A DNA stretch of 64,000 nucleotides, taken from NCBI GenBank assembly GCA_020850695.1, contig JADZEF010000238.1, forward strand, positions 1 through 64,000, given 5' to 3'. The position numbers and the translations under genes were made by a program. Shown piece by piece: positions 1 through 64,000 of this stretch. Below the pieces are notes generated by a model that saw nothing but the letters and a program-made list of their open reading frames with translations, searched no databases and was not told the DNA's origin. Source of the stretch: Planctomycetaceae bacterium (GTDB taxonomy: Bacteria > Planctomycetota > Planctomycetia > Planctomycetales > Planctomycetaceae). The number at the start of each line of letters is the position of its first letter. Position 1 is the first letter of the stretch.

Positions 1-200
1 ACCCTGGGTGGACAGTGGAAAACGATGCGAACCCCAACGGGGTTCTACTCTGCGTGCGGGTGGGCTCGGATTACTCCGCTTCTTCGACGCTGATCGTCGT
101 ACCCCGTTGGGGTACCGGGGAACTTCGGCGTGAACCCAGGGTGCGCTCGCAAAGCCTCGCGACCCTGGGCTACGGCGTACAACGCCTTCGGCGTAAAGCA
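1..200. repeat. Long intergenic palindromic repeat, family B, copy 1 (cut by window edge)
   Basis: This is the right half and centre of a roughly 240-bp element that recurs at 15160-15400 and 60682-60906. Shared landmarks are ACCCTGGGTG, a central CCCCAACGGGGTTCTAC, the palindrome TACCCCGTTGGGGTA, then CCCAGGGTGCGCTCGC and GTACAACGCCTTCGGCGTAAA. The complete copies have mirrored outer arms, so the element is a large inverted repeat. The left arm is lost off the window edge. No protein is proposed here. Positions 201-363, before the esterase gene, hold nothing recognisable. Confidence 0.8.
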
Positions 201-363
201 CAATCATCCATGGCCGCGCGCCTTACAATCGTGGTCGGTGATTTAGAAATCCTGGCGGAAGTTCTGCAGGAACCTTGCCGCGGCGAGGGTTTTCTGCGTT
301 GATCGAGGGACGCCGGGATTTCCGACGTTCCCGTGATCCGGCCGAAAGCCTTCGAGACGCCGC

Positions 364-1512
364 ATGCCGACTCATCACCGTTTCAGTCGCCGCCAGGTCC
401 TTGCGCTCTCGGTTGTCGGTGCGGCGACTCTCCTGCGAGCGTCCGGGAGCCGCGGCGATTCTGCCGCGGCGGAAGTCGGATGGCTTGCGGAAGTCCAGGC
501 GCGTCCCACGGACATTCCCGAGCCGGCCCCGCCGCTGCGGCCGCTTCTCATGACTCCCGGGGGCAAGCCTCTGGGCACGCTCGGGGAGTGGCGGACTCGC
601 CGGAAGGAGCTGCGCGAGGAGTGGCTCGCGTTCCTCGGTCCGATGCCCGAGCGCCCGGAGACGAAGCTGACGGTGCTCCGGGAAGACAGTCCCGAGGGCT
701 GCGTCCGGCAACTGGTGCGCTATGAGTCGGAGCCGGGAATTCCGGTTGAGGGGTATCTGCTTCGACCGACCGGTCCCGCCGCAGGCCGGCTCCAGGGGAA
801 GGACGGCAAGCGGCCCGCGATCGTCGCACTGCACCAGACGACGAATGACTCGATCGACGAAATCGCCGGCGTCTCCGGACCCGAGTCGATGCAGATCGGG
901 CTCAAGCTCTGCCGTCGCGGATTCGTGGTGTTCTGCCCGCGGTGCTTTCTCTGGCAGGGAACGCGAGACATCGGCAAGGCGACGGCCGATTTCCGGGCGC
1001 GTCGGCCGGACACGCTGGGAATGCACAAAATGCTTTACGACGCGATGCGGGGCGTTGACGTTCTCGTCGCGCAGCCGGACGTCGATGCTCGGCGAATCGG
1101 GGCCGCGGGGCACTCGCTCGGGGCGAAGGAAGTGCTTTACCTTGCGGCGTTCGACGAGCGGGTGCAGGCGGCCGTTGCGAGCGAAGGGGGAGTCGGTTTT
1201 CCGTTCACCAACTGGAATGCTCCGTGGTATCTCGGTCCGAAGATCCGCGAGGCCGGTTTTCCGCTGAATCATCACGAGTTGATCGCCCTGGCGGCCCCGC
1301 GGGCCGTCCTGATCCTCGCCGGCGAGAAGGGGAGCGGCGCGGCCGACGGCGACCGGACCTGGCCGTACCTCGAAGCGGCGCTTCCCGTCTACCACCTTTA
1401 CCGAAGGCCGGCTCGCCTCGGTCTGCTCAATCACCGCCAGGGGCACTCCGTTCCCGCCGCCGCCTTCGATCGCCTGGCGGAGTGGCTCGAAACCTACACG
1501 CGGGCGGGGTAG
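364..1512 (+). CDS. Tat-exported alpha/beta hydrolase (esterase/dienelactone hydrolase-like)
   Basis: A 382-residue secreted hydrolase. The N-terminus carries a twin-arginine motif (SRRQVLAL) followed by a hydrophobic stretch ending near ADSAAA-like residues, so export in folded form by Tat is likely. The nucleophile elbow GHSLGA places the catalytic Ser at residue 251. His361 (NHRQGHS) is the probable catalytic His, and an Asp in the EKGSGAADGD region could complete the triad. The architecture resembles the acetyl xylan esterase / dienelactone hydrolase-like proteins that are abundant in planctomycetes and often act on polysaccharide side groups. The substrate cannot be read from sequence. 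It stands alone, convergent with the next gene. Confidence 0.85.
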   Translation: MPTHHRFSRRQVLALSVVGAATLLRASGSRGDSAAAEVGWLAEVQARPTDIPEPAPPLRPLLMTPGGKPLGTLGEWRTRRKELREEWLAFLGPMPERPETKLTVLREDSPEGCVRQLVRYESEPGIPVEGYLLRPTGPAAGRLQGKDGKRPAIVALHQTTNDSIDEIAGVSGPESMQIGLKLCRRGFVVFCPRCFLWQGTRDIGKATADFRARRPDTLGMHKMLYDAMRGVDVLVAQPDVDARRIGAAGHSLGAKEVLYLAAFDERVQAAVASEGGVGFPFTNWNAPWYLGPKIREAGFPLNHHELIALAAPRAVLILAGEKGSGAADGDRTWPYLEAALPVYHLYRRPARLGLLNHRQGHSVPAAAFDRLAEWLETYTRAG

Positions 1513-1643
1513 GAGAACGTCGCGACGCAGGACAACTGCAATTTCACTTCGCGCATTGTCTGCCCTCCCGTCCGGAATCCGACAGGGTCCGCATCCCTCC
1601 AGGAATGAGGGGGCTGAATGTCCGAGACGCGGTCTGGACATCG

Positions 1644-2453
1644 CTACCGGCTCAACACGACGACGCGCTTGTCGACATTCAGGACCTGGACTCCGGCCGG
1701 TAGTTCGACAAGCGGCGCCGGCCAGTGATCGTGTCCGCGCACGACAAGTTTCGGAGGGCGACTTTCGATCCGTTCACGGACATTCGCCCTCCCCTTGAGC
1801 CTGTGATGAGGGGCATCAGGCCCATCATGCAGAATCAAGAGGTCGAGCGGTTCGTGGAGCACCGTTTCCAGTCGAGAGAGATAGTCCTCGTCCGTCCGCC
1901 GCCAGGGCTTGCGGGGATTGCCAAGGATGCCGCTGACTCCGCCGATTCTCAGGCTCCCGAAACAACGGGAAGTGCCATCGAAAAAATGCAGGTTGCCGGC
2001 AAACCGGGGCGGCGTGCCGGGTTGCGGGCCAAAGGCGTCGTGGTTTCCCGCGACGCCGGCGACCCACGCGAAGTGGCGGCCGAACGCTCTCCACACATCC
2101 GAGACATTCCCGATTCCCCCGCGGGCATCGAGGGCCGGCTCGGTCCAGAAATCTCCGGCGAGAACGACGGCGGTCCGTGCGGGCGAGAAGCCCCATGCGG
2201 GAAGCCATTCGTCCGCCAATCGCTCCGGGATGGCTTCTCCCAGGAGCCGCGGCGGTCGCCCGCACGAGTCGTGGAAGGTTTCCCGCGCCTGAAGATCGCT
2301 TGTGATGAGGAGCGTGTCGACTCCCTTGGGAAGTCCTTCGACCCGGCCCGTCAGGACGGGAATCGTTTCCTCCGCGAACATGCCGGGCGAGCCTCCCGCG
2401 TTGAGGCACCGGATCTGGTGAACGGGATTGGAATCGAGGGACAGTATCCGCAT
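1644..2453 (-). CDS. Calcineurin-like metallophosphoesterase
   Basis: A 269-residue cytosolic protein with the ordered metallophosphoesterase motifs: TSDLQA (motif I), AGDFW (motif II), AGNHD (motif III), a His in LILHDG and RGHDHW (motif V). Two metal ions would be held by these Asp/His/Asn residues for phosphoester hydrolysis. Motif I reads D-x-Q rather than the usual D-x-H, so one metal site may be altered. The closing segment, where the protein compares with the fold's C-terminal strand, is intact. The substrate is unknown. It starts at an ATG and diverges from the enolase-superfamily gene. Confidence 0.82.
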   Translation of the reverse strand: MRILSLDSNPVHQIRCLNAGGSPGMFAEETIPVLTGRVEGLPKGVDTLLITSDLQARETFHDSCGRPPRLLGEAIPERLADEWLPAWGFSPARTAVVLAGDFWTEPALDARGGIGNVSDVWRAFGRHFAWVAGVAGNHDAFGPQPGTPPRFAGNLHFFDGTSRCFGSLRIGGVSGILGNPRKPWRRTDEDYLSRLETVLHEPLDLLILHDGPDAPHHRLKGRANVRERIESRPPKLVVRGHDHWPAPLVELPAGVQVLNVDKRVVVLSR

Positions 2454-2942
2454 GGCCGGACCTCCGAGAGAATCTCACGAGGACACCGGACGTCCCGGCT
2501 TTGTTCGGTGGAATCGGCGGCGTCCATTTTCCATGGAGCGGTTTTTCGACCGTTGAGAGCTCTCTCAAACCGGATGGCAGGGAATCCTCAGGAATGCGAA
2601 AGTGATGGCGCTCTGCATCAAGACACTGGAGTTTCGCGGGTTGTCGATCTCCTGATCGATCCGGTTGCGTCCTACGGAATGCGACGGCAGCGTTGCGACT
2701 TCGGGTCGAGTTCGGAAAGATGGGTACGGAATGGCTCGATGCCGGTGATGCCGGGACGCAATCGGCTGGCCGAACCGCTCTCGAATGAACAAGATGCAAT
2801 CCGAGTTTTCCTGCGGGGTTCGCCGCGGTGGACCTTGAAATCTTCTTGAACGAATCCAGAGTGGCCGATAAGATCCACGGGGACTTTGACGCCCGTCCCC
2901 CTCTGCGCGCCCTTCACGTTCACCTCAAGCGATCTGGGAGCA
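2454..2942. other. Intergenic region between divergent genes
   Basis: This 489-nt stretch separates the divergent metallophosphoesterase and enolase-superfamily genes and must hold both promoters. Short open frames exist on both strands, but they lack ribosome binding sites and family resemblance. No repeat or RNA is apparent. Confidence 0.4.
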
Positions 2943-4295
<1,353 letters not shown>

Positions 4296-4340
4296 TGGCG
4301 TCGTGGCTCGGACTTCCAAGCCGAGCGTTCAAGGGACTTT

Positions 4341-4368
4341 TGTCCGGCCTGGGAAGGCCGGACTACGG
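4341..4368. repeat. Fragment of palindromic repeat family C
   Basis: TGTCCGGCCT-GG-GAAGGCCGGACTACGG is a single hairpin that resembles the arm of the 119-bp family C elements at 20334 and 48969. It lies immediately upstream of the rRNA methylase gene. An upstream GTG start would translate it, which is why the later ATG was preferred for that gene. Confidence 0.6.
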
Positions 4369-4374
4369 ATACGC

Positions 4375-5169
4375 ATGCCCCGACGCCGCAATGCACCTTC
4401 GAATCTCCTCGGCAGCCATCAGCGGTGCTGGCTGTGGGGGCGCAATGTCGTCGTCGAGACATTGACGGCCCGCAAGTGGAAGCCGCTCGAAATCCTGCTC
4501 TCGGACGCTCTCTCCGCGGCCCAGCGCTCGGTCATCGAGCAACTCGCGTCGGCCGACCGGATTCCCTTACAGGTCGAAACGAACGACCGCCTCACGCAGC
4601 TTTGCAAGTCGGCCGAGCATCAGGGGCATCTCGCCAGGATGCCGCCCTTCCCCTATGACGATGCCGAGAAGTTACTCGAAAATCGTCCTGCGGCCCCGCT
4701 GTACCTCGCGCTCGACGGCATTCAGGATCCCTTCAACTTCGGATCGATGCTGCGCTCGGCCGAGGTGCTCGGCGTCGATGCGGTGTTCCTGGGAGAGACG
4801 CGCCAAGTCGCCGTGACGAGCCATGTCGCCCGCAGCTCGGCCGGGGCCGTCAATCATGTTCGCATCGCCCGGGTGGCCGATCTCGCCGATTGGATGATGC
4901 GGGTGAAGTCGCTTGGCATCCGCACGGTGGGCGCCACCGAAAAAGCGAGCGACCCGCCCGACGCCTATGATTTCCGACAGCCGACGATGATCGTCCTTGG
5001 AAACGAAGGGACGGGCCTGACTCCGACGGTGCTTGCGGCGTGCGACGCCCGCGTCGGCATTCCTCAGACAGGCTGCGTCAACTCGCTGAACGCGGCCGTC
5101 GCGGCCGGAATCCTTTTTTACGAAGCCCACCGCCAGCGGCATCCCCATGCGACTCGGCATCCTCTCTGA
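4375..5169 (+). CDS. TrmH/SpoU family RNA 2'-O-ribose methyltransferase (RlmB-like)
   Basis: A 264-residue SPOUT-fold methyltransferase that transfers a methyl group from SAM to a ribose 2'-OH in rRNA or tRNA. An N-terminal substrate-binding domain (GRNVVVETL, about 1-90) precedes the catalytic domain. The three SpoU motifs are present: DPFNFGSMLRSAE (motif 1, Asn/Arg), IVLGNEGTGL (motif 2) and VNSLNAAVAAGILFYE (motif 3). The best match is the RlmB group acting on 23S rRNA, but sequence alone does not fix the target nucleotide. The ATG at 4375 avoids 24 residues that would come from a palindromic repeat. The 3' end overlaps the next gene by 23 nt, implying coupled translation. Confidence 0.9.
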   Translation: MPRRRNAPSNLLGSHQRCWLWGRNVVVETLTARKWKPLEILLSDALSAAQRSVIEQLASADRIPLQVETNDRLTQLCKSAEHQGHLARMPPFPYDDAEKLLENRPAAPLYLALDGIQDPFNFGSMLRSAEVLGVDAVFLGETRQVAVTSHVARSSAGAVNHVRIARVADLADWMMRVKSLGIRTVGATEKASDPPDAYDFRQPTMIVLGNEGTGLTPTVLAACDARVGIPQTGCVNSLNAAVAAGILFYEAHRQRHPHATRHPL

Positions 5170-5650
5170 CACGCATGATCAGCTCGACCGCACGCGGGCC
5201 GCGGTGCGGCTGCTGCGCGACAAAGGGGCCGACGCCCTGATCCATTGCGGGGACGTGACGACGCCGCCGATCATTGAAGCGTGCGGCGTGCTTCCACTGT
5301 GGTTTGTCTTCGGGAATAACGACGTAGACGACGTTTCGGCCCTGCGTGACGCCGCGTCATTACGGGACGCGACGTGCCTCGAGTGGGGCGGACTCATCTC
5401 ACTGGGCGGAAGGCGCATCGCCGTCACGCATGGGCATCAGCGGATGGAAGTTCGCAGAGTCCTGGCGGAACGTCCGGAGTACCTGTTGGCGGGGCACTCG
5501 CACATCGCCTCCGACTCGACCATTGATGGCGTGCGGCGGATCAATCCGGGGGCGCTGCACCGGGCTCGCACCTACACGGTTGCCCTGCTTGATCTGGAAA
5601 GGGACGAATTGTCGTTCCTGACCGTGCCGCCCACGCCCGATGACCATTAG
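5147..5650 (+). CDS. YfcE/MJ0936-type phosphodiesterase
   Basis: A 167-residue compact metallophosphoesterase. Motifs in order are SDTHDQ, HCGDV, FGNND (GNxD/H), THGHQ and AGHSH, with a terminal INPGAL signature typical of the YfcE/MJ0936 family. These proteins are Mn-dependent phosphodiesterases of uncertain physiological substrate. It begins inside the 3' end of the TrmH-family gene and is probably co-expressed with it. Length and motif spacing are normal. Confidence 0.9.
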   Translation: MRLGILSDTHDQLDRTRAAVRLLRDKGADALIHCGDVTTPPIIEACGVLPLWFVFGNNDVDDVSALRDAASLRDATCLEWGGLISLGGRRIAVTHGHQRMEVRRVLAERPEYLLAGHSHIASDSTIDGVRRINPGALHRARTYTVALLDLERDELSFLTVPPTPDDH

Positions 5651-5915
5651 AGCACTTCTCGGCATGATCATTGACGACGGATTCCGTTTAATCGATGCGT
5701 TCGGGATTGCCGTAAAGCCCAGAGAATGGGCAACCGTTCCTGTCTGACGAGCATCCCTGTCGAAACATTTGTGTCTTTGTGCCGAAAACGCATAATCAGT
5801 CGTTTAAATTTGGTATTTGTACGCATGAACCCTTATCGCTGAGTCTCGATGGGTGCTAGCTTTTTCTAAGCGTCCGTCGTTTTCTTTGCTGACTTCTCTG
5901 CCGAGGTGCTGTGTA

Positions 5916-6920
5916 ATGCTGTCCAGTTCTTCCCCCGCGACGAAAGCTCGCTCCGGATGGAGCCGGGGATTCACGCTGATCGAACTTCTGGTCGTCATCG
6001 CGATCATTGCCATTCTGATCGCGCTGTTGCTGCCGGCGGTTCAGCAGGCCCGCGAAGCCGCCCGTCGCACTCAGTGCCGCAACAGTCTGAAGCAACTCGG
6101 GCTGGCCGTGCACAACTATCACGACGTTTATAACCGGCTCCCCATCGGGACGCGATACAGTACGGCGGCTCCGAACTGGCGGATCGGTCTGCTCCCCTAC
6201 CTCGATCAGGCCCCGGTCTTCAACAGGCTCAACTTCGCGGATTCGTTCAGCGGAGCCAACTACGGGACCAATTCGGTTCTGAACAACCTCTTCATTCCGG
6301 TTTACAAGTGCGCGTCCAGTCCGCTGCCGGGCAACGCGAACTCGGGCAACTACGCCCAGAACGCCGCGGCGGGCATGACCCACGACTACGTCGGCATCGC
6401 GGGCGGAATTGATTCCACCGGGGTGATTCCGGCGACGCAATGCTCGCCGGAGCACCGCTACGGCGGCATCACCTGCGTCAACGGACTCCTGACGGGGAAC
6501 TACTGCTACGGGCTCCGGGACGTAACGGACGGGACGTCGAACGTGATGGTCATCGCTGAGCAGTCCGGGTCGATCGGAACCAGTGACATCCGTGCGAATT
6601 ACTACGGCGGCTGGGGTGGTTTCACACGTCCGATGGGGCCTGGCACCGATACGACGGCGACGCTCACTTCGTGGACGTCGTCGACCGACACGTGGGGAAC
6701 CGGCATCACGACGGTGCGGTATGCGATCAATCCGAAGACCACTGCCACTGGCATGAACGAAGTTTATGACATGAACACCGCCCTCACGTCGTATCACTCG
6801 GGCGGGATCAACGCCTTGATGACGGACGGAGCGGTCCGCTTCATCTCCGAAAACATCAACTTCGTGAATCTCGTCAACCTGGCCTCGAAGGCGGATGGCG
6901 TTCCGCTCGGCGATTTCTAA
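5916..6920 (+). CDS. DUF1559 protein with type IV pilin-like N-terminus
   Basis: A 334-residue protein of the large planctomycete DUF1559 (SBP_bac_10) family. Near the N-terminus is the prepilin cleavage/methylation motif G-FTLIELL, followed by a long hydrophobic helix ([17 protein letters not shown]) and the family motif [19 protein letters not shown] type IV prepilin peptidase would cut after Gly and leave a membrane-anchored protein with a large globular domain containing the C-terminal H-S-GG-x-N-x-L-M-T-D-G-A-V motif. The ATG at 5916 gives a short basic leader; an upstream frame from 5853 would be longer than typical. A lipoprotein gene follows, a common pairing. Confidence 0.92.
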   Translation: MLSSSSPATKARSGWSRGFTLIELLVVIAIIAILIALLLPAVQQAREAARRTQCRNSLKQLGLAVHNYHDVYNRLPIGTRYSTAAPNWRIGLLPYLDQAPVFNRLNFADSFSGANYGTNSVLNNLFIPVYKCASSPLPGNANSGNYAQNAAAGMTHDYVGIAGGIDSTGVIPATQCSPEHRYGGITCVNGLLTGNYCYGLRDVTDGTSNVMVIAEQSGSIGTSDIRANYYGGWGGFTRPMGPGTDTTATLTSWTSSTDTWGTGITTVRYAINPKTTATGMNEVYDMNTALTSYHSGGINALMTDGAVRFISENINFVNLVNLASKADGVPLGDF

Positions 6921-7043
6921 GACCAGGGCGCGACGCGGGAGAATTCCAAGGGTCCGAACCGTCCTCAGTCCGCTGCGGGCGGTCCGGGCCCTGTCTCGTT
7001 TGAGCCATTCCCTTTTCCGCTTCTTTTCTGAGATGCTTTCCAG

Positions 7044-7472
7044 ATGAAATCAATTCCCACGATGACTTCCAATCGCCTGACGGCGATGCTCCTGATCGGG
7101 CTGCTTGTGACAGGATGCACCAGCGGTGACGGCTCGAAGCCGAAGAAGACGGGTACCGTCTCCGGCAAGGTGACATTCTCGGAAAAGGGTGTCGAGAACG
7201 GAGTCGTCAATCTGGAAGGCGTCGGCACCGGCGCGGCGGCGTCGGCCCCCATCAAGGATGGCGAGTTCACGTTCCCGACACCCGTCGAGGTGGGGCAATA
7301 CAAGGTCAGTATTTCTCCGCCTCCGGAACAGCCCCCCGTTCCCGGCCAGACCGCCCCGCCCGCCGATCCGAAGGATATTCCGGCGAAGTACCGCAGCATC
7401 AAGACGAGTGACATTCCACCGGTCGAAGTGAAGGAAGGCGAAAACAAGTTCGACTTTTCGCTCAAGCCCTGA
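7044..7472 (+). CDS. Small carboxypeptidase-regulatory-like lipoprotein
   Basis: A 142-residue lipoprotein. The lipobox LVTGC puts the lipidated Cys at residue 25. The mature domain has a beta-sandwich pattern (VSGKVTFSEKGVENGVVNL, then GEFTFPTPVEVGQYKVSI) typical of transthyretin/carboxypeptidase-regulatory-like domains. A Pro-rich segment follows and the end contains a DIPAKY motif. Such proteins commonly sit directly downstream of DUF1559 genes in planctomycetes and are probably surface or periplasmic partners. This one lies 123 nt after the DUF1559 gene and 12 nt before the membrane-protein gene. The exact role is unknown. Confidence 0.85.
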   Translation: MKSIPTMTSNRLTAMLLIGLLVTGCTSGDGSKPKKTGTVSGKVTFSEKGVENGVVNLEGVGTGAAASAPIKDGEFTFPTPVEVGQYKVSISPPPEQPPVPGQTAPPADPKDIPAKYRSIKTSDIPPVEVKEGENKFDFSLKP

Positions 7473-7484
7473 CCGGAGTCGTGC

Positions 7485-8819
7485 GTGTCGCCGGCCCTCG
7501 TGATTCTGATCATTGACGGCGTCCTGACCGGCGCTGCCGCATGGCTATGGGATTCGGGGCGCGATTCGGTCGCATTCTGGGCGTTCGTCTCGCTCGGGGT
7601 CGTCGCTTTCGGGCAGATCCTTCTGTTCGCTGTCCGCCCCTCGGCGAATCGCTCGCTGAAGATTCAGCTGGCCCTCCGCAAAGCGCATCTCGTGCAGATG
7701 CCGCTTCACACGACGGTCTATGTGTACTGGGGGCTGTACTGGGCCGACGTGAGCCGGCACGCCCCGTTTCTGCTCTGCCAGATCGCTCTCGCCTTCGCAC
7801 TCGACAGTCTGTTCTCCTGGTGGCGTCGCGGCGTCTGGCAGGCGGGGCTCGGGCCCATCCCCATCTGCATGAGCACCAACCTGTTCTTCTGGTCGCGCGA
7901 CGACACCGCGTGGCTGCAGTTCGGGCTCATCGGCCTCGCCTATCTCGCGAAGGAATACCTCGTCTGGAAGCGGGATGGACGCGTCCGGCACATCTTCAAT
8001 CCGTCCGCGTTCCCAATCGCCGTCATCGGCGCCTTCCTGCTGGCGACGCAGTCCGTCGGGCTGACCCGCGGCGTCGACATCGTCGGCTCGTTCGACCTCC
8101 CTCCCAGCTTCTACGAAGTCGTCTTCATGACGGGCATCGTGGTGCAGCTGGTGTTCTTCACCACGTGGATCTCGTTCGGCGCGATCGGAACGCTGATCAT
8201 TCTGTACTATGCGTCGATCGCGCTGCTGGGAATCCGCTTCGGGCCGACCGCCTTCGATCCCTCGGTGTTCCTCGGAGCGACGCTGCTCGTCACCGATCCC
8301 GCGACCAGTCCCTCATCGCGGGCGGGGAAGCTCCTCTTCGGGATCAGCTACGGGCTGCTGGTGTTCGTCTTCTGCGTCGTGCTCCGCATGCTGGAGATGC
8401 CGTCGTATTTCGACAAGATCCTTCCGGCTCCCTTCTGCAACCTGATGGTTCCGTGGCTCGAATCGCTGGGAGTGCGGATTGAAACCGCGCTGGCGAACAC
8501 GACCGCGCTGAGGATCTTTCAGAACCGGCTCGTCCCCGTCGCGCTGTATGCGACAACGTTCGCCGTGACTCTCCCATCGCTGAAGAATCCGACGTTTGGC
8601 GGCTACAACCCGCTGCCGCCCCCCGCCATCAACTTCAGCGATCCCGTCTCGCGACAGCTGCTGGCCTCGCACGCCTGCCGCACGCAGTTTCCCGAGGTCT
8701 ACCGCCCCTTCGGCTTCGTGGAAGAGGCGCGGAAGTATCACGTCATTCGGCCGTTCCTGCAGCGGGCCGTGGGTGACTCGCCGCCGGCGCAGCCGTCGCT
8801 GCGGTCGGCGTCCCGGTAG
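7485..8819 (+). CDS. NqrB/RnfD-like polytopic membrane protein (solitary)
   Basis: A 444-residue integral membrane protein with about eight to ten hydrophobic helices. HIFNPSAF and LLVTDPATSPSSRAGKLLFG match the conserved segments of the NqrB/RnfD family, whose members bind covalent FMN in Na+-translocating NADH:quinone oxidoreductase and Rnf complexes. The Thr of the TDPATSPS segment may be the flavin attachment site, but this is inference. No nqr or rnf partner is present in the window. The last 90 residues (QLLASHACRTQF onwards) look soluble. It starts at a GTG 12 nt after the lipoprotein stop, suggesting the same transcript. Confidence 0.72.
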   Translation: MSPALVILIIDGVLTGAAAWLWDSGRDSVAFWAFVSLGVVAFGQILLFAVRPSANRSLKIQLALRKAHLVQMPLHTTVYVYWGLYWADVSRHAPFLLCQIALAFALDSLFSWWRRGVWQAGLGPIPICMSTNLFFWSRDDTAWLQFGLIGLAYLAKEYLVWKRDGRVRHIFNPSAFPIAVIGAFLLATQSVGLTRGVDIVGSFDLPPSFYEVVFMTGIVVQLVFFTTWISFGAIGTLIILYYASIALLGIRFGPTAFDPSVFLGATLLVTDPATSPSSRAGKLLFGISYGLLVFVFCVVLRMLEMPSYFDKILPAPFCNLMVPWLESLGVRIETALANTTALRIFQNRLVPVALYATTFAVTLPSLKNPTFGGYNPLPPPAINFSDPVSRQLLASHACRTQFPEVYRPFGFVEEARKYHVIRPFLQRAVGDSPPAQPSLRSASR

Positions 8820-8925
8820 AAGCAGCGACCTTGAACGGATACGCTGTGCGGTCGAACGGCCCGGTCCCTCCGGCCCGCCGGTTTCCAGGTTCGCCCCCGC
8901 CCCGCCCCTTCCACGGATCTCGCCG

Positions 8926-9906
8926 ATGCTCCGCGTGCTCTGTACGTCGCTCAACGCAGAACAGGGACCCCACTTCGACATTCTCAAAGCGGCAGGTTTC
9001 GACGTCCGCTGCATCCGTCGCGACGTCAACGTCTACATCAACGGCAATCTCATCGAGCAGGTGAAGGACGCCGACGCCATCATCGCCGGCTCCGAGCCCT
9101 ACCCGCGGACGGTCATCGAAGCCCTGCCGAAGCTCCGCGTCATCGCCCGCACCGGCGTCGGCTTTGACGCCATCGACCTCAAGGCCTGCGACGACCGCGG
9201 CATCGTTGTGGCCACCACCCCGGGCGTCAACCACCATGCGGTGGCCGAGCACACCATCGCAATGCTGATGGCGGTCTCGCGCGGCTTCCCGCTGATCGAT
9301 CGCCAGGTGCGCGAGGCGGCGTGGAAGCGTGTTGCCCGCCCGCGGGTAATGGGCCGGACGATCGGCATCGTCGGCCTCGGCCGCATCGGCCAGGCGGTGG
9401 CCACCCGCGCTGCGGGGCTGGGAATGAAGATCCTCGGTTTCGAGCCCTACCCCAACCGAGAGTTCTGCTCCAAGTGGAACATCGATCTCGTCTCGTTCGA
9501 CGAGTTGATCAAGCAGTCGGATTACATCACGCTCCACTGTCCGATGTCGCCGGAGAACAAATATCTCATCCGCGAAGAGACGATCGCGAAGATGAAGCCG
9601 GGGGTCGTCATCATCAACACCGCCCGCGGGCTGCTCATCAACGAAAAGGATCTCTACGCAGCGCTGAAGTCGGGCAAGGTGCGGGCGGCCGGGCTCGACG
9701 TGTTCGAGGTGGAGCCGCTCCCGGCCGACAGCCCGCTGATCACGCTCGACAATGTGATCCTGGCCGGCCACCTGGCGGGCCTTGACGAAGAATCGCACCG
9801 CGACACGTTCGCGATGTGCGCGAACATCATCAAGGACCTGCACGAGGGGAAGTGGCCGGCCGAGTGCATCCAGAACCTGCGGGGAACAACGGGCTGGAAG
9901 TGGTGA
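8926..9906 (+). CDS. D-isomer-specific 2-hydroxyacid dehydrogenase (SerA-like)
   Basis: A 326-residue NAD-dependent dehydrogenase. The Rossmann fingerprint GIVGLGRIGQA lies near residue 150. The catalytic Arg is in IINTARG, a Glu follows in VFEVEPLP, and the general acid His is in LAGHLAGLDEES. It resembles phosphoglycerate dehydrogenase catalytic and NAD domains but lacks the C-terminal ACT domain, so serine biosynthesis is one possibility among other 2-oxoacid reductions. The ATG at 8926 begins the conserved sequence; 110 codons of open frame upstream overlap the preceding gene and are not homologous. Confidence 0.87.
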   Translation: MLRVLCTSLNAEQGPHFDILKAAGFDVRCIRRDVNVYINGNLIEQVKDADAIIAGSEPYPRTVIEALPKLRVIARTGVGFDAIDLKACDDRGIVVATTPGVNHHAVAEHTIAMLMAVSRGFPLIDRQVREAAWKRVARPRVMGRTIGIVGLGRIGQAVATRAAGLGMKILGFEPYPNREFCSKWNIDLVSFDELIKQSDYITLHCPMSPENKYLIREETIAKMKPGVVIINTARGLLINEKDLYAALKSGKVRAAGLDVFEVEPLPADSPLITLDNVILAGHLAGLDEESHRDTFAMCANIIKDLHEGKWPAECIQNLRGTTGWKW

Positions 9907-9965
9907 GCGGTGCGGAGCGGCCGCGAAGAAAGCAGTCACAGCTTTGTCGGAAAACGGAATGTGGA

Positions 9966-9995
9966 CGTAGCACGGGCATGAGTGCCCGTGCTACG
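9966..9995. repeat. REP palindrome, family A (single)
   Basis: This is a perfect 13-bp-arm hairpin (CGTAGCACGGGCA, TGAG loop, TGCCCGTGCTACG) between the dehydrogenase and MFS genes. It is the same sequence that brackets the RAYT transposase at 24.2-25.1 kb. Only one palindrome is present here. Confidence 0.9.
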
Positions 9996-10040
9996 AATGT
10001 CTGAGCCGCGCTGCGTACTCTATTCCCGTGGCTTCGTCCC

Positions 10041-11381
10041 ATGTCGCAGACCGCCGTCACGATGTCCTCTCCTGATGTGCGGCCGACCCGCTTTCACTGG
10101 GTCGTGTTTGCCGTGGCGTGCAGCGCGTCCTGGATGCTCTACCTCCACCGTTACACGTTTGCCCTCATCAAGCCGATCCTGGCCCGCGAGTGGGGGCTCA
10201 ACGAAGAGCAGTTGGGCTGGATCGACAGCGCCGAGTCTTCGTGCTACCTCCTCTTCCAGGTGCCCCTCGGCGCCCTGGTGGACGGCGTCGGCGTGCGCCT
10301 GGTGCTGACACTGCTGATGGTGTGCTGGTCGGCCGGCATGGGTGTCTGCGCGGCGGCGACAAGCGTCCCGCTGATGGCATTCGGACGCGCGTTATTCGGC
10401 GCCGGACAGTCGGCCGTCTATGCGGCGCTCAACCGTGTTTCGCGGAACTGGTTTCCCGCATCGGTCCGCTCGTCCATGCAGGGGCTGGTGGCCGTTTTCT
10501 CGGGGCGGATCGGAGGGCTGAGTTCTTACGTGGTGGTCGGATCACTGATGATGGGCGTCCTGAACTGGGGATGGCAGCCGACGCTCGCCGCGCTGGCGGC
10601 GTCCGGACTGCTCCTTGCGATCGGTTTCGCCGCGCTCTTCCGCAATTCCCCCTGGCAGCACCCGCGCGTCAACACGGCCGAGGCGCGGATGATCGATGGC
10701 GTCCTGCCGGGCGAGGCCGTTCCTGCCGCGCCGCCGCGGATGACGCGCCGCGAGGTGTTGCGGGGGGCGAGCCGCCGGTCGCTGCTCAATCTCTTTGCCC
10801 TGAACGTGCAATCGATTCTCAGCACGCTCGCCGACAATATCTACTCGAGCTGGATTCCGTTGTTCCTCGCGACGGTCCATGGCTTCAAGCTGGAGAAGGG
10901 GGGGCTGTATTCCGCGCTGCCGCTTCTGGGCGGGGCAATTGGCGGAGTGGTCGGCGGGTGGCTGAACGACGGGTTGATCGCCCGCACCGGCAACCGCCGC
11001 TGGTCGCGGACGTCCGTCGCGCTGGCGGGAAAGGGAATGGCGGCCGTGCTCCTGCTCGCCGCCATCGTCTTCACTTACGACAGCCCGCGCGCCTTCTGTT
11101 TCATGCTGTTCGCGGTGAAGTTCTTCAGCGACTGGAGCCTGACGACGTCCTGGTCCACTGTGACCGACATTGGCGGCCGCACGACGGCGACCGTGTTCGC
11201 GTTCAACAACACTGTGGCTTCGATCGCGTCCGTGATCGCGCCGCTGCTCTTCGGCTACGTCGCGGCGCACTACGACTGGAAGGCGGTCTTCACGATCACC
11301 TGGATCGTCTATGGACTTTGTGCCCTGTCGTGGCTGGCCATCGATTGCACGATTCCCGTCCTCCGCGAGAAGCCCGAATGA
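10041..11381 (+). CDS. MFS transporter, anion:cation symporter-like
   Basis: A 446-residue major facilitator with about twelve transmembrane helices and a central cytoplasmic loop (residues about 200-240, rich in charged residues). The N-terminal YLHRYTFALIKPIL and the LFQVPLGALVDGVGVR region (loop 2-3 D-x-G-x-R signature) fit the ACS/GudP-UhpT-like branch, which imports organic anions such as hexuronates or sugar phosphates. The substrate is not determinable. It sits 135 nt downstream of the 2-hydroxyacid dehydrogenase with a REP element between, so co-transcription is possible but unproven. Confidence 0.85.
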   Translation: MSQTAVTMSSPDVRPTRFHWVVFAVACSASWMLYLHRYTFALIKPILAREWGLNEEQLGWIDSAESSCYLLFQVPLGALVDGVGVRLVLTLLMVCWSAGMGVCAAATSVPLMAFGRALFGAGQSAVYAALNRVSRNWFPASVRSSMQGLVAVFSGRIGGLSSYVVVGSLMMGVLNWGWQPTLAALAASGLLLAIGFAALFRNSPWQHPRVNTAEARMIDGVLPGEAVPAAPPRMTRREVLRGASRRSLLNLFALNVQSILSTLADNIYSSWIPLFLATVHGFKLEKGGLYSALPLLGGAIGGVVGGWLNDGLIARTGNRRWSRTSVALAGKGMAAVLLLAAIVFTYDSPRAFCFMLFAVKFFSDWSLTTSWSTVTDIGGRTTATVFAFNNTVASIASVIAPLLFGYVAAHYDWKAVFTITWIVYGLCALSWLAIDCTIPVLREKPE

Positions 11382-11869
11382 CGGCCGGCGGTGCGGTCGG
11401 CGAGCTCCGTTGATTGGCGCTTGTGAAGACCGGCAGGATGGACGGTTGAGATCGTGCGGATCACCGCGCGTGGGCTCGTCACGAAAGTGAGTCGGTCGTC
11501 ACGAAGGGTGGCTGGGGTCGAGGGTTTGCGAGGGTGATTACATACTTGACTCATCAAGCCGTTGAAGAGGCTCCAGGTCTGGAAGAGATGGCCGCGAGAA
11601 GACACCAAAGTCGCAAAAGAGAACTCGACACCGTTTGACCGGAAATGCTTTTGCGTCTCTTGTGCCCCTTTGCGGCAACATCGTCCACTCGGTGTTGATG
11701 AGTCGCCTCTGCGGCGGACCGAGTATATTGAGAGCCCGAGACCTTTCTTCGTCACTGCCGGTCTTCGTCACTGCCGGCCCCGCGAGCGCCGATCTTTGAC
11801 GGCTCGGGGTGAGCGTGTGGATCAACGGTCGCTGGATGACGTGATCGAGCGAGTGAGTGGGAACGAGTG
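11382..11869. other. Intergenic region with short tandem repeats
   Basis: There is no convincing gene in 488 nt. The region contains a 16-bp tandem duplication (CTTCGTCACTGCCGG at 11747 and 11763), a repeated GTCGTCACGAA near 11475-11505, and an imperfect inverted repeat around 11598-11683 with TTTGCGTCTCTTGTGCCCCTTTGCGGC. That repeat resembles the TTTGCGTCTTTGCG elements at 14450 and 56147. A 102-residue open frame here is not supported. Confidence 0.4.
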
Positions 11870-12583
11870 ATGGCGGATCCTGTGTTGCGGTCGATTCAGG
11901 TGAGCCTGCCGCGCGAGTTTGGAACGGCGGGGGCGGAGGATCCGATGGATCGTCCCTGGACGAGCGGCTTCGACAAGCGTCCGGTGGAGGGTCCGGTGCG
12001 AGTGGGGTTCACGGGCCTCGAAGGGGACGGGCAGGCCGATACAGTGAACCATGGCGGGCCGGACAAGGCGGTGCTGGGCTATTCCGCGGACCATTACGAC
12101 GCGTGGCGGCGTGAGCTGCAGAAGCCGGATCTTCCTCACGGCGCTTTTGGAGAGAATTTCACGATTGCCGGATTGACGGAGGCGGATATCTGCCTCGGGG
12201 ACATCTGGCAGGTGGGCGAGGCGACGCTCCAGGTTTCTCAGCCGCGTCAGCCCTGTTGGAAGCTGGCCCGCCGGTGGCGCATCAAGACTCTCTCGCTGCA
12301 GGTTCAAGAGTCGGGACGCACGGGTTGGTACTTTCGGGTGCTGAAGGAAGGAGTCGTCGTCGCGGGAATTCCCTTGCATCGGATCGAGCGTCCGTACCCC
12401 GCCTGGACGGTCGCGCGGGCCAACCACGTCATGCATGACGAGAAGGACGACATGCCGCTGGCGGCGGAGCTTGCCGCGGTGCCCCCCTTGGCCGAAAGCT
12501 GGAAGAGCACGTTGCGACGGCGGGTCGAGCAGCATGCACATCCCGATATTGCGAAGCGCTTGCTGGGGCCGAACGACTCATGA
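11870..12583 (+). CDS. MOSC domain protein (YiiM-like)
   Basis: A 237-residue protein with a MOSC (molybdenum cofactor sulfurase C-terminal) domain spanning about 1-160. Key elements are GDGQADTVNHGGPDKAVLGYS, the HYDAW segment, GAFGENFTIAGL and SQPRQPCWKLARR, whose Cys is the conserved putative Mo/sulfur ligand. YiiM-type proteins reduce N-hydroxylated compounds using molybdenum cofactor in enterobacteria; the same activity here is an inference. The C-terminal 60 residues form an alpha-helical extension. ATG at 11870 is preferred over the adjacent GTG. Confidence 0.88.
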   Translation: MADPVLRSIQVSLPREFGTAGAEDPMDRPWTSGFDKRPVEGPVRVGFTGLEGDGQADTVNHGGPDKAVLGYSADHYDAWRRELQKPDLPHGAFGENFTIAGLTEADICLGDIWQVGEATLQVSQPRQPCWKLARRWRIKTLSLQVQESGRTGWYFRVLKEGVVVAGIPLHRIERPYPAWTVARANHVMHDEKDDMPLAAELAAVPPLAESWKSTLRRRVEQHAHPDIAKRLLGPNDS

Positions 12584-12683
12584 TGTTGACTCGGCTTTGA
12601 GGGCTGACCGCGGACGGCTGACCATAGCGATCCGGCATCGCTGACCCATTGGGGCGAGTTCAGACTCCTATTCTGGGCAACGA

Positions 12684-14327
12684 TCATGGCGACAGCGCGG
12701 GTTCCGTCTCCAACTCATCCCGAGCGCTGCGGAGCAACTCCGGCGCGGCGGGATCGTCGCCGTAGAGGACGCGAAGCGAGTCGAGCAGCTTCCGCGCTTC
12801 ATCCTTCTTTCCTTCACTGCTCAGCGTCTTGACGCGGCTCAGGGCTGGAACGAGATACTCGTCGACGGCCAAAGTCCGCTGTTTGCGGACGCCGTCCAGC
12901 AGCTCGACTGCGGCCGCATGCAGCGGCTGGTGGTCGGGATCATCCTTGAGCAGCGTCACGAGGGCTGCCAGCATTCGCTCGGCGCGCGGCCAGTCTCCCG
13001 CTTCGTAGGCATGCTGAGCGATTTGCAGCAGCCGCTGCGGTTCGGAACGGACGGCTGAATCGTTCTTGCGGGGGCGCTTGCGGGTGACGCTGCTCTTCCA
13101 GTCGTAGAGGGCGATGCGGTCGAGGTGGGGCTGGATCTTCTCCTGCCAGGTGTCCGGGTCGGACTGAACCAGCGGTTGGAAATACTGGTCGCGGGCGCGG
13201 AGCCAGTCGGGGCCTTCGGGCTGATCCATGAGAGCGACCCCCGCGGCGTACTGCTGGTCGGGAGGGAGGGTCCGATATTTGAACCAGGCGATGCCGCCGC
13301 CGATCAGCAGCACGAAGAGGACCAGCAGGACCCAGATGTTGTCGAAGAAGCTGGCGATGGGCGAGAGTTTCTGGGCTTCGCGGACTTCGTGCTGGACGAG
13401 GTCGCGCATGAGGGTCGCGACGCCGGGGCCGTCGTGGCCGCCGGATTCCGCGCTGGTTCCGCTTCCGGTCGGGACGCCGGCGACCGTTTCCGCCGCGCCG
13501 GACGAGAGTTCGACCTTGCGAAGGATTTCCTGCAGACGCTTTGAAAGAACGTAAGCGTCCGGCGGCCGCTTGTCGGGGTCCTTGTCGAGGAGCTGGCTGA
13601 CGAGGTCGTCGAGCCAGTGGGGGAGGTCGGCGACGTAGCGGCTGGCGCGGTCGAACTGGGCGTGGCGATGCTTCTGCATCACTTCGAGCGTCGTCTTGCC
13701 GGTGAATGGGGGCCGCCCGGTGAGCATGGCGTAGAGCACGGCCCCCAGCGAGTAGAGGTCGCTTTTTTTCGTGGCGCGGGCTCCGGCCGCCTGCTCGGGG
13801 GACATGTACTCGGCGGTGCCGATAATGCCTCCGGTGACGGTCAGCTTGCCGCCGGCGAAGACCTGGGCCACGCCGAAATCGGTCAGTTTCACGGTGCCGT
13901 CGGTCGCGATGAGGAGGTTGGAGGGCTTGAGGTCGCGGTGGATGATTCCGGCATCGTGGGCGGCTTTGAGGGCGACGCAGATCTGGAGCGCGACGTCCAC
14001 CGACTCGCGCCAGGGCATTCGCTTTTCGCGCATCAACTTGCTGGTGAGAGTCTCGCCTTCGACGTACTCCATGGCGTAGTAGTACGTCTCGTGGTCGACG
14101 CCGCTGTCGAACAGCTCGACGACGTGCGGGTTGGCGAGCCGCTTCATCGCGTCGATTTCACGGGTAAAGCGGGCTACGAAACCGTCTTCGCGGGCGAGCG
14201 ACGGCGGCAGGACCTTCACCGCGGCCAGCTGGCCGGTATCGCGGTGCCGGCCGAGGAAGACGGTTCCCATGCCGCCGGCGCCGATCTTCTTGTCAATGGC
14301 GTACGGACCGACCTGGAGCGGATGCAT
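12684..14327 (-). CDS. Transmembrane Ser/Thr protein kinase (PknB-like)
   Basis: A 547-residue Hanks-type kinase. The kinase domain (about 8-270) has the Gly loop GAGGMGTVFLG, the VAIK-type lysine in AAVKVLP, the catalytic loop HRDLKPSN, the DFG motif (LTDFGVAQ) and an SPE in place of APE after the activation segment. All catalytic residues are present. A cytoplasmic linker leads to one transmembrane helix (about 329-350, IWVLLVLFVLLIGGG). The extracytoplasmic part is alpha-helical and resembles TPR-like repeats (ARDQYFQPL, AYEAGDWPRAERMLAAL) instead of PASTA domains. It is probably a sensor kinase with an unknown ligand. The gene is solitary. Confidence 0.93.
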   Translation of the reverse strand: MHPLQVGPYAIDKKIGAGGMGTVFLGRHRDTGQLAAVKVLPPSLAREDGFVARFTREIDAMKRLANPHVVELFDSGVDHETYYYAMEYVEGETLTSKLMREKRMPWRESVDVALQICVALKAAHDAGIIHRDLKPSNLLIATDGTVKLTDFGVAQVFAGGKLTVTGGIIGTAEYMSPEQAAGARATKKSDLYSLGAVLYAMLTGRPPFTGKTTLEVMQKHRHAQFDRASRYVADLPHWLDDLVSQLLDKDPDKRPPDAYVLSKRLQEILRKVELSSGAAETVAGVPTGSGTSAESGGHDGPGVATLMRDLVQHEVREAQKLSPIASFFDNIWVLLVLFVLLIGGGIAWFKYRTLPPDQQYAAGVALMDQPEGPDWLRARDQYFQPLVQSDPDTWQEKIQPHLDRIALYDWKSSVTRKRPRKNDSAVRSEPQRLLQIAQHAYEAGDWPRAERMLAALVTLLKDDPDHQPLHAAAVELLDGVRKQRTLAVDEYLVPALSRVKTLSSEGKKDEARKLLDSLRVLYGDDPAAPELLRSARDELETEPALSP

Positions 14328-14442
14328 AAGAATGGCGAATCGAGCAGGGAGCGGTCGCCGGGAATGGCGTGCGACAGGAGGTCTGGCGAGTGTAAGATCG
14401 ACGCTGTCACAAGGTCAAACGGCGAGGCATCGAGAGATGCGA

Positions 14443-14490
14443 CTGAAGGCTTTAACGCAAAGACGCGATGGCCGCAAAGTGACGCAAGGA
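14443..14490. repeat. Half-copy of TTTAACGCAAAGACGC intergenic repeat
   Basis: CTTTAACGCAAAGACGCGATGGCCGCAAAGTGACGCAAGG resembles the left arm of the inverted-repeat element at 56147-56294. The opposite arm is absent here. It lies upstream of the cbiX-like gene. Confidence 0.55.
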
Positions 14491-14619
14491 TTACGCACGA
14501 GTCCGGCTCGATGCGACACTGTGCCTCTTCACTCGATAATGCGGGTCGCTTTACCCCTGGTGTCAGAAGCTTTTTGATTGCTGGGGATGCCGAATGCTGA
14601 GTCCAACAGGGAATTAAGG

Positions 14620-15006
14620 ATGTCTGGCGAACGGACTGCGGTGCTGCTGATTGCCCATGGGAGCCGGCGGAAGGAGGCGAATGACGACCTCGTGCGGCTG
14701 GCGGAGATGGTGCGGGCCCGCAATGAGTATGACGTGGTCGAGATCGCCTATCTTGAAGTGGTCGTGCCGACCATTCCCGACGGGGGACGCGAGTGCGTGG
14801 CGGCGGGAGCGACCCGCGTGTTGATGCTGCCTTTCTTTCTGTCGGCGGGGTCTCACGTGACGGAGGACCTCGAGCGGCATCGTCGCGAGATGGAGGAGGA
14901 GTACGCGCCGGTGCGGTTCGAATTGTGCAAACCGCTCGGACTGCATCCACAGCTGGTCGACGTGGTGTTCGCGCGGCTGGGCGAGGGGAGTCGGGCGACA
15001 CCATGA
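14620..15006 (+). CDS. CbiX/SirB-type chelatase
   Basis: A 128-residue single-domain class II chelatase. The N-terminal LLIAHGSRRKEAND carries the metal-binding His and the RRxxAN motif. A second His lies in FFLSAGSHVTEDL. CbiX-short proteins insert Co2+ or Fe2+ into sirohydrochlorin for cobalamin or siroheme synthesis; the metal preference is not evident. Start ATG 14620 is preceded by AGGGA about seven bases away. A TTG at 14578 would add 14 unconserved residues. No cobalamin genes are nearby. Confidence 0.85.
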   Translation: MSGERTAVLLIAHGSRRKEANDDLVRLAEMVRARNEYDVVEIAYLEVVVPTIPDGGRECVAAGATRVLMLPFFLSAGSHVTEDLERHRREMEEEYAPVRFELCKPLGLHPQLVDVVFARLGEGSRATP

Positions 15007-15159
15007 CTCGTCGCCGTGCTCGGCAACAAACGATGCTGCGACGAACGAATCCATCAACTCAATAACCAGCATCCATTGTGAGACACTATCGCGAAGCGAA
15101 GGTTGGACGGTCAGCGATCGATTGTTGGGTGAGCAGATCAGCCCCTCGGGTTCTTCGTC

Positions 15160-15400
15160 TTTACGCCAACGGCGTTGTACGCTGTAGCCCGGGGTCGCGA
15201 ACGAAGTGAGCGCACCCTGGGTGAACGGCGAAAAATGGCGCGAACCGCTACGGGGTTCTACAATGCGTTCCGATGAACCTGGGGGACATCACAGATGTCG
15301 TACCCCGTTGGGGTACCGAAGAATCTGGCCGTCAACCCAGGGTGCGCTCGCCAGGCCTCGCGACCCCGGGCTACAGCGTACAACGCCTTCGGCGTAAAGC
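15160..15400. repeat. Long intergenic palindromic repeat, family B, copy 2 (complete)
   Basis: The arms run TTTACGCCAACGGCGTTGTACGC, TAGCCCGGGGTCGCGAACGA and GTGAGCGCACCCTGGGT, and are mirrored by ACCCAGGGTGCGCTCGC, CGACCCCGGGCTA and CAACGCCTTCGGCGTAAA. The centre carries CTACGGGGTTCTAC and TACCCCGTTGGGGTA. The arms form a long interrupted inverted repeat. Further copies are at 1-200 and 60682-60906. The rest of the 15007-15455 gap holds no gene. Confidence 0.88.
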
Positions 15401-15455
15401 ACGATCGGAAAGCCTCTCAGCCGACAAAGACTTCAAGAGGAATTCCGCACGTCGC

Positions 15456-16106
15456 TCACTTCTTGAGCTGATCGGCGATCGCCTGCTTGACCTGCGCGTG
15501 CGTGAATTCGTCCTCGACCCGCTTGGCGTCATCATTGTCGAATCGCTTCACCAGCTTGCCGTCCGGGCCGTAGAGATAGACGGCGGGCGTGGACTTCAGC
15601 TCGCGCTCTTCGAGGAAGTCGATGAACGGGATGTTGAGCAGGATGTGCTCGGTGCGCTGCGATTTGTGTTCGGCCAGGAAGGCAGCGACCTTCGGGCGAT
15701 AGAACTCGGGGGGCTTTTCCGGGATGCCGTCGTAGTCGCAGGCGACCGCGATGCAGACGACGCGATCGGCCGGAAGCGAGTCGACCAGGGTCATCAGCTT
15801 GGGAAGTTCCTCGCGGCAGGTTCCGCAGGTCGTCGTCCAGATGTCGACGAGCACAACTTTTCCGCGGTGGGCGGCGACCCGTTTCTGGACGTCATCCCAG
15901 CTTGCGGCGGGGAGTGGGCTCGGAGCAGATTTCTTTTGGGACGCGGAAGCGGATGGCTCGTCGGCTCGACAGGACTTGAGGGACTCGAATCCTAAAGCGA
16001 GCGTCGCCACGAGCAGCCCGCTGAGCAGCAACGGCGCGGCCCACCTGGAAATGGAGACGCTCCGAGGGGGAGGAAATGTCCTGGGATGCGTCGATCGGTC
16101 CTGCAT
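15456..16106 (-). CDS. Membrane-anchored thioredoxin-like (TlpA/ResA family) protein
   Basis: A 216-residue protein with an N-terminal hydrophobic anchor (WAAPLLLSGLLVATLALGF, about 20-40), a Ser/Ala-rich linker and a thioredoxin fold. The redox site is WTTTCGTCREEL, a CxxC with GT between the cysteines instead of the GP of thioredoxin, and the cis-Pro is in STPAVYLY. It would face the periplasm and act in disulfide exchange, for example cytochrome c maturation. ATG 16106 was chosen because upstream codons run through a terminator hairpin. It lies downstream of the WD40 protein gene on the same strand. Confidence 0.85.
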   Translation of the reverse strand: MQDRSTHPRTFPPPRSVSISRWAAPLLLSGLLVATLALGFESLKSCRADEPSASASQKKSAPSPLPAASWDDVQKRVAAHRGKVVLVDIWTTTCGTCREELPKLMTLVDSLPADRVVCIAVACDYDGIPEKPPEFYRPKVAAFLAEHKSQRTEHILLNIPFIDFLEERELKSTPAVYLYGPDGKLVKRFDNDDAKRVEDEFTHAQVKQAIADQLKK

Positions 16107-16132
16107 GACGAGCTCCTTGACCGGCACAGGTC

Positions 16133-16172
16133 CCAAAAGAAAACCCTCTCCCACATCGTGGCGGGAGAGGGG
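16133..16172 (-). terminator. Rho-independent terminator of the WD40 protein gene
   Basis: On the minus strand a 9-bp GC-rich stem (GGGAGAGGG / CCCTCTCCC, positions 16144-16152 and 16163-16171) is followed by a T-rich tract reading GTTTTCTTTT. It lies about 70 nt beyond the WD40 gene stop and upstream of the thioredoxin-like gene, so the two genes are probably separate transcripts. The stem could also be a dispersed repeat. Confidence 0.6.
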
Positions 16173-16240
16173 CAGGGCGAGCAACCCTTCGAAGTTGAAC
16201 CGCTCAGGCGACCGGAGATCGGCGATTTTCGCGGTGCTTC

Positions 16241-18052
16241 TCACTTGGGCTTTCTGGTCAGGTTCTTTCGGGCTTCGATTTTCTTTTTATTTGAGTCCTG
16301 CGCACCGACCTTGCCGGCTCCGAGCGATGTGCTCGCCAACGGGAGATTGGTGAGCGATTTGTCCTCGGGAACGAAATAGGGCCTCGGAAGGCCCGCCAGC
16401 TGGAGCTTCAGGATGCTGAAGACTTTCTCCCGCACCGTCTCTGCCGTCAGTTTTTCGTCGGCACGGACAGAAAGATAGCTCGGGTCGAGTTTGAACGTCT
16501 CTTCGTAGATTTTCGTCTTTCCATCTTTGCTGGTCCATTTGATGGAGACGTCTCCCTGGGTGCTCTGGGCGCTGCGTCCGGTTGCGGTGCCCCCCCCGAA
16601 GATGCGATTCCCCCCGGTGAATTCCTTCAGCGTCTGGCCGGCCGATTCCTTGTAGTCGACGGTGAGGATGGACGTGCCTTCGTCGTCGACTTCGAGTCCG
16701 TCGGTCGCGAGCCGGTCGGTGAGGGCCGCTTCGATCGACTTCTGAGTCTCCTCGGGCTTTCCGAAGCGGACGCCCGAGACCTTCACGTTCAGCTTGACCT
16801 TCACGCCCGCTTTGACGAGGGCCGGCGTGTCGGCGTTGCGGTAGGCTTCGAGCGTCTTTTCGAGCTTCTCGGCCGGGAAGGGGATGGATTGGATCCTGTA
16901 ATTGCTGGTGGTTCCCATGGAGGCGATAAAGCCGGCAGGGGTCAGCAATCGCTTCGAGTGAGCGTGTTCCAGTATCCCCTGCTTGTATGACCACACGAGA
17001 AGGCCGGTCTCGCGTTCGAGGAAGCCAGCGCCGTAGAACAGGAACCCCGCGGGCTGCGCGACGAATTCGACCGGCGGCCCCTTGTACGAGGCGGGGTGCG
17101 GCATCGCATTGCGAACGGCCTGCGGGATCTCATGCTTCAGCTTCGACTCGCCCGTCGCCACGTCGAAGACTTCGATCAGTTCGGTTTTCGAGCCCCGGCA
17201 GTAGACGGCCAGCTCCTTGCCGTCGGGGGAGAACCGCACTGACTCGGCGTGCACGTTGTCGCCGTCGTCCGTTTTTTCCCTCGGCTTGATCTTGCCTTTG
17301 ATCTGCGCGGTCTGGAGATCGTAAAAGAGAACTTCGGAACCGACGTAGGCGGCCAGGTAGTGGCCGCCAGGGCTGATGTCGGAGTGGCGATCGCCCCCCG
17401 ACATGTGCTTGTCGAGATCGAGCTGCCGGATCGCCTTCCCCGTCTGCGCATCCCAGATCCGCAGGTGATAGACGAACTTCCCCGCCACCTGACCGAACGT
17501 GTAAGTCAGCAGTTCGCCGGGGGCGGCGAAGTCGAGCATCAACATCGACAGGCCGGTGTCGTCCGCCTTGAACCCGCACAGCCGCTTGCCGGTCTCCAGC
17601 GACCAGACTTCGAGCTCGTTCGTGCTCATGCCGTCGAGCTTGGCGCACGCCAGGTACTTCCCGTCCGCCGAGACCGCCCGCTTGTTCGACTTGACCGGGC
17701 TGCCGGAGATTCCGCCGACCTTCTTCCCCGTCGCCAGGTTGTAGAGGGCGGCTTCGTTGCTGTCGTAGGCATCCAGCCCGACGACCACGAACTCGCTTTC
17801 GTTCGACGGAAACAGGACGTGTTCCTGCCGCGACGGCTGTTCGATCGAAACGTTCAGGCTCTCGGGCCATTCGACCTTGCGGGCCGGCGGGTCGACTTTG
17901 ACCTGCCAGTTGCCGCCGCTGACGTCGGCCTTGTTCGCCCCGATCGCCGGATGCGAAGGCGCGGAAATCAGCAGTCCCGCAACGGCGACCGCCGCCAGAA
18001 ACGGTTGAGACATCAATCGAAAGAAGTCGCGGCGAGAAGGTGTCGCTCGCAT
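16241..18052 (-). CDS. Tat-exported beta-propeller (WD40-like) protein
   Basis: A 603-residue exported protein. The start at 18052 gives a signal with SRRDFFRLM, a twin-arginine motif, followed by a hydrophobic core ([13 protein letters not shown]). Residues about 70-380 form irregular WD40-type repeats ([50 protein letters not shown]). A second domain (about 400-560) contains [12 protein letters not shown] and [11 protein letters not shown], without clear family assignment. The C-terminus is Lys-rich. Function is unknown. It diverges from the Gfo/Idh/MocA oxidoreductase gene. Confidence 0.8.
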
Positions 18053-18332
18053 GAGAAAATTCCTTGCCACCAGAATCGGAGAGCGCCCGGGAGAAGGGGG
18101 CGGCAGAACTGGATGCATTTATACACCGATCGCGCGGGCGCATTCAATGTGCTGCCGACGGCAGAAACCGGGTTCGTCTGGGATTCTCCACGAGCGGTCG
18201 ATCCGCGGGGCCGGATGGTGGAAGACGCGGGCGGTCGGGAGTATCTTCAGCACCTTCCCTCATCCCCTCGGCAGATTCGACCGCCGTTTTCCGCGTGGCG
18301 GCCCCTGTGTCAGCGCTCTGAAGGACCTGGTT

Positions 18333-19472
<1,140 letters not shown>

Positions 19473-19555
19473 GAACTGGCCGGTGATGATCGGGGTGAGT
19501 TCGACTTGACCACCGACGCGCCAATGCAGTCTCCGATTTGTTGAGTGAGTTGCGG

Positions 19556-20005
19556 ATGTCTGACGCGAACAGCGCTGGCGGCATCGCGCGGACCGAGCGG
19601 TTCTTGTCCGCGACTCCGCAACGTGTGTTCGAAGCGTTCGAGCAGCCGGAACAGATCGCCCGTTGGTGGGGGCCGGACGGCTTCACCAACACCTTTGAAC
19701 TGTTTGAGTTCAAGCCGGGGGGCCGCTGGGTCTTCGTGATGCACGGTCCGAACGGGATCAACTACCCGAACGAAAGCGTTTTCCGGGAGATCGTGCCCGA
19801 GTCGCGCGTCGTGATCGAACACGTCGTGCAGCCGCTGTTCACGTTGACCGTGACACTGACCGCGCAGGGAGACGGAACGCACCTCACTTGGGTGCAGAAG
19901 TTCGACGATCCTGGGTTTCTCGAGAAGGTGATGCACATCATCGGGCCGGCCAACGAGCAGAACCTCGACCGGCTGCAGACGGTGCTTGGCGGCGGGACCC
20001 ATTGA
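19556..20005 (+). CDS. SRPBCC/AHSA1 (START-like) domain protein
   Basis: A 149-residue protein of the AHSA1 branch of the SRPBCC superfamily. The sequence opens with RFLSATPQRVFEAFEQPEQIARWWGP, the classic helix-1 and cavity motif, and ends with a long C-terminal helix. The fold encloses a hydrophobic ligand pocket; the ligand is unknown. ATG 19556 is chosen as the first methionine close to the domain. The following gene starts 19 nt after its stop. Confidence 0.85.
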   Translation: MSDANSAGGIARTERFLSATPQRVFEAFEQPEQIARWWGPDGFTNTFELFEFKPGGRWVFVMHGPNGINYPNESVFREIVPESRVVIEHVVQPLFTLTVTLTAQGDGTHLTWVQKFDDPGFLEKVMHIIGPANEQNLDRLQTVLGGGTH

Positions 20006-20024
20006 ACCTGATGCACGAACTGCA

Positions 20025-20285
20025 ATGACTCTTTCTGCGTCTGTCTTCGTCTTGCAGCATCTCCACGTCCACGACAGCGGCGACGAGTGCTGGAAGATGA
20101 TTGGGATTTACGCGTCCCGTGGGGCCGCTGAGGAAGCGGCGGTGCGTCTCGCGAAACAGTCTGGCTTTCAAGATCATCCCGGAATCATCGATGATCCCGT
20201 GCATGCCGTCGACGAAAGTGGTTTCTACATCGACGAGTACAGGATCAACGAAGATCATTGGACCGATGGATATGTGACCGTGTAG
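20025..20285 (+). CDS. Small DUF7336-like protein
   Basis: An 86-residue protein containing VFVLQHLHVHDSGDECWKMIG, an ARG-Ala helix (GAAEEAAVRLAKQSGF) and FYIDEYRINEDHWTDGYVTV. This pattern matches a small uncharacterised family (DUF7336) with a beta-alpha-beta-beta layout. It immediately follows the SRPBCC gene and is probably co-transcribed. Function unknown. Confidence 0.75.
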   Translation: MTLSASVFVLQHLHVHDSGDECWKMIGIYASRGAAEEAAVRLAKQSGFQDHPGIIDDPVHAVDESGFYIDEYRINEDHWTDGYVTV

Positions 20286-20333
20286 CGGACGCCGAATGCC
20301 GCCGAATCCACTCGCATTCTCAGTCTGCCGTCC

Positions 20334-20452
20334 TTAGAGCGCGTTACCGCCGCGTTTTCCGTAGTCCGGCCTTCCAAGGCCGGACAAAACCTCGCGCCCG
20401 GCCTTGGAAGGCCAGGCTACGAAGCGGAACACCCGCCGGTAATGCGCCATAA
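20334..20452. repeat. 119-bp palindromic repeat, family C, copy 1
   Basis: This differs at one position from the copy at 48969-49087. It contains two inverted hairpin arms, GTAGTCCGGCCTTCCAAGGCCGGAC and GCCCGGCCTTGGAAGGCCAGGCTAC, that together form a larger palindrome flanked by unique-looking ends (TTAGAGCGCG ... GCGCCATAA). The near identity implies recent copying. The rest of the 20286-20574 gap holds no gene. Confidence 0.92.
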
Positions 20453-20574
20453 GGCGTGACAGGGGGCAGTGAACTCAAGACGCGAGAAACGCCGGTTCCA
20501 CGAGGTGCCACAAAGTCTATACTGGAGTCAGCGGTCCGATGCGGCCCGCGACTGCCTCGGAGCGAGTTCGACAC

Positions 20575-21408
20575 ATGCCGTCTCCCTTTCCCGGAATGGA
20601 CCCCTACCTGGAACGTCCCGAACTCTTCGGGGGGTTTCATGACACGTTCATCGCCGAACTCCGGCGCGAGATCGGGCTTCAGTTGCCACCGACCTATTTT
20701 GCGGAACTCGGCTCCCGAATCTGGATCGAAGAGTCGAAACGATCGGTTCTGCCGGATGTCAATGTGCATGCGAATGCCGGTTCCCGGCGGCCCGGCGGTG
20801 AATCAGGCTCAACCGTCGCTGTCCTGGAATCCTCAACGGAAGTCGAACCGTTGACCGTCGAGTTCGAAGAGCACAAGGAGAGCTTTCTCGAAATCCGTCA
20901 TGGGGCAGATGGGGTTCGGCTGGTCACGGCCATCGAGTTGCTGAGCACGACCAACAAAGCCCCCGGCGGCGACGGGCGAACGCAGTACCTGCAGAAGCAG
21001 GCCGAGATGCGTCGAAGTGATGTGAACTTCATTGAGATCGACCTGCTGCGGGGCGGATTGAAGTCGACGCTGGCCCCCGAGCATGTCCTTCGCACGGCGG
21101 AGGGGGAGTGCAGTTATCACATCGTGCTGCGGGCCGCCGAGCGCCGGTTTCAGCAGGACGTCTGGCGGATTCAGCTGTGGAACCGTCTGCCGGTTCTGCG
21201 GGTCCCGCTGCTCCCCGGCGATGGAATCCTTGCGGTCCCGCTTCAACCCGTCTTCGACCGCTGCTACGACCTGGGACGATACGCGATGCGGGTGGATTAC
21301 AGCGTGCCCCCCCCGCTTCCGCCGCTGCGGCCGCACGAAGCGGAATTCGTCTCGCGGCTCCTGGCGGGACAGACCTCCGCAACTTCAACGGCGGAAGCCT
21401 CGGAGTAG
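20575..21408 (+). CDS. DUF4058 family protein
   Basis: A 277-residue cytosolic protein beginning with MPSPFPGMDPYLE, the diagnostic start of DUF4058, a family frequent in planctomycetes and cyanobacteria. Conserved stretches include YLEIRHG-like FLEIRHGADGVRLVTAIELLS and IDLLRGG. The IEL...K-like pattern (VTAIELLSTTNKAPGGDG) resembles a PD-(D/E)XK-type core, but this is only suggestive. Function is unknown. The start was set at the MPSPFPGMDP motif; 12 upstream codons are not conserved. Confidence 0.88.
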   Translation: MPSPFPGMDPYLERPELFGGFHDTFIAELRREIGLQLPPTYFAELGSRIWIEESKRSVLPDVNVHANAGSRRPGGESGSTVAVLESSTEVEPLTVEFEEHKESFLEIRHGADGVRLVTAIELLSTTNKAPGGDGRTQYLQKQAEMRRSDVNFIEIDLLRGGLKSTLAPEHVLRTAEGECSYHIVLRAAERRFQQDVWRIQLWNRLPVLRVPLLPGDGILAVPLQPVFDRCYDLGRYAMRVDYSVPPPLPPLRPHEAEFVSRLLAGQTSATSTAEASE

Positions 21409-21422
21409 ATTGCGCGGAGGTC

Positions 21423-22670
21423 TCAGGTGCGCCGTCCCTCGGCGGCGTTGTCCGGGTCGTTAAAGTTCGGGCGAGGATTGCGGTCGCGCGGGTCGCGTTC
21501 CCCCTTGTCATCGGGACCCGGGGGGAGGTTGATTTTCTGATCGAGCGGATAAAGCGTTTCAGGGGATGCCGAGGTCGACGAGCCCGACGAGATCTGCGTC
21601 GGTTCCTGCGCTCCCTCTTCGATCGTGCCGCCAACGCCGATGCCGAGGCGGCGTTCCCACCAGGCGGACTCGTCCGCGAAGACCTGCTGCAGCGTCTCGC
21701 GGGCGACCATTCGCTCACCGTCGGTGTCAAAGCGCTTCCAGTGGCGCTGCACCGCTTCTTCGAGGCGATCTTCCGTGCGGTGCTGGCGGAGGGCTTCGAG
21801 AATGGTTCGCCATGCCCGGTGCCGTTCGTTTCGGGACGCGAGGAGTTCGCAGAGGTCGATGTGCGGGCCGATCAGTTGCGGGTCGACCTTGATCGCCCGT
21901 TGCAACCGCTCGAGACGCGTCTCGGGAGAGAGGGCCGTCTTCGACCGATACCAATGGTACGAGCCGAACCACGTCGGATGCATGGCTCCCCAGAGCCCTG
22001 CCGCGAGCATCCAGGGCAGCCATCGCAGGGCGGGGAGTGCGGGGGGCGCATCGGGTTGCCCCGGTCCCGCACCGATCCACCACCCGCACGCCATGGCCGT
22101 GAGCCACGCGAGGTAAGGGCCGTGTCCCTGGCCGGTGACCGTCAGGAAGATGACGAGGAGCACCGAGGCGACCGTCGCGGGAAGGACCCAGCGGGCCATC
22201 AGGCGCTGGCCCGTGGCGTCGGGACCGGTCAGGCGGCCCGCGGCGAACAACACCCCGCAGTTTCCGCTGAAGTAACCCAGCGGCGTTTCGAGGACCAGCC
22301 AGGCGACGATGAACCCGGACAGGCTGGTGAGCAGGAAGACGAGGGCGAATCGCAGGCTGCCCCACAGCGGCTCGAGCCGCACTCCGAGAAGCAGCGTCAT
22401 GCTGACGCAGGCGGCGAGTGTTGCGAAGTCGCGATGGAGGACGAAGCTGGCGGCCATGCGGGCGGGGCGGCCGTTCCAGAGAGAGAACAGGCCGCCGAGT
22501 TCGGGTTCGCCATCGAATCGTTCAGAGTCCACCGTGTGTCGAGAGATTGCTGCGGACGGCGTTTCGCCGAGTTGGCGCGTCGTCACGACGAGCGTCTGGG
22601 CGACCAGCGCGGCGGCGACAAGGACGAGGGTGATTGGAGCCCGGGCGAGAGCCCGCAACGTGGATAGCAA
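21423..22670 (-). CDS. Rhomboid-family membrane protein lacking the catalytic dyad
   Basis: A 415-residue protein with six to seven transmembrane helices (about 1-240) followed by a cytoplasmic alpha-helical tail with an acidic, Pro-rich end. ASFVLHRDFATLAACV and LLGVRLEPLWGSLRFALVFLL follow the rhomboid L1/TM2-TM3 pattern. The GxSG serine motif is GNCG (Cys138), and the later His motif AHxxG reads AWLTAMACG, so both Ser and His are replaced. It is probably a pseudoprotease. The tail (LERLQRAIKVDP) looks TPR-like. Start is a TTG. Confidence 0.68.
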   Translation of the reverse strand: MLSTLRALARAPITLVLVAAALVAQTLVVTTRQLGETPSAAISRHTVDSERFDGEPELGGLFSLWNGRPARMAASFVLHRDFATLAACVSMTLLLGVRLEPLWGSLRFALVFLLTSLSGFIVAWLVLETPLGYFSGNCGVLFAAGRLTGPDATGQRLMARWVLPATVASVLLVIFLTVTGQGHGPYLAWLTAMACGWWIGAGPGQPDAPPALPALRWLPWMLAAGLWGAMHPTWFGSYHWYRSKTALSPETRLERLQRAIKVDPQLIGPHIDLCELLASRNERHRAWRTILEALRQHRTEDRLEEAVQRHWKRFDTDGERMVARETLQQVFADESAWWERRLGIGVGGTIEEGAQEPTQISSGSSTSASPETLYPLDQKINLPPGPDDKGERDPRDRNPRPNFNDPDNAAEGRRT

Positions 22671-22753
22671 AATCGGAACGCTCCCGCTGGAATTCGAATG
22701 CGTTCGTCGATTTTAGCACAGGACGAGGGCCGGGAAGGCGGATTGTGCCTTCC

Positions 22754-24181
22754 TCATTTCTCGCCGATGCACACCAGGACCGTCCCCTTGCGGGCGGGGG
22801 TGTCGAGGTTGCTGGTCGCCACGTACAGCCGCCCGCCATGCACGATGGGCGAACCGTAGACCGAGCCGGGGGACTTCACGGCGGCGTCATTCGCAAGGTC
22901 GAGCGTCCAGAGCTTTGTTCCATTCGCCAGATTCACGGCATGCACCACGCCGTTGAGGTCGGCCGAATACGCGACGTCCCCCGCGATGGCGGGTGCGGCG
23001 AAGAAAGGAGCCTTACCATCGTATGTCCACGCCAGCCGTCCGTTGCCGACTTCCACCCCGCGCATCTTTCCGTCCGTCGAAGTGAACACGGCCCACGTTC
23101 CACTGACGGCCACGGGCGAGAGGACGCCCCCCTTGGCGACCGGCCGCTTCCATTTCTCGGTTCCGTCCTTCAGGCTGAAGGCGATGACTTCCCCCTGCCC
23201 GCGCGGCAGTTCCTTCGGATCGAACCGGATGTTGCTGCAGCCGACGATCACCAGGTCTCCCGTGTCGGACTTGGCGAAGGTCGCACCGCCCCAGGGATTG
23301 TGCTTGAGCGCCGCCCGCCACGCTTCCTTCCCGTCCGCCGCGTTGAGGCAGTACACCGCCCGGTCGCCGATCTTCTCTTCATCGAGGAACGCCGAGCCGA
23401 CCAGCACCTTTCCTTCGGCGACGTTGACCGACGCATCGACGTGCCAGCGCTCGCGGCCCTGCTGCCAGACGAGCTTCGGCTGCGTCTTCGGCAGGTTCTC
23501 CTCCGTGGGCGCCATGGCGAAGTCAGGGTCCTTCCTCTTGTCGACTTCGTACTTCGCGAGGAGCTTCTTCCACTCGGCATCAATCGCCTTCGCCGCGGCG
23601 GCGGGGTCCATCTCCTTGCCGTCGACTTCGATCCGCTTCAGATCGAGGCAGAAGACTCCCGCGTTGCCGCCCCCCATGTAGAGCTTGCCGTCGGCGACGG
23701 TCGGCGCTCCTTCGAGGTGGACCAGCTCGCCGTCGATGCGGTACTGCCAGAGGGCGAAACCATCGTCCGCCCGCAGGCCGTGCAGTAGCGCCCCGCTCGT
23801 CTGATGCATGCCGTCGCCGAAGATCACCAACCCGCCGATGACCGCCGGCGGACTGACGGTGGGTCGCTTGAGGTACGGAGCGCCCTTCGACCACGCGGTG
23901 CGGTCATCGTCCTTTGCGGAAGGATCGTAGGAGGTCGCCTGCAACGCCGACGCGTTGAAGGCTCCGAGACCCGAGACGTACAGAGCCTTCTCTCCCGCGA
24001 CGGGCGAGGCGATGTAGTGCTGCGTCGAGTGGTGGACCCAGAGAACTTTCGGCGACTTCGGGCCCGCCTGCCCGTCAACGTTGCCCGTCCGTTGCGGATT
24101 GCCGCGATGCGTGGGCCAGTCGGCGGCGGGGAGTGCGGAAGCGATAGAATGGGTGATGCAGAGCACAAGCCAGCGCGTCAT
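22754..24181 (-). CDS. Secreted PQQ-like beta-propeller protein
   Basis: A 475-residue protein with an N-terminal signal (WLVLCITHSIASALPAA) followed by pyrrolo-quinoline-quinone-type beta-propeller blades. Examples are WPTHRGNPQRTGN at the mature N-terminus, FALWQYRIDG, VYCLNAADGKEAWR, IAFSLKDGTEKWKRP and VHAVNLANGTKLWTLD. This is the planctomycete type related to BamB and alcohol dehydrogenase propellers but without catalytic segments, so a scaffold or binding role is likely. ATG 24181 was used; the upstream 19 codons translate a REP palindrome. Confidence 0.88.
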   Translation of the reverse strand: MTRWLVLCITHSIASALPAADWPTHRGNPQRTGNVDGQAGPKSPKVLWVHHSTQHYIASPVAGEKALYVSGLGAFNASALQATSYDPSAKDDDRTAWSKGAPYLKRPTVSPPAVIGGLVIFGDGMHQTSGALLHGLRADDGFALWQYRIDGELVHLEGAPTVADGKLYMGGGNAGVFCLDLKRIEVDGKEMDPAAAAKAIDAEWKKLLAKYEVDKRKDPDFAMAPTEENLPKTQPKLVWQQGRERWHVDASVNVAEGKVLVGSAFLDEEKIGDRAVYCLNAADGKEAWRAALKHNPWGGATFAKSDTGDLVIVGCSNIRFDPKELPRGQGEVIAFSLKDGTEKWKRPVAKGGVLSPVAVSGTWAVFTSTDGKMRGVEVGNGRLAWTYDGKAPFFAAPAIAGDVAYSADLNGVVHAVNLANGTKLWTLDLANDAAVKSPGSVYGSPIVHGGRLYVATSNLDTPARKGTVLVCIGEK

Positions 24182-24201
24182 GGGAGTCGCTACCTTGAAA
24201 A

Positions 24202-24294
24202 CGTAGCACGGGCACTCATGCCCGTGCGAAATGATCAATCAATAGGTAAGTGTCGCATGACAAGCGACGCACGGGCATGAGTGCCCGTGCTACG
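24202..24294. repeat. REPIN of family A, downstream side of the RAYT gene
   Basis: Two inverted REP palindromes (24202-24230 and 24268-24294) with outermost CGTAGCACGGGC and GCCCGTGCTACG are separated by 37 nt. The inward flanks carry GTGCGAAA / CGACGCAC. It lies between the PQQ-propeller start and the end of the transposase gene. Confidence 0.9.
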
Positions 24295-24297
24295 GAA

Positions 24298-24978
24298 TCA
24301 ATTCTCATTCCGAAATCCCCATCCCGCTTTCTCCCACTCGGGATGAATCCACCGTCTCCAACTCTCTTCCCCCGCAAGTCCTGCCTTGCGGGGATTGCGG
24401 CCGATGTACTGAATCACTCGCCACAAGTGCTCTCCATCTCGAATCAGTCGATCGTAGGACTCGTCCTGCCAGACGTCCCCGGATTCCTTGATCGCCAGAT
24501 TGAGATGCCGTGCCGACACGCCTTTGATCGCGCCGATCAGGTCTTCCAGGTCGTGGCCATCGAAGGGGCGCATGGCGAGATGGACATGGTTCGGCATGAT
24601 GGTCCAGCACGAGAGGAAATAGCGATCGTTCTGGAAGTGGTTCAATCTGCCGACGAGATCGTCGACCAACTGACGGTTTCGGAAGTGGCAGTTTCCGAGC
24701 CCCTCATCAAGCCAGGCTTCCACATGGCTCGTCGAAACGCGTTCGAGAGATTCCCAATCCTTCGCCGTATGAGGCGGCGGGTGCTTGCGCTCCCACTCTT
24801 CACGCACTCGCTTGAGATATCGCAGTCTCTCCTGAGGAAGCGAATCGACCAGGCGAAACGTCACAAAGTAAGTGGCTCCATCCTGTCGCCAGTGAGGCAG
24901 ACCGCGTCGATAGACCTTGATAGGACGATCTCGATCAAGGCATTGGAACTGCGGCGGAAGCGGCGGCAGGTTCAGCAT
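24298..24978 (-). CDS. REP-associated tyrosine transposase (RAYT, Y1/IS200-like)
   Basis: A 226-residue single-strand DNA transposase of the RAYT type. The HUH metal motif is in MPNHVHLAM, and the candidate nucleophile Tyr is in IQYIGRNPRKAGL, the conserved Y-x-x-x-NPxxAGL helix. FVTFRLVDSLPQE and WQDESYDRLIR also match the family. RAYTs bind and cut REP hairpins and are thought to spread REPINs. Here the gene is flanked by REPINs of one family on both sides, 24202-24294 and 25003-25138. ATG 24978 is preferred because the upstream frame enters the REP sequence. Confidence 0.93.
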   Translation of the reverse strand: MLNLPPLPPQFQCLDRDRPIKVYRRGLPHWRQDGATYFVTFRLVDSLPQERLRYLKRVREEWERKHPPPHTAKDWESLERVSTSHVEAWLDEGLGNCHFRNRQLVDDLVGRLNHFQNDRYFLSCWTIMPNHVHLAMRPFDGHDLEDLIGAIKGVSARHLNLAIKESGDVWQDESYDRLIRDGEHLWRVIQYIGRNPRKAGLAGEESWRRWIHPEWEKAGWGFRNEN

Positions 24979-25002
24979 GGTGACACTCAGCCCGCTTCGG
25001 CC

Positions 25003-25138
25003 GCAGCACGGGCACTCATGCCCGTGCGAAAAGTCTTCCAATATGTCTTGGTCAAGAAGAGAGTGTTATGTCGCCGCTCGTGCTATTGATCTGACTGCGA
25101 GGCATTTCTTTCGCACGGGCATGAGTGCCCGTGCTACG
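25003..25138. repeat. REPIN of family A, upstream side of the RAYT gene
   Basis: Two inverted copies of the palindrome (25003-25030 and 25112-25138) are separated by 81 nt. They are oriented as in 24202-24294, with CGTAG-type ends outward and TGCGAAA/TTTCGCAC inward. They sit just upstream of the transposase start and just beyond the VCBS gene stop. Confidence 0.9.
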
Positions 25139-25159
25139 TTTCGCGTTTGCCACCTCGAT

Positions 25160-27388
25160 CTACTTCGCCGCCACTTCTTTCTTCGCCGCACCCAGCAGCA
25201 CCGCGGAGTCCTGGCCTTCGTTGTTGAGGACGAGGTCGGGCACGCCGTCCTTGTTGACGTCGGCGATGCCCACCGCGCGCGAGTTGAAGATCTTTGCCTG
25301 CAGACCCAACTCGGTTGTGGCTTCGGCGAACTGGCCCTTGCCGGTGCTTCGGAAGTAGCGGTTGGGGCTTCTCAACGAGCCGAGCATCACGTCCGGCTTG
25401 CCGTCGCGGTCCCAGTCGGCGAGGCAGATCGAGGTGGCTTGCGGGAAGGGCTTCGCGAGGTCGCCCGCCTGGGCCGTGACGTCGGTGAACTTTCCCTTTC
25501 CATCGTTGCGGAAGAGCTTCACGAGGTTCGATGAGCCGTTCGCCAGCACGACGGCGAGGTCGATCGCGCCGTCTCCGTCGAAGTCGGCGAGGGCGGGTTG
25601 CGAGGTTCCTGCGGGGAGCGCGAGACCCGTTGCTTTCGATTCGACGAAGCCTGTGGGTGAGCCGAGGAGCAGAGTTGTCGTGGCCCCCGTCACCAGCACG
25701 TCGTCGCGTTTGTCGCCATTGAAGTCGGCGACCAGCAGCCGCTCGGCCCGCAGCTTGCCCAACGGGGTCGTGGCGGCGAGCCCAACCTTCTCGGTGATGT
25801 CCTCGAACTGGGCCGGCGTGGCGGTCTTCGGCATCTCGGCCTTGAAGTAGAACGCCCACTCGCCCGTTCCCTGGCAGATCTTCATGAGGAGCCGGTTCCT
25901 GCCCGGACGCAACCGCAGCACGAGTTGGTTTTGTCCCGCGGCGGCGGCCCGTGCGACGCTCTCGGCGATGAGTTTTTCGCCGTTGAGCCAGACCGTCAGT
26001 GTGTCGTCGCTACCGAGCGAGACCGGCATGTCGACCGAGCCGCCGAAGTCGAACTCGCGATAGAGATAGCAGACCGATTCGCTGTTGTTGGCCGGCTGGA
26101 AGAGCGCCAAGCTCTGCACCTGCCCATCGGTGAAGGCTTTTTCTTTCCAGGTCGCTTTCTCGGTTCCCTTGCCGTCGTAGGTCGCTTTGAGGTCGACAGC
26201 GGCTTCCGGCGGATACGCCGTTTCGAACCCGCGTCCGCCGGCGTTGTCGAACGGACCACAGTAGTACCACGGGCTCACCTTCGGCTCGGCCGTCTTCGGC
26301 ACCGCAGGACCGAGGTTGCGATAGACCTTCAGGCCCATGAAGCCGTTCGAGAGGAGCACGTCGGGGAGCTTGTCGCCGTCGGCATCGATCCACGCGGCGG
26401 ACGAGAGGTTGTAATAGGCCTCGCGCGGCAGGCCGCCGGTGTCGTCCTTGAAACCTTCTTTCGTGCTGCCGAAGACCTTCGGGCCGCTCGCCGTTGCGAG
26501 GAGCAGGTCGGGCCTGCCGTCGCCGTTGAAGTCGGACCACGAGGCGGACCGGGCACCGCCGGCGAGCGGCAGGCTGATTTCGTTGAGCGACGTTCCTTCC
26601 ATGCGGAACAGGGCCGCCTTCTTGCGGCCGAAGACGAGGAACTCGTCGCGGCGGTCTCCGTCGATGTCGGCTACCGAGACCCCTTCGGCCCCGGGGTCGG
26701 TTCGGGCGACACTGCCGAGGTGCGAGAATCCCGGCATGCCGTTGACGACGCGGAAGTCATCGCCACCCCAGCCGACGAAGTCGCGCTTCGGGTCGTAGTC
26801 GTTGATCTTGAGGCTGGCCTTGATGCGCTGGATGCGGGCGGTGCGCAGCTGCAGCGCCATCTTGTCTCCGTCGACCATGCACGGCGTCACCACTTCCTGC
26901 CCCGCCAGCATCGCCTCGACCAGCGGGATGAGCTTTTCCGGATTCCCCGCGAAGCTTCTCAGCAGGAAGGGCTCCGCGTGGCTCATGCCCCACCAGTCCC
27001 CCGCATACGCCTGGTACCAGTAGTTGCCGATGCACGTCTCGCTCGCCCCGCCGTTGTGCATGAAGACGGCCGTCTTGCCGACCTCGGCCCACTCCATCGT
27101 GAACTGCCACTCGCGGGGATGAAACCCCGCCTTTCCGATGTTGTGCTTGATGATTTCGGTCGGGTGCTTCCCCTTCAGGTCGCGGACCTTGCGGTAGATG
27201 ATCTGGTTGTTCGTCCGGTCGACCTTCTCGACCGTCATCACGACGATGTTGGTCGACTCGTTGATCAGCCGGCCGAGCGTGTAGGCGGCCTCGACGTACC
27301 CGTCGGCCGGCTTGCGTGTCGCCAGTGCCCCGACAACGCCCGCCACGCACAGCACCGCCAGCCCCAGGATCTGCCGTCGTCGGGTCAT
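25160..27388 (-). CDS. Exported VCBS/FG-GAP repeat protein
   Basis: A 742-residue protein with a basic N-terminus and one hydrophobic segment (ILGLAVLCVAGVVGALA) acting as signal or anchor. Residues about 30-200 form an unassigned domain (TNIVVMTVEKVDR ... AEVGKTAVFMHNGG). After this come calcium-type FG-GAP/VCBS repeats: VADIDGDRRDEFLVFG, SDFNGDGRPDLLLAT, IDADGDKLPDVLLSN, ADFNGDKRDDVLVTG, ADFDGDGAIDLAVV, ADWDRDGKPDVMLGS and ADVNKDGVPDLVLNN. Between propeller blades lies an insert with jelly-roll character (LGSDDTLTVWLNGEKLIAES, RLRPGRNRLLMKICQG). It is probably extracellular or periplasmic and binds Ca2+; the partner is unknown. Confidence 0.87.
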   Translation of the reverse strand: MTRRRQILGLAVLCVAGVVGALATRKPADGYVEAAYTLGRLINESTNIVVMTVEKVDRTNNQIIYRKVRDLKGKHPTEIIKHNIGKAGFHPREWQFTMEWAEVGKTAVFMHNGGASETCIGNYWYQAYAGDWWGMSHAEPFLLRSFAGNPEKLIPLVEAMLAGQEVVTPCMVDGDKMALQLRTARIQRIKASLKINDYDPKRDFVGWGGDDFRVVNGMPGFSHLGSVARTDPGAEGVSVADIDGDRRDEFLVFGRKKAALFRMEGTSLNEISLPLAGGARSASWSDFNGDGRPDLLLATASGPKVFGSTKEGFKDDTGGLPREAYYNLSSAAWIDADGDKLPDVLLSNGFMGLKVYRNLGPAVPKTAEPKVSPWYYCGPFDNAGGRGFETAYPPEAAVDLKATYDGKGTEKATWKEKAFTDGQVQSLALFQPANNSESVCYLYREFDFGGSVDMPVSLGSDDTLTVWLNGEKLIAESVARAAAAGQNQLVLRLRPGRNRLLMKICQGTGEWAFYFKAEMPKTATPAQFEDITEKVGLAATTPLGKLRAERLLVADFNGDKRDDVLVTGATTTLLLGSPTGFVESKATGLALPAGTSQPALADFDGDGAIDLAVVLANGSSNLVKLFRNDGKGKFTDVTAQAGDLAKPFPQATSICLADWDRDGKPDVMLGSLRSPNRYFRSTGKGQFAEATTELGLQAKIFNSRAVGIADVNKDGVPDLVLNNEGQDSAVLLGAAKKEVAAK

Positions 27389-27654
27389 GGTCGCGCTCCT
27401 TGGGTCACCCCGCGAGGCATCCAGGTTTCATGACGCCTCTGCCGAGAATTGTCGCTTCGCCGTCTCGGGTTACGCGACGGCAGAGAGAGACGACAGCGAC
27501 ATGCGATGAGTCTTCCCCGCTCGCGATGGGAAATTCAGCCGAAAAGCCATCACCTGACGCCGTCGATTTTTACCGACAGCTCCCGTCAAGCAGGCGGACA
27601 AGAGATGTGAACACTGTTCCATGTGGAACGTCTCCAGGGGCATTGGCCGCCGCG

Positions 27655-28644
27655 TCATTTCCGGCCGCGGAGTCGCTCCAGCCAGCGCGCCAGATCCTCC
27701 GGCAGCGGCATCTCGAAGTTCCGGCGGTTGCCCGTCGTCGGATGTTCGAACCCGAGCCGCATCGCGTGCAGCGCGAGACGGGGCGCGCCGCTGCGGTCGA
27801 TGATGGGCGGGGCGTAGAGCGGCTGGTGGTATCGCGCGTCCCCGCACACGGGATGGCCGGCTTCGGAGAGGTGAATGCGGATCTGGTGCGTGCGGCCGGT
27901 CTCGAGGCGGCATTGGAGTACCGTATAGCCGTCAAGCTTCTCGATCGGCGTGACGTGCGTGACGGCCCGCTTGCCCGTCCCCTTCAACGTCGTGCTTCCG
28001 CGACGGCCATCCCCGCGATCATCCACCAACTCCGAATCGAACGTCTGAGCCTCAACCTCCCCGGGAACGACCGTGAGGTAAACGCGGTCGACGGTGTGCT
28101 GCTTGAAGGCTTCGGCGAGACGCTCGAAGGCCGGTTCGGTGCGGGCGAAGACGAGCAGGCCGCTGGTGTCGCGGTCGATGCGGTGCACGACCTTGATGGC
28201 GGGAAGAGGGCCGCCGGACTTGCGCCGCTTGTCGTCCTTTTTCCCCTGCTCGCGACGGGCGATCAATTCGGGAAGGAGCCCCTGCACCGTCGGCTGCAGG
28301 GCCTGCCGCTCGCGGGAATGGTGACGCTCGGACGAATGGAAAATCGTCCGCATCCCGGCCGGCTTCTCGACCACGACGACCTGCCGGTCGAGATAACGGA
28401 TCGTCAGATCGTTGCGGGTGGGAGGCGCGTCCTGCCGCTGCGTGGCGACCGACACCTGTTCGCCCGGTTGCAGGCGGCGTCCTTCGTCGAGGCAGACGAC
28501 GCCGTTGACCAGCACGCGGCGATTGCGGATGAGATCCTTCGCCTGCGACCAGGTCATGCCCGCGTGCCACTGGCGGAGCGCGGCGCCGATCGCCGCGCCG
28601 GCCTGTGCGGCGTCAACCTGAAACTGCTGGACGGGAGCGGGCAT
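27655..28644 (-). CDS. RluA-family pseudouridine synthase
   Basis: A 329-residue RNA pseudouridine synthase. An N-terminal S4 RNA-binding domain (WSQAKDLIRNRRVLVNGVVC) is followed by the catalytic domain. Here the invariant Asp lies in VHRIDRDTSGLLVFA, and the C-terminal GRTHQIRIHLSEAGHPVCGD block is complete. It modifies uridine in rRNA or tRNA; whether it is RluC- or RluD-like is not decidable. ATG 28644 is the first after the palindromic repeat at 28752-28819, which an upstream start would translate. Confidence 0.92.
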   Translation of the reverse strand: MPAPVQQFQVDAAQAGAAIGAALRQWHAGMTWSQAKDLIRNRRVLVNGVVCLDEGRRLQPGEQVSVATQRQDAPPTRNDLTIRYLDRQVVVVEKPAGMRTIFHSSERHHSRERQALQPTVQGLLPELIARREQGKKDDKRRKSGGPLPAIKVVHRIDRDTSGLLVFARTEPAFERLAEAFKQHTVDRVYLTVVPGEVEAQTFDSELVDDRGDGRRGSTTLKGTGKRAVTHVTPIEKLDGYTVLQCRLETGRTHQIRIHLSEAGHPVCGDARYHQPLYAPPIIDRSGAPRLALHAMRLGFEHPTTGNRRNFEMPLPEDLARWLERLRGRK

Positions 28645-28751
28645 GGTTCGCGGGAAGAGGAAGCGGCTGATGGGCTCGATTATAGAGAGTGCGCCCTTTC
28701 TCTGCCGTGGACGCAGGGTAACTTTGCGGGAGAGCTCATGCTTCGCATCGT

Positions 28752-28819
28752 GGCACGGGCACTCATGCCCGTGAGTGAGGTGAGTGGAAAGGTTTCGCAC
28801 CGGCATGAGTGCCCGTGAG
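28752..28819. repeat. REPIN of family A
   Basis: Inverted REP pair: GGCACGGGCACTCATGCCCGTGAG (28752-28773) and CGCACCGGCATGAGTGCCCGTGAG (28796-28819). It is shorter and more diverged than the RAYT-flanking pairs (one arm has ACCGG in place of ACGGG). It lies between the DUF1559 gene end and the RluA-type gene start. Confidence 0.85.
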
Positions 28820-28847
28820 ACATCCGGATCGCATTCTCCGGCGAGAC

Positions 28848-29900
<1,053 letters not shown>

Positions 29901-29982
29901 GCGCGAGTCTCGCGGAACGTGTGCGGGGGAACACGCAGCATACGCACCGCCGGGGTATTCCGCACGCGGTTTTTGAGGACGT

Positions 29983-30585
29983 CTACGCTCGATACAGCCG
30001 GTGCTCGGCGATGTACGCTTCGATGGCCCGCGGGACCATGAATCGGATGCTCTTCCCCTCGCGGACGCGGCGGCGGATATCGCTGGAGGAAAGGTCGATT
30101 CCGGGAATTGACACGTGCCGGACGCGCGCAGCGCGATTCGCACCGACGACTTCGATCAAACGGCGTGCGTCGGGCAACGGGCGATCGCCGCGATTGACGC
30201 ACACGACCGTCGCCAGGTCGAGGATGCGGGCCGGCTCCCGCCATTCCGGAAAGTCGTTCAGCGAATCGGCTCCGATCAGGAAAAAGAGCTCGCGGGAGGG
30301 ATCTTCCTGGTTGAGCATCTCGAGCGTGTCGACCGTGTAGGTCGTTCCCTCGCGCTTCTGTTCCATGCGGTTGACCGAGAACGCCGGGCACCCCGCGAAG
30401 GCCAGCTCAGCCATTTCGGCCCGCTGCGGTCCGGGCGTCATGCCATTCGCCGCCTTGTGCGGGGGGGAACCCGACGGCAGCAGCCACACTTCGTCGAGGG
30501 CGCACTGCTCGCGGCACTGCTCGGCCAGCAGCAGATGCCCCCAGTGGGGCGGGTCGAAGGAACCGCCGAAGAGTCCGAGTCGCAT
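29983..30585 (-). CDS. nadD: Nicotinate-nucleotide adenylyltransferase NadD
   Basis: A 200-residue cytosolic enzyme that adenylates nicotinate mononucleotide with ATP in NAD synthesis. The N-terminal [17 protein letters not shown] contains the HxGH nucleotidyl-transfer motif. [10 protein letters not shown] is the conserved loop, [14 protein letters not shown] the substrate region, and [12 protein letters not shown] the ISSTxxR-type ATP-binding motif. All elements are in order and length is normal. The start is the ATG at 30585. It follows the thioredoxin-like gene by 51 nt on the same strand and may share its transcript. Confidence 0.94.
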
Positions 30586-30636
30586 GACGCTGGATGAGTG
30601 ATAAGTTGCAGATTGGGGGTCGTCATTTCGCCGCAA

Positions 30637-31218
30637 TCAGTCGCCGTGCTTCTGCCGCAGCCGCGACGACGTCCGCAGCATCCACTGGATCCGCTCGAAC
30701 TCGTCGAGCCAGTCCTGCACCACCTTCGGCGTCAGGTCGTCGTGCTTGCTGACCAGGCCCGTCGAGCAGGCCGCCCCCGTCACGCCCTGAGCCATCTGGC
30801 GATACTTCGACAGCGTCCGGTCGCCGGCCCGCCCGCACGGGAAATCATCCTCGCTCAGGAACAGGAGGGACGGGACCCGCGCGGCCCCGCAGATCGACAG
30901 CTCCGCCGCGAGATCGGGCGAGGCATCCCGATCGAAATAGCGGACCTTGATCGTCGGCGCGACCGCTTCGAAGTGAGCGAAGATCGGACACTGGTTGACG
31001 CAATCCCCGCACCACGTCCCCGCGACCACGATGACCTTCATCTCACGGGTGAAGCCCTTCAACAGCTCGACCTGCGCGTCGGTCAGGCGGATTTGGTCAT
31101 GCATCGCCCGCCACTTCCGCTTGTGGTCGTCCGACCCGAACTTGTCGAGGAACGCCGAGTAGGACAATCCCTGTCCGCATCGTGCACCGAAATTCACAGC
31201 AGACTCCAGAGAATTCAC
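30637..31218 (-). CDS. Thioredoxin-family protein
   Basis: A 193-residue cytosolic protein without signal peptide. The redox motif is GTWCGDCVNQCP, and the cis-Pro region is AARVPSLLFLSEDD. The N-terminal extension (LSYSAFLDKFGSDDHKRKW) and the C-terminal helix are features of a planctomycete thioredoxin-like group. Role is presumably thiol-disulfide or peroxide chemistry, not assignable further. The start is a GTG at 31218; translation from Met39 would lose conserved residues. It precedes nadD. Confidence 0.85.
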   Translation of the reverse strand: MNSLESAVNFGARCGQGLSYSAFLDKFGSDDHKRKWRAMHDQIRLTDAQVELLKGFTREMKVIVVAGTWCGDCVNQCPIFAHFEAVAPTIKVRYFDRDASPDLAAELSICGAARVPSLLFLSEDDFPCGRAGDRTLSKYRQMAQGVTGAACSTGLVSKHDDLTPKVVQDWLDEFERIQWMLRTSSRLRQKHGD

Positions 31219-31236
31219 AAACGACCGCCCTACCTT

Positions 31237-31734
31237 CTACAAGTCGCGAGGGGCATCGAGAGGAAGGATTCCGTTCAAGACGTCCAGCAACTCGGAGGCG
31301 CGAGGCGAGAAGGTTCGCCAGCCATACTCGAACCGATACCAATCATAGTAATTGTTGCATTCGAAGCAGACGCTGGTGCGGTAGATTTCGAACGGCCCGC
31401 AATAGAACGCCAGACCATACGGCGGTTCATGGCAGAGTGCCCCTCCTGCTTCGCTTTCCGTCGCCGTCAGGAACGCTTTCCGAATCGCCGTCGCATCGGC
31501 GCCTGTCACCAGCCGCTGCTCCAGAATTGGCGTCCAGGATTCGTAGGGCCGAATCGGAAAAGCACCGTCGCCGGTTTCCGATTTCGGCAGTTGGGGATCG
31601 AGGCGATAGACTACGACCGAAGTGGCAATTCGAACCCACATGCTGGCGGTGGCATTCCATGCCACGATGGCGAGAAAAGCGATTCCCAAAGCGCTCGCTG
31701 CGATGAAGAACTTCGTCCTGCGGCGCAGTTTCAT
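31237..31734 (-). CDS. Hypothetical membrane-anchored protein
   Basis: A 165-residue protein not recognised by family. It has a basic N-terminus (KLRRRTKFF) and one transmembrane helix (AASALGIAFLAIVAWNATA) followed by a domain with several Cys (GGALCHEPP, LAFYCGPFEIYRTSVCFECNNY) that could form disulfides outside the membrane. It lies 19 nt upstream of the thioredoxin-family gene, which may point to a redox link, but this is speculative. The ATG at 31734 (residue 6 of a slightly longer frame) is a guess. Confidence 0.55.
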   Translation of the reverse strand: MKLRRRTKFFIAASALGIAFLAIVAWNATASMWVRIATSVVVYRLDPQLPKSETGDGAFPIRPYESWTPILEQRLVTGADATAIRKAFLTATESEAGGALCHEPPYGLAFYCGPFEIYRTSVCFECNNYYDWYRFEYGWRTFSPRASELLDVLNGILPLDAPRDL

Positions 31735-31766
31735 GGAGACGTTCCGCACGGGATACAGGAATCTCG

Positions 31767-34388
31767 TTATTGCTTGGACACCACTTCGTCGAGGTTAAGC
31801 ATCAGTGTGCCGAGCGAGGTCAGGGCGGCGTGGTCGATGGGGTCGAGCGATTCGTTGCGGGGGGATTCGCCAACCTTCAGCAGCTTGAGGGCCGATTCCT
31901 GGTCGGCGGCGTAACGGGCCTTCAGCTGGTCGAATCGCGTCGTGAGGATCTGCTGTTCCTTTTCCGACGGAAGGCGGGACGTGAGACGGCGGAAGGCGTA
32001 CGCGATGCGTTCGGGCGTGGTCGGAGCGGCCAGCATCGCCTGCTGGGCGAGAGCGCGGGCGGCTTCGACGTAGGTGATGTCGTTGAGCGTGGCGAGAGCG
32101 TGGAGCGGGGTGTTGGTGCGGACCTGCTTGACGGTGCAGGTCTGCCGCGTGGCGGAGTCGAAGAACATCGTCGGGCCGACGATCCGCTTCCAGAAGGTAT
32201 AGAGACTGCGGCGATAGAGCTTGTCGCCGTGGTCCTGGTTGTACGACTGCTTGCCGAAGGTCGCTTCTTCCCAGATTCCGGGGGGCTGGTACGGATTGAC
32301 CGAGGGGCCGCCCGAGCGTTCGACCAGTAACCCTGCGGCAGCGAGGGCCTGGTCGCGGATCATGAAGGCGGGGAGGCGGAACCGCGCGCCGCGGGCCAGC
32401 AGGCGGTTTTCGGGGTCTTTCTCAACGAGGGCCGGCGTGACCTTCGAGGACTGTCGGTAGGTGGCGCTTGTGACGAGGAGGCGGTGGAGTCGTTTGATGT
32501 CCCAGGAGGGTCGAGGGTCGAGGGTCGAGGGACGAGGGACAGAGGTGAGTGGATTGGCCGTTATATCGCTGGATGGGTCTTTTGCTGTCACTAGACCCTC
32601 GTCCCTGGACCCTCGACCCTCCACCTCTTCCGCCAGCCAGTCGAGCAGCTCGGGATGCGACGGAAGTTCCCCCTGCACGCCGAAGTCTTCGACCGTCTTC
32701 ACGAGCCCCGTGCCGAAGAATTGCTGCCAGATGCGGTTGACGGTGACACGGGCGGTGAGCGGGTTGGCCGGGTCGACCAGCCAGCGGGCCAGCGCGAGGC
32801 GATTGGGCGGAGCGTCGGGCGGCAGAGGCGGGAGGGACTTGGGCGTGCCGATGCCGACCTTTTCTCCCTTCTTGTCGTAAGCGCCGCGGACGAGGATGTT
32901 GGTTTCGCGGCCCCCCTTCAGCGTGTCCATCACCATCACGCGGAGGATGCTGCCGTTGACGCCGTTGATCTGGTTTTTCACCTTGTCGAGCTTCGCCTGC
33001 AACTCCTGGCGGGCGGGGTCGTTCTTGAGATAGTGCTCGGTGAGAAGCTTCGCCTGGTCGGCGGGACGCTTGTCGGGTTCCGTCTTGAACGTCTCGCGAA
33101 GGTTTTCGGGGAGCGTGTCGACCTTTTCGGCGAGGCTCTTTTCCCATTCGGCCTGCTTCGGACGAAGCTCGGTCTCGCGGTCGGCGATCTGCTTTTCGAG
33201 CGGAGCCACCTGCGGTTGCAACTCGGCGAGTTGAGCCGCCTGCTCGGGCGTCGTCAGGTCGAGAGCGGGGGGGGTGGCTCCGGCGCGGCCGACGCCGTTT
33301 TCGGACGTGTTATTGAAGTAGGCCGCCATCTCGTAGTATTCGCGCTGCGTGAGCGGGTCGAACTTGTGATCGTGGCAGCGGCAGCACGTGAAGGTGAGGC
33401 CGAGCCAGACCGTGGCGGTCGTCTCGACGCGGTCGAAGACGTTTTCGACGCGGGTCTCTTCCGCGATGCGGCCCCCTTCGCCGTTGTGCATGTGGTTGCG
33501 GTTGAAGCCGGTCGCAAGGATCTGCTCGCGGGTGGCGTTCGGCAGCAGGTCGCCCGCGATCTGCTCGATCGTGAACTGGTCGTAGGGCATGTTCTCGTTG
33601 AGCTGCCGGATGACCCAGTCGCGCCACGGCCACATGGTGCGGGTGGGGTCCCCCTGGAAGCCGTTGGTGTCGGCATAGCGTGCGGCGTCGAGCCATTCCC
33701 ACGCCATGCGTTCGCCGTAACGGGGCGATGCCAGCAGGCGGTCGACGAGCCGTTCGTAGGCCTCAGGCGCGGAGTCGGCGAGGAACGTGTCGATCTCTTC
33801 GGGTGTCGGCGGCAGTCCCGTCAGGTCGAGCGTAACGCGGCGGATGAGTTGCTCGCGTGTCGCCTCGGGAGACGGCTTGAGGCCCTCCTTGTCGAGTCGC
33901 GCGAGGACGAAGTAGTCGAGCCCATTCCGCGGCCAGGCGGCGTCGCTGACTTTGGGCAGGGCCGGACGGACCGGAGCCTCGTAGGCCCAGTGCTTGCCCC
34001 AGATCGCTCCTTCATCGACCCACTTCTTGAGCGTTTCGATCTGCTTCGCATTGAGAGGTTTCTTCGAGGAGAGCGGCGGCATCACCTCGTCCGTGTTCGT
34101 CGAAGCGACGCGCCGCACCAGCTCGCTCTCGGCCGACTTGCCGGGGATCAGCACGGGGCCGTCCTTGCGAAACGCTCCGTCTTTGGTGTCGAGCCGCAGG
34201 TCGGCCTGCCGGGCGGCGGCGTCGGGTCCGTGGCAGGCGTAGCAGTATTCGCTGAGGATCGGCAGCACGTCACGACGAAAATCGACCGTCGGCTCGGCGG
34301 CGGATGCGTATGTCCTGGCGAGCGACAGGAAGGCGGACGCAAAGAAAGTAGCCCTCACGCTCCGCGTGAGGACAAGCCGGGCGCGCAT
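31767..34388 (-). CDS. PSCyt1-DUF1549-DUF1553 planctomycete cytochrome-like protein
   Basis: An 873-residue exported protein. After a signal segment ([16 protein letters not shown]) comes a PSCyt1 domain with haem motif CYACHG (about 45-100). DUF1549/PSCyt2 follows ([22 protein letters not shown] through [13 protein letters not shown]), then a coiled-coil region ([21 protein letters not shown]), and DUF1553/PSD1 ([27 protein letters not shown] to the end). Such proteins occur in hundreds of planctomycete loci, usually paired with DUF1501, which is absent here. Function is not established. Two palindromic repeats intrude: one covers the start codon and N-terminal residues, another lies in frame before [10 protein letters not shown]. 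Confidence 0.9.
32505..32623. repeat. Inverted-repeat element inserted in frame within the DUF1553 gene
   Basis: GGAGGGTCGAGGGTC with a tandem GAGGGTC extension and AGGGACGAGGG (32505-32540) is mirrored by CCCTCGTCCCTGGACCCTCGACCCTCC (32595-32621). About 40 codons are contributed to the host gene between LAEE and [10 protein letters not shown], a junction that is normally contiguous in DUF1553 proteins. The insert remains open with no frame disruption. Confidence 0.85.
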
Positions 34389-34459
34389 GAAGCGTGGTTG
34401 GACAGACGATGCTCCACGCACCGAAGGCTTAACCCCATGCGGAGCGTGAGGGCTACTTT
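34345..34459. repeat. REPIN-like inverted repeat overlapping the DUF1553 gene start
   Basis: AAAGTAGCCCTCACGCTCCGCGTGAGG (34345-34371) and CATGCGGAGCGTGAGGGCTACTTT (34436-34459) form an inverted pair. The gene start at 34388 lies inside the element. The left arm is translated into [10 protein letters not shown] at the head of the signal segment. Confidence 0.85.
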
Positions 34460-34609
34460 GAAAGGCCGTCCCGACGAAGTCTGAGTGAGACACCAGCGCG
34501 GCCTCCTGTCGACGTCTGCGTTGGATTGGAATCAATGAGGGACGAACTCGATCTCGAACGACAGAATGACAGCCTGGAAGGCTATCCCACGGAAAGGCAG
34601 TTCGCGGCT

Positions 34610-35707
<1,098 letters not shown>

Positions 35708-36008
35708 CGTGTGCTCCGCGGAAGAATGGAACCGGAGGGACCTCGCCGACCGGGCCTTTCACTGTAACCCGCTGCAGCGTGCGTGTGCAAAGCCGGGCGC
35801 GTTGCTGCAAGTTTCATGCTTCAAAGCCTCCAAGTGCACCCTTCGATGGTCGGCCGCTGGATAATCCCGTGCTCCTGCTTTGCGGGGTGACCTGACCGGC
35901 GAACGAAAGAAAGCGCCGATTGACGCCCTCCGGCTCTCGCGCTACGATCGACACGTGTTCGAACGGAGGACCGGACCGCAATGCGGGCCGGCGGGAAGGG
36001 GGGTTTTC
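35708..36008. promoter_or_regulatory. Divergent intergenic region, moxR / nucleoside hydrolase-like gene
   Basis: About 300 nt separate the divergent MoxR and nucleoside-hydrolase-like genes and must contain both promoters. No clear -35/-10 pair could be assigned with confidence. A GGAAGGGG ribosome binding site lies near 35993-36000, just before the GTG start at 36009. No gene is evident. Confidence 0.35.
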
Positions 36009-36989
36009 GTGCCGCAGAAACTCATCATTGATGCGGACCCCGGGATCGGCGACGCTCTGGCCATTGCGGTCGCCCTGTTCGACCCCGAGATCGACCTGAT
36101 CGGCGTCACGGCGACTTCAGGCTGTGTGTCGGGGCCGGCCGCCACCCGCAACATCCAGGCAATCATCGAAGCCCTCGATCCCCCCAAGTGGCCGCGGATC
36201 GGGAGCTGCGATCGCGAAACGCTGCCGACCCTTCGCGACTTCGCGACGGAGAGTGTCTCCACCTCGGCGCTGAATGGTCCGTCGGGACTCGGCGACTGGG
36301 ATTTCCGCGTCGCCGAACTGGCCAGCCCGAAGGATTCGGCCAAGCTGTTGATCGAACTGACGCGGGCCGAACCGCTCGAAATCACGCTGCTGACGCTTGG
36401 CCCGCTGACGAACGTCGCGCTGGCGCTCGACCGGGCTCCAGACTTCCTGGATCTCCTGAAGGGAATTGTCGTCCTCGGCGGATCGGTCACGGCGGGCGGC
36501 GATGTGACGCCCGCGGCCGAGTTCAACATCTTCTCGAACCCCGAAGCGGCCCGCGCCGTTCTCGGATCGCCGGCGACCAAAACGCTCGTCCCGCTCGACG
36601 TTTCGTGCGTGCCCGTGCTGACATTCGACCAGCACAAGCGGCTTCCGAATAACGAATCGACTCTGATGGGCAGGTTCTTGCAGTCGCTCCTTCCTTTCGC
36701 TCTCCGTGCCCATCACCAGCACCTGGGACTTGAAGGGATGCGACTGAACGAGGTCGCGGCGGTGGCCGCCATTTCGCGCCCGGAGATGTTCCAGGTCTCG
36801 CCGATGGCAGTCGATGTCGAAACGAAAGGCGAACTGACCCGCGGGATGACGGTGTTCGATCGTCGCGGTCAGCAGCACTGGAAAAGCAATATCGACGTGC
36901 TGCGCGAGGTCGAGTCACAGGCCGTCATTGACTATTTGACGGCCACGTTGCGGCGCGCCGGCAATGGCCCGTCCGGAGGATCGGCATGA
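36009..36989 (+). CDS. Inosine-uridine nucleoside hydrolase-like protein with altered metal site
   Basis: A 326-residue protein of the IUNH family, which normally cleaves the N-glycosidic bond of ribonucleosides using a Ca2+ held by Asp residues. The N-terminal motif reads DADPGIGD (Asp8, Asp10, Gly14, Asp15), whereas the family motif is DxDPGxDD; Gly14 replaces an Asp. GPLTNVALAL is intact. The C-terminal HD motif reads LNEVAAV (Asn247-Glu248), replacing His-Asp. Activity may be changed or lost. The start is the GTG at 36009, supported by GGAAGGGG upstream. It overlaps ruvX by 4 nt (ATGA). Confidence 0.82.
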   Translation: MPQKLIIDADPGIGDALAIAVALFDPEIDLIGVTATSGCVSGPAATRNIQAIIEALDPPKWPRIGSCDRETLPTLRDFATESVSTSALNGPSGLGDWDFRVAELASPKDSAKLLIELTRAEPLEITLLTLGPLTNVALALDRAPDFLDLLKGIVVLGGSVTAGGDVTPAAEFNIFSNPEAARAVLGSPATKTLVPLDVSCVPVLTFDQHKRLPNNESTLMGRFLQSLLPFALRAHHQHLGLEGMRLNEVAAVAAISRPEMFQVSPMAVDVETKGELTRGMTVFDRRGQQHWKSNIDVLREVESQAVIDYLTATLRRAGNGPSGGSA

Positions 36990-37513
36990 CGATCCGCAAG
37001 AAGTCGAAGACTTCGTTCCCCCTCCACGGCCGCCTGCTGGGGCTCGACTACGGGACGAAGCGCTTCGGCGTCGCTCTTTCGAACGACGAGCAGACGATCG
37101 CCAGCCCGCTCGAGAACCGCACGCGACGATCCCCCGAACAGGACGGCGCGTTCCTGGCATCGCTCGCGACCGACTACGACGTCGTCGGTCTGGTCGTCGG
37201 GCTTCCCGTCCACATGAGCGGCCAGGAAGGGGGCAAAGCCCGCGAAGCCCGCAACTTCGGTCAGTGGGCGGGCCGCGTGACCGGCCTTCCGGTCCGCTAC
37301 TTCGACGAGCGATACACGTCCCTCATCGCCGAACATCACCTGCTGAGCGCCGGCGTCAGCGAAAAGAAGCGGAAGGAGCGGCTCGACAAGGTCGCCGCCC
37401 AGGTGCTGTTGCAGGGCTATCTCGATTCCACCGACCGCACCGCCGCTCCGGCGGCGCTGCGTGAAGCCGAAACCCGTCCGGCGAAAGCGGGTGAGCAGGA
37501 CGAGTCACCGTGA
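36986..37513 (+). CDS. ruvX: RuvX/YqgF-type Holliday junction resolvase-like nuclease
   Basis: A 175-residue RNase H-fold protein. The core has GLDYGTKRFGVALS with the first catalytic Asp, VVGLPVHMSGQEG, YFDERYTSLIAE with Glu/Asp, and LDKVAAQVLLQGYLD with the last catalytic Asp. YqgF proteins process pre-16S rRNA and may resolve Holliday junctions. The C-terminal 25 residues are a low-complexity tail. It starts at the ATG overlapping the stop of the nucleoside hydrolase-like gene, so translation is coupled. Confidence 0.93.
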   Translation: MTIRKKSKTSFPLHGRLLGLDYGTKRFGVALSNDEQTIASPLENRTRRSPEQDGAFLASLATDYDVVGLVVGLPVHMSGQEGGKAREARNFGQWAGRVTGLPVRYFDERYTSLIAEHHLLSAGVSEKKRKERLDKVAAQVLLQGYLDSTDRTAAPAALREAETRPAKAGEQDESP

Positions 37514-37570
37514 TCGGCGTTGCCCCCGCAGCACAGCAGTCCGTCACGCTCTGAGAGCCGTTCGGCACAT

Positions 37571-38344
37571 TCAGTTGTTCGACGCCACCGCCACGGCCGC
37601 CGTCGAGCGCACCGCGGGCTTCGCAGCCAGTGCCGGGTCGCAGTAGGGGCAGCCTTCGCCGTAGACGATCCGGGTGCATTGAGGGCATTCGTGAGCGCCG
37701 AAATACGCCGGCGGGGCGGCCGATGTGCGCTGCCAGCCGAGGAAGCCGAAGACGAGTGCGGCAAACACGGCCACCATCCACGCTCCGGTTCCCATTGAAA
37801 GGAACGAAGCGAACACGACGGAGCCCCAGCAGACGACGTACAGAACCAAGTCTTGGACCATCCGGCGGCGTGCTTTCGCCTTCTCGAAGCTGTTCCGCGT
37901 TTCCCGTCCGATCTCCTGCCGCATCAGGTCGCGCTTCTCGCGTGCGACGCGCTCCGCTTGCGGCGTGGCCTCGGCGGCCCGGAGCAGCCGCTCGACGCTG
38001 TCCAGAGTGCGGTAAGCGTCGTCGAAATCGAAGCGGTCCTGATGGGCCCAGCGGTTGCGGAAGTCGCGAAGCTCGCTCACCAGACTGCGTTCGACCGGTC
38101 CGAAGACATGCTTGAAGACCCGGTTCCACTGGTCCCAGATGACCGTGAGGACCGCGGCCGCGTCCCACCGCACGACTTCGCCCTGGGGCAGACCGCCGCC
38201 TCCTCGTTCATCGCGAAAACTGTCGCGGGCGGCGTGGATCCAGCCGTCTCCGTAGGTTGCCTTGAGGTGTCTCTCGACAAAGCCGACCATTCCGAGCGTC
38301 AACTGGTCGAGGGCGTCGGTCACTCGTTGGTGGGTCGTCGGCAT
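37571..38344 (-). CDS. Swt1-like HEPN domain protein with TM pair and zinc ribbon
   Basis: A 257-residue protein not assigned to a named bacterial gene. The N-terminal domain (about 1-130) resembles Swt1-type HEPN domains: WDQWNRVFKHVFG and then LRDFRNRWAHQDRFDFDDAYRTLDSVERLL. RNRWAH (Arg96, His101) matches the HEPN R-x4-H ribonuclease motif. Two hydrophobic helices follow (LVLYVVCWGSVVFASFL, WMVAVFAALVFGFLGW). The C-terminus has a CPQC...CPYC zinc ribbon (Cys220, 223, 232, 235). Such HEPN domains occur in phage defence and stress proteins; the function here is open. It is convergent with ruvX. Confidence 0.68.
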   Translation of the reverse strand: MPTTHQRVTDALDQLTLGMVGFVERHLKATYGDGWIHAARDSFRDERGGGGLPQGEVVRWDAAAVLTVIWDQWNRVFKHVFGPVERSLVSELRDFRNRWAHQDRFDFDDAYRTLDSVERLLRAAEATPQAERVAREKRDLMRQEIGRETRNSFEKAKARRRMVQDLVLYVVCWGSVVFASFLSMGTGAWMVAVFAALVFGFLGWQRTSAAPPAYFGAHECPQCTRIVYGEGCPYCDPALAAKPAVRSTAAVAVASNN

Positions 38345-38616
38345 GCTCGGCACCTTGTGCGGGGCGATGCTCCACCCAGTCATCGCAATTCGAAGGAACG
38401 GCGCGTGGAGAATCGGAGACGAGGCAATGTTCTCCGCGCCCCTTTCAATGTAACGGGGATGTGCGTGACGGATTGACCGATAAGCACAGGAATCGTCCGG
38501 GAATTCCGCGCTCGGTGTGAAGAGAATCGGGCCGCAACGATTGTGACGATTGTTCCGGCCAGGGCATGTTGGGGAAGGCGGCTCGTCCGGCGTCGGACGG
38601 TTGCGTGGCCGCCCGT

Positions 38617-39597
38617 CTATCCGGCGCGGCGCAGCAACGCCGTGTGAGGACTGCCGGGGCGGGCGAGGGCGCTGCGGGCAGCGCGGTCGCAGAGGTCGGA
38701 GAAGTCGATGCCCATGCGGGCGGCCGCCTTGGGAATCAGGCTGTGGCTCGTCATGCCGGGAATCGTGTTGACCTCGAGGACCCAGGGTTGCCCCCAGGCA
38801 TCGACCCGCAGGTCGACCCGGGAGACGCCGGTCGCGCCGACAGCCCGCACGGCTCGGGCGGCCAGCATTTCGACGGCGCGGACGACGGCCGGCGGATGGT
38901 CGAACTCGAAGTGGTACAGCGTCTCTTCATCCTGATACTTCGCCTGGTAGTCGAAGAAGCCGCGCGGCGTTTCGATCTGGATGACGGGGAGCACGAGGTC
39001 GTCGATGAGGCCCACCGTCCACTCGGTTCCAGAGATCATCGTTTCGAGCAGGCCGAACGGCCCGTAGTGGAAGCAGCGGCTGAGCGCCTCGGGGAGGTCG
39101 TCGATCGAGTCGCAGATCGTCACGCCGAGGCTGGAGCCCTGGGCGTCCGGCTTGACCACCAGCGGGAATCCAAGGCGGCGGGCGGCGCGGTCGATTCGCG
39201 AGGCGATGTCCGACTCGTGAATGACGACGTGCGGCGGCGTCGCCACTCCCGCATGGCCGAAGCGCTCCTTCGCGGTGGATTTGCTGAACGCGACCCGCGA
39301 GGCGGCACGGTCGCTGCCGGTGTAACGGACGCCGAGGTCGTCGAGAATCGCCTGCACCTGACCGTCTTCGCCGAACGTGCCGTGCAGAGCGAGGAAGGCG
39401 AGGTCGTGCTGCGACCAGTCGACCTGGGTCAGCGGCGTTTGGGCGGGGTCGATCGATGTGACGGCGTGGCCGCGCTGCCTGAGGGCATCGGCGACAGCGG
39501 TTCCGCTTTCGAGGCTGATCGCTCGTTCGGCCGAGGGGCCGCCCGCGAGAACGGCAACCCGCAACGAACGGTCGGATGGGATAATTTCGTGCGTCAT
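38617..39597 (-). CDS. ddl: D-alanine--D-alanine ligase
   Basis: A 326-residue ATP-grasp enzyme that joins two D-Ala for the peptidoglycan stem. The N-terminus has VAVLAGGPSAERAISLESG, with the family HGTFGEDG motif following. The ATP-grasp core includes PLVVKPDAQGSSLGVTI, the Glu/Asn metal ligands are in LEVNTIPGMT, and the catalytic Ser is in SHSLIPKAA. All are intact. The ATG at 39597 is preferred because upstream codons show no conservation. It follows murB by about 100 nt, the last gene of a murC-murB-ddl cluster. Confidence 0.95.
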   Translation of the reverse strand: MTHEIIPSDRSLRVAVLAGGPSAERAISLESGTAVADALRQRGHAVTSIDPAQTPLTQVDWSQHDLAFLALHGTFGEDGQVQAILDDLGVRYTGSDRAASRVAFSKSTAKERFGHAGVATPPHVVIHESDIASRIDRAARRLGFPLVVKPDAQGSSLGVTICDSIDDLPEALSRCFHYGPFGLLETMISGTEWTVGLIDDLVLPVIQIETPRGFFDYQAKYQDEETLYHFEFDHPPAVVRAVEMLAARAVRAVGATGVSRVDLRVDAWGQPWVLEVNTIPGMTSHSLIPKAAARMGIDFSDLCDRAARSALARPGSPHTALLRRAG

Positions 39598-39698
39598 GGA
39601 AGCGTCCTTGCTTCGTGCGGGCGGAGTGAAAGGCAAAGGCAACGCGAACCCGCAAGCGGCGAGCGCTGCCGTGACCGCCGCCTCTCGCTGCCGACGAC

Positions 39699-40577
39699 TT
39701 ACCAGATTTGGACTTCCAGCTCCAGAGGAACTCCGAACTGCTCGGCCACCCGCGAGCGGGCCAGCTCGATCAGTTGAAGGACGTCGGCCGCCTTCGCCCC
39801 TTCGCTGGTGACGATGAAGTTGCCGTGGCGGTCGCTGATCTCAGCCTCGCCCTTCCGCATTCCCTTGAGGCCCGCCTGCTCGATCAGGGCTCCGGCGCTC
39901 AGGCCGCGGGGGTTCTTGAAGATGCAGCCCGCCGACTGGAAGGTGAGCGGCTGGGTCGCCTTCTTCATGATCCAGATCGTCCGCATGCGACGGGTGATCT
40001 CGTCCGGATCCCCCTTCATCAGCTCGAATTCGCCGTCGAGGATCACCAGCTCGTCGATGCTGCTGGTGCGGTAGGCGAAGGAGAGTTCGTCTTCCGTCCG
40101 CGTGACGATTTCGCCTTTGTCGGTGAGGGCGCGGACGCTGCGGACGAACTGGCCGATGTCGCCGCTCTTGCCGCCGGCATTTCCCTTGAGAGCGCCGCCG
40201 ACCGTCCCTGGAATCCCCACGAGGACTTCCATCCCCGCCAGCCCCGACTTCACCGCGTGCGAGATGACGTTGGAGAGGAGAGCCCCCGCACCGGCCCGGA
40301 TACGGGTGCCTTCGGTGGTAATCTGTGAGAAGCCGTTCCCCTCGATCTGGATGACAGCTCCGGCGATGCCCTCGTCCCGAACGATGACGTTCGACCCGCT
40401 GCCTAAGATGCGAATGGGGATCTGGTCGTGGACGCACGTCTTCACGACCGAGACCAGTTCGTCCTGCGTGCGCGGCTGGATGAAGTATTGAGCCGGTCCG
40501 CCGACCCCAAGCCAGGTGTGCGGGGCGAGCGGTTCATCCTGCCGGACGATGTCGGCGAAGCTGTCGAGCAAGCTCAT
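39699..40577 (-). CDS. murB: UDP-N-acetylenolpyruvoylglucosamine reductase
   Basis: A 292-residue FAD enzyme that reduces enolpyruvyl-UDP-GlcNAc to UDP-MurNAc. The FAD-binding region has HTWLGVGGPAQYF and ILGSGSNVIVRD. The mid region has GLAGMEVLVGIPGTVGGALKGNAGG, and the C-terminal part SAGCIFKNP and LSAGALIEQAGLKG. In the Ser-containing catalytic motif, type II MurB has SCFKNP and here it is SAGCIFKNP. The gene begins within the last 44 nt of murC, so they are translationally coupled. Confidence 0.95.
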   Translation of the reverse strand: MSLLDSFADIVRQDEPLAPHTWLGVGGPAQYFIQPRTQDELVSVVKTCVHDQIPIRILGSGSNVIVRDEGIAGAVIQIEGNGFSQITTEGTRIRAGAGALLSNVISHAVKSGLAGMEVLVGIPGTVGGALKGNAGGKSGDIGQFVRSVRALTDKGEIVTRTEDELSFAYRTSSIDELVILDGEFELMKGDPDEITRRMRTIWIMKKATQPLTFQSAGCIFKNPRGLSAGALIEQAGLKGMRKGEAEISDRHGNFIVTSEGAKAADVLQLIELARSRVAEQFGVPLELEVQIW

Positions 40578-41985
40578 GGTGGACCCGGTTGATGTCTCCC
40601 GCCCCCATCGTGATCACCACGTCACCGGGGCGGGCCTCATCCTCCAAAGTGGCCACGATCTGGTCAAGGGAGGGGCAGAAGCGGGCGCGGGGACCTGCCG
40701 CGGCGACCTTCCGAGCCAGCTCGGCCGACGCCAAAGTCGGTTCGGCGCTGACACTTTCGCGGGCCGCATAGACCGGCGCCATGAGCACTTCGTGAGCATC
40801 ACCGAAGCTGGCCGCGAACTCTTCCATCAGGGCCCGCGTCCGTGAGACCTGGTGGGGCTGGAACACGCACCAGACACGCCGCGAGCCAAACCGGGCGCGG
40901 GTCGCCTGCAGCGTTGCCTTCACGGCCGTCGGGTGATGGGCGTAATCATCCAACAGCATCACCCCGCGCCACGTCCCGCACGCTTCGAACCGCCGGCGAA
41001 TGCCCGCAAACTCCGCCAGGCTTTCCCGGATTTCCGCGGGAGCCACACCTAGCTCGTGTGCCATGGCGGTCGCCGCAAGGGCATTGAGGACGTTGTGCGT
41101 GCCGAACAGCGGAAGCGAAATCTCGGTCAGGTATTCCCCCTTGTGGAACACCCGGAACCGCATGCCGGTCTGCGTCGGACGCAGGTCGGCGACCCACCAG
41201 TCGAATCCCGGCTGATCGGAGAATGTGACCAGCCGCGCCGCTGTTCCCCGAATGACACGCTGTGTCGCCTCGCAGCCTCCTTTGATCAGGAGCGTGCCGC
41301 TCGATGGAACCTTGCGGGCGAAGGCGGCGAAGGCCTCTTCCATGTCGGCTACTTCGCGATAGCAGTCGAAATGGTCGGGCTCGACGCTGAGAATGGCCGC
41401 GTGCGACGGGGCGAGATCGAGGAAGCTCCGCTTGTACTCGCAGCTCTCCGCGACGAAGAAGTCCCCATCGCCTGCCCAGCCGCTCGTCCCAGAATTGCAG
41501 AGCTCCGCCCCGAACACTGCCGAGGGGGACGTCCCCGCATCGCGGAGAATGCAGGCGGTCATGGCCGTCGTCGTACTCTTGCCATGCGTGCCCGCAATGC
41601 ACACGCCGACGCGTTCCTGCATCAGGCGGCCGAGCATCTGCGTATACGAGAGTTGCGGGATGCCCAGAGCCTCGGCGGAGAGCCGCTCGGGATTGTCCTG
41701 CCTCACCGCCGGGCTGTAGACGAGAACGTCGCAATCATCGGCCAGGTGATTCTGATGATGTCCCGCGTGGACCCGCAGCCCGCGGCGCTGCATGGCGAGG
41801 ATGGCCGGACTCGGCTCCTGCAGGTCCGACCCGGAAACCCGCCACCCCTGCCCGACGAGCAGCTCGGCGAGGGCCTTCATCCCAGCCCCGCAAATCCCCA
41901 CGAGATGGGCCGACCCGGCTTCGGGGGCGGGGACGACCGCAAGACGCGGAGTGGCGGGAGAAGTGGTCGGCAGCGAAGGGGCCAT
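40534..41985 (-). CDS. murC: UDP-N-acetylmuramate--L-alanine ligase
   Basis: A 483-residue Mur ligase adding L-Ala to UDP-MurNAc with ATP. An N-terminal Rossmann domain (HLVGICGAGMKALAELL) is followed by the P-loop GTHGKSTTTAMT, the Mur-ligase metal-ligand region DFFVAESCEYKRSF and the SVEPDHFDCY motif, then the C-terminal domain with LLDDYAHHPTAV. The order and spacing match MurC. The start ATG 41985 removes 76 unconserved codons. It leads a cluster with murB and ddl; ftsQ, ftsA and ftsZ do not follow. Confidence 0.95.
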   Translation of the reverse strand: MAPSLPTTSPATPRLAVVPAPEAGSAHLVGICGAGMKALAELLVGQGWRVSGSDLQEPSPAILAMQRRGLRVHAGHHQNHLADDCDVLVYSPAVRQDNPERLSAEALGIPQLSYTQMLGRLMQERVGVCIAGTHGKSTTTAMTACILRDAGTSPSAVFGAELCNSGTSGWAGDGDFFVAESCEYKRSFLDLAPSHAAILSVEPDHFDCYREVADMEEAFAAFARKVPSSGTLLIKGGCEATQRVIRGTAARLVTFSDQPGFDWWVADLRPTQTGMRFRVFHKGEYLTEISLPLFGTHNVLNALAATAMAHELGVAPAEIRESLAEFAGIRRRFEACGTWRGVMLLDDYAHHPTAVKATLQATRARFGSRRVWCVFQPHQVSRTRALMEEFAASFGDAHEVLMAPVYAARESVSAEPTLASAELARKVAAAGPRARFCPSLDQIVATLEDEARPGDVVITMGAGDINRVHHELARQLRRHRPAG

Positions 41986-42342
41986 CAAACGGTGTCCCGA
42001 GTCCTTTCGAGATCCATCCGAACACGGCGGGGGGCAAGAGCGTTGACTCCGGCGTGAACCCGCAGTGACGAGGATGATATCGGTCGTGCGCGGGAAGTGC
42101 CTTTCATCGGTCGAGTGGACAAAGCGTTGCGAAGCAGATGTCAGGATGGAAACGATTCGCTGATGACGGTCGATCCACGCAATCGGACTGCGGAGGGTAG
42201 GCAGGCGTGTCAAAGTTTGCGCCCGACGACTCCCTGATTTTGAAAAACCTGGTGCTTCGTCGCACTTGGTAAGGAGGATTGGGGTCGGGTCGAAGGCCTG
42301 GAACGCAAGAGAACTCCCCCCATTTCTAGTGCTGATGCAGCA
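41986..42342. other. Intergenic region upstream of murC
   Basis: About 350 nt between the methyltransferase stop and murC start, both on the minus strand. It must carry the promoter of the murC-murB-ddl cluster. A strong hairpin (see the terminator at 42326-42346) ends the preceding gene. No other structure or gene was seen. Confidence 0.35.
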
Positions 42343-42346
42343 CTAG
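42326..42346 (-). terminator. Hairpin at the methyltransferase stop codon
   Basis: CTAGTGCT-GATGC-AGCACTAG is a perfect 8-bp stem that overlaps the TAG stop of the methyltransferase gene (42343-42345). Transcribed from the minus strand it is followed by AAATGGGGGGAG with no T-run, so intrinsic termination is uncertain; transcript end stabilisation is an alternative. Confidence 0.45.
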
Positions 42347-42942
42347 GGGCGGCGAGCAACGAGCTGCACAACCGCGGCCATGCCCGTGTGGTAAGTCCCT
42401 TCGCGGACCTCCCGCTGGATCTCACGCGCTTCGATGAACTCGAGCCCGTGCAATTCGTTCGACAGGTTTTCCAGCGTCAGCAATAGCTCAGACGAGGAAG
42501 GACCACCCGTTCCCAGGGTGAGCTGGAGCGGCGTGTACGCCTCCAGCACAAAAACTCCGCCCGGCCGCAGCCCTTCGACGATGGCGGCATGCAGTGGAAC
42601 GCGGATGGACGGTGGAAGATGACAGAAGATCGAAACGATCCCCGCCCACTGGCCCGGCTGGATGGAATAGTGAGCGAGGTCGGCTTGTTGAGTCTGGATG
42701 CGTAGACCTCGTTCTTCGGCCTGCCGTCGCGCTTTGGCGAGACCCCGCTCGGACTGGTCGACAGCGACCACGTCATGCCCGAGCCCGGCCAGGAAGACCG
42801 CATTGCGTCCCTCCCCCTCGCCAAGAGTCAGGACGGGTCCTTCTGGAATCTGTGCGGCCACTGAGGCGAGGAAGTCATTCGGCTGCGTGCCGTACGCAAA
42901 CCCCGGTTGGGAATACCGATCTTCCCAGCGCTGCAAATCCAT
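42343..42942 (-). CDS. Class I SAM-dependent methyltransferase (TehB-like)
   Basis: A 199-residue methyltransferase. Motif I is VLTLGEGEGRNAVFLAGLG, of the TehB/tellurite-type subgroup, with the ribose-binding Asp in VVAVDQSERGL. LPPSIRVPLHAAIVEGLRPGGVFVLEAY is motif post-III. TehB methylates tellurite and other soft nucleophiles; the true substrate here is unknown. ATG 42942 puts MDLQRWEDRYS at the N-terminus, as in relatives. It ends at a hairpin. Confidence 0.87.
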   Translation of the reverse strand: MDLQRWEDRYSQPGFAYGTQPNDFLASVAAQIPEGPVLTLGEGEGRNAVFLAGLGHDVVAVDQSERGLAKARRQAEERGLRIQTQQADLAHYSIQPGQWAGIVSIFCHLPPSIRVPLHAAIVEGLRPGGVFVLEAYTPLQLTLGTGGPSSSELLLTLENLSNELHGLEFIEAREIQREVREGTYHTGMAAVVQLVARRP

Positions 42943-43214
42943 GGGCTGCCCACTCCTTGATCCGAACCGAATTCGCGGCACGCATGTTCCCGGATTCCTC
43001 TCCGTGGGATTCCGCCGGGCGGGCGATTATCATCGGACCGTCAGTTTCCGGAAAGTCCAACCGTCCCGCGGGATAGCTTCCCGCCTGTCCGTCTTATCAT
43101 GGGACAGGCTTTCAGCCCGTGATGCTTTCGGGCATCAACGGCTGCGAATAGATCACCGGCTGATAGCCGCCCCCACGAATCCTCCGCGTTCCTTCTCTCT
43201 TCACCTCACCGCTC

Positions 43215-43991
43215 ATGCAAAACATCCGCTCCCGACTGGCCAAGAACGAAGTCGCCCTCGTCGCCGGCGTCGGCCGCGTCATGAACCACAACATCTGGCA
43301 GATCATCGGGATGCAGGGGGGCTTCCACGGCCTCTGGTTCGATCACGAGCATTGCGGGTTCACCACGCAGGAACTCGAAGTCGGCACGATGGCCTGCCGC
43401 TCGGTCGGACTCGATTGCTTCGTCCGCATCGCCCCGACCGACTACGCCCTCGTCACCCGCGTGATGGAAGCGGGCGGCGGAGGTGTGATGGCGGCGATGA
43501 TCCAATCGGCCGAGCACGCCGAGCAGTTCGTGAAATGGACCAAGTTCCATCCGCGCGGCAACCGAGGGCTGAACACCGGCGGCTTCGATGCGGGCTTCGG
43601 CAAGCTCGGGGCGAAGGAGTTCACCGAGAAGGCGAACCGCGATTCGTTTCTTGCCATTCAGATCGAGACGCTGTCGGCCCTCGAAGACGTCGATGCGATT
43701 GCCGCCATCGATGCGGTCGACCTGTTGTTCCTCGGTCCCGTCGACATGAGCCAGGCCCTCGGCGTGACCGGAGACTTCTTCCATCCGAAGTGCATCGAAG
43801 CCATGGAACGGATCGAGGCGGCCTGCCGCAAGCATGGCAAGCACTGGGGCGCCGTGACGGCCAACCCGAAGCATGCCGACCTTCTCTACGACAAGGGGTG
43901 CCGCATGCTCTCCCCGGCCAGCGATGTCAAAATCATCAACGCGGGCGTGCAGTCCATCAAGCGCGACTACGGACGGTTCTTCGGAGCTTAG
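43215..43991 (+). CDS. HpcH/HpaI-family aldolase/lyase
   Basis: A 258-residue TIM-barrel class II aldolase. GLWFDHEHCGF includes the catalytic His-Asp-type element, QIETLSAL carries the metal-ligand Glu, and LGPVDMSQALGVTG contains the second Asp ligand, all in the positions of HpaI-type pyruvate aldolases. Substrates are 2-keto-3-deoxy or 4-hydroxy-2-oxo acids; the natural one is unknown. It starts at the ATG at 43215 and is separated from the next gene by 200 nt. Confidence 0.9.
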   Translation: MQNIRSRLAKNEVALVAGVGRVMNHNIWQIIGMQGGFHGLWFDHEHCGFTTQELEVGTMACRSVGLDCFVRIAPTDYALVTRVMEAGGGGVMAAMIQSAEHAEQFVKWTKFHPRGNRGLNTGGFDAGFGKLGAKEFTEKANRDSFLAIQIETLSALEDVDAIAAIDAVDLLFLGPVDMSQALGVTGDFFHPKCIEAMERIEAACRKHGKHWGAVTANPKHADLLYDKGCRMLSPASDVKIINAGVQSIKRDYGRFFGA

Positions 43992-44192
43992 TCCGCATCG
44001 AGAGAGTCGAGGACCTCTCGCTTCTCTATCGCACTCATCGAGTGACGGCCCGTTCCCAAGCTTCGTTCACCTTTGGGAATACGAAACTCAGGACCTTCCT
44101 TCTGGTCGAGTTGCGGACTCCGGCATATCTTACGCGTTCGTAAGAAATGCTCCCGCACCTCGATCGGCGATTTTCCTGTGAGAAACGGACGC

Positions 44193-44792
44193 ATGCCAAG
44201 CCTCAATCCGATCGCGATGGGCCGCATCCTCAGCGAGTATCCGCCGCCGCGGAGCAACGTGGTGCTCCTCAGCTGCATGGATCTCCGGCTCGTCGATGAG
44301 CTGGCGTCCTTCATGGATCGCGACAACCTCACCAACCGCTACGACCATCTGATCATGGCGGGGGCGGCGCTGGGGGTGATGCGGCCGGGCCACGACAACT
44401 GGCGTTCCACGTTTTTCGAGCACCTCGACATCGCCCTCAAAGTGCATTGGCCGGTCGAAGACATCTACATCCTCGAGCACCGAAGCTGCGGCGCCTACGC
44501 GAAGTTTCTCGATGCCCATTTCGGCGACTCGCCGAAGGAACAGGCCCGCGAGCTGAAGACGCATCGCGAGTACGCCTCGCAACTGGCCGAGGAAATCCAG
44601 GCGTGGGCCGCGTTGCAGACCCCGATCAACGAAAAGCCGGTGCGGCTCAATGTGCGGTCCTTCCTGATGGATCTCCGCGGAGACATCGAATTGCTCGGTT
44701 ACCATCCGGCCAGGCCGACGGCGTCAGCGAGCAAGAATCGGAAGAACGGCGCGGCGAAGACGGGAAAGAAGTCCAGGCGCGCGACATCCTGA
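44193..44792 (+). CDS. Beta-class carbonic anhydrase-like protein
   Basis: A 199-residue protein with the zinc-binding pattern of beta-carbonic anhydrases: VLLSCMDLRLVDE (C-x-D-x-R, the first Cys and the Asp-Arg dyad) and ILEHRSCGAY (His and second Cys). These would hydrate CO2 to bicarbonate. Relative to classic enzymes the middle region is short and the C-terminus is a Lys/Arg-rich tail (SKNRKNGAAKTGKKSRRATS), so the family branch is divergent. The ATG at 44193 was used; the upstream frame is not conserved. Confidence 0.82.
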   Translation: MPSLNPIAMGRILSEYPPPRSNVVLLSCMDLRLVDELASFMDRDNLTNRYDHLIMAGAALGVMRPGHDNWRSTFFEHLDIALKVHWPVEDIYILEHRSCGAYAKFLDAHFGDSPKEQARELKTHREYASQLAEEIQAWAALQTPINEKPVRLNVRSFLMDLRGDIELLGYHPARPTASASKNRKNGAAKTGKKSRRATS

Positions 44793-44832
44793 GGGATGGA
44801 CGGATCGGTCGTGGCGCCGTGCGGAGAGATTA

Positions 44833-44959
44833 AATAAGGAGCCCAGGAAGGCAGGAAAAAGGCCCGGAAGGAACGGTTGAGCGTGGATGCCACTGGGCAG
44901 GAATCGTCCTGCTCTGCATTCATTCCCTGTCTACTTCCTGCCTTCCTGGGTTCCTTATT
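44833..44959. repeat. Inverted-repeat element, 24-bp arms
   Basis: AATAAGGAGCCCAGGAAGGCAGGA (44833-44856) and TCCTGCCTTCCTGGGTTCCTTATT (44936-44959) are inverted copies with one mismatch, separated by 79 nt. It lies between the carbonic anhydrase and beta-helix genes, which converge. No coding content; a REPIN/MITE-like element. Confidence 0.85.
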
Positions 44960-45008
44960 CATCTCCTTCAACTCTTTTCCTGGGTCTTTTCGCAGCCAAC
45001 CTCTCCCG

Positions 45009-46391
45009 TCACTTCTCACACTCCAGATTCTCCGCCACCCGCGCCGTCCCCTCGGCCGCCGCAATCGCGGCCTCTGTCGAACCGCCCACGATATTCCCCG
45101 TCACCAGGTTGTGACGGCTCTTCCCCGTCACTCGCACCGCGTGCCGCATCGTCGGCTTGTCGCGACGATCGACGATCGTGTTGTTCGTCACGCGGCACCG
45201 CTCGCTGTCGTGCAGCGACACCCCGCAATAGAGCGAATCCAGCAACTGGCAGTCGCTCACCGAGAAGTCGCGGCACTCGATCACCGTGATCCCGCCCCCG
45301 CTCTCGGCACTGCCCGAGCACAATCGCTGCGCCACCAGACCGCTCACCGCCACTCCGTCGCACCGCTCGAAACGCAACCCGTCGGTCGGCTTCTGGTCGT
45401 CGGTCCCCTTCCACGACACCGTGTTCCCGCTGATCGACAGCCCAGAGCAGTCGGCCGCGAAGAGCGTCAGGTCGCGCGAATCGTACAGCGTGTTCCCCGA
45501 CACGACGATCCGCTGCGCATGCCGCAGATCGATCGCCCGCGACTGGCTGCCGATCACGTTCCCCGTCAGGCTGATCAGCACCGCGCCCAGGGGCGGCGAC
45601 TTCGCCCCGCCCCAGATCCGGACATTCGTCCCGCCCGGCTCCACCGTCGCCTGGATCGTGTTGCTGACGATCGAGACCTCGCTGATGATCCCGTCGTCCG
45701 CCTCGAAAAAGATCTCAGCCCCGGTCGGCTCGCCGTTGGGCGACGCATCGACCCCCGGCTGGTTGTTGTACTCGATATCGTTCCCCGTGATGTGCAGGTT
45801 GTGCACGTCCCCGCCGATCGACCGGATCCCCGCCCGCTTCGAATAGCTGATATGGTTTCCGCAAATGATCGTCTGATGCAGGTTGCAGCGGTCGAAGAAG
45901 ACGCCGTACTCGTGGTTGTCGTAAAGGTGCGAGTCGGCCAGGATGAAGTTGCGGTTCCGCTCGACGAGGTGCAGCGCGTACTTGCACTGACGAATGAGGA
46001 CGTTCGACACCGTCATCTGCGCCGTCTTGCGAAGTTCAATCCCCACCGCCTCGGGATGCGTTCCGAAGATCTCGATCCCGCTCACCGTCGGAAACCGCTC
46101 GCGGTCGCGGGTCTGCTCGGTCATCGAAGTGGGGACCGCTGTGCCGCGATGATCGCCCACCACCCGCAGCGCCGGCCCGGGCCCCGTCATCAGCAACCGC
46201 GTCGTCCCGCCGGCCCCCCGTACCGCCGCCCGCCCTGTCTTCGTGAGGTCGATCACCAGCGGACGCGTGATGCGGAACGTCCCCTTCGGAAAATCGAGGA
46301 CCCCGTCCCCGTCATCAATCGCGTGCTGAAGCGGCTCGGTGTCGTCCGTCGTGCCATCGCCCGCCGCGCCGTAATTGGTGACCTTTGCCAT
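45009..46391 (-). CDS. Right-handed parallel beta-helix protein (pectate-lyase-like)
   Basis: A 460-residue protein. MAKVTNYGAAGDGTTDDTEPLQHAID is the start signature of Pectate_lyase_3/GH28-like proteins. The remainder consists of beta-helix coils with repeated Asn/Asp-Asn-x-I/V steps: VSNVLIRQCKYALHLV, HTTIICGNHISYSKRAGI, VSNTIQATVEP, LTGNVIGSQSRAIDL and VTNNTIVDRRDK. Most such proteins are secreted polysaccharide lyases or hydrolases, but no signal peptide precedes the MAKVTNYGA start. Substrate is unknown. Confidence 0.87.
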   Translation of the reverse strand: MAKVTNYGAAGDGTTDDTEPLQHAIDDGDGVLDFPKGTFRITRPLVIDLTKTGRAAVRGAGGTTRLLMTGPGPALRVVGDHRGTAVPTSMTEQTRDRERFPTVSGIEIFGTHPEAVGIELRKTAQMTVSNVLIRQCKYALHLVERNRNFILADSHLYDNHEYGVFFDRCNLHQTIICGNHISYSKRAGIRSIGGDVHNLHITGNDIEYNNQPGVDASPNGEPTGAEIFFEADDGIISEVSIVSNTIQATVEPGGTNVRIWGGAKSPPLGAVLISLTGNVIGSQSRAIDLRHAQRIVVSGNTLYDSRDLTLFAADCSGLSISGNTVSWKGTDDQKPTDGLRFERCDGVAVSGLVAQRLCSGSAESGGGITVIECRDFSVSDCQLLDSLYCGVSLHDSERCRVTNNTIVDRRDKPTMRHAVRVTGKSRHNLVTGNIVGGSTEAAIAAAEGTARVAENLECEK

Positions 46392-46800
46392 GAAGTATCG
46401 CAATCCCTGTGAGGCGACCGAGGACGTGAGTGGATCGGACAACAGTCCAAAGGATCGACGCCGGGGCATCCCCGTGCAAGTCACCGGGCGCATCGTTCGC
46501 CGCCGCGATCTGAAGTCGGGCAAGAAATCCGTCCGCAACGTCCCCACCGATTGCCGGGTTTTGAATCCGCCAAAGCGAAGCGCACGAGAACTCACCCTCC
46601 ACGAGGATCGACAAAACGGTCCATCCGGTGAGATAAAGGGACGGCTCGAGATCCGCATGCGAACCGGGCCTTCGCGAAGCCTCAGACTCGGCCACCCAAT
46701 TTCCCTCACCGGGCACATGCCGCAGGAACAGCGCTCGAGCCATCGACACGGTCAACTGGCATGGCCTTGCATCGAACGGCTCTCCAGCAAGGAGTATCGA

Positions 46801-47355
46801 ATGACGTCGTCCCGCTGGCTTGTCGCAGTCCTCTTTCTCGCCGGGTGCGCGAAACCGCCGGCCGTTATCGACGAGATCCCTCCCGAGATTTCCACGAGCT
46901 TCGAGCGCCTTCCCGGCATCCTGTCCAGTATCCGCGGCCCGCAGGACGTTGTCTTGCGCGAAGGACTTCCCAGCGGCTTCTGGGAGCCGGAATTGCGGGT
47001 GCAGGCATTGCGCGAGCGAGCGACCATCGAGAGGCACGGTTACCGTCTGTACGACGCGCGGCTGCCCGCAACGGAAGAGGACTGCGCTCAACTCACGGCG
47101 ATCTTTGCGTCCAGCACCTCGTTCGCTCCGCGCCGCAGCGCGAAGCAATGCGGCGGCTTCTACCCCGAATACGGCATCGATTGGAATACGGGCGAGGAGA
47201 CGACAACGGCGCTCATTTCGCTCGAGTGCGGCGAGGTCAAGCTCCATTCGCCAAAGTCCGATCTCTACTGCGACCTCAGCCCGGCCGCCGCGTCAAAGCT
47301 CAAATCGCTCCTGACCGATCGACAGACGAAGCCATCCGGCGGGAGAGGAAAATAG
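46801..47355 (+). CDS. Hypothetical lipoprotein
   Basis: A 184-residue lipoprotein with signal MTSSRWLVAVLFLAGC; the lipobox LAGC gives the lipidated Cys at residue 16. The mature domain has LPSGFWEPELRVQ, four further Cys (EEDCAQL, AKQCGGFYPEYGIDW, SLECGEVKL, LYCDLS) and an acidic C-terminus. The cysteines suggest disulfides. No family recognised. The ATG at 46801 gives the signal directly; a longer frame from 46375 overlaps the divergent beta-helix gene. Confidence 0.72.
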   Translation: MTSSRWLVAVLFLAGCAKPPAVIDEIPPEISTSFERLPGILSSIRGPQDVVLREGLPSGFWEPELRVQALRERATIERHGYRLYDARLPATEEDCAQLTAIFASSTSFAPRRSAKQCGGFYPEYGIDWNTGEETTTALISLECGEVKLHSPKSDLYCDLSPAAASKLKSLLTDRQTKPSGGRGK

Positions 47356-47544
47356 AGAGAATTCCGTCGCCTTCGCTGCAGCGGATTATTCTTGGTACAG
47401 GCTTCGAGCCTGTCGTGCATATCAAGACATTGCGTCGTGCGTGGACTTCTGCCGCGCTGGGAGCCAAGCCCACGGAGCCGGCCGCCGATCTCTCACCACT
47501 CGCACATTTCTCTTGCACGCTGGCGAAATCGTCGAACCGGTTGA

Positions 47545-48606
47545 TCAAGCATTCCGACGCACGACGATCTTCTGCTGCGGCGTCGCTTCGATGCGGCCGA
47601 TGATGGTTCCCGTCACGCCGCGAGCCTGGAGCGCGGCGAGCAACGGCGTCGCGGCCTCGGGCGCGACGGCCGCCAGCAATCCGCCCGATGTCTGCGCATC
47701 GCACAGCAGCAGTTGCTCATGCTTCGTGATGTCGTCCGCGTAGCTCGTCCAGTCGGCCAGAAATCGGTGATTGGCGTGCGTTCCCCCCGGCGCGACACCC
47801 GCATGAACGTACTCGCGTGCGGCGGCGAGGATGGGAACGCGATCGAAGTCGACAATCGCCCCCACGTTGCTCGCCGCCACCATGTTTCGCAGATGCCCGA
47901 GCAGCCCGAAGCCGGTCACGTCGGTCAGCGCGTGCACTCCGCCGCACTGCGCGAATTCTTCCCCCGCGACGCGATTGAGAGTGGACATGATGCCGATCGC
48001 CTCGCCGATCGCTCCGAGCTTGTCCTCGCCGTTCTTGGCGGCCGTGGTGATGATTCCGAGTCCGAGTGACTTGGTGAGAATCAGCACGTCGCCGGGGCGG
48101 GCCTTATCGTTCGCCAGCACACGATCCGGGTGGATCGTGCCGACGACGGCCAGCCCGAAGATCGGCTCTTCCGACTTGATCGTGTGACCGCCGACGATGG
48201 CGATTCCGGCTTCGTTCGCCTTGTCGGCCGCCCCGCGCAGGATCTCGCCCAGCACCGCCGGCGGAAGCAGCGCATCGGGAAAACCGACAATGCTCAGCGC
48301 TGCGATCGGCTTCCCTCCCATGGCATAGACGTCGCTCAACGCATTCGCGGCCGCGACCGCTCCAAAATCGGAGGGACGGTCGACGATCGGCGTGAAGAAG
48401 TCGGTCGTCAGCACCAGGGCGAGATCGTCCGACAGCTTGTAGACCGCCGCATCGTCGGCCGTCGCATTCCCGACGAGCACGTTGGGATCGGTGATCTTCG
48501 GAAGCGATCCGAGGAGCGAAAGGAGATACCCCGGCGGCTGCTTGGCGGCGCACCCGGCGCGCTTGGCGAGTTGGGTCAGCCGGATCGGTTCTGAGACATC
48601 TGTCAT
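47545..48606 (-). CDS. selD: Selenide, water dikinase
   Basis: A 353-residue enzyme making selenophosphate from selenide and ATP for selenocysteine and selenouridine. The redox-active site reads AGCAAK (standard Cys form, not Sec), followed by the ATP-binding PURM/AIRS fold: DDAAVYKL, VLTTDFFTPIVD, ANALSDVYAMGG and IVGGHTIKSEEP. C-terminal DVTGFGLLGHL and LLCDAQTSGGLLAA are intact. No selA, selB or selC is in the window. The ATG at 48606 is preferred. It follows an intergenic region rich in repeats. Confidence 0.94.
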   Translation of the reverse strand: MTDVSEPIRLTQLAKRAGCAAKQPPGYLLSLLGSLPKITDPNVLVGNATADDAAVYKLSDDLALVLTTDFFTPIVDRPSDFGAVAAANALSDVYAMGGKPIAALSIVGFPDALLPPAVLGEILRGAADKANEAGIAIVGGHTIKSEEPIFGLAVVGTIHPDRVLANDKARPGDVLILTKSLGLGIITTAAKNGEDKLGAIGEAIGIMSTLNRVAGEEFAQCGGVHALTDVTGFGLLGHLRNMVAASNVGAIVDFDRVPILAAAREYVHAGVAPGGTHANHRFLADWTSYADDITKHEQLLLCDAQTSGGLLAAVAPEAATPLLAALQARGVTGTIIGRIEATPQQKIVVRRNA

Positions 48607-48968
48607 GGGTGCGGCTCTGAGGTTCAAGCAGGACGCGTGACGTAGAGGATGCAGGATTTCCACGACGGAGTCGAGAGTGCGGCTCTTGAAGCACCTCGCT
48701 GGGTCCATCCTTTATTTGGCGGGGCGTCACCTGTTCATGGCAATCAGCCCGCAGATCCGATTCACAGGGAGTTTCACCACGGAGTCGAGAGTGCGGCGAA
48801 GGCCTCATTCTCGACTCCGTGGTGAAAAAATGCTCGTGAGATCGATAGAGGCCGAGAGACGTGATCAGACGCACCGCCGCCAATTGAAAGGATGCACCCA
48901 CTTCGTTGTGCTGCTGCTCCTGATACCCGGAGCTGATGGTCGCTCGCTGCATCGGCTTCAGCCGCGAT
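48607..48968. other. Intergenic region with inverted repeats upstream of selD
   Basis: About 500 nt between selD and murG hold no supported gene. A half-repeat TTTCCACGACGGAGTCGAGAGTGCGG lies at 48657-48686. A perfect inverted repeat lies at 48772-48827, and the 119-bp family C repeat at 48969-49087. Confidence 0.5.
48772..48827. repeat. Perfect 19-bp inverted repeat
   Basis: TTTCACCACGGAGTCGAGA and TCTCGACTCCGTGGTGAAA are perfect inverted copies with an 18-nt loop. The left arm resembles a half-copy at 48657-48686. Structure is REP-like; no T-run follows to suggest a terminator. Confidence 0.88.
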
Positions 48969-49087
48969 TTAGAGCGCGTTACCGCCGCGTTTTCCGTAGT
49001 CCGGCCTTCCAAGGCCGGACAAAACCTCGCGCCCGGCCTTGGAAGGCCAGGCTACGAAGCGGAACACCCACCGGTAATGCGCCATAA
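48969..49087. repeat. 119-bp palindromic repeat, family C, copy 2
   Basis: It is identical to 20334-20452 except at one position (ACCCACCGG instead of ACCCGCCGG). It ends 24 nt before the murG stop region. Confidence 0.92.
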
Positions 49088-49110
49088 AGCGACTCTCATC
49101 GTTGCGCACT

Positions 49111-50265
49111 TCAACGAGCGATCTGTTCCAGCAGATCCGCGACCTCTGTGGCGGCCCCGGGTCGCGAGAGGGACCGCATCGCCTCGGCGGCGGCCTTCCT
49201 TCGAGGTTCATCCCGCAAAAGTGTTCGCAGTGCCGCGGTGAATTCGGCCAGTGTCTGCGACGTCTCGCCGCGCTCCAGCACCATCACGGCGCCCCCTCCG
49301 CGCCCATAGGCTTCGGCATTGGCCCGCTGGTGATCGTCGGCCGCATGCGGATAGGGAACCAGGACTGCCGGCAGACCGGCACAGGCCATCTCGGCCAGCG
49401 TCGTCGCTCCCGCGCGGCCGACCACCAGATCGGCCTGTCGCAGCTCCTCGGGCATGTCATCAAGGAACGGACGGACGTCGACATCGAGCCCGGCGGCAGG
49501 GTAGCGGCCGCGCACCGCGTCTGCCTCGTCCCCCGCCTGGTGCACGATCCGCCATCCGGTCAGCGAGGCGTGCGATGCGCCGGCAAACGCCGTCATGAGA
49601 GCGTTCAAACTCCGCGATCCGAGGCTGCCGCCAAGCACAAGCAGCGTCGGTCGGCGGGACTCGGCAGGATTCTCACGACGCTTCCCACTCGCCATGGCCG
49701 CGATCTCCCGCCGCACCGGATTGCCGGTGGTCCGGCACCGCGGGCGATACCGCGGAGCGAGCCGTTCGATCGTCTCGTCAAACGAGACGCAGATGGTCTC
49801 GGCCCAGCGCGACAGCCAGCGGGTGGCGCGGCCGGGAATGATGTTCTGCTCGATCAGCACGACAGGAATCCGCTGCCGGCTTGCGGCCCAGACGATGGGA
49901 CCGCTTGCGAAACCCCCGAGCCCGATGACCGCGGCGGGGCGGCGGTCGCGGAGGAGGCGACATGCGATGCGAAGGGCGCGTCCCATTCGCCAGGCGAATC
50001 GCCACGGGGCGCGTTTCAGAGTCGCCAGGGACTCGGTGGGAAGGGGCGCCGTCTCGAACCCGCTCTGTGCGAGAATCCGCTGATCGATGGGACGCTCGGA
50101 ACCGACAAAGAGTATTCCGGTCGCCGCCCGTCGACGACGCAGTTCCTCCGCCACCGCGATTCCCGGAAACAGGTGCCCGCCGGTACCACCGCCGGCGAAC
50201 AGGAAGAGGGGCTTGCCGGGGGCCGGAGTTGCCGCCGCATCATGCGACCGCTCGACCGCGATCAC
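49111..50265 (-). CDS. murG: UDP-N-acetylglucosamine--N-acetylmuramyl-pentapeptide transferase
   Basis: A 384-residue GT28 glycosyltransferase that adds GlcNAc to lipid I at the inner membrane face. The N-terminal domain has FLFAGGGTGGHLFPGIAVAEEL, and the acceptor region GFASGPIVWAA. The donor-binding C-terminal domain has LVLGGSLGSRSLN, VVGRAGATTLAEMACAGLPAVLVPYPHAADDHQ, the last including the conserved Glu and Asp/His. Domains are complete. It starts at a GTG that overlaps the small gene upstream by 4 nt. It is separated from murC-murB-ddl by about 7.5 kb. Confidence 0.95.
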   Translation of the reverse strand: MIAVERSHDAAATPAPGKPLFLFAGGGTGGHLFPGIAVAEELRRRRAATGILFVGSERPIDQRILAQSGFETAPLPTESLATLKRAPWRFAWRMGRALRIACRLLRDRRPAAVIGLGGFASGPIVWAASRQRIPVVLIEQNIIPGRATRWLSRWAETICVSFDETIERLAPRYRPRCRTTGNPVRREIAAMASGKRRENPAESRRPTLLVLGGSLGSRSLNALMTAFAGASHASLTGWRIVHQAGDEADAVRGRYPAAGLDVDVRPFLDDMPEELRQADLVVGRAGATTLAEMACAGLPAVLVPYPHAADDHQRANAEAYGRGGGAVMVLERGETSQTLAEFTAALRTLLRDEPRRKAAAEAMRSLSRPGAATEVADLLEQIAR

Positions 50266-50600
50266 ATTTCGTCGCCGCTCGCTTCGGCCGGCGCGCCCTT
50301 CGCGTCTTTGCGCTTCAGTTCGGCGTCGTGAGCGGCGATGAACTTCTTCAGCTCATCGGCGAAGCCCAGCAGGCGGTTCCACTGCTCGACATAGAGCGTG
50401 ACGGGCATCCGCTGCAGGCCGTAGACCGAGAGGGCTCCCTTGGCGCTCACCTTGCAGTAGAGGCCGGTCCGTTTCTTGTCTTCGGCGGCATCGAGGAGCT
50501 TGTCCGCTTCCTGCTCCGAGATCTCTCCGGACTTCAACTTGCGAAGAATTTCCGAGCGGTCCACGCGGCGCCTCCGTGGGAATGGGACGACAAAGCTCAT
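50262..50600 (-). CDS. Small conserved planctomycete protein upstream of murG
   Basis: A 112-residue soluble protein. It contains RVDRSEILRKLKSGEISEQEADKLLDAAEDK, a SHOCT-like two-helix motif, and a beta-rich segment with LYCKVSAKGALSVYGLQRMPVTLY, ending in a helical Lys/Glu-rich tail. Not tied to a known function. Its stop overlaps the murG GTG (TGA/GTG), so translational coupling to murG is likely and a cell-envelope role is possible. The start at 50600 is an ATG; a TTG at 50603 is an alternative. Confidence 0.7.
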   Translation of the reverse strand: MSFVVPFPRRRRVDRSEILRKLKSGEISEQEADKLLDAAEDKKRTGLYCKVSAKGALSVYGLQRMPVTLYVEQWNRLLGFADELKKFIAAHDAELKRKDAKGAPAEASGDEM

Positions 50601-50727
50601 CAAATCTTAAGACGGGTAAGCGCGCGAAGTTTAGCCGGTGGCTCGTGGGGGGTCAAATGGGGCCTTTTTCCAAATCGGGCAATGCGTAGCCATCACGCAC
50701 CCCGGCCATAACGACGAATGGACACCC

Positions 50728-51681
50728 TCAGTGGGCATGGATGTGTGGCGTCTCGGCCGTGGCCGGTCCCGACGACGTGCTCGGAACGTGGGCCGGATCG
50801 GCGTTGCTCATCCGTGGGTCGGGATAAGGAACCAGACGTTCCGCCGTCACTCCGACTCCGGAAGAACCATACGTCATCGGAGCGCCGCCCCCGTAAGCCA
50901 TCGGCGGAGCGTACGTCATCGGAGACGACGAGGCCTGCATCGACATCGGCGAGGAGGCATAAGGGTTGCCGTATGGAGTGCCGTAGGCCATCTGCGGGGC
51001 GAGGGTGACCTGCGCCCCGGTCGCGGCTCGTTCGTTCGCCCGGTACGTCCAGTTGGGACGCATTGCCGCCAGCCGCGAGTGAACCTGCGGCTGGTTGTAA
51101 TTCGCCGAGAGAGACCGCTGGTACATCGCGACCGCTTCCTGGTTGCGGCCGCTGTCCTGGTAGATCTGTCCCAGGTGAGCGAGAGCGGTCGGGTGGTTGG
51201 GCTGCGCCCGCAGCGCCTGCCGCAGCGACTGCTCGGCCCCGGCCACGTCCCCCATCTCGCGCTGCATCCACGCCATTTCGACCTGCGAGCCGGGCGAGTA
51301 CGGCTGCGTCGACGACCATCCCTGCAACAGCGCCACCGCATCCTGTTGTCGCCCCTGGTCTCGCATCATCGAGGCCAGCGCGTGGTATGACGGCTGGTGT
51401 GAGGGATCCTGCGTCAAAGCCCGCCGCAGCGTGTACTCGGCTCCCCGTGTGTCTCCCTGGCGGTTCATCGCCATCGCCAGATTGTGGGCGTAATCGGCGT
51501 TCCAGGGATCATCGATGGCGGCCCGCTGGAACTCGTGGCGGGCGGCCGTGTAGTTGCCGGCCTTGTAGTAGCTCATCCCCTGCATGTTGGCGACGCGGGC
51601 GTTCATCGAATTGCACCCGCCGGCGAACGCCAGCAGCGTGAAAGCGGGAACGACCCACAGAGTGGAGGCCCGGCGATGCAT
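50728..51681 (-). CDS. TPR lipoprotein with Met/Tyr/Pro-rich tail
   Basis: A 317-residue lipoprotein. The signal MHRRASTLWVVPAFTLLAFAGGC has lipobox FAGGC. Tetratricopeptide repeats span about 35-195: MSYYKAGNYTAARHEFQRAA, ALTQDPSHQPSYHALASMM, AEQSLRQALRAQPNHPTALAHLGQIY and AVAMYQRSL. The tail from about 205 is low-complexity, rich in Pro, Tyr, Met and Gly (YGTPYGNPYASS). Probably a peptidoglycan- or outer-membrane-associated scaffold. The ATG at 51681 gives the signal peptide; upstream codons are unconserved. Confidence 0.83.
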   Translation of the reverse strand: MHRRASTLWVVPAFTLLAFAGGCNSMNARVANMQGMSYYKAGNYTAARHEFQRAAIDDPWNADYAHNLAMAMNRQGDTRGAEYTLRRALTQDPSHQPSYHALASMMRDQGRQQDAVALLQGWSSTQPYSPGSQVEMAWMQREMGDVAGAEQSLRQALRAQPNHPTALAHLGQIYQDSGRNQEAVAMYQRSLSANYNQPQVHSRLAAMRPNWTYRANERAATGAQVTLAPQMAYGTPYGNPYASSPMSMQASSSPMTYAPPMAYGGGAPMTYGSSGVGVTAERLVPYPDPRMSNADPAHVPSTSSGPATAETPHIHAH

Positions 51682-52181
51682 GAAAGGCTCACTGGAGGGA
51701 GCAGAGGACGGGAGGCAATGCACGGGCGGCCAGCCATGGGGCGGGTCGTCGGCAAAACCTGGCTCAGACTTGAGGGAAATTCGGAGAAAATCGAAGGGGG
51801 CGGGAGAATACCGATGCGTGAGGACTGCTGCAAGAGCGTTTACAAGAGGCGGCCGAACGCGCCCAAATCGTTGTCACGAAAGGGTTCGCGAGATGAAATG
51901 GCGGTGGGAATTCGATGGCGAAAGTGCGGCCAAACGGCAGACGGGCCTTCCGATCACAGTAACGCTCAGAGCAATGGGACATCGGAGACCGCCGCGGCGG
52001 CAGCGCCACGATCGATGAATCTCTCGCGGAGCACCCACGGCAGCGCCCACATCACTCGCGCCACGGGATCGCGCCACGGGATCGCGACTCGACCCGGTCG
52101 AGCATGCCGAATCGCCGTCCGTGGACTACAGTCAGAACGCCCGGCTGGCCGGGCCGTGTTCCATCGCCCGGACTTCGTGCC
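51682..52181. other. Divergent intergenic region
   Basis: About 500 nt between the TPR lipoprotein and the DHOD/8-TM fusion, carrying two promoters by position. A 13-bp tandem duplication (GCGCCACGGGATC at 52058 and 52071) lies near the fusion gene. No other gene or RNA seen. Confidence 0.4.
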
Positions 52182-54128
52182 ATGCCCGACTGGTCATACC
52201 AGACACTGTTCCGCCCGATCCTGTTCCGCCTCCCGGTCGGCGCCAGCCGCGACCTGGCGCTCGGAGCCATGGGATTGCTCGCCCGGCTTCCCTTGGGAAC
52301 AGCCGTCATTCGCTTCATGGGGCACATGGCCCCCGACCCCCGGCTAAGTCACACCGCCGGAGAAATCGAATTCGCCGGGCGCGTCGGTCTCGGTGCGTCC
52401 GTCGATCCCGAACTCCGCGCTCCCGCCGCCCTCTCTCGCATGGGCGTGGCCTTCCTCGAAGTCGGCCCGCTCTCCCCCTCTCCGCCGGCCCGCTCGGCTC
52501 CCATCGGGCGCATCCTGGAGCGCGAGCGGCTGACGTTCGATTCGCCGCGCGACGTTCTCGACGCAACACGCGCCGCGCGAGCCCTTCGAGAGATCAGGCA
52601 CATCCCGATCTTCGTGCGAGTCGACTTGTCCGGAACTCCGTCAGACGCGGATCGAGATCGGCTTCTGTCGCTGCAATGCAACTCCTCGTCCGATTTATCG
52701 ACACGGGCGGCTGCGTATCTCCTGACGCCCGACCGCTGGGATTCGCTGCCCATGATGTTGTCGCGGCTTCGCGAGGAGACGCCGGAACCTTTGCGAAAAC
52801 CCATGCTGGCGGTGTTGAAGGCCGATGAGGCAACGCGTGCCGCCCCCATCCTTCAGAGTTGCTTCGAACAGCAACTCCTCGCCGGAGTGCTGGTCGAAGG
52901 CGAGACGGTCGACGACGCGGGACACCGTGTGCTGGGGGCGGAGTGCTTTCCGGCGCTGATCCCCGCGGTTCGAGCATTGCGGGGCGTGGTACCCGACGGA
53001 GCGATCCTGGCGGCCTCTGGCGGCGTCCATGAACCGCAGCACGCTCTGGAACTGCTGGACGCGGGGGCGAACCTCGTCTCGATCGATTCGGGAATGATCT
53101 TCTCGGGTCCAGGTCTGCCGAAGCGGATCAACGAAGCCATGTTCCATCGCCAGTCGGAGCGGGAACCGCCGCCTGCCAAGACCCCGGAGCGGCAAACCAA
53201 CGTTCGCCCCACGCAACAGTCGTGGTTCTGGACGGCGCTGATCGGGGCCGCCATGTTCCTCGGCGGCATCATGGCAATGATCATCGCCACGACGCGCGTC
53301 GTCATGCCGTACGACGAGGCGATGGCGGGGCTCACCCGCGAACAGATCGTCGAGATCAACGACCGCCTGCTCCACTTCATGACGCACGACCGCGTCACGC
53401 TCTCAGGCACGATGCTGGCAGTCGGAATCCTGTACCTCGTGCTGTCATGGTACGGCTCGCGGCGGGGAATGCACTGGGCTCACGTGGCCATCATCGCGTC
53501 GTCGCTCGCCGGCTTCACGAGCTTCTTTCTGTTCCTCGGCTTCGGCTACTTCGACCCGTTCCACGCCTTCGTGACGGCGGTGATGCTGCAGCCGGTGCTG
53601 CTGGCCATGCACAGCGACCTGCCGGAATACCGCCATCCCGTCGCCCCCGAGCTGACGAACGACCGGGCGTGGCGGCTGAGCCAGTGGGGGCAGTTGATCT
53701 TCATCGGGCACGGCGCGGTGCTGATCGTCGCGGGGTGCGTGATTTCGAGCGTCGGGATCTCGCACGTCTTCGTGCATGAAGACCTGGAGTTCATGCACAC
53801 GACGGCCGAGCATCTGTTCGACGCCCACCCACGGCTGGTGCCGCTCGTCGCGCACGATAGGGCGACGTTTGGCGGGATGCTGATCTCGTGCGGGGTGTGC
53901 GTGTTCCTGTCATCGCTGTGGGGCTTCCGCCGCGGCAACGCGTGGCTATGGTGGGCTCTGGTGACAGCGGGGACCATCGCGTACGTCGCGACGATCTGCG
54001 TCCATTGGCACGTCGGCTACACCAGCCTGATGCATCTGCTTCCGGCCTACGCGGGGCTCGCGATGATCGCCGTCGGCGGGGCACTGTCGTACGGACATCT
54101 CTGCCCCGCACCCGGGCTGCGGCTTTGA
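52182..54128 (+). CDS. Dihydroorotate-dehydrogenase-like domain fused to an 8-TM duplicated module
   Basis: A 648-residue fusion. Residues 1-330 resemble class 2 dihydroorotate dehydrogenase: the N-terminal helices (YQTLFRPILFRLP) precede a TIM-barrel-like part that ends with ASGGVHEPQHALELLDAGANLVSIDSGMIFSGPGL, close to the DHOD FMN-phosphate site. The substrate-binding strands are poorly conserved (FVRVDL in place of the Lys-containing motif), so activity is doubtful. Residues 347-643 form eight transmembrane helices in two copies of one unit, each with an HDRxTxxG motif (His402 and His558) and a xRRGxxW turn. The last residues (APGLRL) and stop derive from a family D repeat. Confidence 0.75.
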   Translation: MPDWSYQTLFRPILFRLPVGASRDLALGAMGLLARLPLGTAVIRFMGHMAPDPRLSHTAGEIEFAGRVGLGASVDPELRAPAALSRMGVAFLEVGPLSPSPPARSAPIGRILERERLTFDSPRDVLDATRAARALREIRHIPIFVRVDLSGTPSDADRDRLLSLQCNSSSDLSTRAAAYLLTPDRWDSLPMMLSRLREETPEPLRKPMLAVLKADEATRAAPILQSCFEQQLLAGVLVEGETVDDAGHRVLGAECFPALIPAVRALRGVVPDGAILAASGGVHEPQHALELLDAGANLVSIDSGMIFSGPGLPKRINEAMFHRQSEREPPPAKTPERQTNVRPTQQSWFWTALIGAAMFLGGIMAMIIATTRVVMPYDEAMAGLTREQIVEINDRLLHFMTHDRVTLSGTMLAVGILYLVLSWYGSRRGMHWAHVAIIASSLAGFTSFFLFLGFGYFDPFHAFVTAVMLQPVLLAMHSDLPEYRHPVAPELTNDRAWRLSQWGQLIFIGHGAVLIVAGCVISSVGISHVFVHEDLEFMHTTAEHLFDAHPRLVPLVAHDRATFGGMLISCGVCVFLSSLWGFRRGNAWLWWALVTAGTIAYVATICVHWHVGYTSLMHLLPAYAGLAMIAVGGALSYGHLCPAPGLRL

Positions 54129-54257
54129 GCAGCCCGGGTGCCGAAGCAGACGGCGCTCGTCGAGCTTGTACGATCAAACAAGAGCCCGACGTCATGAGGC
54201 TTGAGAGCGTCGACTGATTCGGCACCCAGGGTGCTCAGAGCCGCACCCTGGGTGCTG
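54108..54257. repeat. REPIN-like pair, family D, copy 1
   Basis: Hairpin GCACCCGGGCTGCGG-CTTTGAG-CAGCCCGGGTGC (54108-54141) and hairpin GGCACCCAGGGTGC-TCAGAGCC-GCACCCTGGGTGC (54221-54255) are separated by about 80 nt. The first hairpin contains the stop codon of the upstream gene. Copy 2 is at 63761-63887. Confidence 0.88.
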
Positions 54258-54277
54258 CGCGGGGTGCGCCTTCAGCA

Positions 54278-55204
54278 TCACGCCGGCGGATGCAACTCGG
54301 GCCGCAGCCAGATGAAGCTCTTGCCGAGACGGCCGCCGTAGTTGCCTGCCGAGATCCGCACCAGGCCCGGCGTCTCGACCGACGCCTCAATCGCCGCCTG
54401 CGTCGCCTTCGAGACGGCTTCCAGGTCGTGCCCGTTGATGATGATCTCCATGATCGAATTCACCCCCGCCGGGAGCTGCGACGCCGCGGCCGGGTTGTCG
54501 CGGAGCGTCGGGCAGAAGGGGACGTTCGTGCTGGCGAACAGGAACTTGTAGCGGCTCCCCGCCTTCGACCCGCTCGCCGCAATCCCGCCGGGGAACGGCA
54601 TGATCGTCCCCCGCAACTTCTGGATCGCCCGTACCCCGCGCTCGGCCGCCTCCAGCGACGCGTCCACGCTCTCGGCGAAGAACCAGAGGTTCCCCCCCAT
54701 GATGCCGTCGCGGAATCCGAATCGCCGGTCGATCGTGAACTCGCCCCCCATCGTCGGCAGCACCCACACCTTCCGCCCGTGCCGCACCGCCCGCTGCTGA
54801 AACCCGTCCCCGAAAAAGCTGACCTTCCGCCCGAGCTTAAAGTACTTCTCGGTATCGAGCAGATTGAAGCACGCAGCCGTCGGACAGGTGAGGACGTTCT
54901 GGCTCAACCGGGCCAGCAGCGCCTTCTCCATCGCGGGTTCGCGGTCCTTCCGGAACCGCGGGATGTGGAACTGGCAGATGGCCCCCGGCCGGCCGTCGGG
55001 CGTGACGAACGACTCATCGCCGCCGGGACCGACGTAGCAATCGACCCCCGCCTCGCAGTCGCACATGATGGTGCTCGACGCGTGCCCGGTCGCCGCCTGG
55101 CACGCATGATCGAGCCACGTCCGGTCGCGTGCGGTGATCAGCACCTCCGCATAGATGCTGCGAAAAGCCTCGGCATAAGTGTCATCAACAGCGGCGCGCG
55201 GCAC
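54278..55204 (-). CDS. ftr: Formylmethanofuran--tetrahydromethanopterin formyltransferase
   Basis: A 308-residue enzyme of C1 transfer with methanofuran and tetrahydromethanopterin, found in methanogens, methylotrophs and planctomycetes. The N-terminus VDDTYAEAF and the following ITARDRTWLDHACQAATGHASSTIMCDCEAGVD match the family opening, with FTIDRRFGFRDGIMGGNLWFF and SRYKFLFASTNVPFCPTL further on. The C-terminal LVRISAGNYGGRLGK is typical. Length matches relatives if translation starts at the GTG at 55204; an earlier GTG at 55240 lies in a REP palindrome. A 5-formyl-THF cyclo-ligase gene is next upstream on the same strand. Confidence 0.92.
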   Translation of the reverse strand: MPRAAVDDTYAEAFRSIYAEVLITARDRTWLDHACQAATGHASSTIMCDCEAGVDCYVGPGGDESFVTPDGRPGAICQFHIPRFRKDREPAMEKALLARLSQNVLTCPTAACFNLLDTEKYFKLGRKVSFFGDGFQQRAVRHGRKVWVLPTMGGEFTIDRRFGFRDGIMGGNLWFFAESVDASLEAAERGVRAIQKLRGTIMPFPGGIAASGSKAGSRYKFLFASTNVPFCPTLRDNPAAASQLPAGVNSIMEIIINGHDLEAVSKATQAAIEASVETPGLVRISAGNYGGRLGKSFIWLRPELHPPA

Positions 55205-55226
55205 GGCGAATAGTCCTGACTTCGAA

Positions 55227-55419
55227 CGTAGCACGGGCACTCCTGCCCGTGCGAAAAAGCCTTCAAGAAGCGATTGGCTCGACTCAGTCTGAGTGCACAG
55301 GATATCCGCAGGTTATCCTGGCTCACTGAAACTGAGCCGATGCAAGCCGAGACCTGATTTCAAAGAGCATCGACGAACGTCGCGAAGCGTTTCACACGGG
55401 CAGGAGTGCCCGTGCTACG
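55227..55419. repeat. REPIN of family A, next to ftr
   Basis: Inverted palindromes at 55227-55256 (CGTAGCACGGGCACTCCTGCCCGTGCGAAAA) and 55390-55419 (TTTCACACGGGCAGGAGTGCCCGTGCTACG) are separated by about 135 nt. The loop base differs from other family A copies (CTC/GAG with CC/GG centre). It occupies most of the gap between ftr and the cyclo-ligase gene. Confidence 0.9.
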
Positions 55420-55433
55420 TCTCGGACTCGGCA

Positions 55434-56033
55434 TCACCCGCGGCCGCGCCCTTCATAGACGGCCGCTTCGGTCACGACCTTGTCCATGAACACGTCGTGA
55501 TCCATCATCGGGATCTCGTCGAAGAGCTGGCACTCGAAGGCCAGCGCAACGAGCGGCGTCTCGCGGCGGGCGTGCTCAAGGAGCTTGTCGTAGTAACCCT
55601 TGCCGTGGCCGGTGCGGCCGCCGCGGCGATCGAAGGCGACGCCGGGAACCATGATCAGGTCGAGCTCTTCGACCGACACCTTTTTCGCTTCGACCGTCCG
55701 CAGCTCGGGCTTCGGTTCGAGAATCTTGTACATCCCGACCGAGAGCTCATCCATGCTTTCGAGATGGAACAGCTCCAGTTCGCCGTCGACGCAGTACGGG
55801 ACGACGATCTTCTTCCCGCTGGTCAGGGCGTTCGGCAGCTCATGACGGGTGCGGGCTTCGCTGCGGACGTCGAGATAGAAGAGGACCGTCTTCGCCGCGG
55901 CATACTCGGGAAGGCTCATGAACCGCTGGACGATGGTCCGGCTGATTTCGTCCTTGTTGGGAAGGGCGTTGCGGGCCGCATGGGCCTGCTCGCGGATCTG
56001 CGTCTTGCGGTCAGCGGCACTCGTCGTGGTCAT
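55434..56033 (-). CDS. 5-formyltetrahydrofolate cyclo-ligase
   Basis: A 199-residue enzyme converting 5-formyl-THF to 5,10-methenyl-THF with ATP. The N-terminus has REQAHAARNALP; the ATP/substrate motif is IMVPGVAFDRRGGRTGHGKGYYDKLL, with the GxGxGYYD core, and the C-terminal region ALAFECQLFDEIPMMDHDVFMDKVVTE. All are intact. The ATG at 56033 is used. It lies beside ftr, so two one-carbon enzymes of different cofactor systems are adjacent, but a REPIN separates them. Confidence 0.93.
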   Translation of the reverse strand: MTTTSAADRKTQIREQAHAARNALPNKDEISRTIVQRFMSLPEYAAAKTVLFYLDVRSEARTRHELPNALTSGKKIVVPYCVDGELELFHLESMDELSVGMYKILEPKPELRTVEAKKVSVEELDLIMVPGVAFDRRGGRTGHGKGYYDKLLEHARRETPLVALAFECQLFDEIPMMDHDVFMDKVVTEAAVYEGRGRG

Positions 56034-56146
56034 CAATCAAAGCTCCTGGACAATGCACGGGCGACGGACCCTATGTTAGGCCCAATCACCCAACCGGACC
56101 AGCGAACGGCTCGCTCCCCTTGCTGGCTGAGGGAAAGCCAAAGGCA

Positions 56147-56294
56147 TTTAACGCAAAGACGCAAGGGGCGCAAAGAGTCGCGAAGCAGAAGAGCTTGCGG
56201 ACAAAGATCTTCCATCACGCGATGTGCAGGCGAGCTTTCCGCCGTCTGCCTCCCCTTTGCGTTTCTTCGCGTCCTTTGCGTCTTTGCGTTAAGA
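56147..56294. repeat. Inverted-repeat element (TTTAACGCAAAGACGC type)
   Basis: TTTAACGCAAAGACGCAAGGGGCGCAAAGAGTCGCGAAG at the left and CTTCGCGTCCTTTGCGTCTTTGCGTTAAGA at the right are inverted arms. The element spans about 148 nt and ends just before the stop of the FtsX-like gene. A half-copy is at 14443-14490. Confidence 0.85.
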
Positions 56295-56302
56295 TTTCCT
56301 TT

Positions 56303-57697
56303 TCATCCGCGCCGGATCGCATCCATAGGCATCAGGCGCATCGCCCACAACGCGGGATAAAGGCCTCCGAGGACACCCAGCACCGTGCTGAAGACGACCG
56401 CGAACAACAGCAGGCCGGGGCTCGCGTAGAGCGTCACCCGCGTCGGCCACGCGGCGTTCACCACGTGCGTGCCGGCCCAGCCGAAGAGGCTGCCGAACAC
56501 ACCGCCGGCCACGCCCAGCAGCCCGCTCTCGAAGGTGATGAGCTTCAGCACGTCGGTCTTCGTCCAGCCGTTCGCCTTGAGAATTCCGAACTCGATGATC
56601 CGCTCGGTCACGCTCATCAGCATCGTGTTGACGATGCTCAACACCGCAATCGTCACGCCGATGCTCGTCAGCACGGTCAGGAAGACGTCGAGATCGTCGG
56701 CCATCTTGTCGATCCGCTCGCCGAACTCGGCCACGCTCTTCACTTCGATCGGCCCAGTCTCGGTCACCGACAGTTTGACGTTACGCGCCTTCGATGGCGA
56801 CCGCTTGCTGGCATCGCTCGACGGCGACGTCCCGTTCCCCGACCCATCAGGGGGAACGGGTGCCACGCCCGGCGGAAGCTTCGGCGGAGCTGTCTCGAGG
56901 AACCAGTTCTGAAAGAACCGCACCAGGTCGAGCAGGCCGTTGCCCGAAGGGACAGAAAGCGACTTCGCCGCCGTCGAGATCCACGGCTTCACGTCGTTCG
57001 ACCGGCCGCGGAAAAGCTTCGGAATCTCCTTCTGCAGCCGCTCTTCATCCGCGGCCCCCGTCGGCTCGATGTAGAACGACGACACCGACCCCGGATCGAA
57101 CCGCGTCATCCCCCTCACCACATCGATGTCGAGGATGATGGCGATGTCCAGCAGCAGCGACCCGCAATGGTAGATCCCGACAATCGTCACGTCCTGGCCG
57201 TTCACCCGCAGCGTATCGCCGACCCCCTTCTCGAACTCTTCCGCGATCTGCCTGCTGATCACCGCGTTGAAAGTATTGCGGTCATCGAGCGTCAGGAACC
57301 GCCCCGCCACAATGTCGTCCTGGTAGATCCTCTGCTTCAGCTTCAACCGCGTCGCGATGTCGGTGCCGAAGAGAAACCGCGGCGGACTGAGAATCATCTT
57401 CTCGTCGATGACGTTCACCCGCGACCAGACTTCAGGGCTGACGTATTCGACGCCGGGCAGCCCCGCAATCTCATCACCCCAGGATGCGGGGAGATGCGAG
57501 AACAGCGGGACGGGAGCGCCGGGCTGCATGGCGATAAGGCCGTGCAGGCGTTCGAAGGTGCTGGAGACGAGGCGATCGAGCCCGCGGGCGACGGAGAAGA
57601 GCCCCACCATGCCGATGATGGCGACCGTCAGCCCCAGCAGCGACAGCAGCGACCGCATCGGCCGGCTGAACAGGTTGCGGACGGCGAACTTGAGCAT
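56303..57697 (-). CDS. FtsX/MacB-like ABC transporter permease
   Basis: A 464-residue membrane protein. An N-terminal transmembrane helix (SLLSLLGLTVAIIGMVGLFSVA) precedes a large periplasmic domain (about 45-335, with ERLHGLIAMQPGAPV and NGQDVTIVGIYHCG). Three C-terminal helices with FtsX signatures follow (ISVLTSIGVTIAVLSIVNTMLMSVTERIIEFGILKANGWTK, LLGVAGGVFGSLFGW, LGVLGGLYPALWAMRL). This is the permease half of MacB/LolE-type transporters; no ATP-binding subunit is adjacent. Probably moves lipoproteins or lipid-like substrates. Start ATG 57697. Confidence 0.88.
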   Translation of the reverse strand: MLKFAVRNLFSRPMRSLLSLLGLTVAIIGMVGLFSVARGLDRLVSSTFERLHGLIAMQPGAPVPLFSHLPASWGDEIAGLPGVEYVSPEVWSRVNVIDEKMILSPPRFLFGTDIATRLKLKQRIYQDDIVAGRFLTLDDRNTFNAVISRQIAEEFEKGVGDTLRVNGQDVTIVGIYHCGSLLLDIAIILDIDVVRGMTRFDPGSVSSFYIEPTGAADEERLQKEIPKLFRGRSNDVKPWISTAAKSLSVPSGNGLLDLVRFFQNWFLETAPPKLPPGVAPVPPDGSGNGTSPSSDASKRSPSKARNVKLSVTETGPIEVKSVAEFGERIDKMADDLDVFLTVLTSIGVTIAVLSIVNTMLMSVTERIIEFGILKANGWTKTDVLKLITFESGLLGVAGGVFGSLFGWAGTHVVNAAWPTRVTLYASPGLLLFAVVFSTVLGVLGGLYPALWAMRLMPMDAIRRG

Positions 57698-57704
57698 CGG
57701 GGGA

Positions 57705-58325
57705 AGGAGCGAGGAGCGAGAATCGAGGAGTGAGCCGGATGAATCCTAACGCAAACGCGGAAGCGGGACGAATCACCCCAGCGAGCAACGCAGTCGCGGA
57801 ACGCAGGGCTCTCCCTGGCAATGACGCGGACGCTCACGGCTCCCAGATGTTCGGCCTCATGTGGCGGTCGAGACTGTGAATCGGAGCGAAGAGCGTTTCA
57901 GCCATCCCAGGGTCGATGGGGATCTCGTAGAAATCCGCGACGAAAGGGATCCCGGGCGAGCCTGAAGGACTACCGCCTAACTCGAGCTCAATAGGCGTTG
58001 GAGTGACCGTCGCGTAGTAGGACCCGACATAGGCACCCGTCAACGCCAACACAACACAGGTCGCAATCGCGACAGTCAGCCAAGGAGACTTCTTGCGTTC
58101 TGACATGGGAGAGTCCTTTCTGCACCGTATCGTAGCCCATCGCGCAGGAAAAACCCGTCCGCGCAAACTGTGGTCTACATCAGGATTGTCAGCGTCTGTT
58201 CCGCGACACTCCGGCGAGCACCGCTTCGAGAACTCAATCACTCAACTACCGCATCTTCGCGTCCCAAGCGCCAATGCGCTAAAATGCCTTCTCCTCGCTC
58301 CTCAATTCTCGCTCCTCACTCCTTC
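57705..58325. repeat. Inverted-repeat arms enclosing a small gene
   Basis: GGAGCGAGGAGCGAGAATCGAGGAGTGAG (57705-57733) and CTCCTCGCTCCTCAATTCTCGCTCCTCACTCCTTC (58291-58325) are inverted relatives. The interval of about 560 nt contains only the 90-residue membrane-protein gene. The right arm ends 5 nt before the recO start. It may be a mobile unit with cargo or two independent repeats. Confidence 0.5.
57834..58106 (-). CDS. Small single-TM hypothetical protein
   Basis: A 90-residue protein with MSERKKSPWLTVAIATCVVLALTGAYVG: a basic N-terminus and one transmembrane helix, followed by a Pro/Gly/Ser-rich stretch and IPIDPGMAETLFAPIHSLDRHMRPN. No family is recognised, though short planctomycete proteins with an AYVGSYYATVT-type segment look similar. 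It lies between the inverted arms of a repeat (57705-57733 and 58291-58325). The ATG at 58106 is supported by the methionine before the transmembrane segment. Confidence 0.62.
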   Translation of the reverse strand: MSERKKSPWLTVAIATCVVLALTGAYVGSYYATVTPTPIELELGGSPSGSPGIPFVADFYEIPIDPGMAETLFAPIHSLDRHMRPNIWEP

Positions 58326-58330
58326 CCCCG

Positions 58331-59080
58331 ATGCTCCCCGAGAAGTCCGAAGCCCTTGTCATCCGGCACGTCGATTTCAGCGAGACGAGCAAGATCGTCA
58401 CGCTGTTTTCGCGGGATTTCGGCAAGATTTCGGCTCTCGCGAAGGGAGCGCGCCGCCTGAAAGGACCGTTCGAGGCTGCTCTTGACCTGTTGAGTCGATG
58501 TCGGATAGTTTTCCTCCGCAAGTCCTCGGGAGGCCTCGACCTCCTCACCGAAGCGCAACTCGTTTCCAGGTTCCGGCCTTCGGGCAAGAACATGGTGGCC
58601 GTCTATGCCGGCTGGTATGTCGCCGAGTTGCTCGACGGTCTCACCGAGCCCCACGATCCCCATCCCGTCCTGTATCAAGAGGCAGTCGCCGCCCTCGAGC
58701 GATTCGCCGACGACTCCACTCTCGACCGTTCCCTTCTCCGATTCGAACTCAGCACGCTCCGCGAAATCGGCCAGCTCCCCGCATTCGACGGGTGCCTGGT
58801 GTGCGGGGCGACGACTGATGCCAACCTGACTTTCTCCTACTGGGTTTCCCAGAGCGGCCTCATCTGCCGCAACTGTCGACACGACGAATTCACCCATCTC
58901 ACGCTGACGCCCGGCTCACTCGCCATCCTCAAGCGCCTCGCGGCCGAAGAGGATGCGGGGATCGATCGTCTCGTCCTCTCCCCGCAACAACAGAAAGAGA
59001 TCCGCCGTGTCGTCACGGCGGCCGTCACCCATTGCCTCGGCCACCCGCCGAAGATGATGGGGTATCTGAAAGGGCAGTAG
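58331..59080 (+). CDS. recO: DNA repair protein RecO
   Basis: A 249-residue recombination mediator in the RecFOR pathway, loading RecA on SSB-coated DNA. The N-terminal OB fold begins SEALVIRHVDFSETSKIVTLFSRDFGKISALAKGARR, a characteristic RecO start. A helical region contains LYQEAVAALERF, and the zinc motif C-x2-C ... C-x2-C is GCLVCGATTD and LICRNCRHD. Complete length. ATG 58331 follows the repeat arm at 58291-58325 directly. Confidence 0.94.
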   Translation: MLPEKSEALVIRHVDFSETSKIVTLFSRDFGKISALAKGARRLKGPFEAALDLLSRCRIVFLRKSSGGLDLLTEAQLVSRFRPSGKNMVAVYAGWYVAELLDGLTEPHDPHPVLYQEAVAALERFADDSTLDRSLLRFELSTLREIGQLPAFDGCLVCGATTDANLTFSYWVSQSGLICRNCRHDEFTHLTLTPGSLAILKRLAAEEDAGIDRLVLSPQQQKEIRRVVTAAVTHCLGHPPKMMGYLKGQ

Positions 59081-59082
59081 TT

Positions 59083-59104
59083 AGGAGACAGGAGACAGGA
59101 GACA
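59083..59104. repeat. 7-bp direct repeat (GGAGACA x3)
   Basis: Three units of AGGAGACA-type sequence lie just after recO. They are the inverse complement in type of the longer CTCCTGA array at 59284-59346, so the two form a loose inverted pair around the 200-nt gap. Confidence 0.7.
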
Positions 59105-59283
59105 GTAGAAAGCCAAAGACAAGCTCTCGAACCACTCCCGGAACCGCTCTTCGCGACAACGCCGCCCGTCGATACACTCCCGCCGCATTCGCACCCCTCT
59201 CGACTCATTCGCAGAACACATCATCCGCATCGAGTTTCACATCATCCCTCACGAGTCCCCGTTGAATGCAGGATGCATTTAAC

Positions 59284-59353
<70 letters not shown>

Positions 59354-59380
59354 CCGCCCTCCCCCCGCTCTCCGTCACGG

Positions 59381-60628
59381 ATGACGATGAACGGTCTTCT
59401 CCCCCGATCGCTGCCGCTCTTGCCGCTGCTTGCCGTTGCGCTCCTCGCGACGTGCGGGGGATGCCAGGCGTCGCGCAATGTCGCCACGCCGTGGTCGCCG
59501 AAGGCGGACGGCAAACCCGGATCGATCGCCAAGCTCTTCGGCGCCCAGGACGACGAGATTCTCGTCAACCCGATGCTCGCCTCGCTCGGCCGCCCCGAAT
59601 TCGAGGAAGCGGAAGGCCTGTTCAAGGCCGGCAAGTACAAGGAAGCGGAGAAGATCCTCAAGAAGCTTAAGAAGGGGGGGAAGTACCGCAACGCCCCCGT
59701 CCGCGAAGACGCCATGTTTCTGCTGGCCGAATGCCAGTTCGCCCGCAAGGACTACGCCGACGCCCAGGACAGCTACGAGCGTCTCGTGAAGGACTACCCC
59801 TCGACCCGTTACCTCGACCGCTTCTCGAAGCGTCAGTTCGAGATCGCCCGCTACTGGCTTCGCAACGAGCCGACCGCGACCGGCGACGCCATTCAGAAGG
59901 TCAACTACGAAGAGCCGCACAAGTCCGAACCGATCAAGCTCGCGCCGCTTCCGTCGAACGATCCAACCCGCATCATCCCGATCCTGCCGAACTTCTTCGA
60001 CAAGACCCGGCCGATGTTCGACACCGACGGCCGCGCCCTCGAAGCCCTGAAGTCGATCTGGCTCAACGATCCGACCGGCCCCCTCGCCGACGATGCTCTC
60101 ATGCTCTCGGCCACGCACTCCCTCCGCACCAAGGACTGGATCGAAGCCGACCGCTTCTTCACGCTCCTCACCGAGGAATACCCCAAGAGCCCGCACATGG
60201 AGCAGGCCCTCATCCTCAGCTCGCACGTCAAGCTGATGTCCTACCAGGGGCCCGCCTACGACGGCAAAAAGCTCGAACAGTCGAAGGCGCTCAAGGAACA
60301 GATCCTCAAGCTCTACCCGAAGCATGCTGACCGCGAACGCTTCCTCGACGAGATCCGCAAGATCGAAGAAGCCCAGGCCCGCCACGACTGGGAAATGGTC
60401 ATCTACTACGGCCGCCAGCGCCGCCCCGACGCCCAGGCCATCTACTGCCAGTCCATTATCGACAAGTTCAGCAGCACGACCTACGCCGACCGCGCCAAGC
60501 AGAAGCTGAAGGACCTCGAAGAAATCAACCGCTCCGGCCGCAGCCGCATCCAGCTCCCGAAACCGCTGAAGCCCAAGCCGAAGGAACCGGAAGAGTACGA
60601 AGAAAAGCCGGCGAAGGTCTCACTCTAA
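59381..60628 (+). CDS. BamD-like outer-membrane assembly lipoprotein
   Basis: A 415-residue lipoprotein with a hydrophobic signal and lipobox ATCGGC (Cys near residue 28). TPR-type helical pairs fit the BamD/YfiO fold: FEEAEGLFKAGKYKEAEKILKKL, VREDAMFLLAECQFARKDYADAQDSYERLVKDYPSTRY, and later ADDALMLSATHSLRTKDWIEADRFFTLLTEEYPKSPHM. BamD supports BamA in inserting beta-barrel proteins. The C-terminus is Pro/Lys-rich. ATG 59381. The LptE-like gene is about 1.2 kb downstream. Confidence 0.85.
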   Translation: MTMNGLLPRSLPLLPLLAVALLATCGGCQASRNVATPWSPKADGKPGSIAKLFGAQDDEILVNPMLASLGRPEFEEAEGLFKAGKYKEAEKILKKLKKGGKYRNAPVREDAMFLLAECQFARKDYADAQDSYERLVKDYPSTRYLDRFSKRQFEIARYWLRNEPTATGDAIQKVNYEEPHKSEPIKLAPLPSNDPTRIIPILPNFFDKTRPMFDTDGRALEALKSIWLNDPTGPLADDALMLSATHSLRTKDWIEADRFFTLLTEEYPKSPHMEQALILSSHVKLMSYQGPAYDGKKLEQSKALKEQILKLYPKHADRERFLDEIRKIEEAQARHDWEMVIYYGRQRRPDAQAIYCQSIIDKFSSTTYADRAKQKLKDLEEINRSGRSRIQLPKPLKPKPKEPEEYEEKPAKVSL

Positions 60629-60681
60629 TTCCTGACTCATCGAGACCACCGCAGTACGAAGCTCTCTACAGACTGATGTTC

Positions 60682-60906
60682 TTTACGCCAACGGCGTTGT
60701 ACTCCACAGCCCAGGTTCGCGAACGAAGTGAGCGCACCCTGGGTTGAGATCAGAATTCAACAGCAACCCCAACGGGGTTGTACAAGACGTTCGTGAACGA
60801 TTTGTAGTACCCCCTCGGGATACTGGCTTCGTGTGGAAACAACCCCAGGGTGCGCTCGGCAAGCCTCGCGACCCTGGGCTGATGCGTACAACACCTTCGG
60901 TGTAAC
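60682..60906. repeat. Long intergenic palindromic repeat, family B, copy 3
   Basis: It has the same arm sequence as 15160-15400 (TTTACGCCAACGGCGTTGTAC ... CGAAGTGAGCGCACCCTGGGTT at left, CCAGGGTGCGCTCGG ... GTACAACACCTTCGGTGTAA at right) and the central CCCCAACGGGGTTGTAC and TACCCCCTCGGGATA. It is more diverged than copy 2. It occupies the gap between the BamD-like gene and the next. Confidence 0.85.
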
Positions 60907-61035
60907 AGAAAGACCATCCCGGCTGGTCCATTGAGTGAGTTCAGCAGTCAGAACCGAAGGCCTGAAGGGCCGAAACTCCGATCGCAACGTCCCGCATCGC
61001 AGGTCACGGCGGGCTGCCTTCTCGAAAGAATCCTC

Positions 61036-61614
61036 ATGAAGACCTCGAATTGGCTCCCCGCACTGCTCCTCGCTCTCGTCGCCGTCCCGTGCTTCGCCGC
61101 CGATCCGGCCGACAAGGCCGCGGGCGACCGACTCGCCGCCGAGGTGAAGGAACCCTTCACGACGCTCGCGAACGTCGTCTCGCACGTCACCAAGGGCGAC
61201 CTCGAGGAAGGCTTCAAAGCCTACGCCGAGCGTCTCATCGACGCCCCGAAGGAAAAGGAAGCCCCCGAGTTCGAAAGCGACTACCGCAGCGGCTTCCGCC
61301 GCCTCTTCAAGGCGTTTCCGAAGGGTGTCGAGTCGCTCGACCTCGTCGCCATCCGCCGCCTCTCGACCCGTTCGTTCCGCCTCACCTGCATCGCCAACAG
61401 CCGCCGCGGCCCGGTCATCGTCGAAGCCGTCACATACCGCCACAAGGACTCCTGGTGGTTCTGTCAGATCGGCTTCCAGTCGGTCGAGCTGATGGACTCG
61501 GAACGGCTCCGGGCCTTCTCGGAATCGATCCCCGCCACCGCCCTCTCGCAACCGATCTCGCTCCCCATCAGCTCCGAACCGTCCAACAAGCTCTCCAGCC
61601 TCGAAGCGAAGTGA
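61036..61614 (+). CDS. Hypothetical secreted protein
   Basis: A 192-residue protein with a classical signal peptide (MKTSNWLPALLLALVAVPCFA|ADP). The mature domain has a helical start (AAEVKEPFTTLANVVSHVTKGDLEEGFKAYAERL) and a beta-rich end (FRLTCIANSRRGPVIVEAVTYRHKDSWWFCQIGFQSVELMD). The pattern resembles SnoaL/NTF2-like folds but no family can be claimed. It lies between the BamD-like and LptE-like genes on the same strand. The ATG at 61036 was chosen for its signal peptide. Confidence 0.7.
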   Translation: MKTSNWLPALLLALVAVPCFAADPADKAAGDRLAAEVKEPFTTLANVVSHVTKGDLEEGFKAYAERLIDAPKEKEAPEFESDYRSGFRRLFKAFPKGVESLDLVAIRRLSTRSFRLTCIANSRRGPVIVEAVTYRHKDSWWFCQIGFQSVELMDSERLRAFSESIPATALSQPISLPISSEPSNKLSSLEAK

Positions 61615-61828
61615 CAGTGCCTTCATCAACTCCAAAGATCTGGCCGCGAAAAACCGCGAACGACACAAAAAGAAATGAGTGATCGATCTGCTCATTCGAA
61701 GTCACACGCCGACTTTTTTCTCCTGGTCTTCCCTTTTGTGACTTCTGTGCCTCTTTGCGGCGAATTCCGACCTGAGTTTTCTCTCTTCGTTCTTGCGACG
61801 TCGCATGTCCCGTGAACCCAGGAATCCA

Positions 61829-62362
61829 ATGCCCCCTCGTCGCCTACGCGGCCGCGCGTTCGCCTGCGCGTGCGCGGCGTCGGTGATGTTGCTGGGGGGG
61901 TGCGGGTACATGGTCGGCAGCGGCTTCCGCGAAGAGGTCCGTTCGGTTCACGTTCCGATCTTCACATCCGATGCCAGCCGCCGTGGCCTTGAGTATCAGC
62001 TCACGGAAGCAGTCCACAAGCAGATCCAGAACCGCTCGCACTACCGCCTCGCCAAGCCGCCGTATGCCGACACCGAGCTGAAGGGACGCATCGTCGACGT
62101 CCGCAAGACGGTCCTCGGTGAGACGAAAGAGGACGACCCTCGCGAGTTGCAGCTCACGTATGCAGTCGAGGTCACCTGGGTCGACCTCCGCAACGGGAAG
62201 GTGCTCGCCGAGCAGCGGGTCCCCATCACGCCCGACCTCGTCCACCTGCTGACGACGTCGAGCTTCGCCCCGGAAATCGGGCAATCGATGGCGACCGGGA
62301 ACCAGTCCGCCATCCAGCAGATGGCCCGCCGCATCGTCGACTCGATGGAAGCCCCCTGGTAA
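61829..62362 (+). CDS. LptE-like lipoprotein
   Basis: A 177-residue lipoprotein with lipobox LLGGC followed by GYMVGSGFREEVRSVHVPIFTSDASRRGLEYQLTEAVHKQIQ, the classic LptE arrangement (GY...F....I.V..F.N....G.E..LT.AL...). LptE plugs the LptD barrel and helps place LPS in the outer membrane. The C-terminal half (QLTYAVEVTWVDLRNGKVLAEQRV) forms the beta-sheet. The ATG at 61829 has AGGA five bases upstream and is preferred over 61805. Its presence implies LPS-like lipids in this diderm. Confidence 0.88.
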   Translation: MPPRRLRGRAFACACAASVMLLGGCGYMVGSGFREEVRSVHVPIFTSDASRRGLEYQLTEAVHKQIQNRSHYRLAKPPYADTELKGRIVDVRKTVLGETKEDDPRELQLTYAVEVTWVDLRNGKVLAEQRVPITPDLVHLLTTSSFAPEIGQSMATGNQSAIQQMARRIVDSMEAPW

Positions 62363-62529
62363 CAGGCGCGGGCCTTTGAAACGGTGCGGCACCTCACGCG
62401 GTAATCCCTCTGGGCCGCAACGGGCGCTCTAACCCACTCGCCGAAGTCGCTTGCGGGTTCGCGATGCCTTGGTCCGCTTGCGGCCAGCAAACTGCCGCGC
62501 GCCTTCAGTCGCCACCTGCGCAAATAAGG

Positions 62530-62572
62530 AAGACCTCGCCGAGCGGAATTGCGGAGAACCCGGCGAGGTCTT
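62530..62572. other. Strong hairpin, 12-bp stem (candidate structured RNA or repeat)
   Basis: AAGACCTCGCCG (62530-62541) pairs perfectly with CGGCGAGGTCTT (62561-62572) around a 19-nt loop. No T-run follows (TTGGGGGG). It is followed 16 nt later by a second hairpin. It could terminate the LptE-like transcript, form a small RNA or be a dispersed repeat. Confidence 0.55.
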
Positions 62573-62588
62573 GGGGGGGCAAGTTGAG

Positions 62589-62626
62589 GAAGTTCACTCC
62601 GGCCGATGGCCGGTGGAGCGAACTTC
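62589..62626. other. Hairpin GAAGTTCACTCCGGCC / mirror
   Basis: GAAGTTC-A-CTCCGGCC pairs with GGCCGG-TGGAG-C-GAACTTC around a GATG loop, one mismatch on each arm. It adjoins the preceding hairpin. Confidence 0.55.
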
Positions 62627-62973
62627 ATCGATCATTGTGACGGTCGCGGGAGTGACTTTCAATCCTCGCCGCCGGCCCGCGACCCCGATTTTTCCGGGAT
62701 TTCCGCAGGGAACTCACGGAGTGACCCCAACTCGCCCTCCCTCCCCGCCCAAGCGGCAGGTGATGGGGTCAACCCGGCGAATCCAACTCCCTGGATGGCC
62801 AGATTCCCGCACACACGAACCGTCGGCGACCGATACAGAGCACGATCGCAGCAATATATGACGTATTTTGCAACATTGTGACGCCACATTCTTCCAAATC
62901 ACATCACATCTGCACTTGCTCTTTCTTCCTACTCGCCGTATTCTCACAGTGAGTCCAACTCAGGAGGAGACGA

Positions 62974-63756
62974 ATGCTCGTCGACCAACGCCGCGGCAGT
63001 ATTCTCCAACTAGTGGAAGTCAAAGGATTTGTTCCACTTCAGGAGCTTGCAGATCACGTCCAAGCGAGCGAATCAACCGTCCGGCGCGATCTGGAATATC
63101 TTGACGGAATCGGTCAAATTCGACGAACGCGTGGCGGCGCCGCCTTCATCGGCGAATCCATCACTCCCTTCGACGAACGGTCAATATCTGCCAGAAAGGA
63201 GAAAGAGCGGATTGCGGCGGTCGCCGCCGACCTGATCCAGCCCGGAGAGGCGATTCTTCTGGACGGGGGAACGACGACACTCGAGCTCGCCCGGCGTCTG
63301 GCCGGCAAGGCACTCCAGGTCGTCACCAACTCCCTTCCGATCGCCAATGTCTTGGCCAGCCAGCCAGCCATCGAGCTCCTCATGGTGGGGGGGTATGTCT
63401 ATCCGAAGACCGGCGTCGCCCTTGGACCTGTCGCGGAAGCGGCCCTCGAAGCGATGCATGTCCGCCGGCTCTTCATGAGCGTCGGCGGCATCACCGAAGC
63501 GGGGCTGTTCAACAGCAACTCGCTGCTGGTGGCCACGGAACGCCGCATGATCGCCGCAGCGGACGAGTTCATCGTCCTCTCGGACAGTTCCAAGTTCGGC
63601 CGTTCGGCTCTGGCTCATCTGTGCGGGCTCGACGAAGTCGACCGGATCGTAGTCGACGCCGGCGTCCCCGATGAATGGCGCGACATCGCCGCCCGGCACC
63701 AGGTCGAACTGGTGATCGCCGAGACCCCTTCATCCAACGGAGTGCCAAACGGTTGA
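62974..63756 (+). CDS. DeoR-family transcriptional regulator
   Basis: A 260-residue regulator. The N-terminal winged helix has RGSILQLVEVKGFVPLQELADHVQASESTVRRDLEYLDGIGQIRRTRGGA, the exact DeoR pattern. The C-terminal sensor domain has AADLIQPGEAILLDGGTTTLELARRLAG and VVTNSLPIANVLA, the sugar-phosphate-isomerase-like effector site, with VGGITEAGLFNSNSLLVATERRMI and SDSSKFGRSALA following. It typically represses a sugar-catabolic operon in response to a phosphorylated sugar; the operon is not in the window. An excellent GGAGGAG lies just before ATG 62974. Confidence 0.95.
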   Translation: MLVDQRRGSILQLVEVKGFVPLQELADHVQASESTVRRDLEYLDGIGQIRRTRGGAAFIGESITPFDERSISARKEKERIAAVAADLIQPGEAILLDGGTTTLELARRLAGKALQVVTNSLPIANVLASQPAIELLMVGGYVYPKTGVALGPVAEAALEAMHVRRLFMSVGGITEAGLFNSNSLLVATERRMIAAADEFIVLSDSSKFGRSALAHLCGLDEVDRIVVDAGVPDEWRDIAARHQVELVIAETPSSNGVPNG

Positions 63757-63760
63757 CCCA

Positions 63761-63887
63761 GCACCCCGGCTGCGGCTTTGAGCAGCCGGGGTGCCGAATC
63801 AAAGGACTCGCAAAGGCTCAAAGTGTCCAGTTCTTCCACATTGTCTGCTTCGGCACCCAGGGTGCCCAAAGCTGCACCCTGGGTGCT
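63761..63887. repeat. REPIN-like pair, family D, copy 2
   Basis: Hairpins GCACCCCGGCTGCGG-CTTTGAG-CAGCCGGGGTGC (63761-63794) and GGCACCCAGGGTGC-CCAAAGCT-GCACCCTGGGTGC (63852-63886) match the pair at 54108-54257. The DeoR gene stop is just upstream. From 63888 to the window end no feature is recognised. Confidence 0.87.
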
Positions 63888-64000
63888 GACGGATTTCCCC
63901 ACCGCACCGCCTGGACGGCCTGCAACGGTTATCGGATCTCGGGTTTTCGGGGAAACGTGGTGATTTCCGGCAACATTGCGGGCATGAAGTATGTTTCTAC

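Follow-up and report, generated by a model that had tools for sequence, protein, structure and literature searches.

A RAYT transposase and its REPINs in a planctomycete genome, many of them nested in elements bounded by terminal inverted repeats

The window considered here, a stretch of 64,000 nucleotides of a contig from a Planctomycetaceae bacterium (assembly of 8.6 Mb in 440 contigs, with a contamination estimate of 4.9%), very probably harbours a REPtron, in which a RAYT, a domesticated HUH transposase of the single-strand type, would act on a population of REPINs. This verdict is based on the bracketing of the gene by inverted pairs of a palindrome, the copy number of that palindrome, the existence of one palindrome per RAYT and the sharing of REPs by sister RAYTs. 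In addition, many REPINs are found inside small composite elements with terminal inverted repeats (TIRs), in which the REPs are far better conserved than the sequence around them.

The RAYT gene lies on the minus strand (24298..24978, read 24978->24298) and consists of 226 codons, in agreement with the 226-residue product originally predicted. Its product displays the motifs NHVH (130-133), WQ (170-171), D176/R180 and a predicted catalytic tyrosine, Y191, within YIGRNP. It matches Y1_Tnp in Pfam (4e-6) and NF047646 REP_Tyr_transpos in NCBIfam (1.1e-19), the latter with 70.7 bits, below a curated cut-off of 80 bits that is a naming threshold and no biological feature. Because NF047646 is its best family match yet falls under this cut-off, the gene is, judging from its sequence, an outlying member of the RAYT family. 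An AlphaFold2 model, for which the input was the protein and 35 relatives (pLDDT 91.2), ranks 4er8, the E. coli TnpA-REP in complex with a REP hairpin, first both in Foldseek (E 1.9e-6) and in VIA-align (Z 14.6, 146 residues aligned, rmsd 3.0, 18% identity), whereas the IS608 and ISDra2 transposases score lower in VIA-align (Z 11.4 and below). The modelled HUH-Y1 fold is thus nearest to that of TnpA-REP. No variation is seen in either alignment of RAYT relatives at N130, H131, H133, W170 and D176; Q171, R180, Y191 and N195 do not vary in the first, and R180, Y191 and N195 are present in at least 90% of the sequences of the second. Profile matches, fold and HUH/WQ/Tyr motifs therefore all bear out the original identification of the gene as a RAYT.

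On either side of this gene there is an inverted pair of a palindrome (REP A) made of a GTAG foot, a stem CACGGGCA and a CTCA loop, with sequence and coordinates as first described. Downstream (3') of the gene, the outer arm (24203..24226, plus strand) faces its partner head-to-head (24270..24293, minus strand; 63 nt start to start; single-stranded DNA fold z -10.8). Upstream (5'), an arm in which the foot is GCAG instead of GTAG (25003..25026, plus strand) is paired with one that has kept GTAG (25114..25137, minus strand; 107 nt start to start; fold z -8.7). The other palindromes predicted in the window are present as well, with qualifications. The single one at 9967..9994 has GTAG feet at both ends, a ‘double foot’ that would be expected if the spacer of a REP pair were deleted, and its upstream flank is similar to the flank of A-type TIRs. 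The pair at 28750..28817 is a decayed, 44-nt REPIN A left from a TIR composite, and its second arm is mutated (CACCGGCA..., foot lost). The pair at 55228..55418 is a variant with a CTCC instead of a CTCA loop, a spacing of 163 nt and no TIR. A second REP family, B, had been missed, with three copies in the window (4343, 20365 and 49000): a single REP with a GTAG foot (4343..4366, minus strand) and two near-perfect composites in which a REPIN B (20361-20420 and 48996-49055) is enclosed by TIRs (20334..20452 and 48969..49087). The motif GCACGGGC occurs 20 times in the window, versus 6.0 +/- 2.5 in shuffles, and 20 was reached in 0 of 100 shuffles.

A genome-wide count, the check that had been proposed, showed that palindrome A is an abundant, dispersed repeat of about 150-170 copies rather than being absent elsewhere. 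When up to 2 mismatches are allowed, the full palindrome is matched 169 times in forward and 172 times in reverse orientation; both counts refer to one set of roughly 170 sites, read on either strand, and the reversed control gives 0. With a GTAG foot and up to one mismatch, there are 150 copies. In the 1.79 Mb from which pair statistics were drawn, a sample chosen around REP sites, the stem CACGGGCA-N4-TGCCCGTG is found at 125 perfect, 19 one-mismatch and 4 two-mismatch sites, with no excess over the control at three mismatches. REPs are paired head-to-head in 132 of 150 cases, and 3 of the 18 single ones have feet at both ends. All 66 pairs are head-to-head, 64 with GTAG outside and two with a mutated foot; not one tail-to-tail or tandem pair was seen among these or among 34 family B pairs. 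Measured start to start, the commonest spacing is 44-46 nt, while 11 pairs have arms 60-163 nt apart, and the consensus pair folds as one hairpin (z -12). According to gene calls from a home-made codon-usage caller, 95% of REP copies are intergenic (5 of 84 family A places and 1 of 57 family B places are within genes, for a coding density of 79%), with a preference for convergent over divergent gaps (35:10 versus 44:85 by bases, p 7e-9). Such a placement has already been described for REPs elsewhere (PMC3733652).

Two other RAYTs are encoded in this genome, on contigs C9 (52% identical to the window protein) and C323 (35% identical), and each of the three has its own palindrome, in about 150-170, about 150 and 4 copies, respectively. 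There is one full-length RAYT gene per REP family. The C9 gene is flanked by GTAG-TCCGGCCTTCCAAGGCCGGA, which defines family B (79 + 74 sites, up to 2 mismatches allowed); its 34 pairs are all head-to-head with a spacing mode of 32, and the palindrome was found in none of the genomes of 58 relatives (up to 2 mismatches). The C323 gene (L065, G000:C323:19063-20079) is flanked by GTGG-CACGCGAG...CTCGCGTG, which in a search without mismatches occurs only at its own four flanking sites, making this a REPtron without dispersed REPs. Another Y1 transposase gene of the same genome (L309, G000:C339) has CCGGGGGC-AAC-GCCCCCGG palindromes on both sides.

In many copies, conservation extends to the sequence outside the REPINs. 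The family A composite measures about 142 bp and has terminal inverted repeats, GGCTTTGTCGGAAAACTC-GATCTGGAC-[GTAG REP ... REP CTAC]-GAATGAATCGGCACTCCGTATCCG-GAGTTTTCCGACAAAGCC, and that of family B about 115 bp, GCGCGTTACCGCCGCGTTTTCC-[REPIN]-GAAGCGGAACACCCGCCGGTAATGCGCC; the position of the REPIN within its composite is constant. Scored against random positions, TIR flanks are recognisable on 30 of 66 A pairs (about 45%) and 20 of 34 B pairs (60%). Spacing is nearly fixed in these pairs (40-46 nt, mostly 45, in A; 32 nt with one exception in B), while it varies in bare pairs. Of 24 hits in a genome-wide search for A TIRs, 23 adjoin a REP, and no transposase bounded by A or B TIRs was seen in the genome-wide TIR search, which returned mostly REP composites. 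Between some B-type TIRs there is another long palindrome instead (GGGTGGCCGGGTCTGAGGC...), or no sequence that can be recognised, and the carrier therefore exists independently of this REPIN. The GGGTGGCCGGGTCTGAGGC palindrome was seen inside B TIRs at three loci (L290, L293 and L283, on G000 contigs C113, C132 and C148) and it also abuts an A composite in L140. In a genome of another genus, G022, a related REPIN lies within a TIR element of 129-131 bp; 5 of 6 elements with two TIRs are flanked there by identical 3-bp sequences (TCA/TCA or TGA/TGA), a TNA-type target-site duplication that presumably points to an IS5-type DDE transposase. For the family A composites of the window's genome, TIRs are clear and the candidate target duplication is TA at most. 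Since REPINs lie within TIR elements, they would also spread as passengers. The prediction of a dispersal system thus holds as far as a dispersed RAYT/REPIN population goes, but the RAYT would not be the only agent of dispersal, given that TIR composites hold about half of the pairs.

These composites also reveal an unequal rate of decay. Choosing family A elements by their TIRs rather than by their REPs (17 distinct elements) avoids an ascertainment bias towards intact REPs, and divergence from the consensus is then 8/544 (1.5%) in REP stems versus 23.5% in spacers and 18.9% in flanks (p 3e-34), the spacer figures allowing for REPINs that lie inverted in their carrier. In the 11 elements with both flanks recognisable, the values are 1.7%, 23.6% and 12.4%, respectively (p 6e-15). 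Ascertainment by REPs can thus be rejected as the cause of stem conservation. Different spacer subfamilies could inflate the apparent divergence of spacers, but the same contrast is seen in flanks. Loops and the exact letters of REPs are as conserved as stems, and pairs with no remaining flank similarity, which were chosen by their REPs, have 0.6-1.0% stem mismatches. In family B, arms of the T-type, the type beside the family B RAYT, are 2.9% divergent versus 12.9% for those of the C-type (p 6e-5). In family A copies where the orientation of the spacer could be read, it is opposite to that of the carrier flanks in 6 of 18, and in 2 of 12 in the TIR-chosen set, which suggests exchange between the two REPs of a pair. 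Maintenance of REPs in place, through host selection on the exact sequence or through RAYT-driven rewriting, would explain this pattern.

Host-level selection is the most serious competitor of the REPtron reading. According to this scenario, REPs would be kept for a function at transcript 3' ends, in supercoiling or in nucleoid binding, stem conservation would reflect that function and the RAYT would only be their ancient source. This is quite possible, although on balance we lean slightly against it. The intergenic location and the bias for convergent gaps, reminiscent of terminator-like elements, are in accord with it, as is the conservation of stems within decaying carriers. However, REPs would be just as scarce near promoters if inserting there did harm, and the conservation of loops and exact letters along with stems implies that pairing alone is not what is kept. 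The asymmetry of family B also speaks against host selection, in that the C-arm is equally able to pair and nevertheless decays; it favours a role of the RAYT in REP maintenance. One such role might be in-place rewriting, whereby the RAYT would repeatedly convert REP copies to the current master sequence while the surrounding DNA turns over. We regard this as possible but rather doubtful. If it were true, TIR composites would be built-in clocks that make REP uniformity visible, and inversion of the REPIN core (6 of 18) would be a by-product of REP-to-REP strand exchange.

A second alternative is that MITE dispersal is the main source of copies, i.e. that a REPIN was captured once and then spread by a DDE transposase, with only a small share for the RAYT. 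The frequency of TIR flanks in both families, the constant place of the REPIN and the target duplications in G022 all fit. Nevertheless, this is unlikely in view of the 36 A pairs and 14 B pairs that have no TIR, among which are both pairs at the window RAYT, and of the pairs with unrelated spacers of 60-163 nt. The CTCC loop variant is found in 0 of 30 family A pairs with TIRs versus 18 of 36 bare ones, and the one-to-one tie between REP families and RAYTs would be left unexplained.

It is very improbable that the locus is an IS200-like insertion sequence of the ordinary kind, ending in hairpins and with its gene missing from several copies. Such an element would indeed combine an HUH Y1 transposase gene with a hairpin on either side, but there is a single gene copy per REP family, the best fold match is TnpA-REP rather than IS608 or ISDra2, and each side has an inverted pair instead of one subterminal hairpin per end. 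Chance palindromes in GC-rich DNA are ruled out, for although single GCACGGGC octamers do arise by chance, full-length control counts are 0.

The distribution of RAYTs and REPs was surveyed in 170 genomes of the family Planctomycetaceae, this one included (58 genera, one genome per species). With membership defined at E <= 1e-40, the RAYT subfamily is found in 18 of the 170 genomes, spread over 12 of the 58 genera, and genus boundaries are not followed in its tree; the two RAYTs of G165, for example, cluster with those of two other genera. This patchiness and these cross-genus sisters are more in line with horizontal transfer or recurrent loss than with stable vertical maintenance, and the suggestion that the system is vertically kept finds no support. 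As a repeat, palindrome A is in none of the 169 other genomes, although one of them has one site with one mismatch. Only 17 of the 169 carry the subfamily, so that the palindrome is not equally frequent in relatives devoid of such a RAYT. The hairpins that bracket RAYT relatives in other genera are different ones, tagged with GTAG or GTGG and facing outward. Under a strict rule requiring the same tagged hairpin on both sides, 17 of 68 named relatives, mostly PVC bacteria, qualify, versus a mean of 0.02 for flanks combined across loci. REP similarity tracks RAYT similarity over 18 RAYT/REP pairs (rho 0.26; 63/5000 permutations). Of the five REP pairs that are near-identical, four come from RAYTs that are sisters or closest to each other, and two of those REP pairs cross genera, with identical REPs for a RAYT identity of 77-84%. 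Related REPs of the GTAGGACGGGCACTCTTGCCCGTCC and GGACGGGC type are present in G010, G014, G022 and G027, where no relative of the window RAYT was found at E <= 1e-10 except a 34% relative in G014. No cognate RAYT was found for the GTAGGACGGGCACTCTTGCCCGTCC REPs, those inspected in these genomes having other hairpins or none that could be seen. In G014 (L236 952-1085, L232, L233 and L237), GACGGGCACTCTTGCCCGTC REPs are arranged differently from the pairs of the window's genome, in short tandem arrays (period about 29 bp) with inverted copies as caps. In G051:C21 (L049), a RAYT relative is followed not by short REPs but by a perfect inverted repeat of 29 bp with a loop of 8 nt, 61 nt beyond the end of the gene as read along the contig.

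Returning to the REPtron, the most likely mechanism can be outlined. The RAYT would recognise its own REP in single-stranded form, as a GTAG-tagged hairpin, Tyr191 would cut next to the hairpin and the strands would be rejoined. REP pairs might thereby be copied or moved into intergenic sites, and the RAYT may keep the REP sequence uniform. By a second route, REPINs captured in small TIR-bounded elements would spread as MITE-like carriers, presumably moved in trans by a DDE transposase. Carrier ends would then decay and the REPs inside stay intact.

This system might be informative on why REPs persist and remain uniform in genomes, for which insertion followed by decay, host selection and repair by the RAYT are the candidates, since REPINs within carriers make it possible to tell how old a copy is independently of how far its REPs have diverged. 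Internal controls come from the same genome, in which the three RAYT/REP pairs have reached different stages, with 4, about 150 and about 170 copies. More broadly, PVC-group bacteria contain a large and little-studied set of RAYTs and REPs, in which cross-genus sister RAYTs that share a hairpin should be useful for understanding REP recognition.

Planctomycete REPs were reported in 2013, when GTAG REPs were listed for Rhodopirellula baltica (PMC3733652). The window thus provides a genuine planctomycete RAYT/REPIN system, as predicted, although planctomycete GTAG REPs as such are not new. The system itself is a new member, with a composite-element variant and a REP-specific conservation signal; in open-licence papers, we found no description of REPINs inside TIR elements or of such a signal. 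The presence of several GTAG REP families per genome is shared, as far as published descriptions go, with R. baltica (PMC3733652). With the REPtrons of E. coli and Stenotrophomonas (TnpA-REP, 4er8; PMC8266576), the system shares the HUH-Y1 fold, the WQ/D/R region reading GTAG, a GTAG foot directly at the hairpin and inverted REP pairs around the gene. REP A resembles Stenotrophomonas REPs, being a perfect palindrome with an 8-9 bp stem and a 4-nt loop, without the bulge of E. coli REPs, and the RAYT differs from E. coli TnpA-REP by its low identity to 4er8 (18% over 146 residues), an N-terminal extension and a score under the NF047646 cut-off. Among TnpA-Y1 proteins, subclass 2.7 (Quentin et al. 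2018, PMC6006769) is the nearest, picked by eye from the published motif table and not by its profiles, and has in common [ND]HVH, WQ, a size near 213-226 aa, a long N-terminus and long GT[AG]G REPs, but the Tyr motif is YIGRNP rather than YI[LR][NQ]NP. Finally, as in Pseudomonas fluorescens SBW25 (PMC3116915), REPINs are inverted REP doublets that form one long hairpin, have a fixed spacing mode and are tied to a RAYT, whereas here many copies are nested in TIR-bounded elements and singlets are few (18 of 150 REPs in the sample).

Follow-up and report, generated by a model that had tools for sequence, protein, structure and literature searches.

A dihydroorotate-dehydrogenase-like domain that has lost its catalytic residues, fused to a duplicated eight-helix membrane module

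The window analysed here, i.e., a stretch of 64,000 nucleotides from contig JADZEF010000238.1 of a Planctomycetaceae genome (GCA_020850695.1), carries on its forward strand an open reading frame at 52182-54128 that encodes 648 residues plus stop, with M1 at 52182. The first-pass annotation had described its product as a dihydroorotate dehydrogenase (DHOD)-like half fused to a duplicated membrane module. This observation is confirmed, and coordinates, frame and motifs were given correctly: His402 lies in HDRVTLSG, His558 in HDRATFGG, and both S-x-x-G-x-RRG-x-x-W turns (SWYGSRRGMHW and SLWGFRRGNAW) are found where they had been placed. The interpretation added to it, a flavin-linked membrane redox or sensor protein, is as a whole partly supported.

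A second in-frame ATG is located upstream at 52104. Position 52182 is the likely start rather than this codon, since PDWxY forms the N-terminal opening in all 74 aligned family members and the annotated NCBI gene of Cytobacillus spongiae starts at this motif as well. All features are listed in Table 1. Promoter, terminator and Rfam scans gave no matches. Directly downstream and convergent, the window encodes a formylmethanofuran--tetrahydromethanopterin N-formyltransferase (54281-55240, minus strand; TIGR03119, 328.9 bits vs. 292.6), that is, a methanogen-type C1-transfer gene inside a planctomycete-group genome. Selenide, water dikinase SelD and MurG (NCBIfam) are found at 47545-48708 and 49111-50265, respectively, both on the minus strand.

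Table 1. Features of the fusion gene and its product (positions within the window)
Feature	Position	Strand	Basis
Whole gene, probable pseudo-DHOD / eight-helix membrane fusion	52182..54128	+	start backed by PDWxY in 74/74
Residues 1-50, class 2 DHOD-type N-terminal helices; invariant P2 D3 W4 Y6, G47 H48	52182..52331	+	alignment, model, median pairwise identity 56%
Residues 51-270, TIM-barrel core; catalytic and most FMN residues lost	52332..52991	+	median pairwise identity 26%; relaxed but purifying dN/dS
Residues 271-325, FMN-phosphate-loop end (SGGVHEP, SGMIFSGPGLPKRINEA)	52992..53156	+	median identity 54.5%
Residues 326-346, variable linker	53157..53219	+	alignment, identity
Residues 347-480, membrane unit 1 (TM1-TM4)	53220..53621	+	two models, hhalign
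Residues 492-640, membrane unit 2 (TM5-TM8)	53655..54101	+	two models, hhalign
Y377 D378, after TM1	53310..53315	+	74/74
H402-D403-R404, outer end of TM2	53385..53393	+	74/74
D458-x-x-H461, outer end of TM4	53553..53564	+	both residues 74/74
D534, after TM5	53781..53783	+	74/74
H558-D559-R560, outer end of TM6	53853..53861	+	74/74
S615-x-x-H618, outer end of TM8	54024..54035	+	H618 73/74 (one gap); column 615: D 45/74, S 20, N 8

A scan of genome contigs yielded 306 confirmed relatives, and the 80 best ones were retained. Among these best 80, 73 loci encode the whole fusion, and the set is made up of Bacillota (41), Planctomycetota (29), Acidobacteriota (5), Verrucomicrobiota (3), Armatimonadota (1) and Melainabacteria (1), i.e., the fusion recurs in other genomes of several phyla. 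The 74-row alignment used throughout consists of the window protein and the 73 whole-fusion loci, with three class 2 PyrDs as reference. Omitted from it were loci beginning at the edge of a contig (L036, L055, L065, as well as L085, which only offers a 57-residue frame), one with its N-terminal part in another frame (L082), one for which the N terminus was not found (L104) and one that has no DHOD half (L077).

The occurrence of the family is patchy. It was found in 8/59 related genomes (a ninth matching genome, G051, holds a canonical PyrD only), in 7/392 genomes of the same phylum (weak match in G170 uncounted), in 27/148 Paenibacillaceae genomes (weak matches in G495 and G542 uncounted) and in 5/247 Acidobacteriota genomes (weak matches in G1098 and G1106 uncounted), while a phylum-wide search of Cyanobacteriota returned only the already known carrier (1/292). 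One member resides on a plasmid of Cytobacillus spongiae (L174:4989-6761; WP_233811857.1, NZ_CP089998.1), where NCBI names it dihydroorotate dehydrogenase, which is likely a misannotation. Across the 80 loci, no gene neighbour is widely shared; the largest cluster, ABC-ATPase-like, is present at 11/80 loci with variable distance and strand. We thus rejected gene neighbourhood as a guide to function. Finally, our literature search, which covered few subscription papers, gave no account of such a fusion, in line with the earlier statement that it had not been described.

With regard to the N-terminal half, descent from class 2 DHODs is clear. NCBIfam class 2 models match the window protein with E-values from 1.2e-22 to 7e-10, far under their cut-offs (80.6 bits vs. 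267; 39.2 vs. 200), and its PF01180 score is 24.1 bits for a cut-off of 27. Some other family members exceed the latter cut-off in the genome searches, and several class 2 NCBIfam models are matched by all 74 members. When the profile of the 74 members is used, class 2 DHODs of the PDB are found with an E-value of 1.2e-35, and hhalign against the three class 2 PyrDs aligns residues 5-324 over 317 columns (100% probability, E 1.4e-40). The AlphaFold2 model of the full protein (mean pLDDT 92.7, pTM 0.92) superimposes with VIA Z 34.6 on the DHODs of H. pylori (6b8s_B, rmsd 2.5) and E. coli (1f76_A, rmsd 2.4). Given these profile E-values and the Z-score of the fold, residues 1-325 and class 2 DHOD share common descent and do not resemble each other by chance, and the class 2 assignment made at first reading stands.

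The residues by which a class 2 DHOD works are absent from this half. In the alignment with the PyrDs, the Asn of the catalytic motif NxSSPNTP and the FMN lysines of GxDK and VKxAP are each found in 0/74 members, and the TNT columns are kept in 1, 2 and 1 of 74 members. Searching for the patterns anywhere within the first 345 residues gives the same picture: NxSSPN, NxSCPN, NRxGFN and GxDK are each missing from all 74 members, K.AP is present in 6/74 and TNT in 1/74, while all five class 2 patterns, NxSSPN among them, are present in each of the three PyrDs. In class 2 DHODs, the lost residues hold the isoalloxazine and ribityl parts of FMN and do the catalysis. Since they are gone in 74/74 members and kept in 3/3 class 2 PyrDs, the DHOD half is, judged by its sequence, very probably a catalytically dead pseudoenzyme. 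On the other hand, the FMN-phosphate loops are retained (second Gly of GG in 69/74, Gly of SG and GP each in 74/74), such that FMN could still be bound in part.

These observations refine what the first-pass annotation had reported. Its C-terminal FMN-phosphate-type motifs are real, and its remark on poor conservation at the substrate strands was right but too mild, given that catalytic residues are lost outright. Regarding its proposed check of the FMN ligands, the phosphate loops are kept and both lysines are not, and the term 'flavin-linked' finds no backing in residues for the isoalloxazine and ribityl parts or for catalysis. The complete PyrD that it suggested to look for elsewhere in the genome exists, namely a separate enzyme of class 1B type (G000:C107; NF005574, 400.9 bits vs. 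269; TIGR01037, 353.1 vs. 270). A strong PF01180 match besides the family gene was present in 9/9 and 20/20 of the genomes searched.

Conservation varies strongly along the protein. Over 2701 pairs, median identity is 56% for the N-terminal helices, 26% for the barrel, 54.5% for the phosphate end and 49% for the membrane half, while the same DHOD parts are about level in canonical class 2 PyrDs (43-45, 43-60 and 39-68%, from three sequences only). This mosaic is also visible in the substitution rates of 15 close pairs. For the membrane half, median dN/dS is about 0.04 (15/15 pairs; one pair 0.19), and for the barrel about 0.2 (range 0.09-0.36; calculable for 14/15 pairs); two pairs that include the window protein are too distant for a reliable dS. 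Every part of the fusion is under purifying selection, and the barrel changes at roughly five times the rate of the membrane half. A relative from Mycobacterium branderi has lost about 140 barrel residues, which puts its first HDR at residue 255 vs. a median of 397, and retains PDWTY, a remnant of the phosphate end and both HDR motifs. Its gene (L175:5551-7068), with the barrel mostly deleted, lies on plasmid pJCM12687, adjoins an IS110 transposase and is labelled hypothetical protein. Given the identity mosaic, the dN/dS values and this deletion, the barrel is what the protein can dispense with, and the N-terminal helices and the membrane module are what it retains.

For the membrane half, eight transmembrane helices (residues 347-640) are predicted both in the full model and in a model of this half alone (pLDDT 92.0, pTM 0.90). 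The proposed tandem duplication of a four-helix unit is borne out: the two units are homologous (unit vs. unit, hhalign E 8.5e-21, 122 columns, 21% identity), and both models display the expected symmetry, while a control comparison of the membrane half with nine CtaA proteins yielded P 0.23. Lys and Arg are richer in the cytosolic loops and Asp and Glu in the outer loops of the predicted topology, and from this charge balance we place the DHOD half in the cytosol and the HDR motifs on the outer side. Residues that never vary in the 74/74 members are Y377, D378, H402, D403, R404, W432, D458, H461, W497, Q504, D534, H558, D559, R560, W588 and W590, followed by H608, Y613 and H618 with 73/74 (one gap). 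The pattern of conserved columns thus gives matching sites in each unit, i.e., D, HDR and [D/S/N]xxH, and the symmetric histidines noticed at first reading are invariant in both HDR motifs.

No Pfam family is matched by the membrane half; its weak Pfam matches (DUF4064, SPW, Ost5 and others) are under the cut-offs or scattered over few members. PDB sequence searches with three membrane profiles and the single sequence of L007 gave no credible match at E-values up to 10, where RNA polymerase entries (E 0.06 or worse) and few others (E 1.7 or worse) were taken as chance. The hhalign comparison with the nine CtaA sequences is not significant, and the matches found for the window protein do not include PF02628. 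In structure space, a Foldseek search of the membrane model against the PDB gave nothing under E 0.16, while VIA returned chain O of 8xqw, the Chlamydomonas Ycf2-FtsHi motor, reportedly described by Liang 2024. Here, Z is 16.1 (rmsd 3.6, 238/303 residues, 12% identity), above the level of about 13 below which VIA scores of helical proteins call for caution, and the next chain reaches only Z 6.0. Chain O is absent from the first 50 Foldseek rows, and its subunit name was not found in passages of PMC7768757 and PMC12485368 or in the other literature searched.

The two halves are separable. The membrane half is also encoded alone, without the DHOD half. In a tree with 53 fused rows (the window protein and 52 of the 80 loci, near copies dropped), eight such membrane-only homologues, found in Planctomycetota and Acidobacteriota, cluster together (support 100/100). 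The genes next to these membrane-only forms vary; three of the forms have isoaspartyl-peptidase-like genes nearby, as judged by eye. L119, which is fused and comes from a different planctomycete family, adjoins the membrane-only group. This placement may reflect an ancestral fusion whose DHOD half was lost later, or else two separate fusions. In a DHOD tree with the three PyrDs, the family stands apart from PyrD, but L119 groups with the PyrDs through a very long branch. A frame change interrupts the G027 gene between its two halves, and G542 holds a decayed remnant only. A Paenibacillaceae locus (L151:5144-7104, G582) encodes the halves in two frames that overlap at ATGTGA, which could reflect either a frameshift or two coupled genes; covalent joining of the halves could be unneeded. 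A further homologue of 146 residues (L147:1004-1444) consists of a single four-helix unit, has no HDR histidine and is weakly DUF4345-like. It is possibly close to the ancestor of the four-helix repeat.

Considering these data, we favour, at a probability of roughly 0.6, a membrane protein with a functional eight-helix core and an outward cofactor or ligand site, in which the dead DHOD caps the cytosolic side, for docking or regulation. The membrane half appears to carry the real function of the fusion, and it is conservation that points to the outward-facing site as the functional centre. The N terminus and the DHOD-like domain would be cytosolic, and each unit would present Asp, His-Asp-Arg and [Asp, Ser or Asn]-x-x-His at the outward-facing side of the membrane. 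Together, these residues would most likely make up a symmetric site that binds a metal or haem cofactor or else a small ligand. The four-histidine layout of the models is compatible with, but no proof of, a cofactor site. The DHOD-like half would no longer oxidise dihydroorotate, its conserved remains being the N-terminal helices and the phosphate-loop end. Its role would most likely be that of the cap, perhaps still sensing a phosphate-bearing ligand.

If the outward site held one or two haems, the protein could be a membrane haem protein built like CtaA/COX15, i.e., from two four-helix bundles. In the haem A synthase CtaA/COX15, each of TM2, TM4, TM6 and TM8 carries a single His at its outer end, and these positions are taken by H402, H461, H558 and H618, which are invariant or nearly so; CtaA homologues also show their HR and H motifs in similar order. 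We nevertheless consider this unlikely given the hhalign P-value and the missing PF02628 match reported above, as well as the invariant Asp and Arg beside each His, which to our knowledge are no CtaA feature. Unlikely, too, is a flavin-linked membrane oxidoreductase, whose barrel would bind FMN and pass electrons to a membrane cofactor or quinone. The kept phosphate loops, the class 2 fold predicted with high confidence and the strong conservation of the N-terminal helices, which form the quinone entry in class 2 DHODs, agree with such an enzyme, but both FMN lysines as well as NxSSPN and NRxGFN are missing from all members, and the part expected to bind the flavin is the fastest-changing one and mostly lost in M. 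branderi.

The structural match to 8xqw could point to a membrane scaffold or adaptor that resembles chain O of the chloroplast import motor in fold and may serve a membrane AAA machine such as FtsH. Here, the high Z-score and its distance to the next chain are opposed by 12% identity, by the lack of any sequence match from three profiles and one sequence and by the Foldseek result; besides, a shared fold shows no function, and invariant charged outer residues suggest more than scaffolding, which renders this improbable. A long shot is the idea that the eight-helix module is related to a membrane subunit of the Ycf2-FtsHi motor of chloroplasts; in bacteria, the dead DHOD would then have become the cytosolic piece through which it docks to an AAA machine of the membrane. 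That the protein is a second working dihydroorotate dehydrogenase, as the record of the Cytobacillus member and the class 2 homology would have it, is hardly credible at all, considering the lost catalytic residues, the scores far below curated cut-offs and the other PyrD of the carriers.

The family occurs in six or more bacterial phyla and is strongly constrained by purifying selection, and one NCBI record at least calls it dihydroorotate dehydrogenase. Since the catalytic residues are lost and the function seemingly lies in the membrane half, databases that use this name are probably wrong, and a mislabelled family can mislead metabolic reconstruction. Furthermore, the fusion illustrates clearly how an enzyme can be pared down to the parts that face the membrane, with a drifting barrel between helices and phosphate loops that persist. 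The two invariant outward His-Asp-Arg sites, together with the strong structural neighbour in the chloroplast import motor, define a definite target for mutation.

Compared to known systems, the protein shares with class 2 PyrD (TIGR01036, PF01180) the predicted fold, the N-terminal helices and the FMN-phosphate loops. Unlike PyrD, it has no catalytic base motif, FMN lysines or substrate asparagines, is joined to eight membrane helices and scores under all curated cut-offs. DUF4345 (PF14248) is weakly similar to the remote single-unit homologue L147 (E 2e-4, 21.8 bits vs. 26.5), which itself has no HDR histidine, and the window protein shows no match to it at E-values up to 10. With chain O of 8xqw, the membrane half shares its predicted fold over 238 residues, but differs by its low sequence identity and from the eukaryotic plastid setting of that protein. 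CtaA/COX15 (PF02628) shows the same layout of two four-helix units with histidines at the outer ends of TM2, TM4, TM6 and TM8; where it has HR and H motifs, the present family instead carries HDR and [D/S/N]xxH and is fused to a DHOD that is very probably dead.
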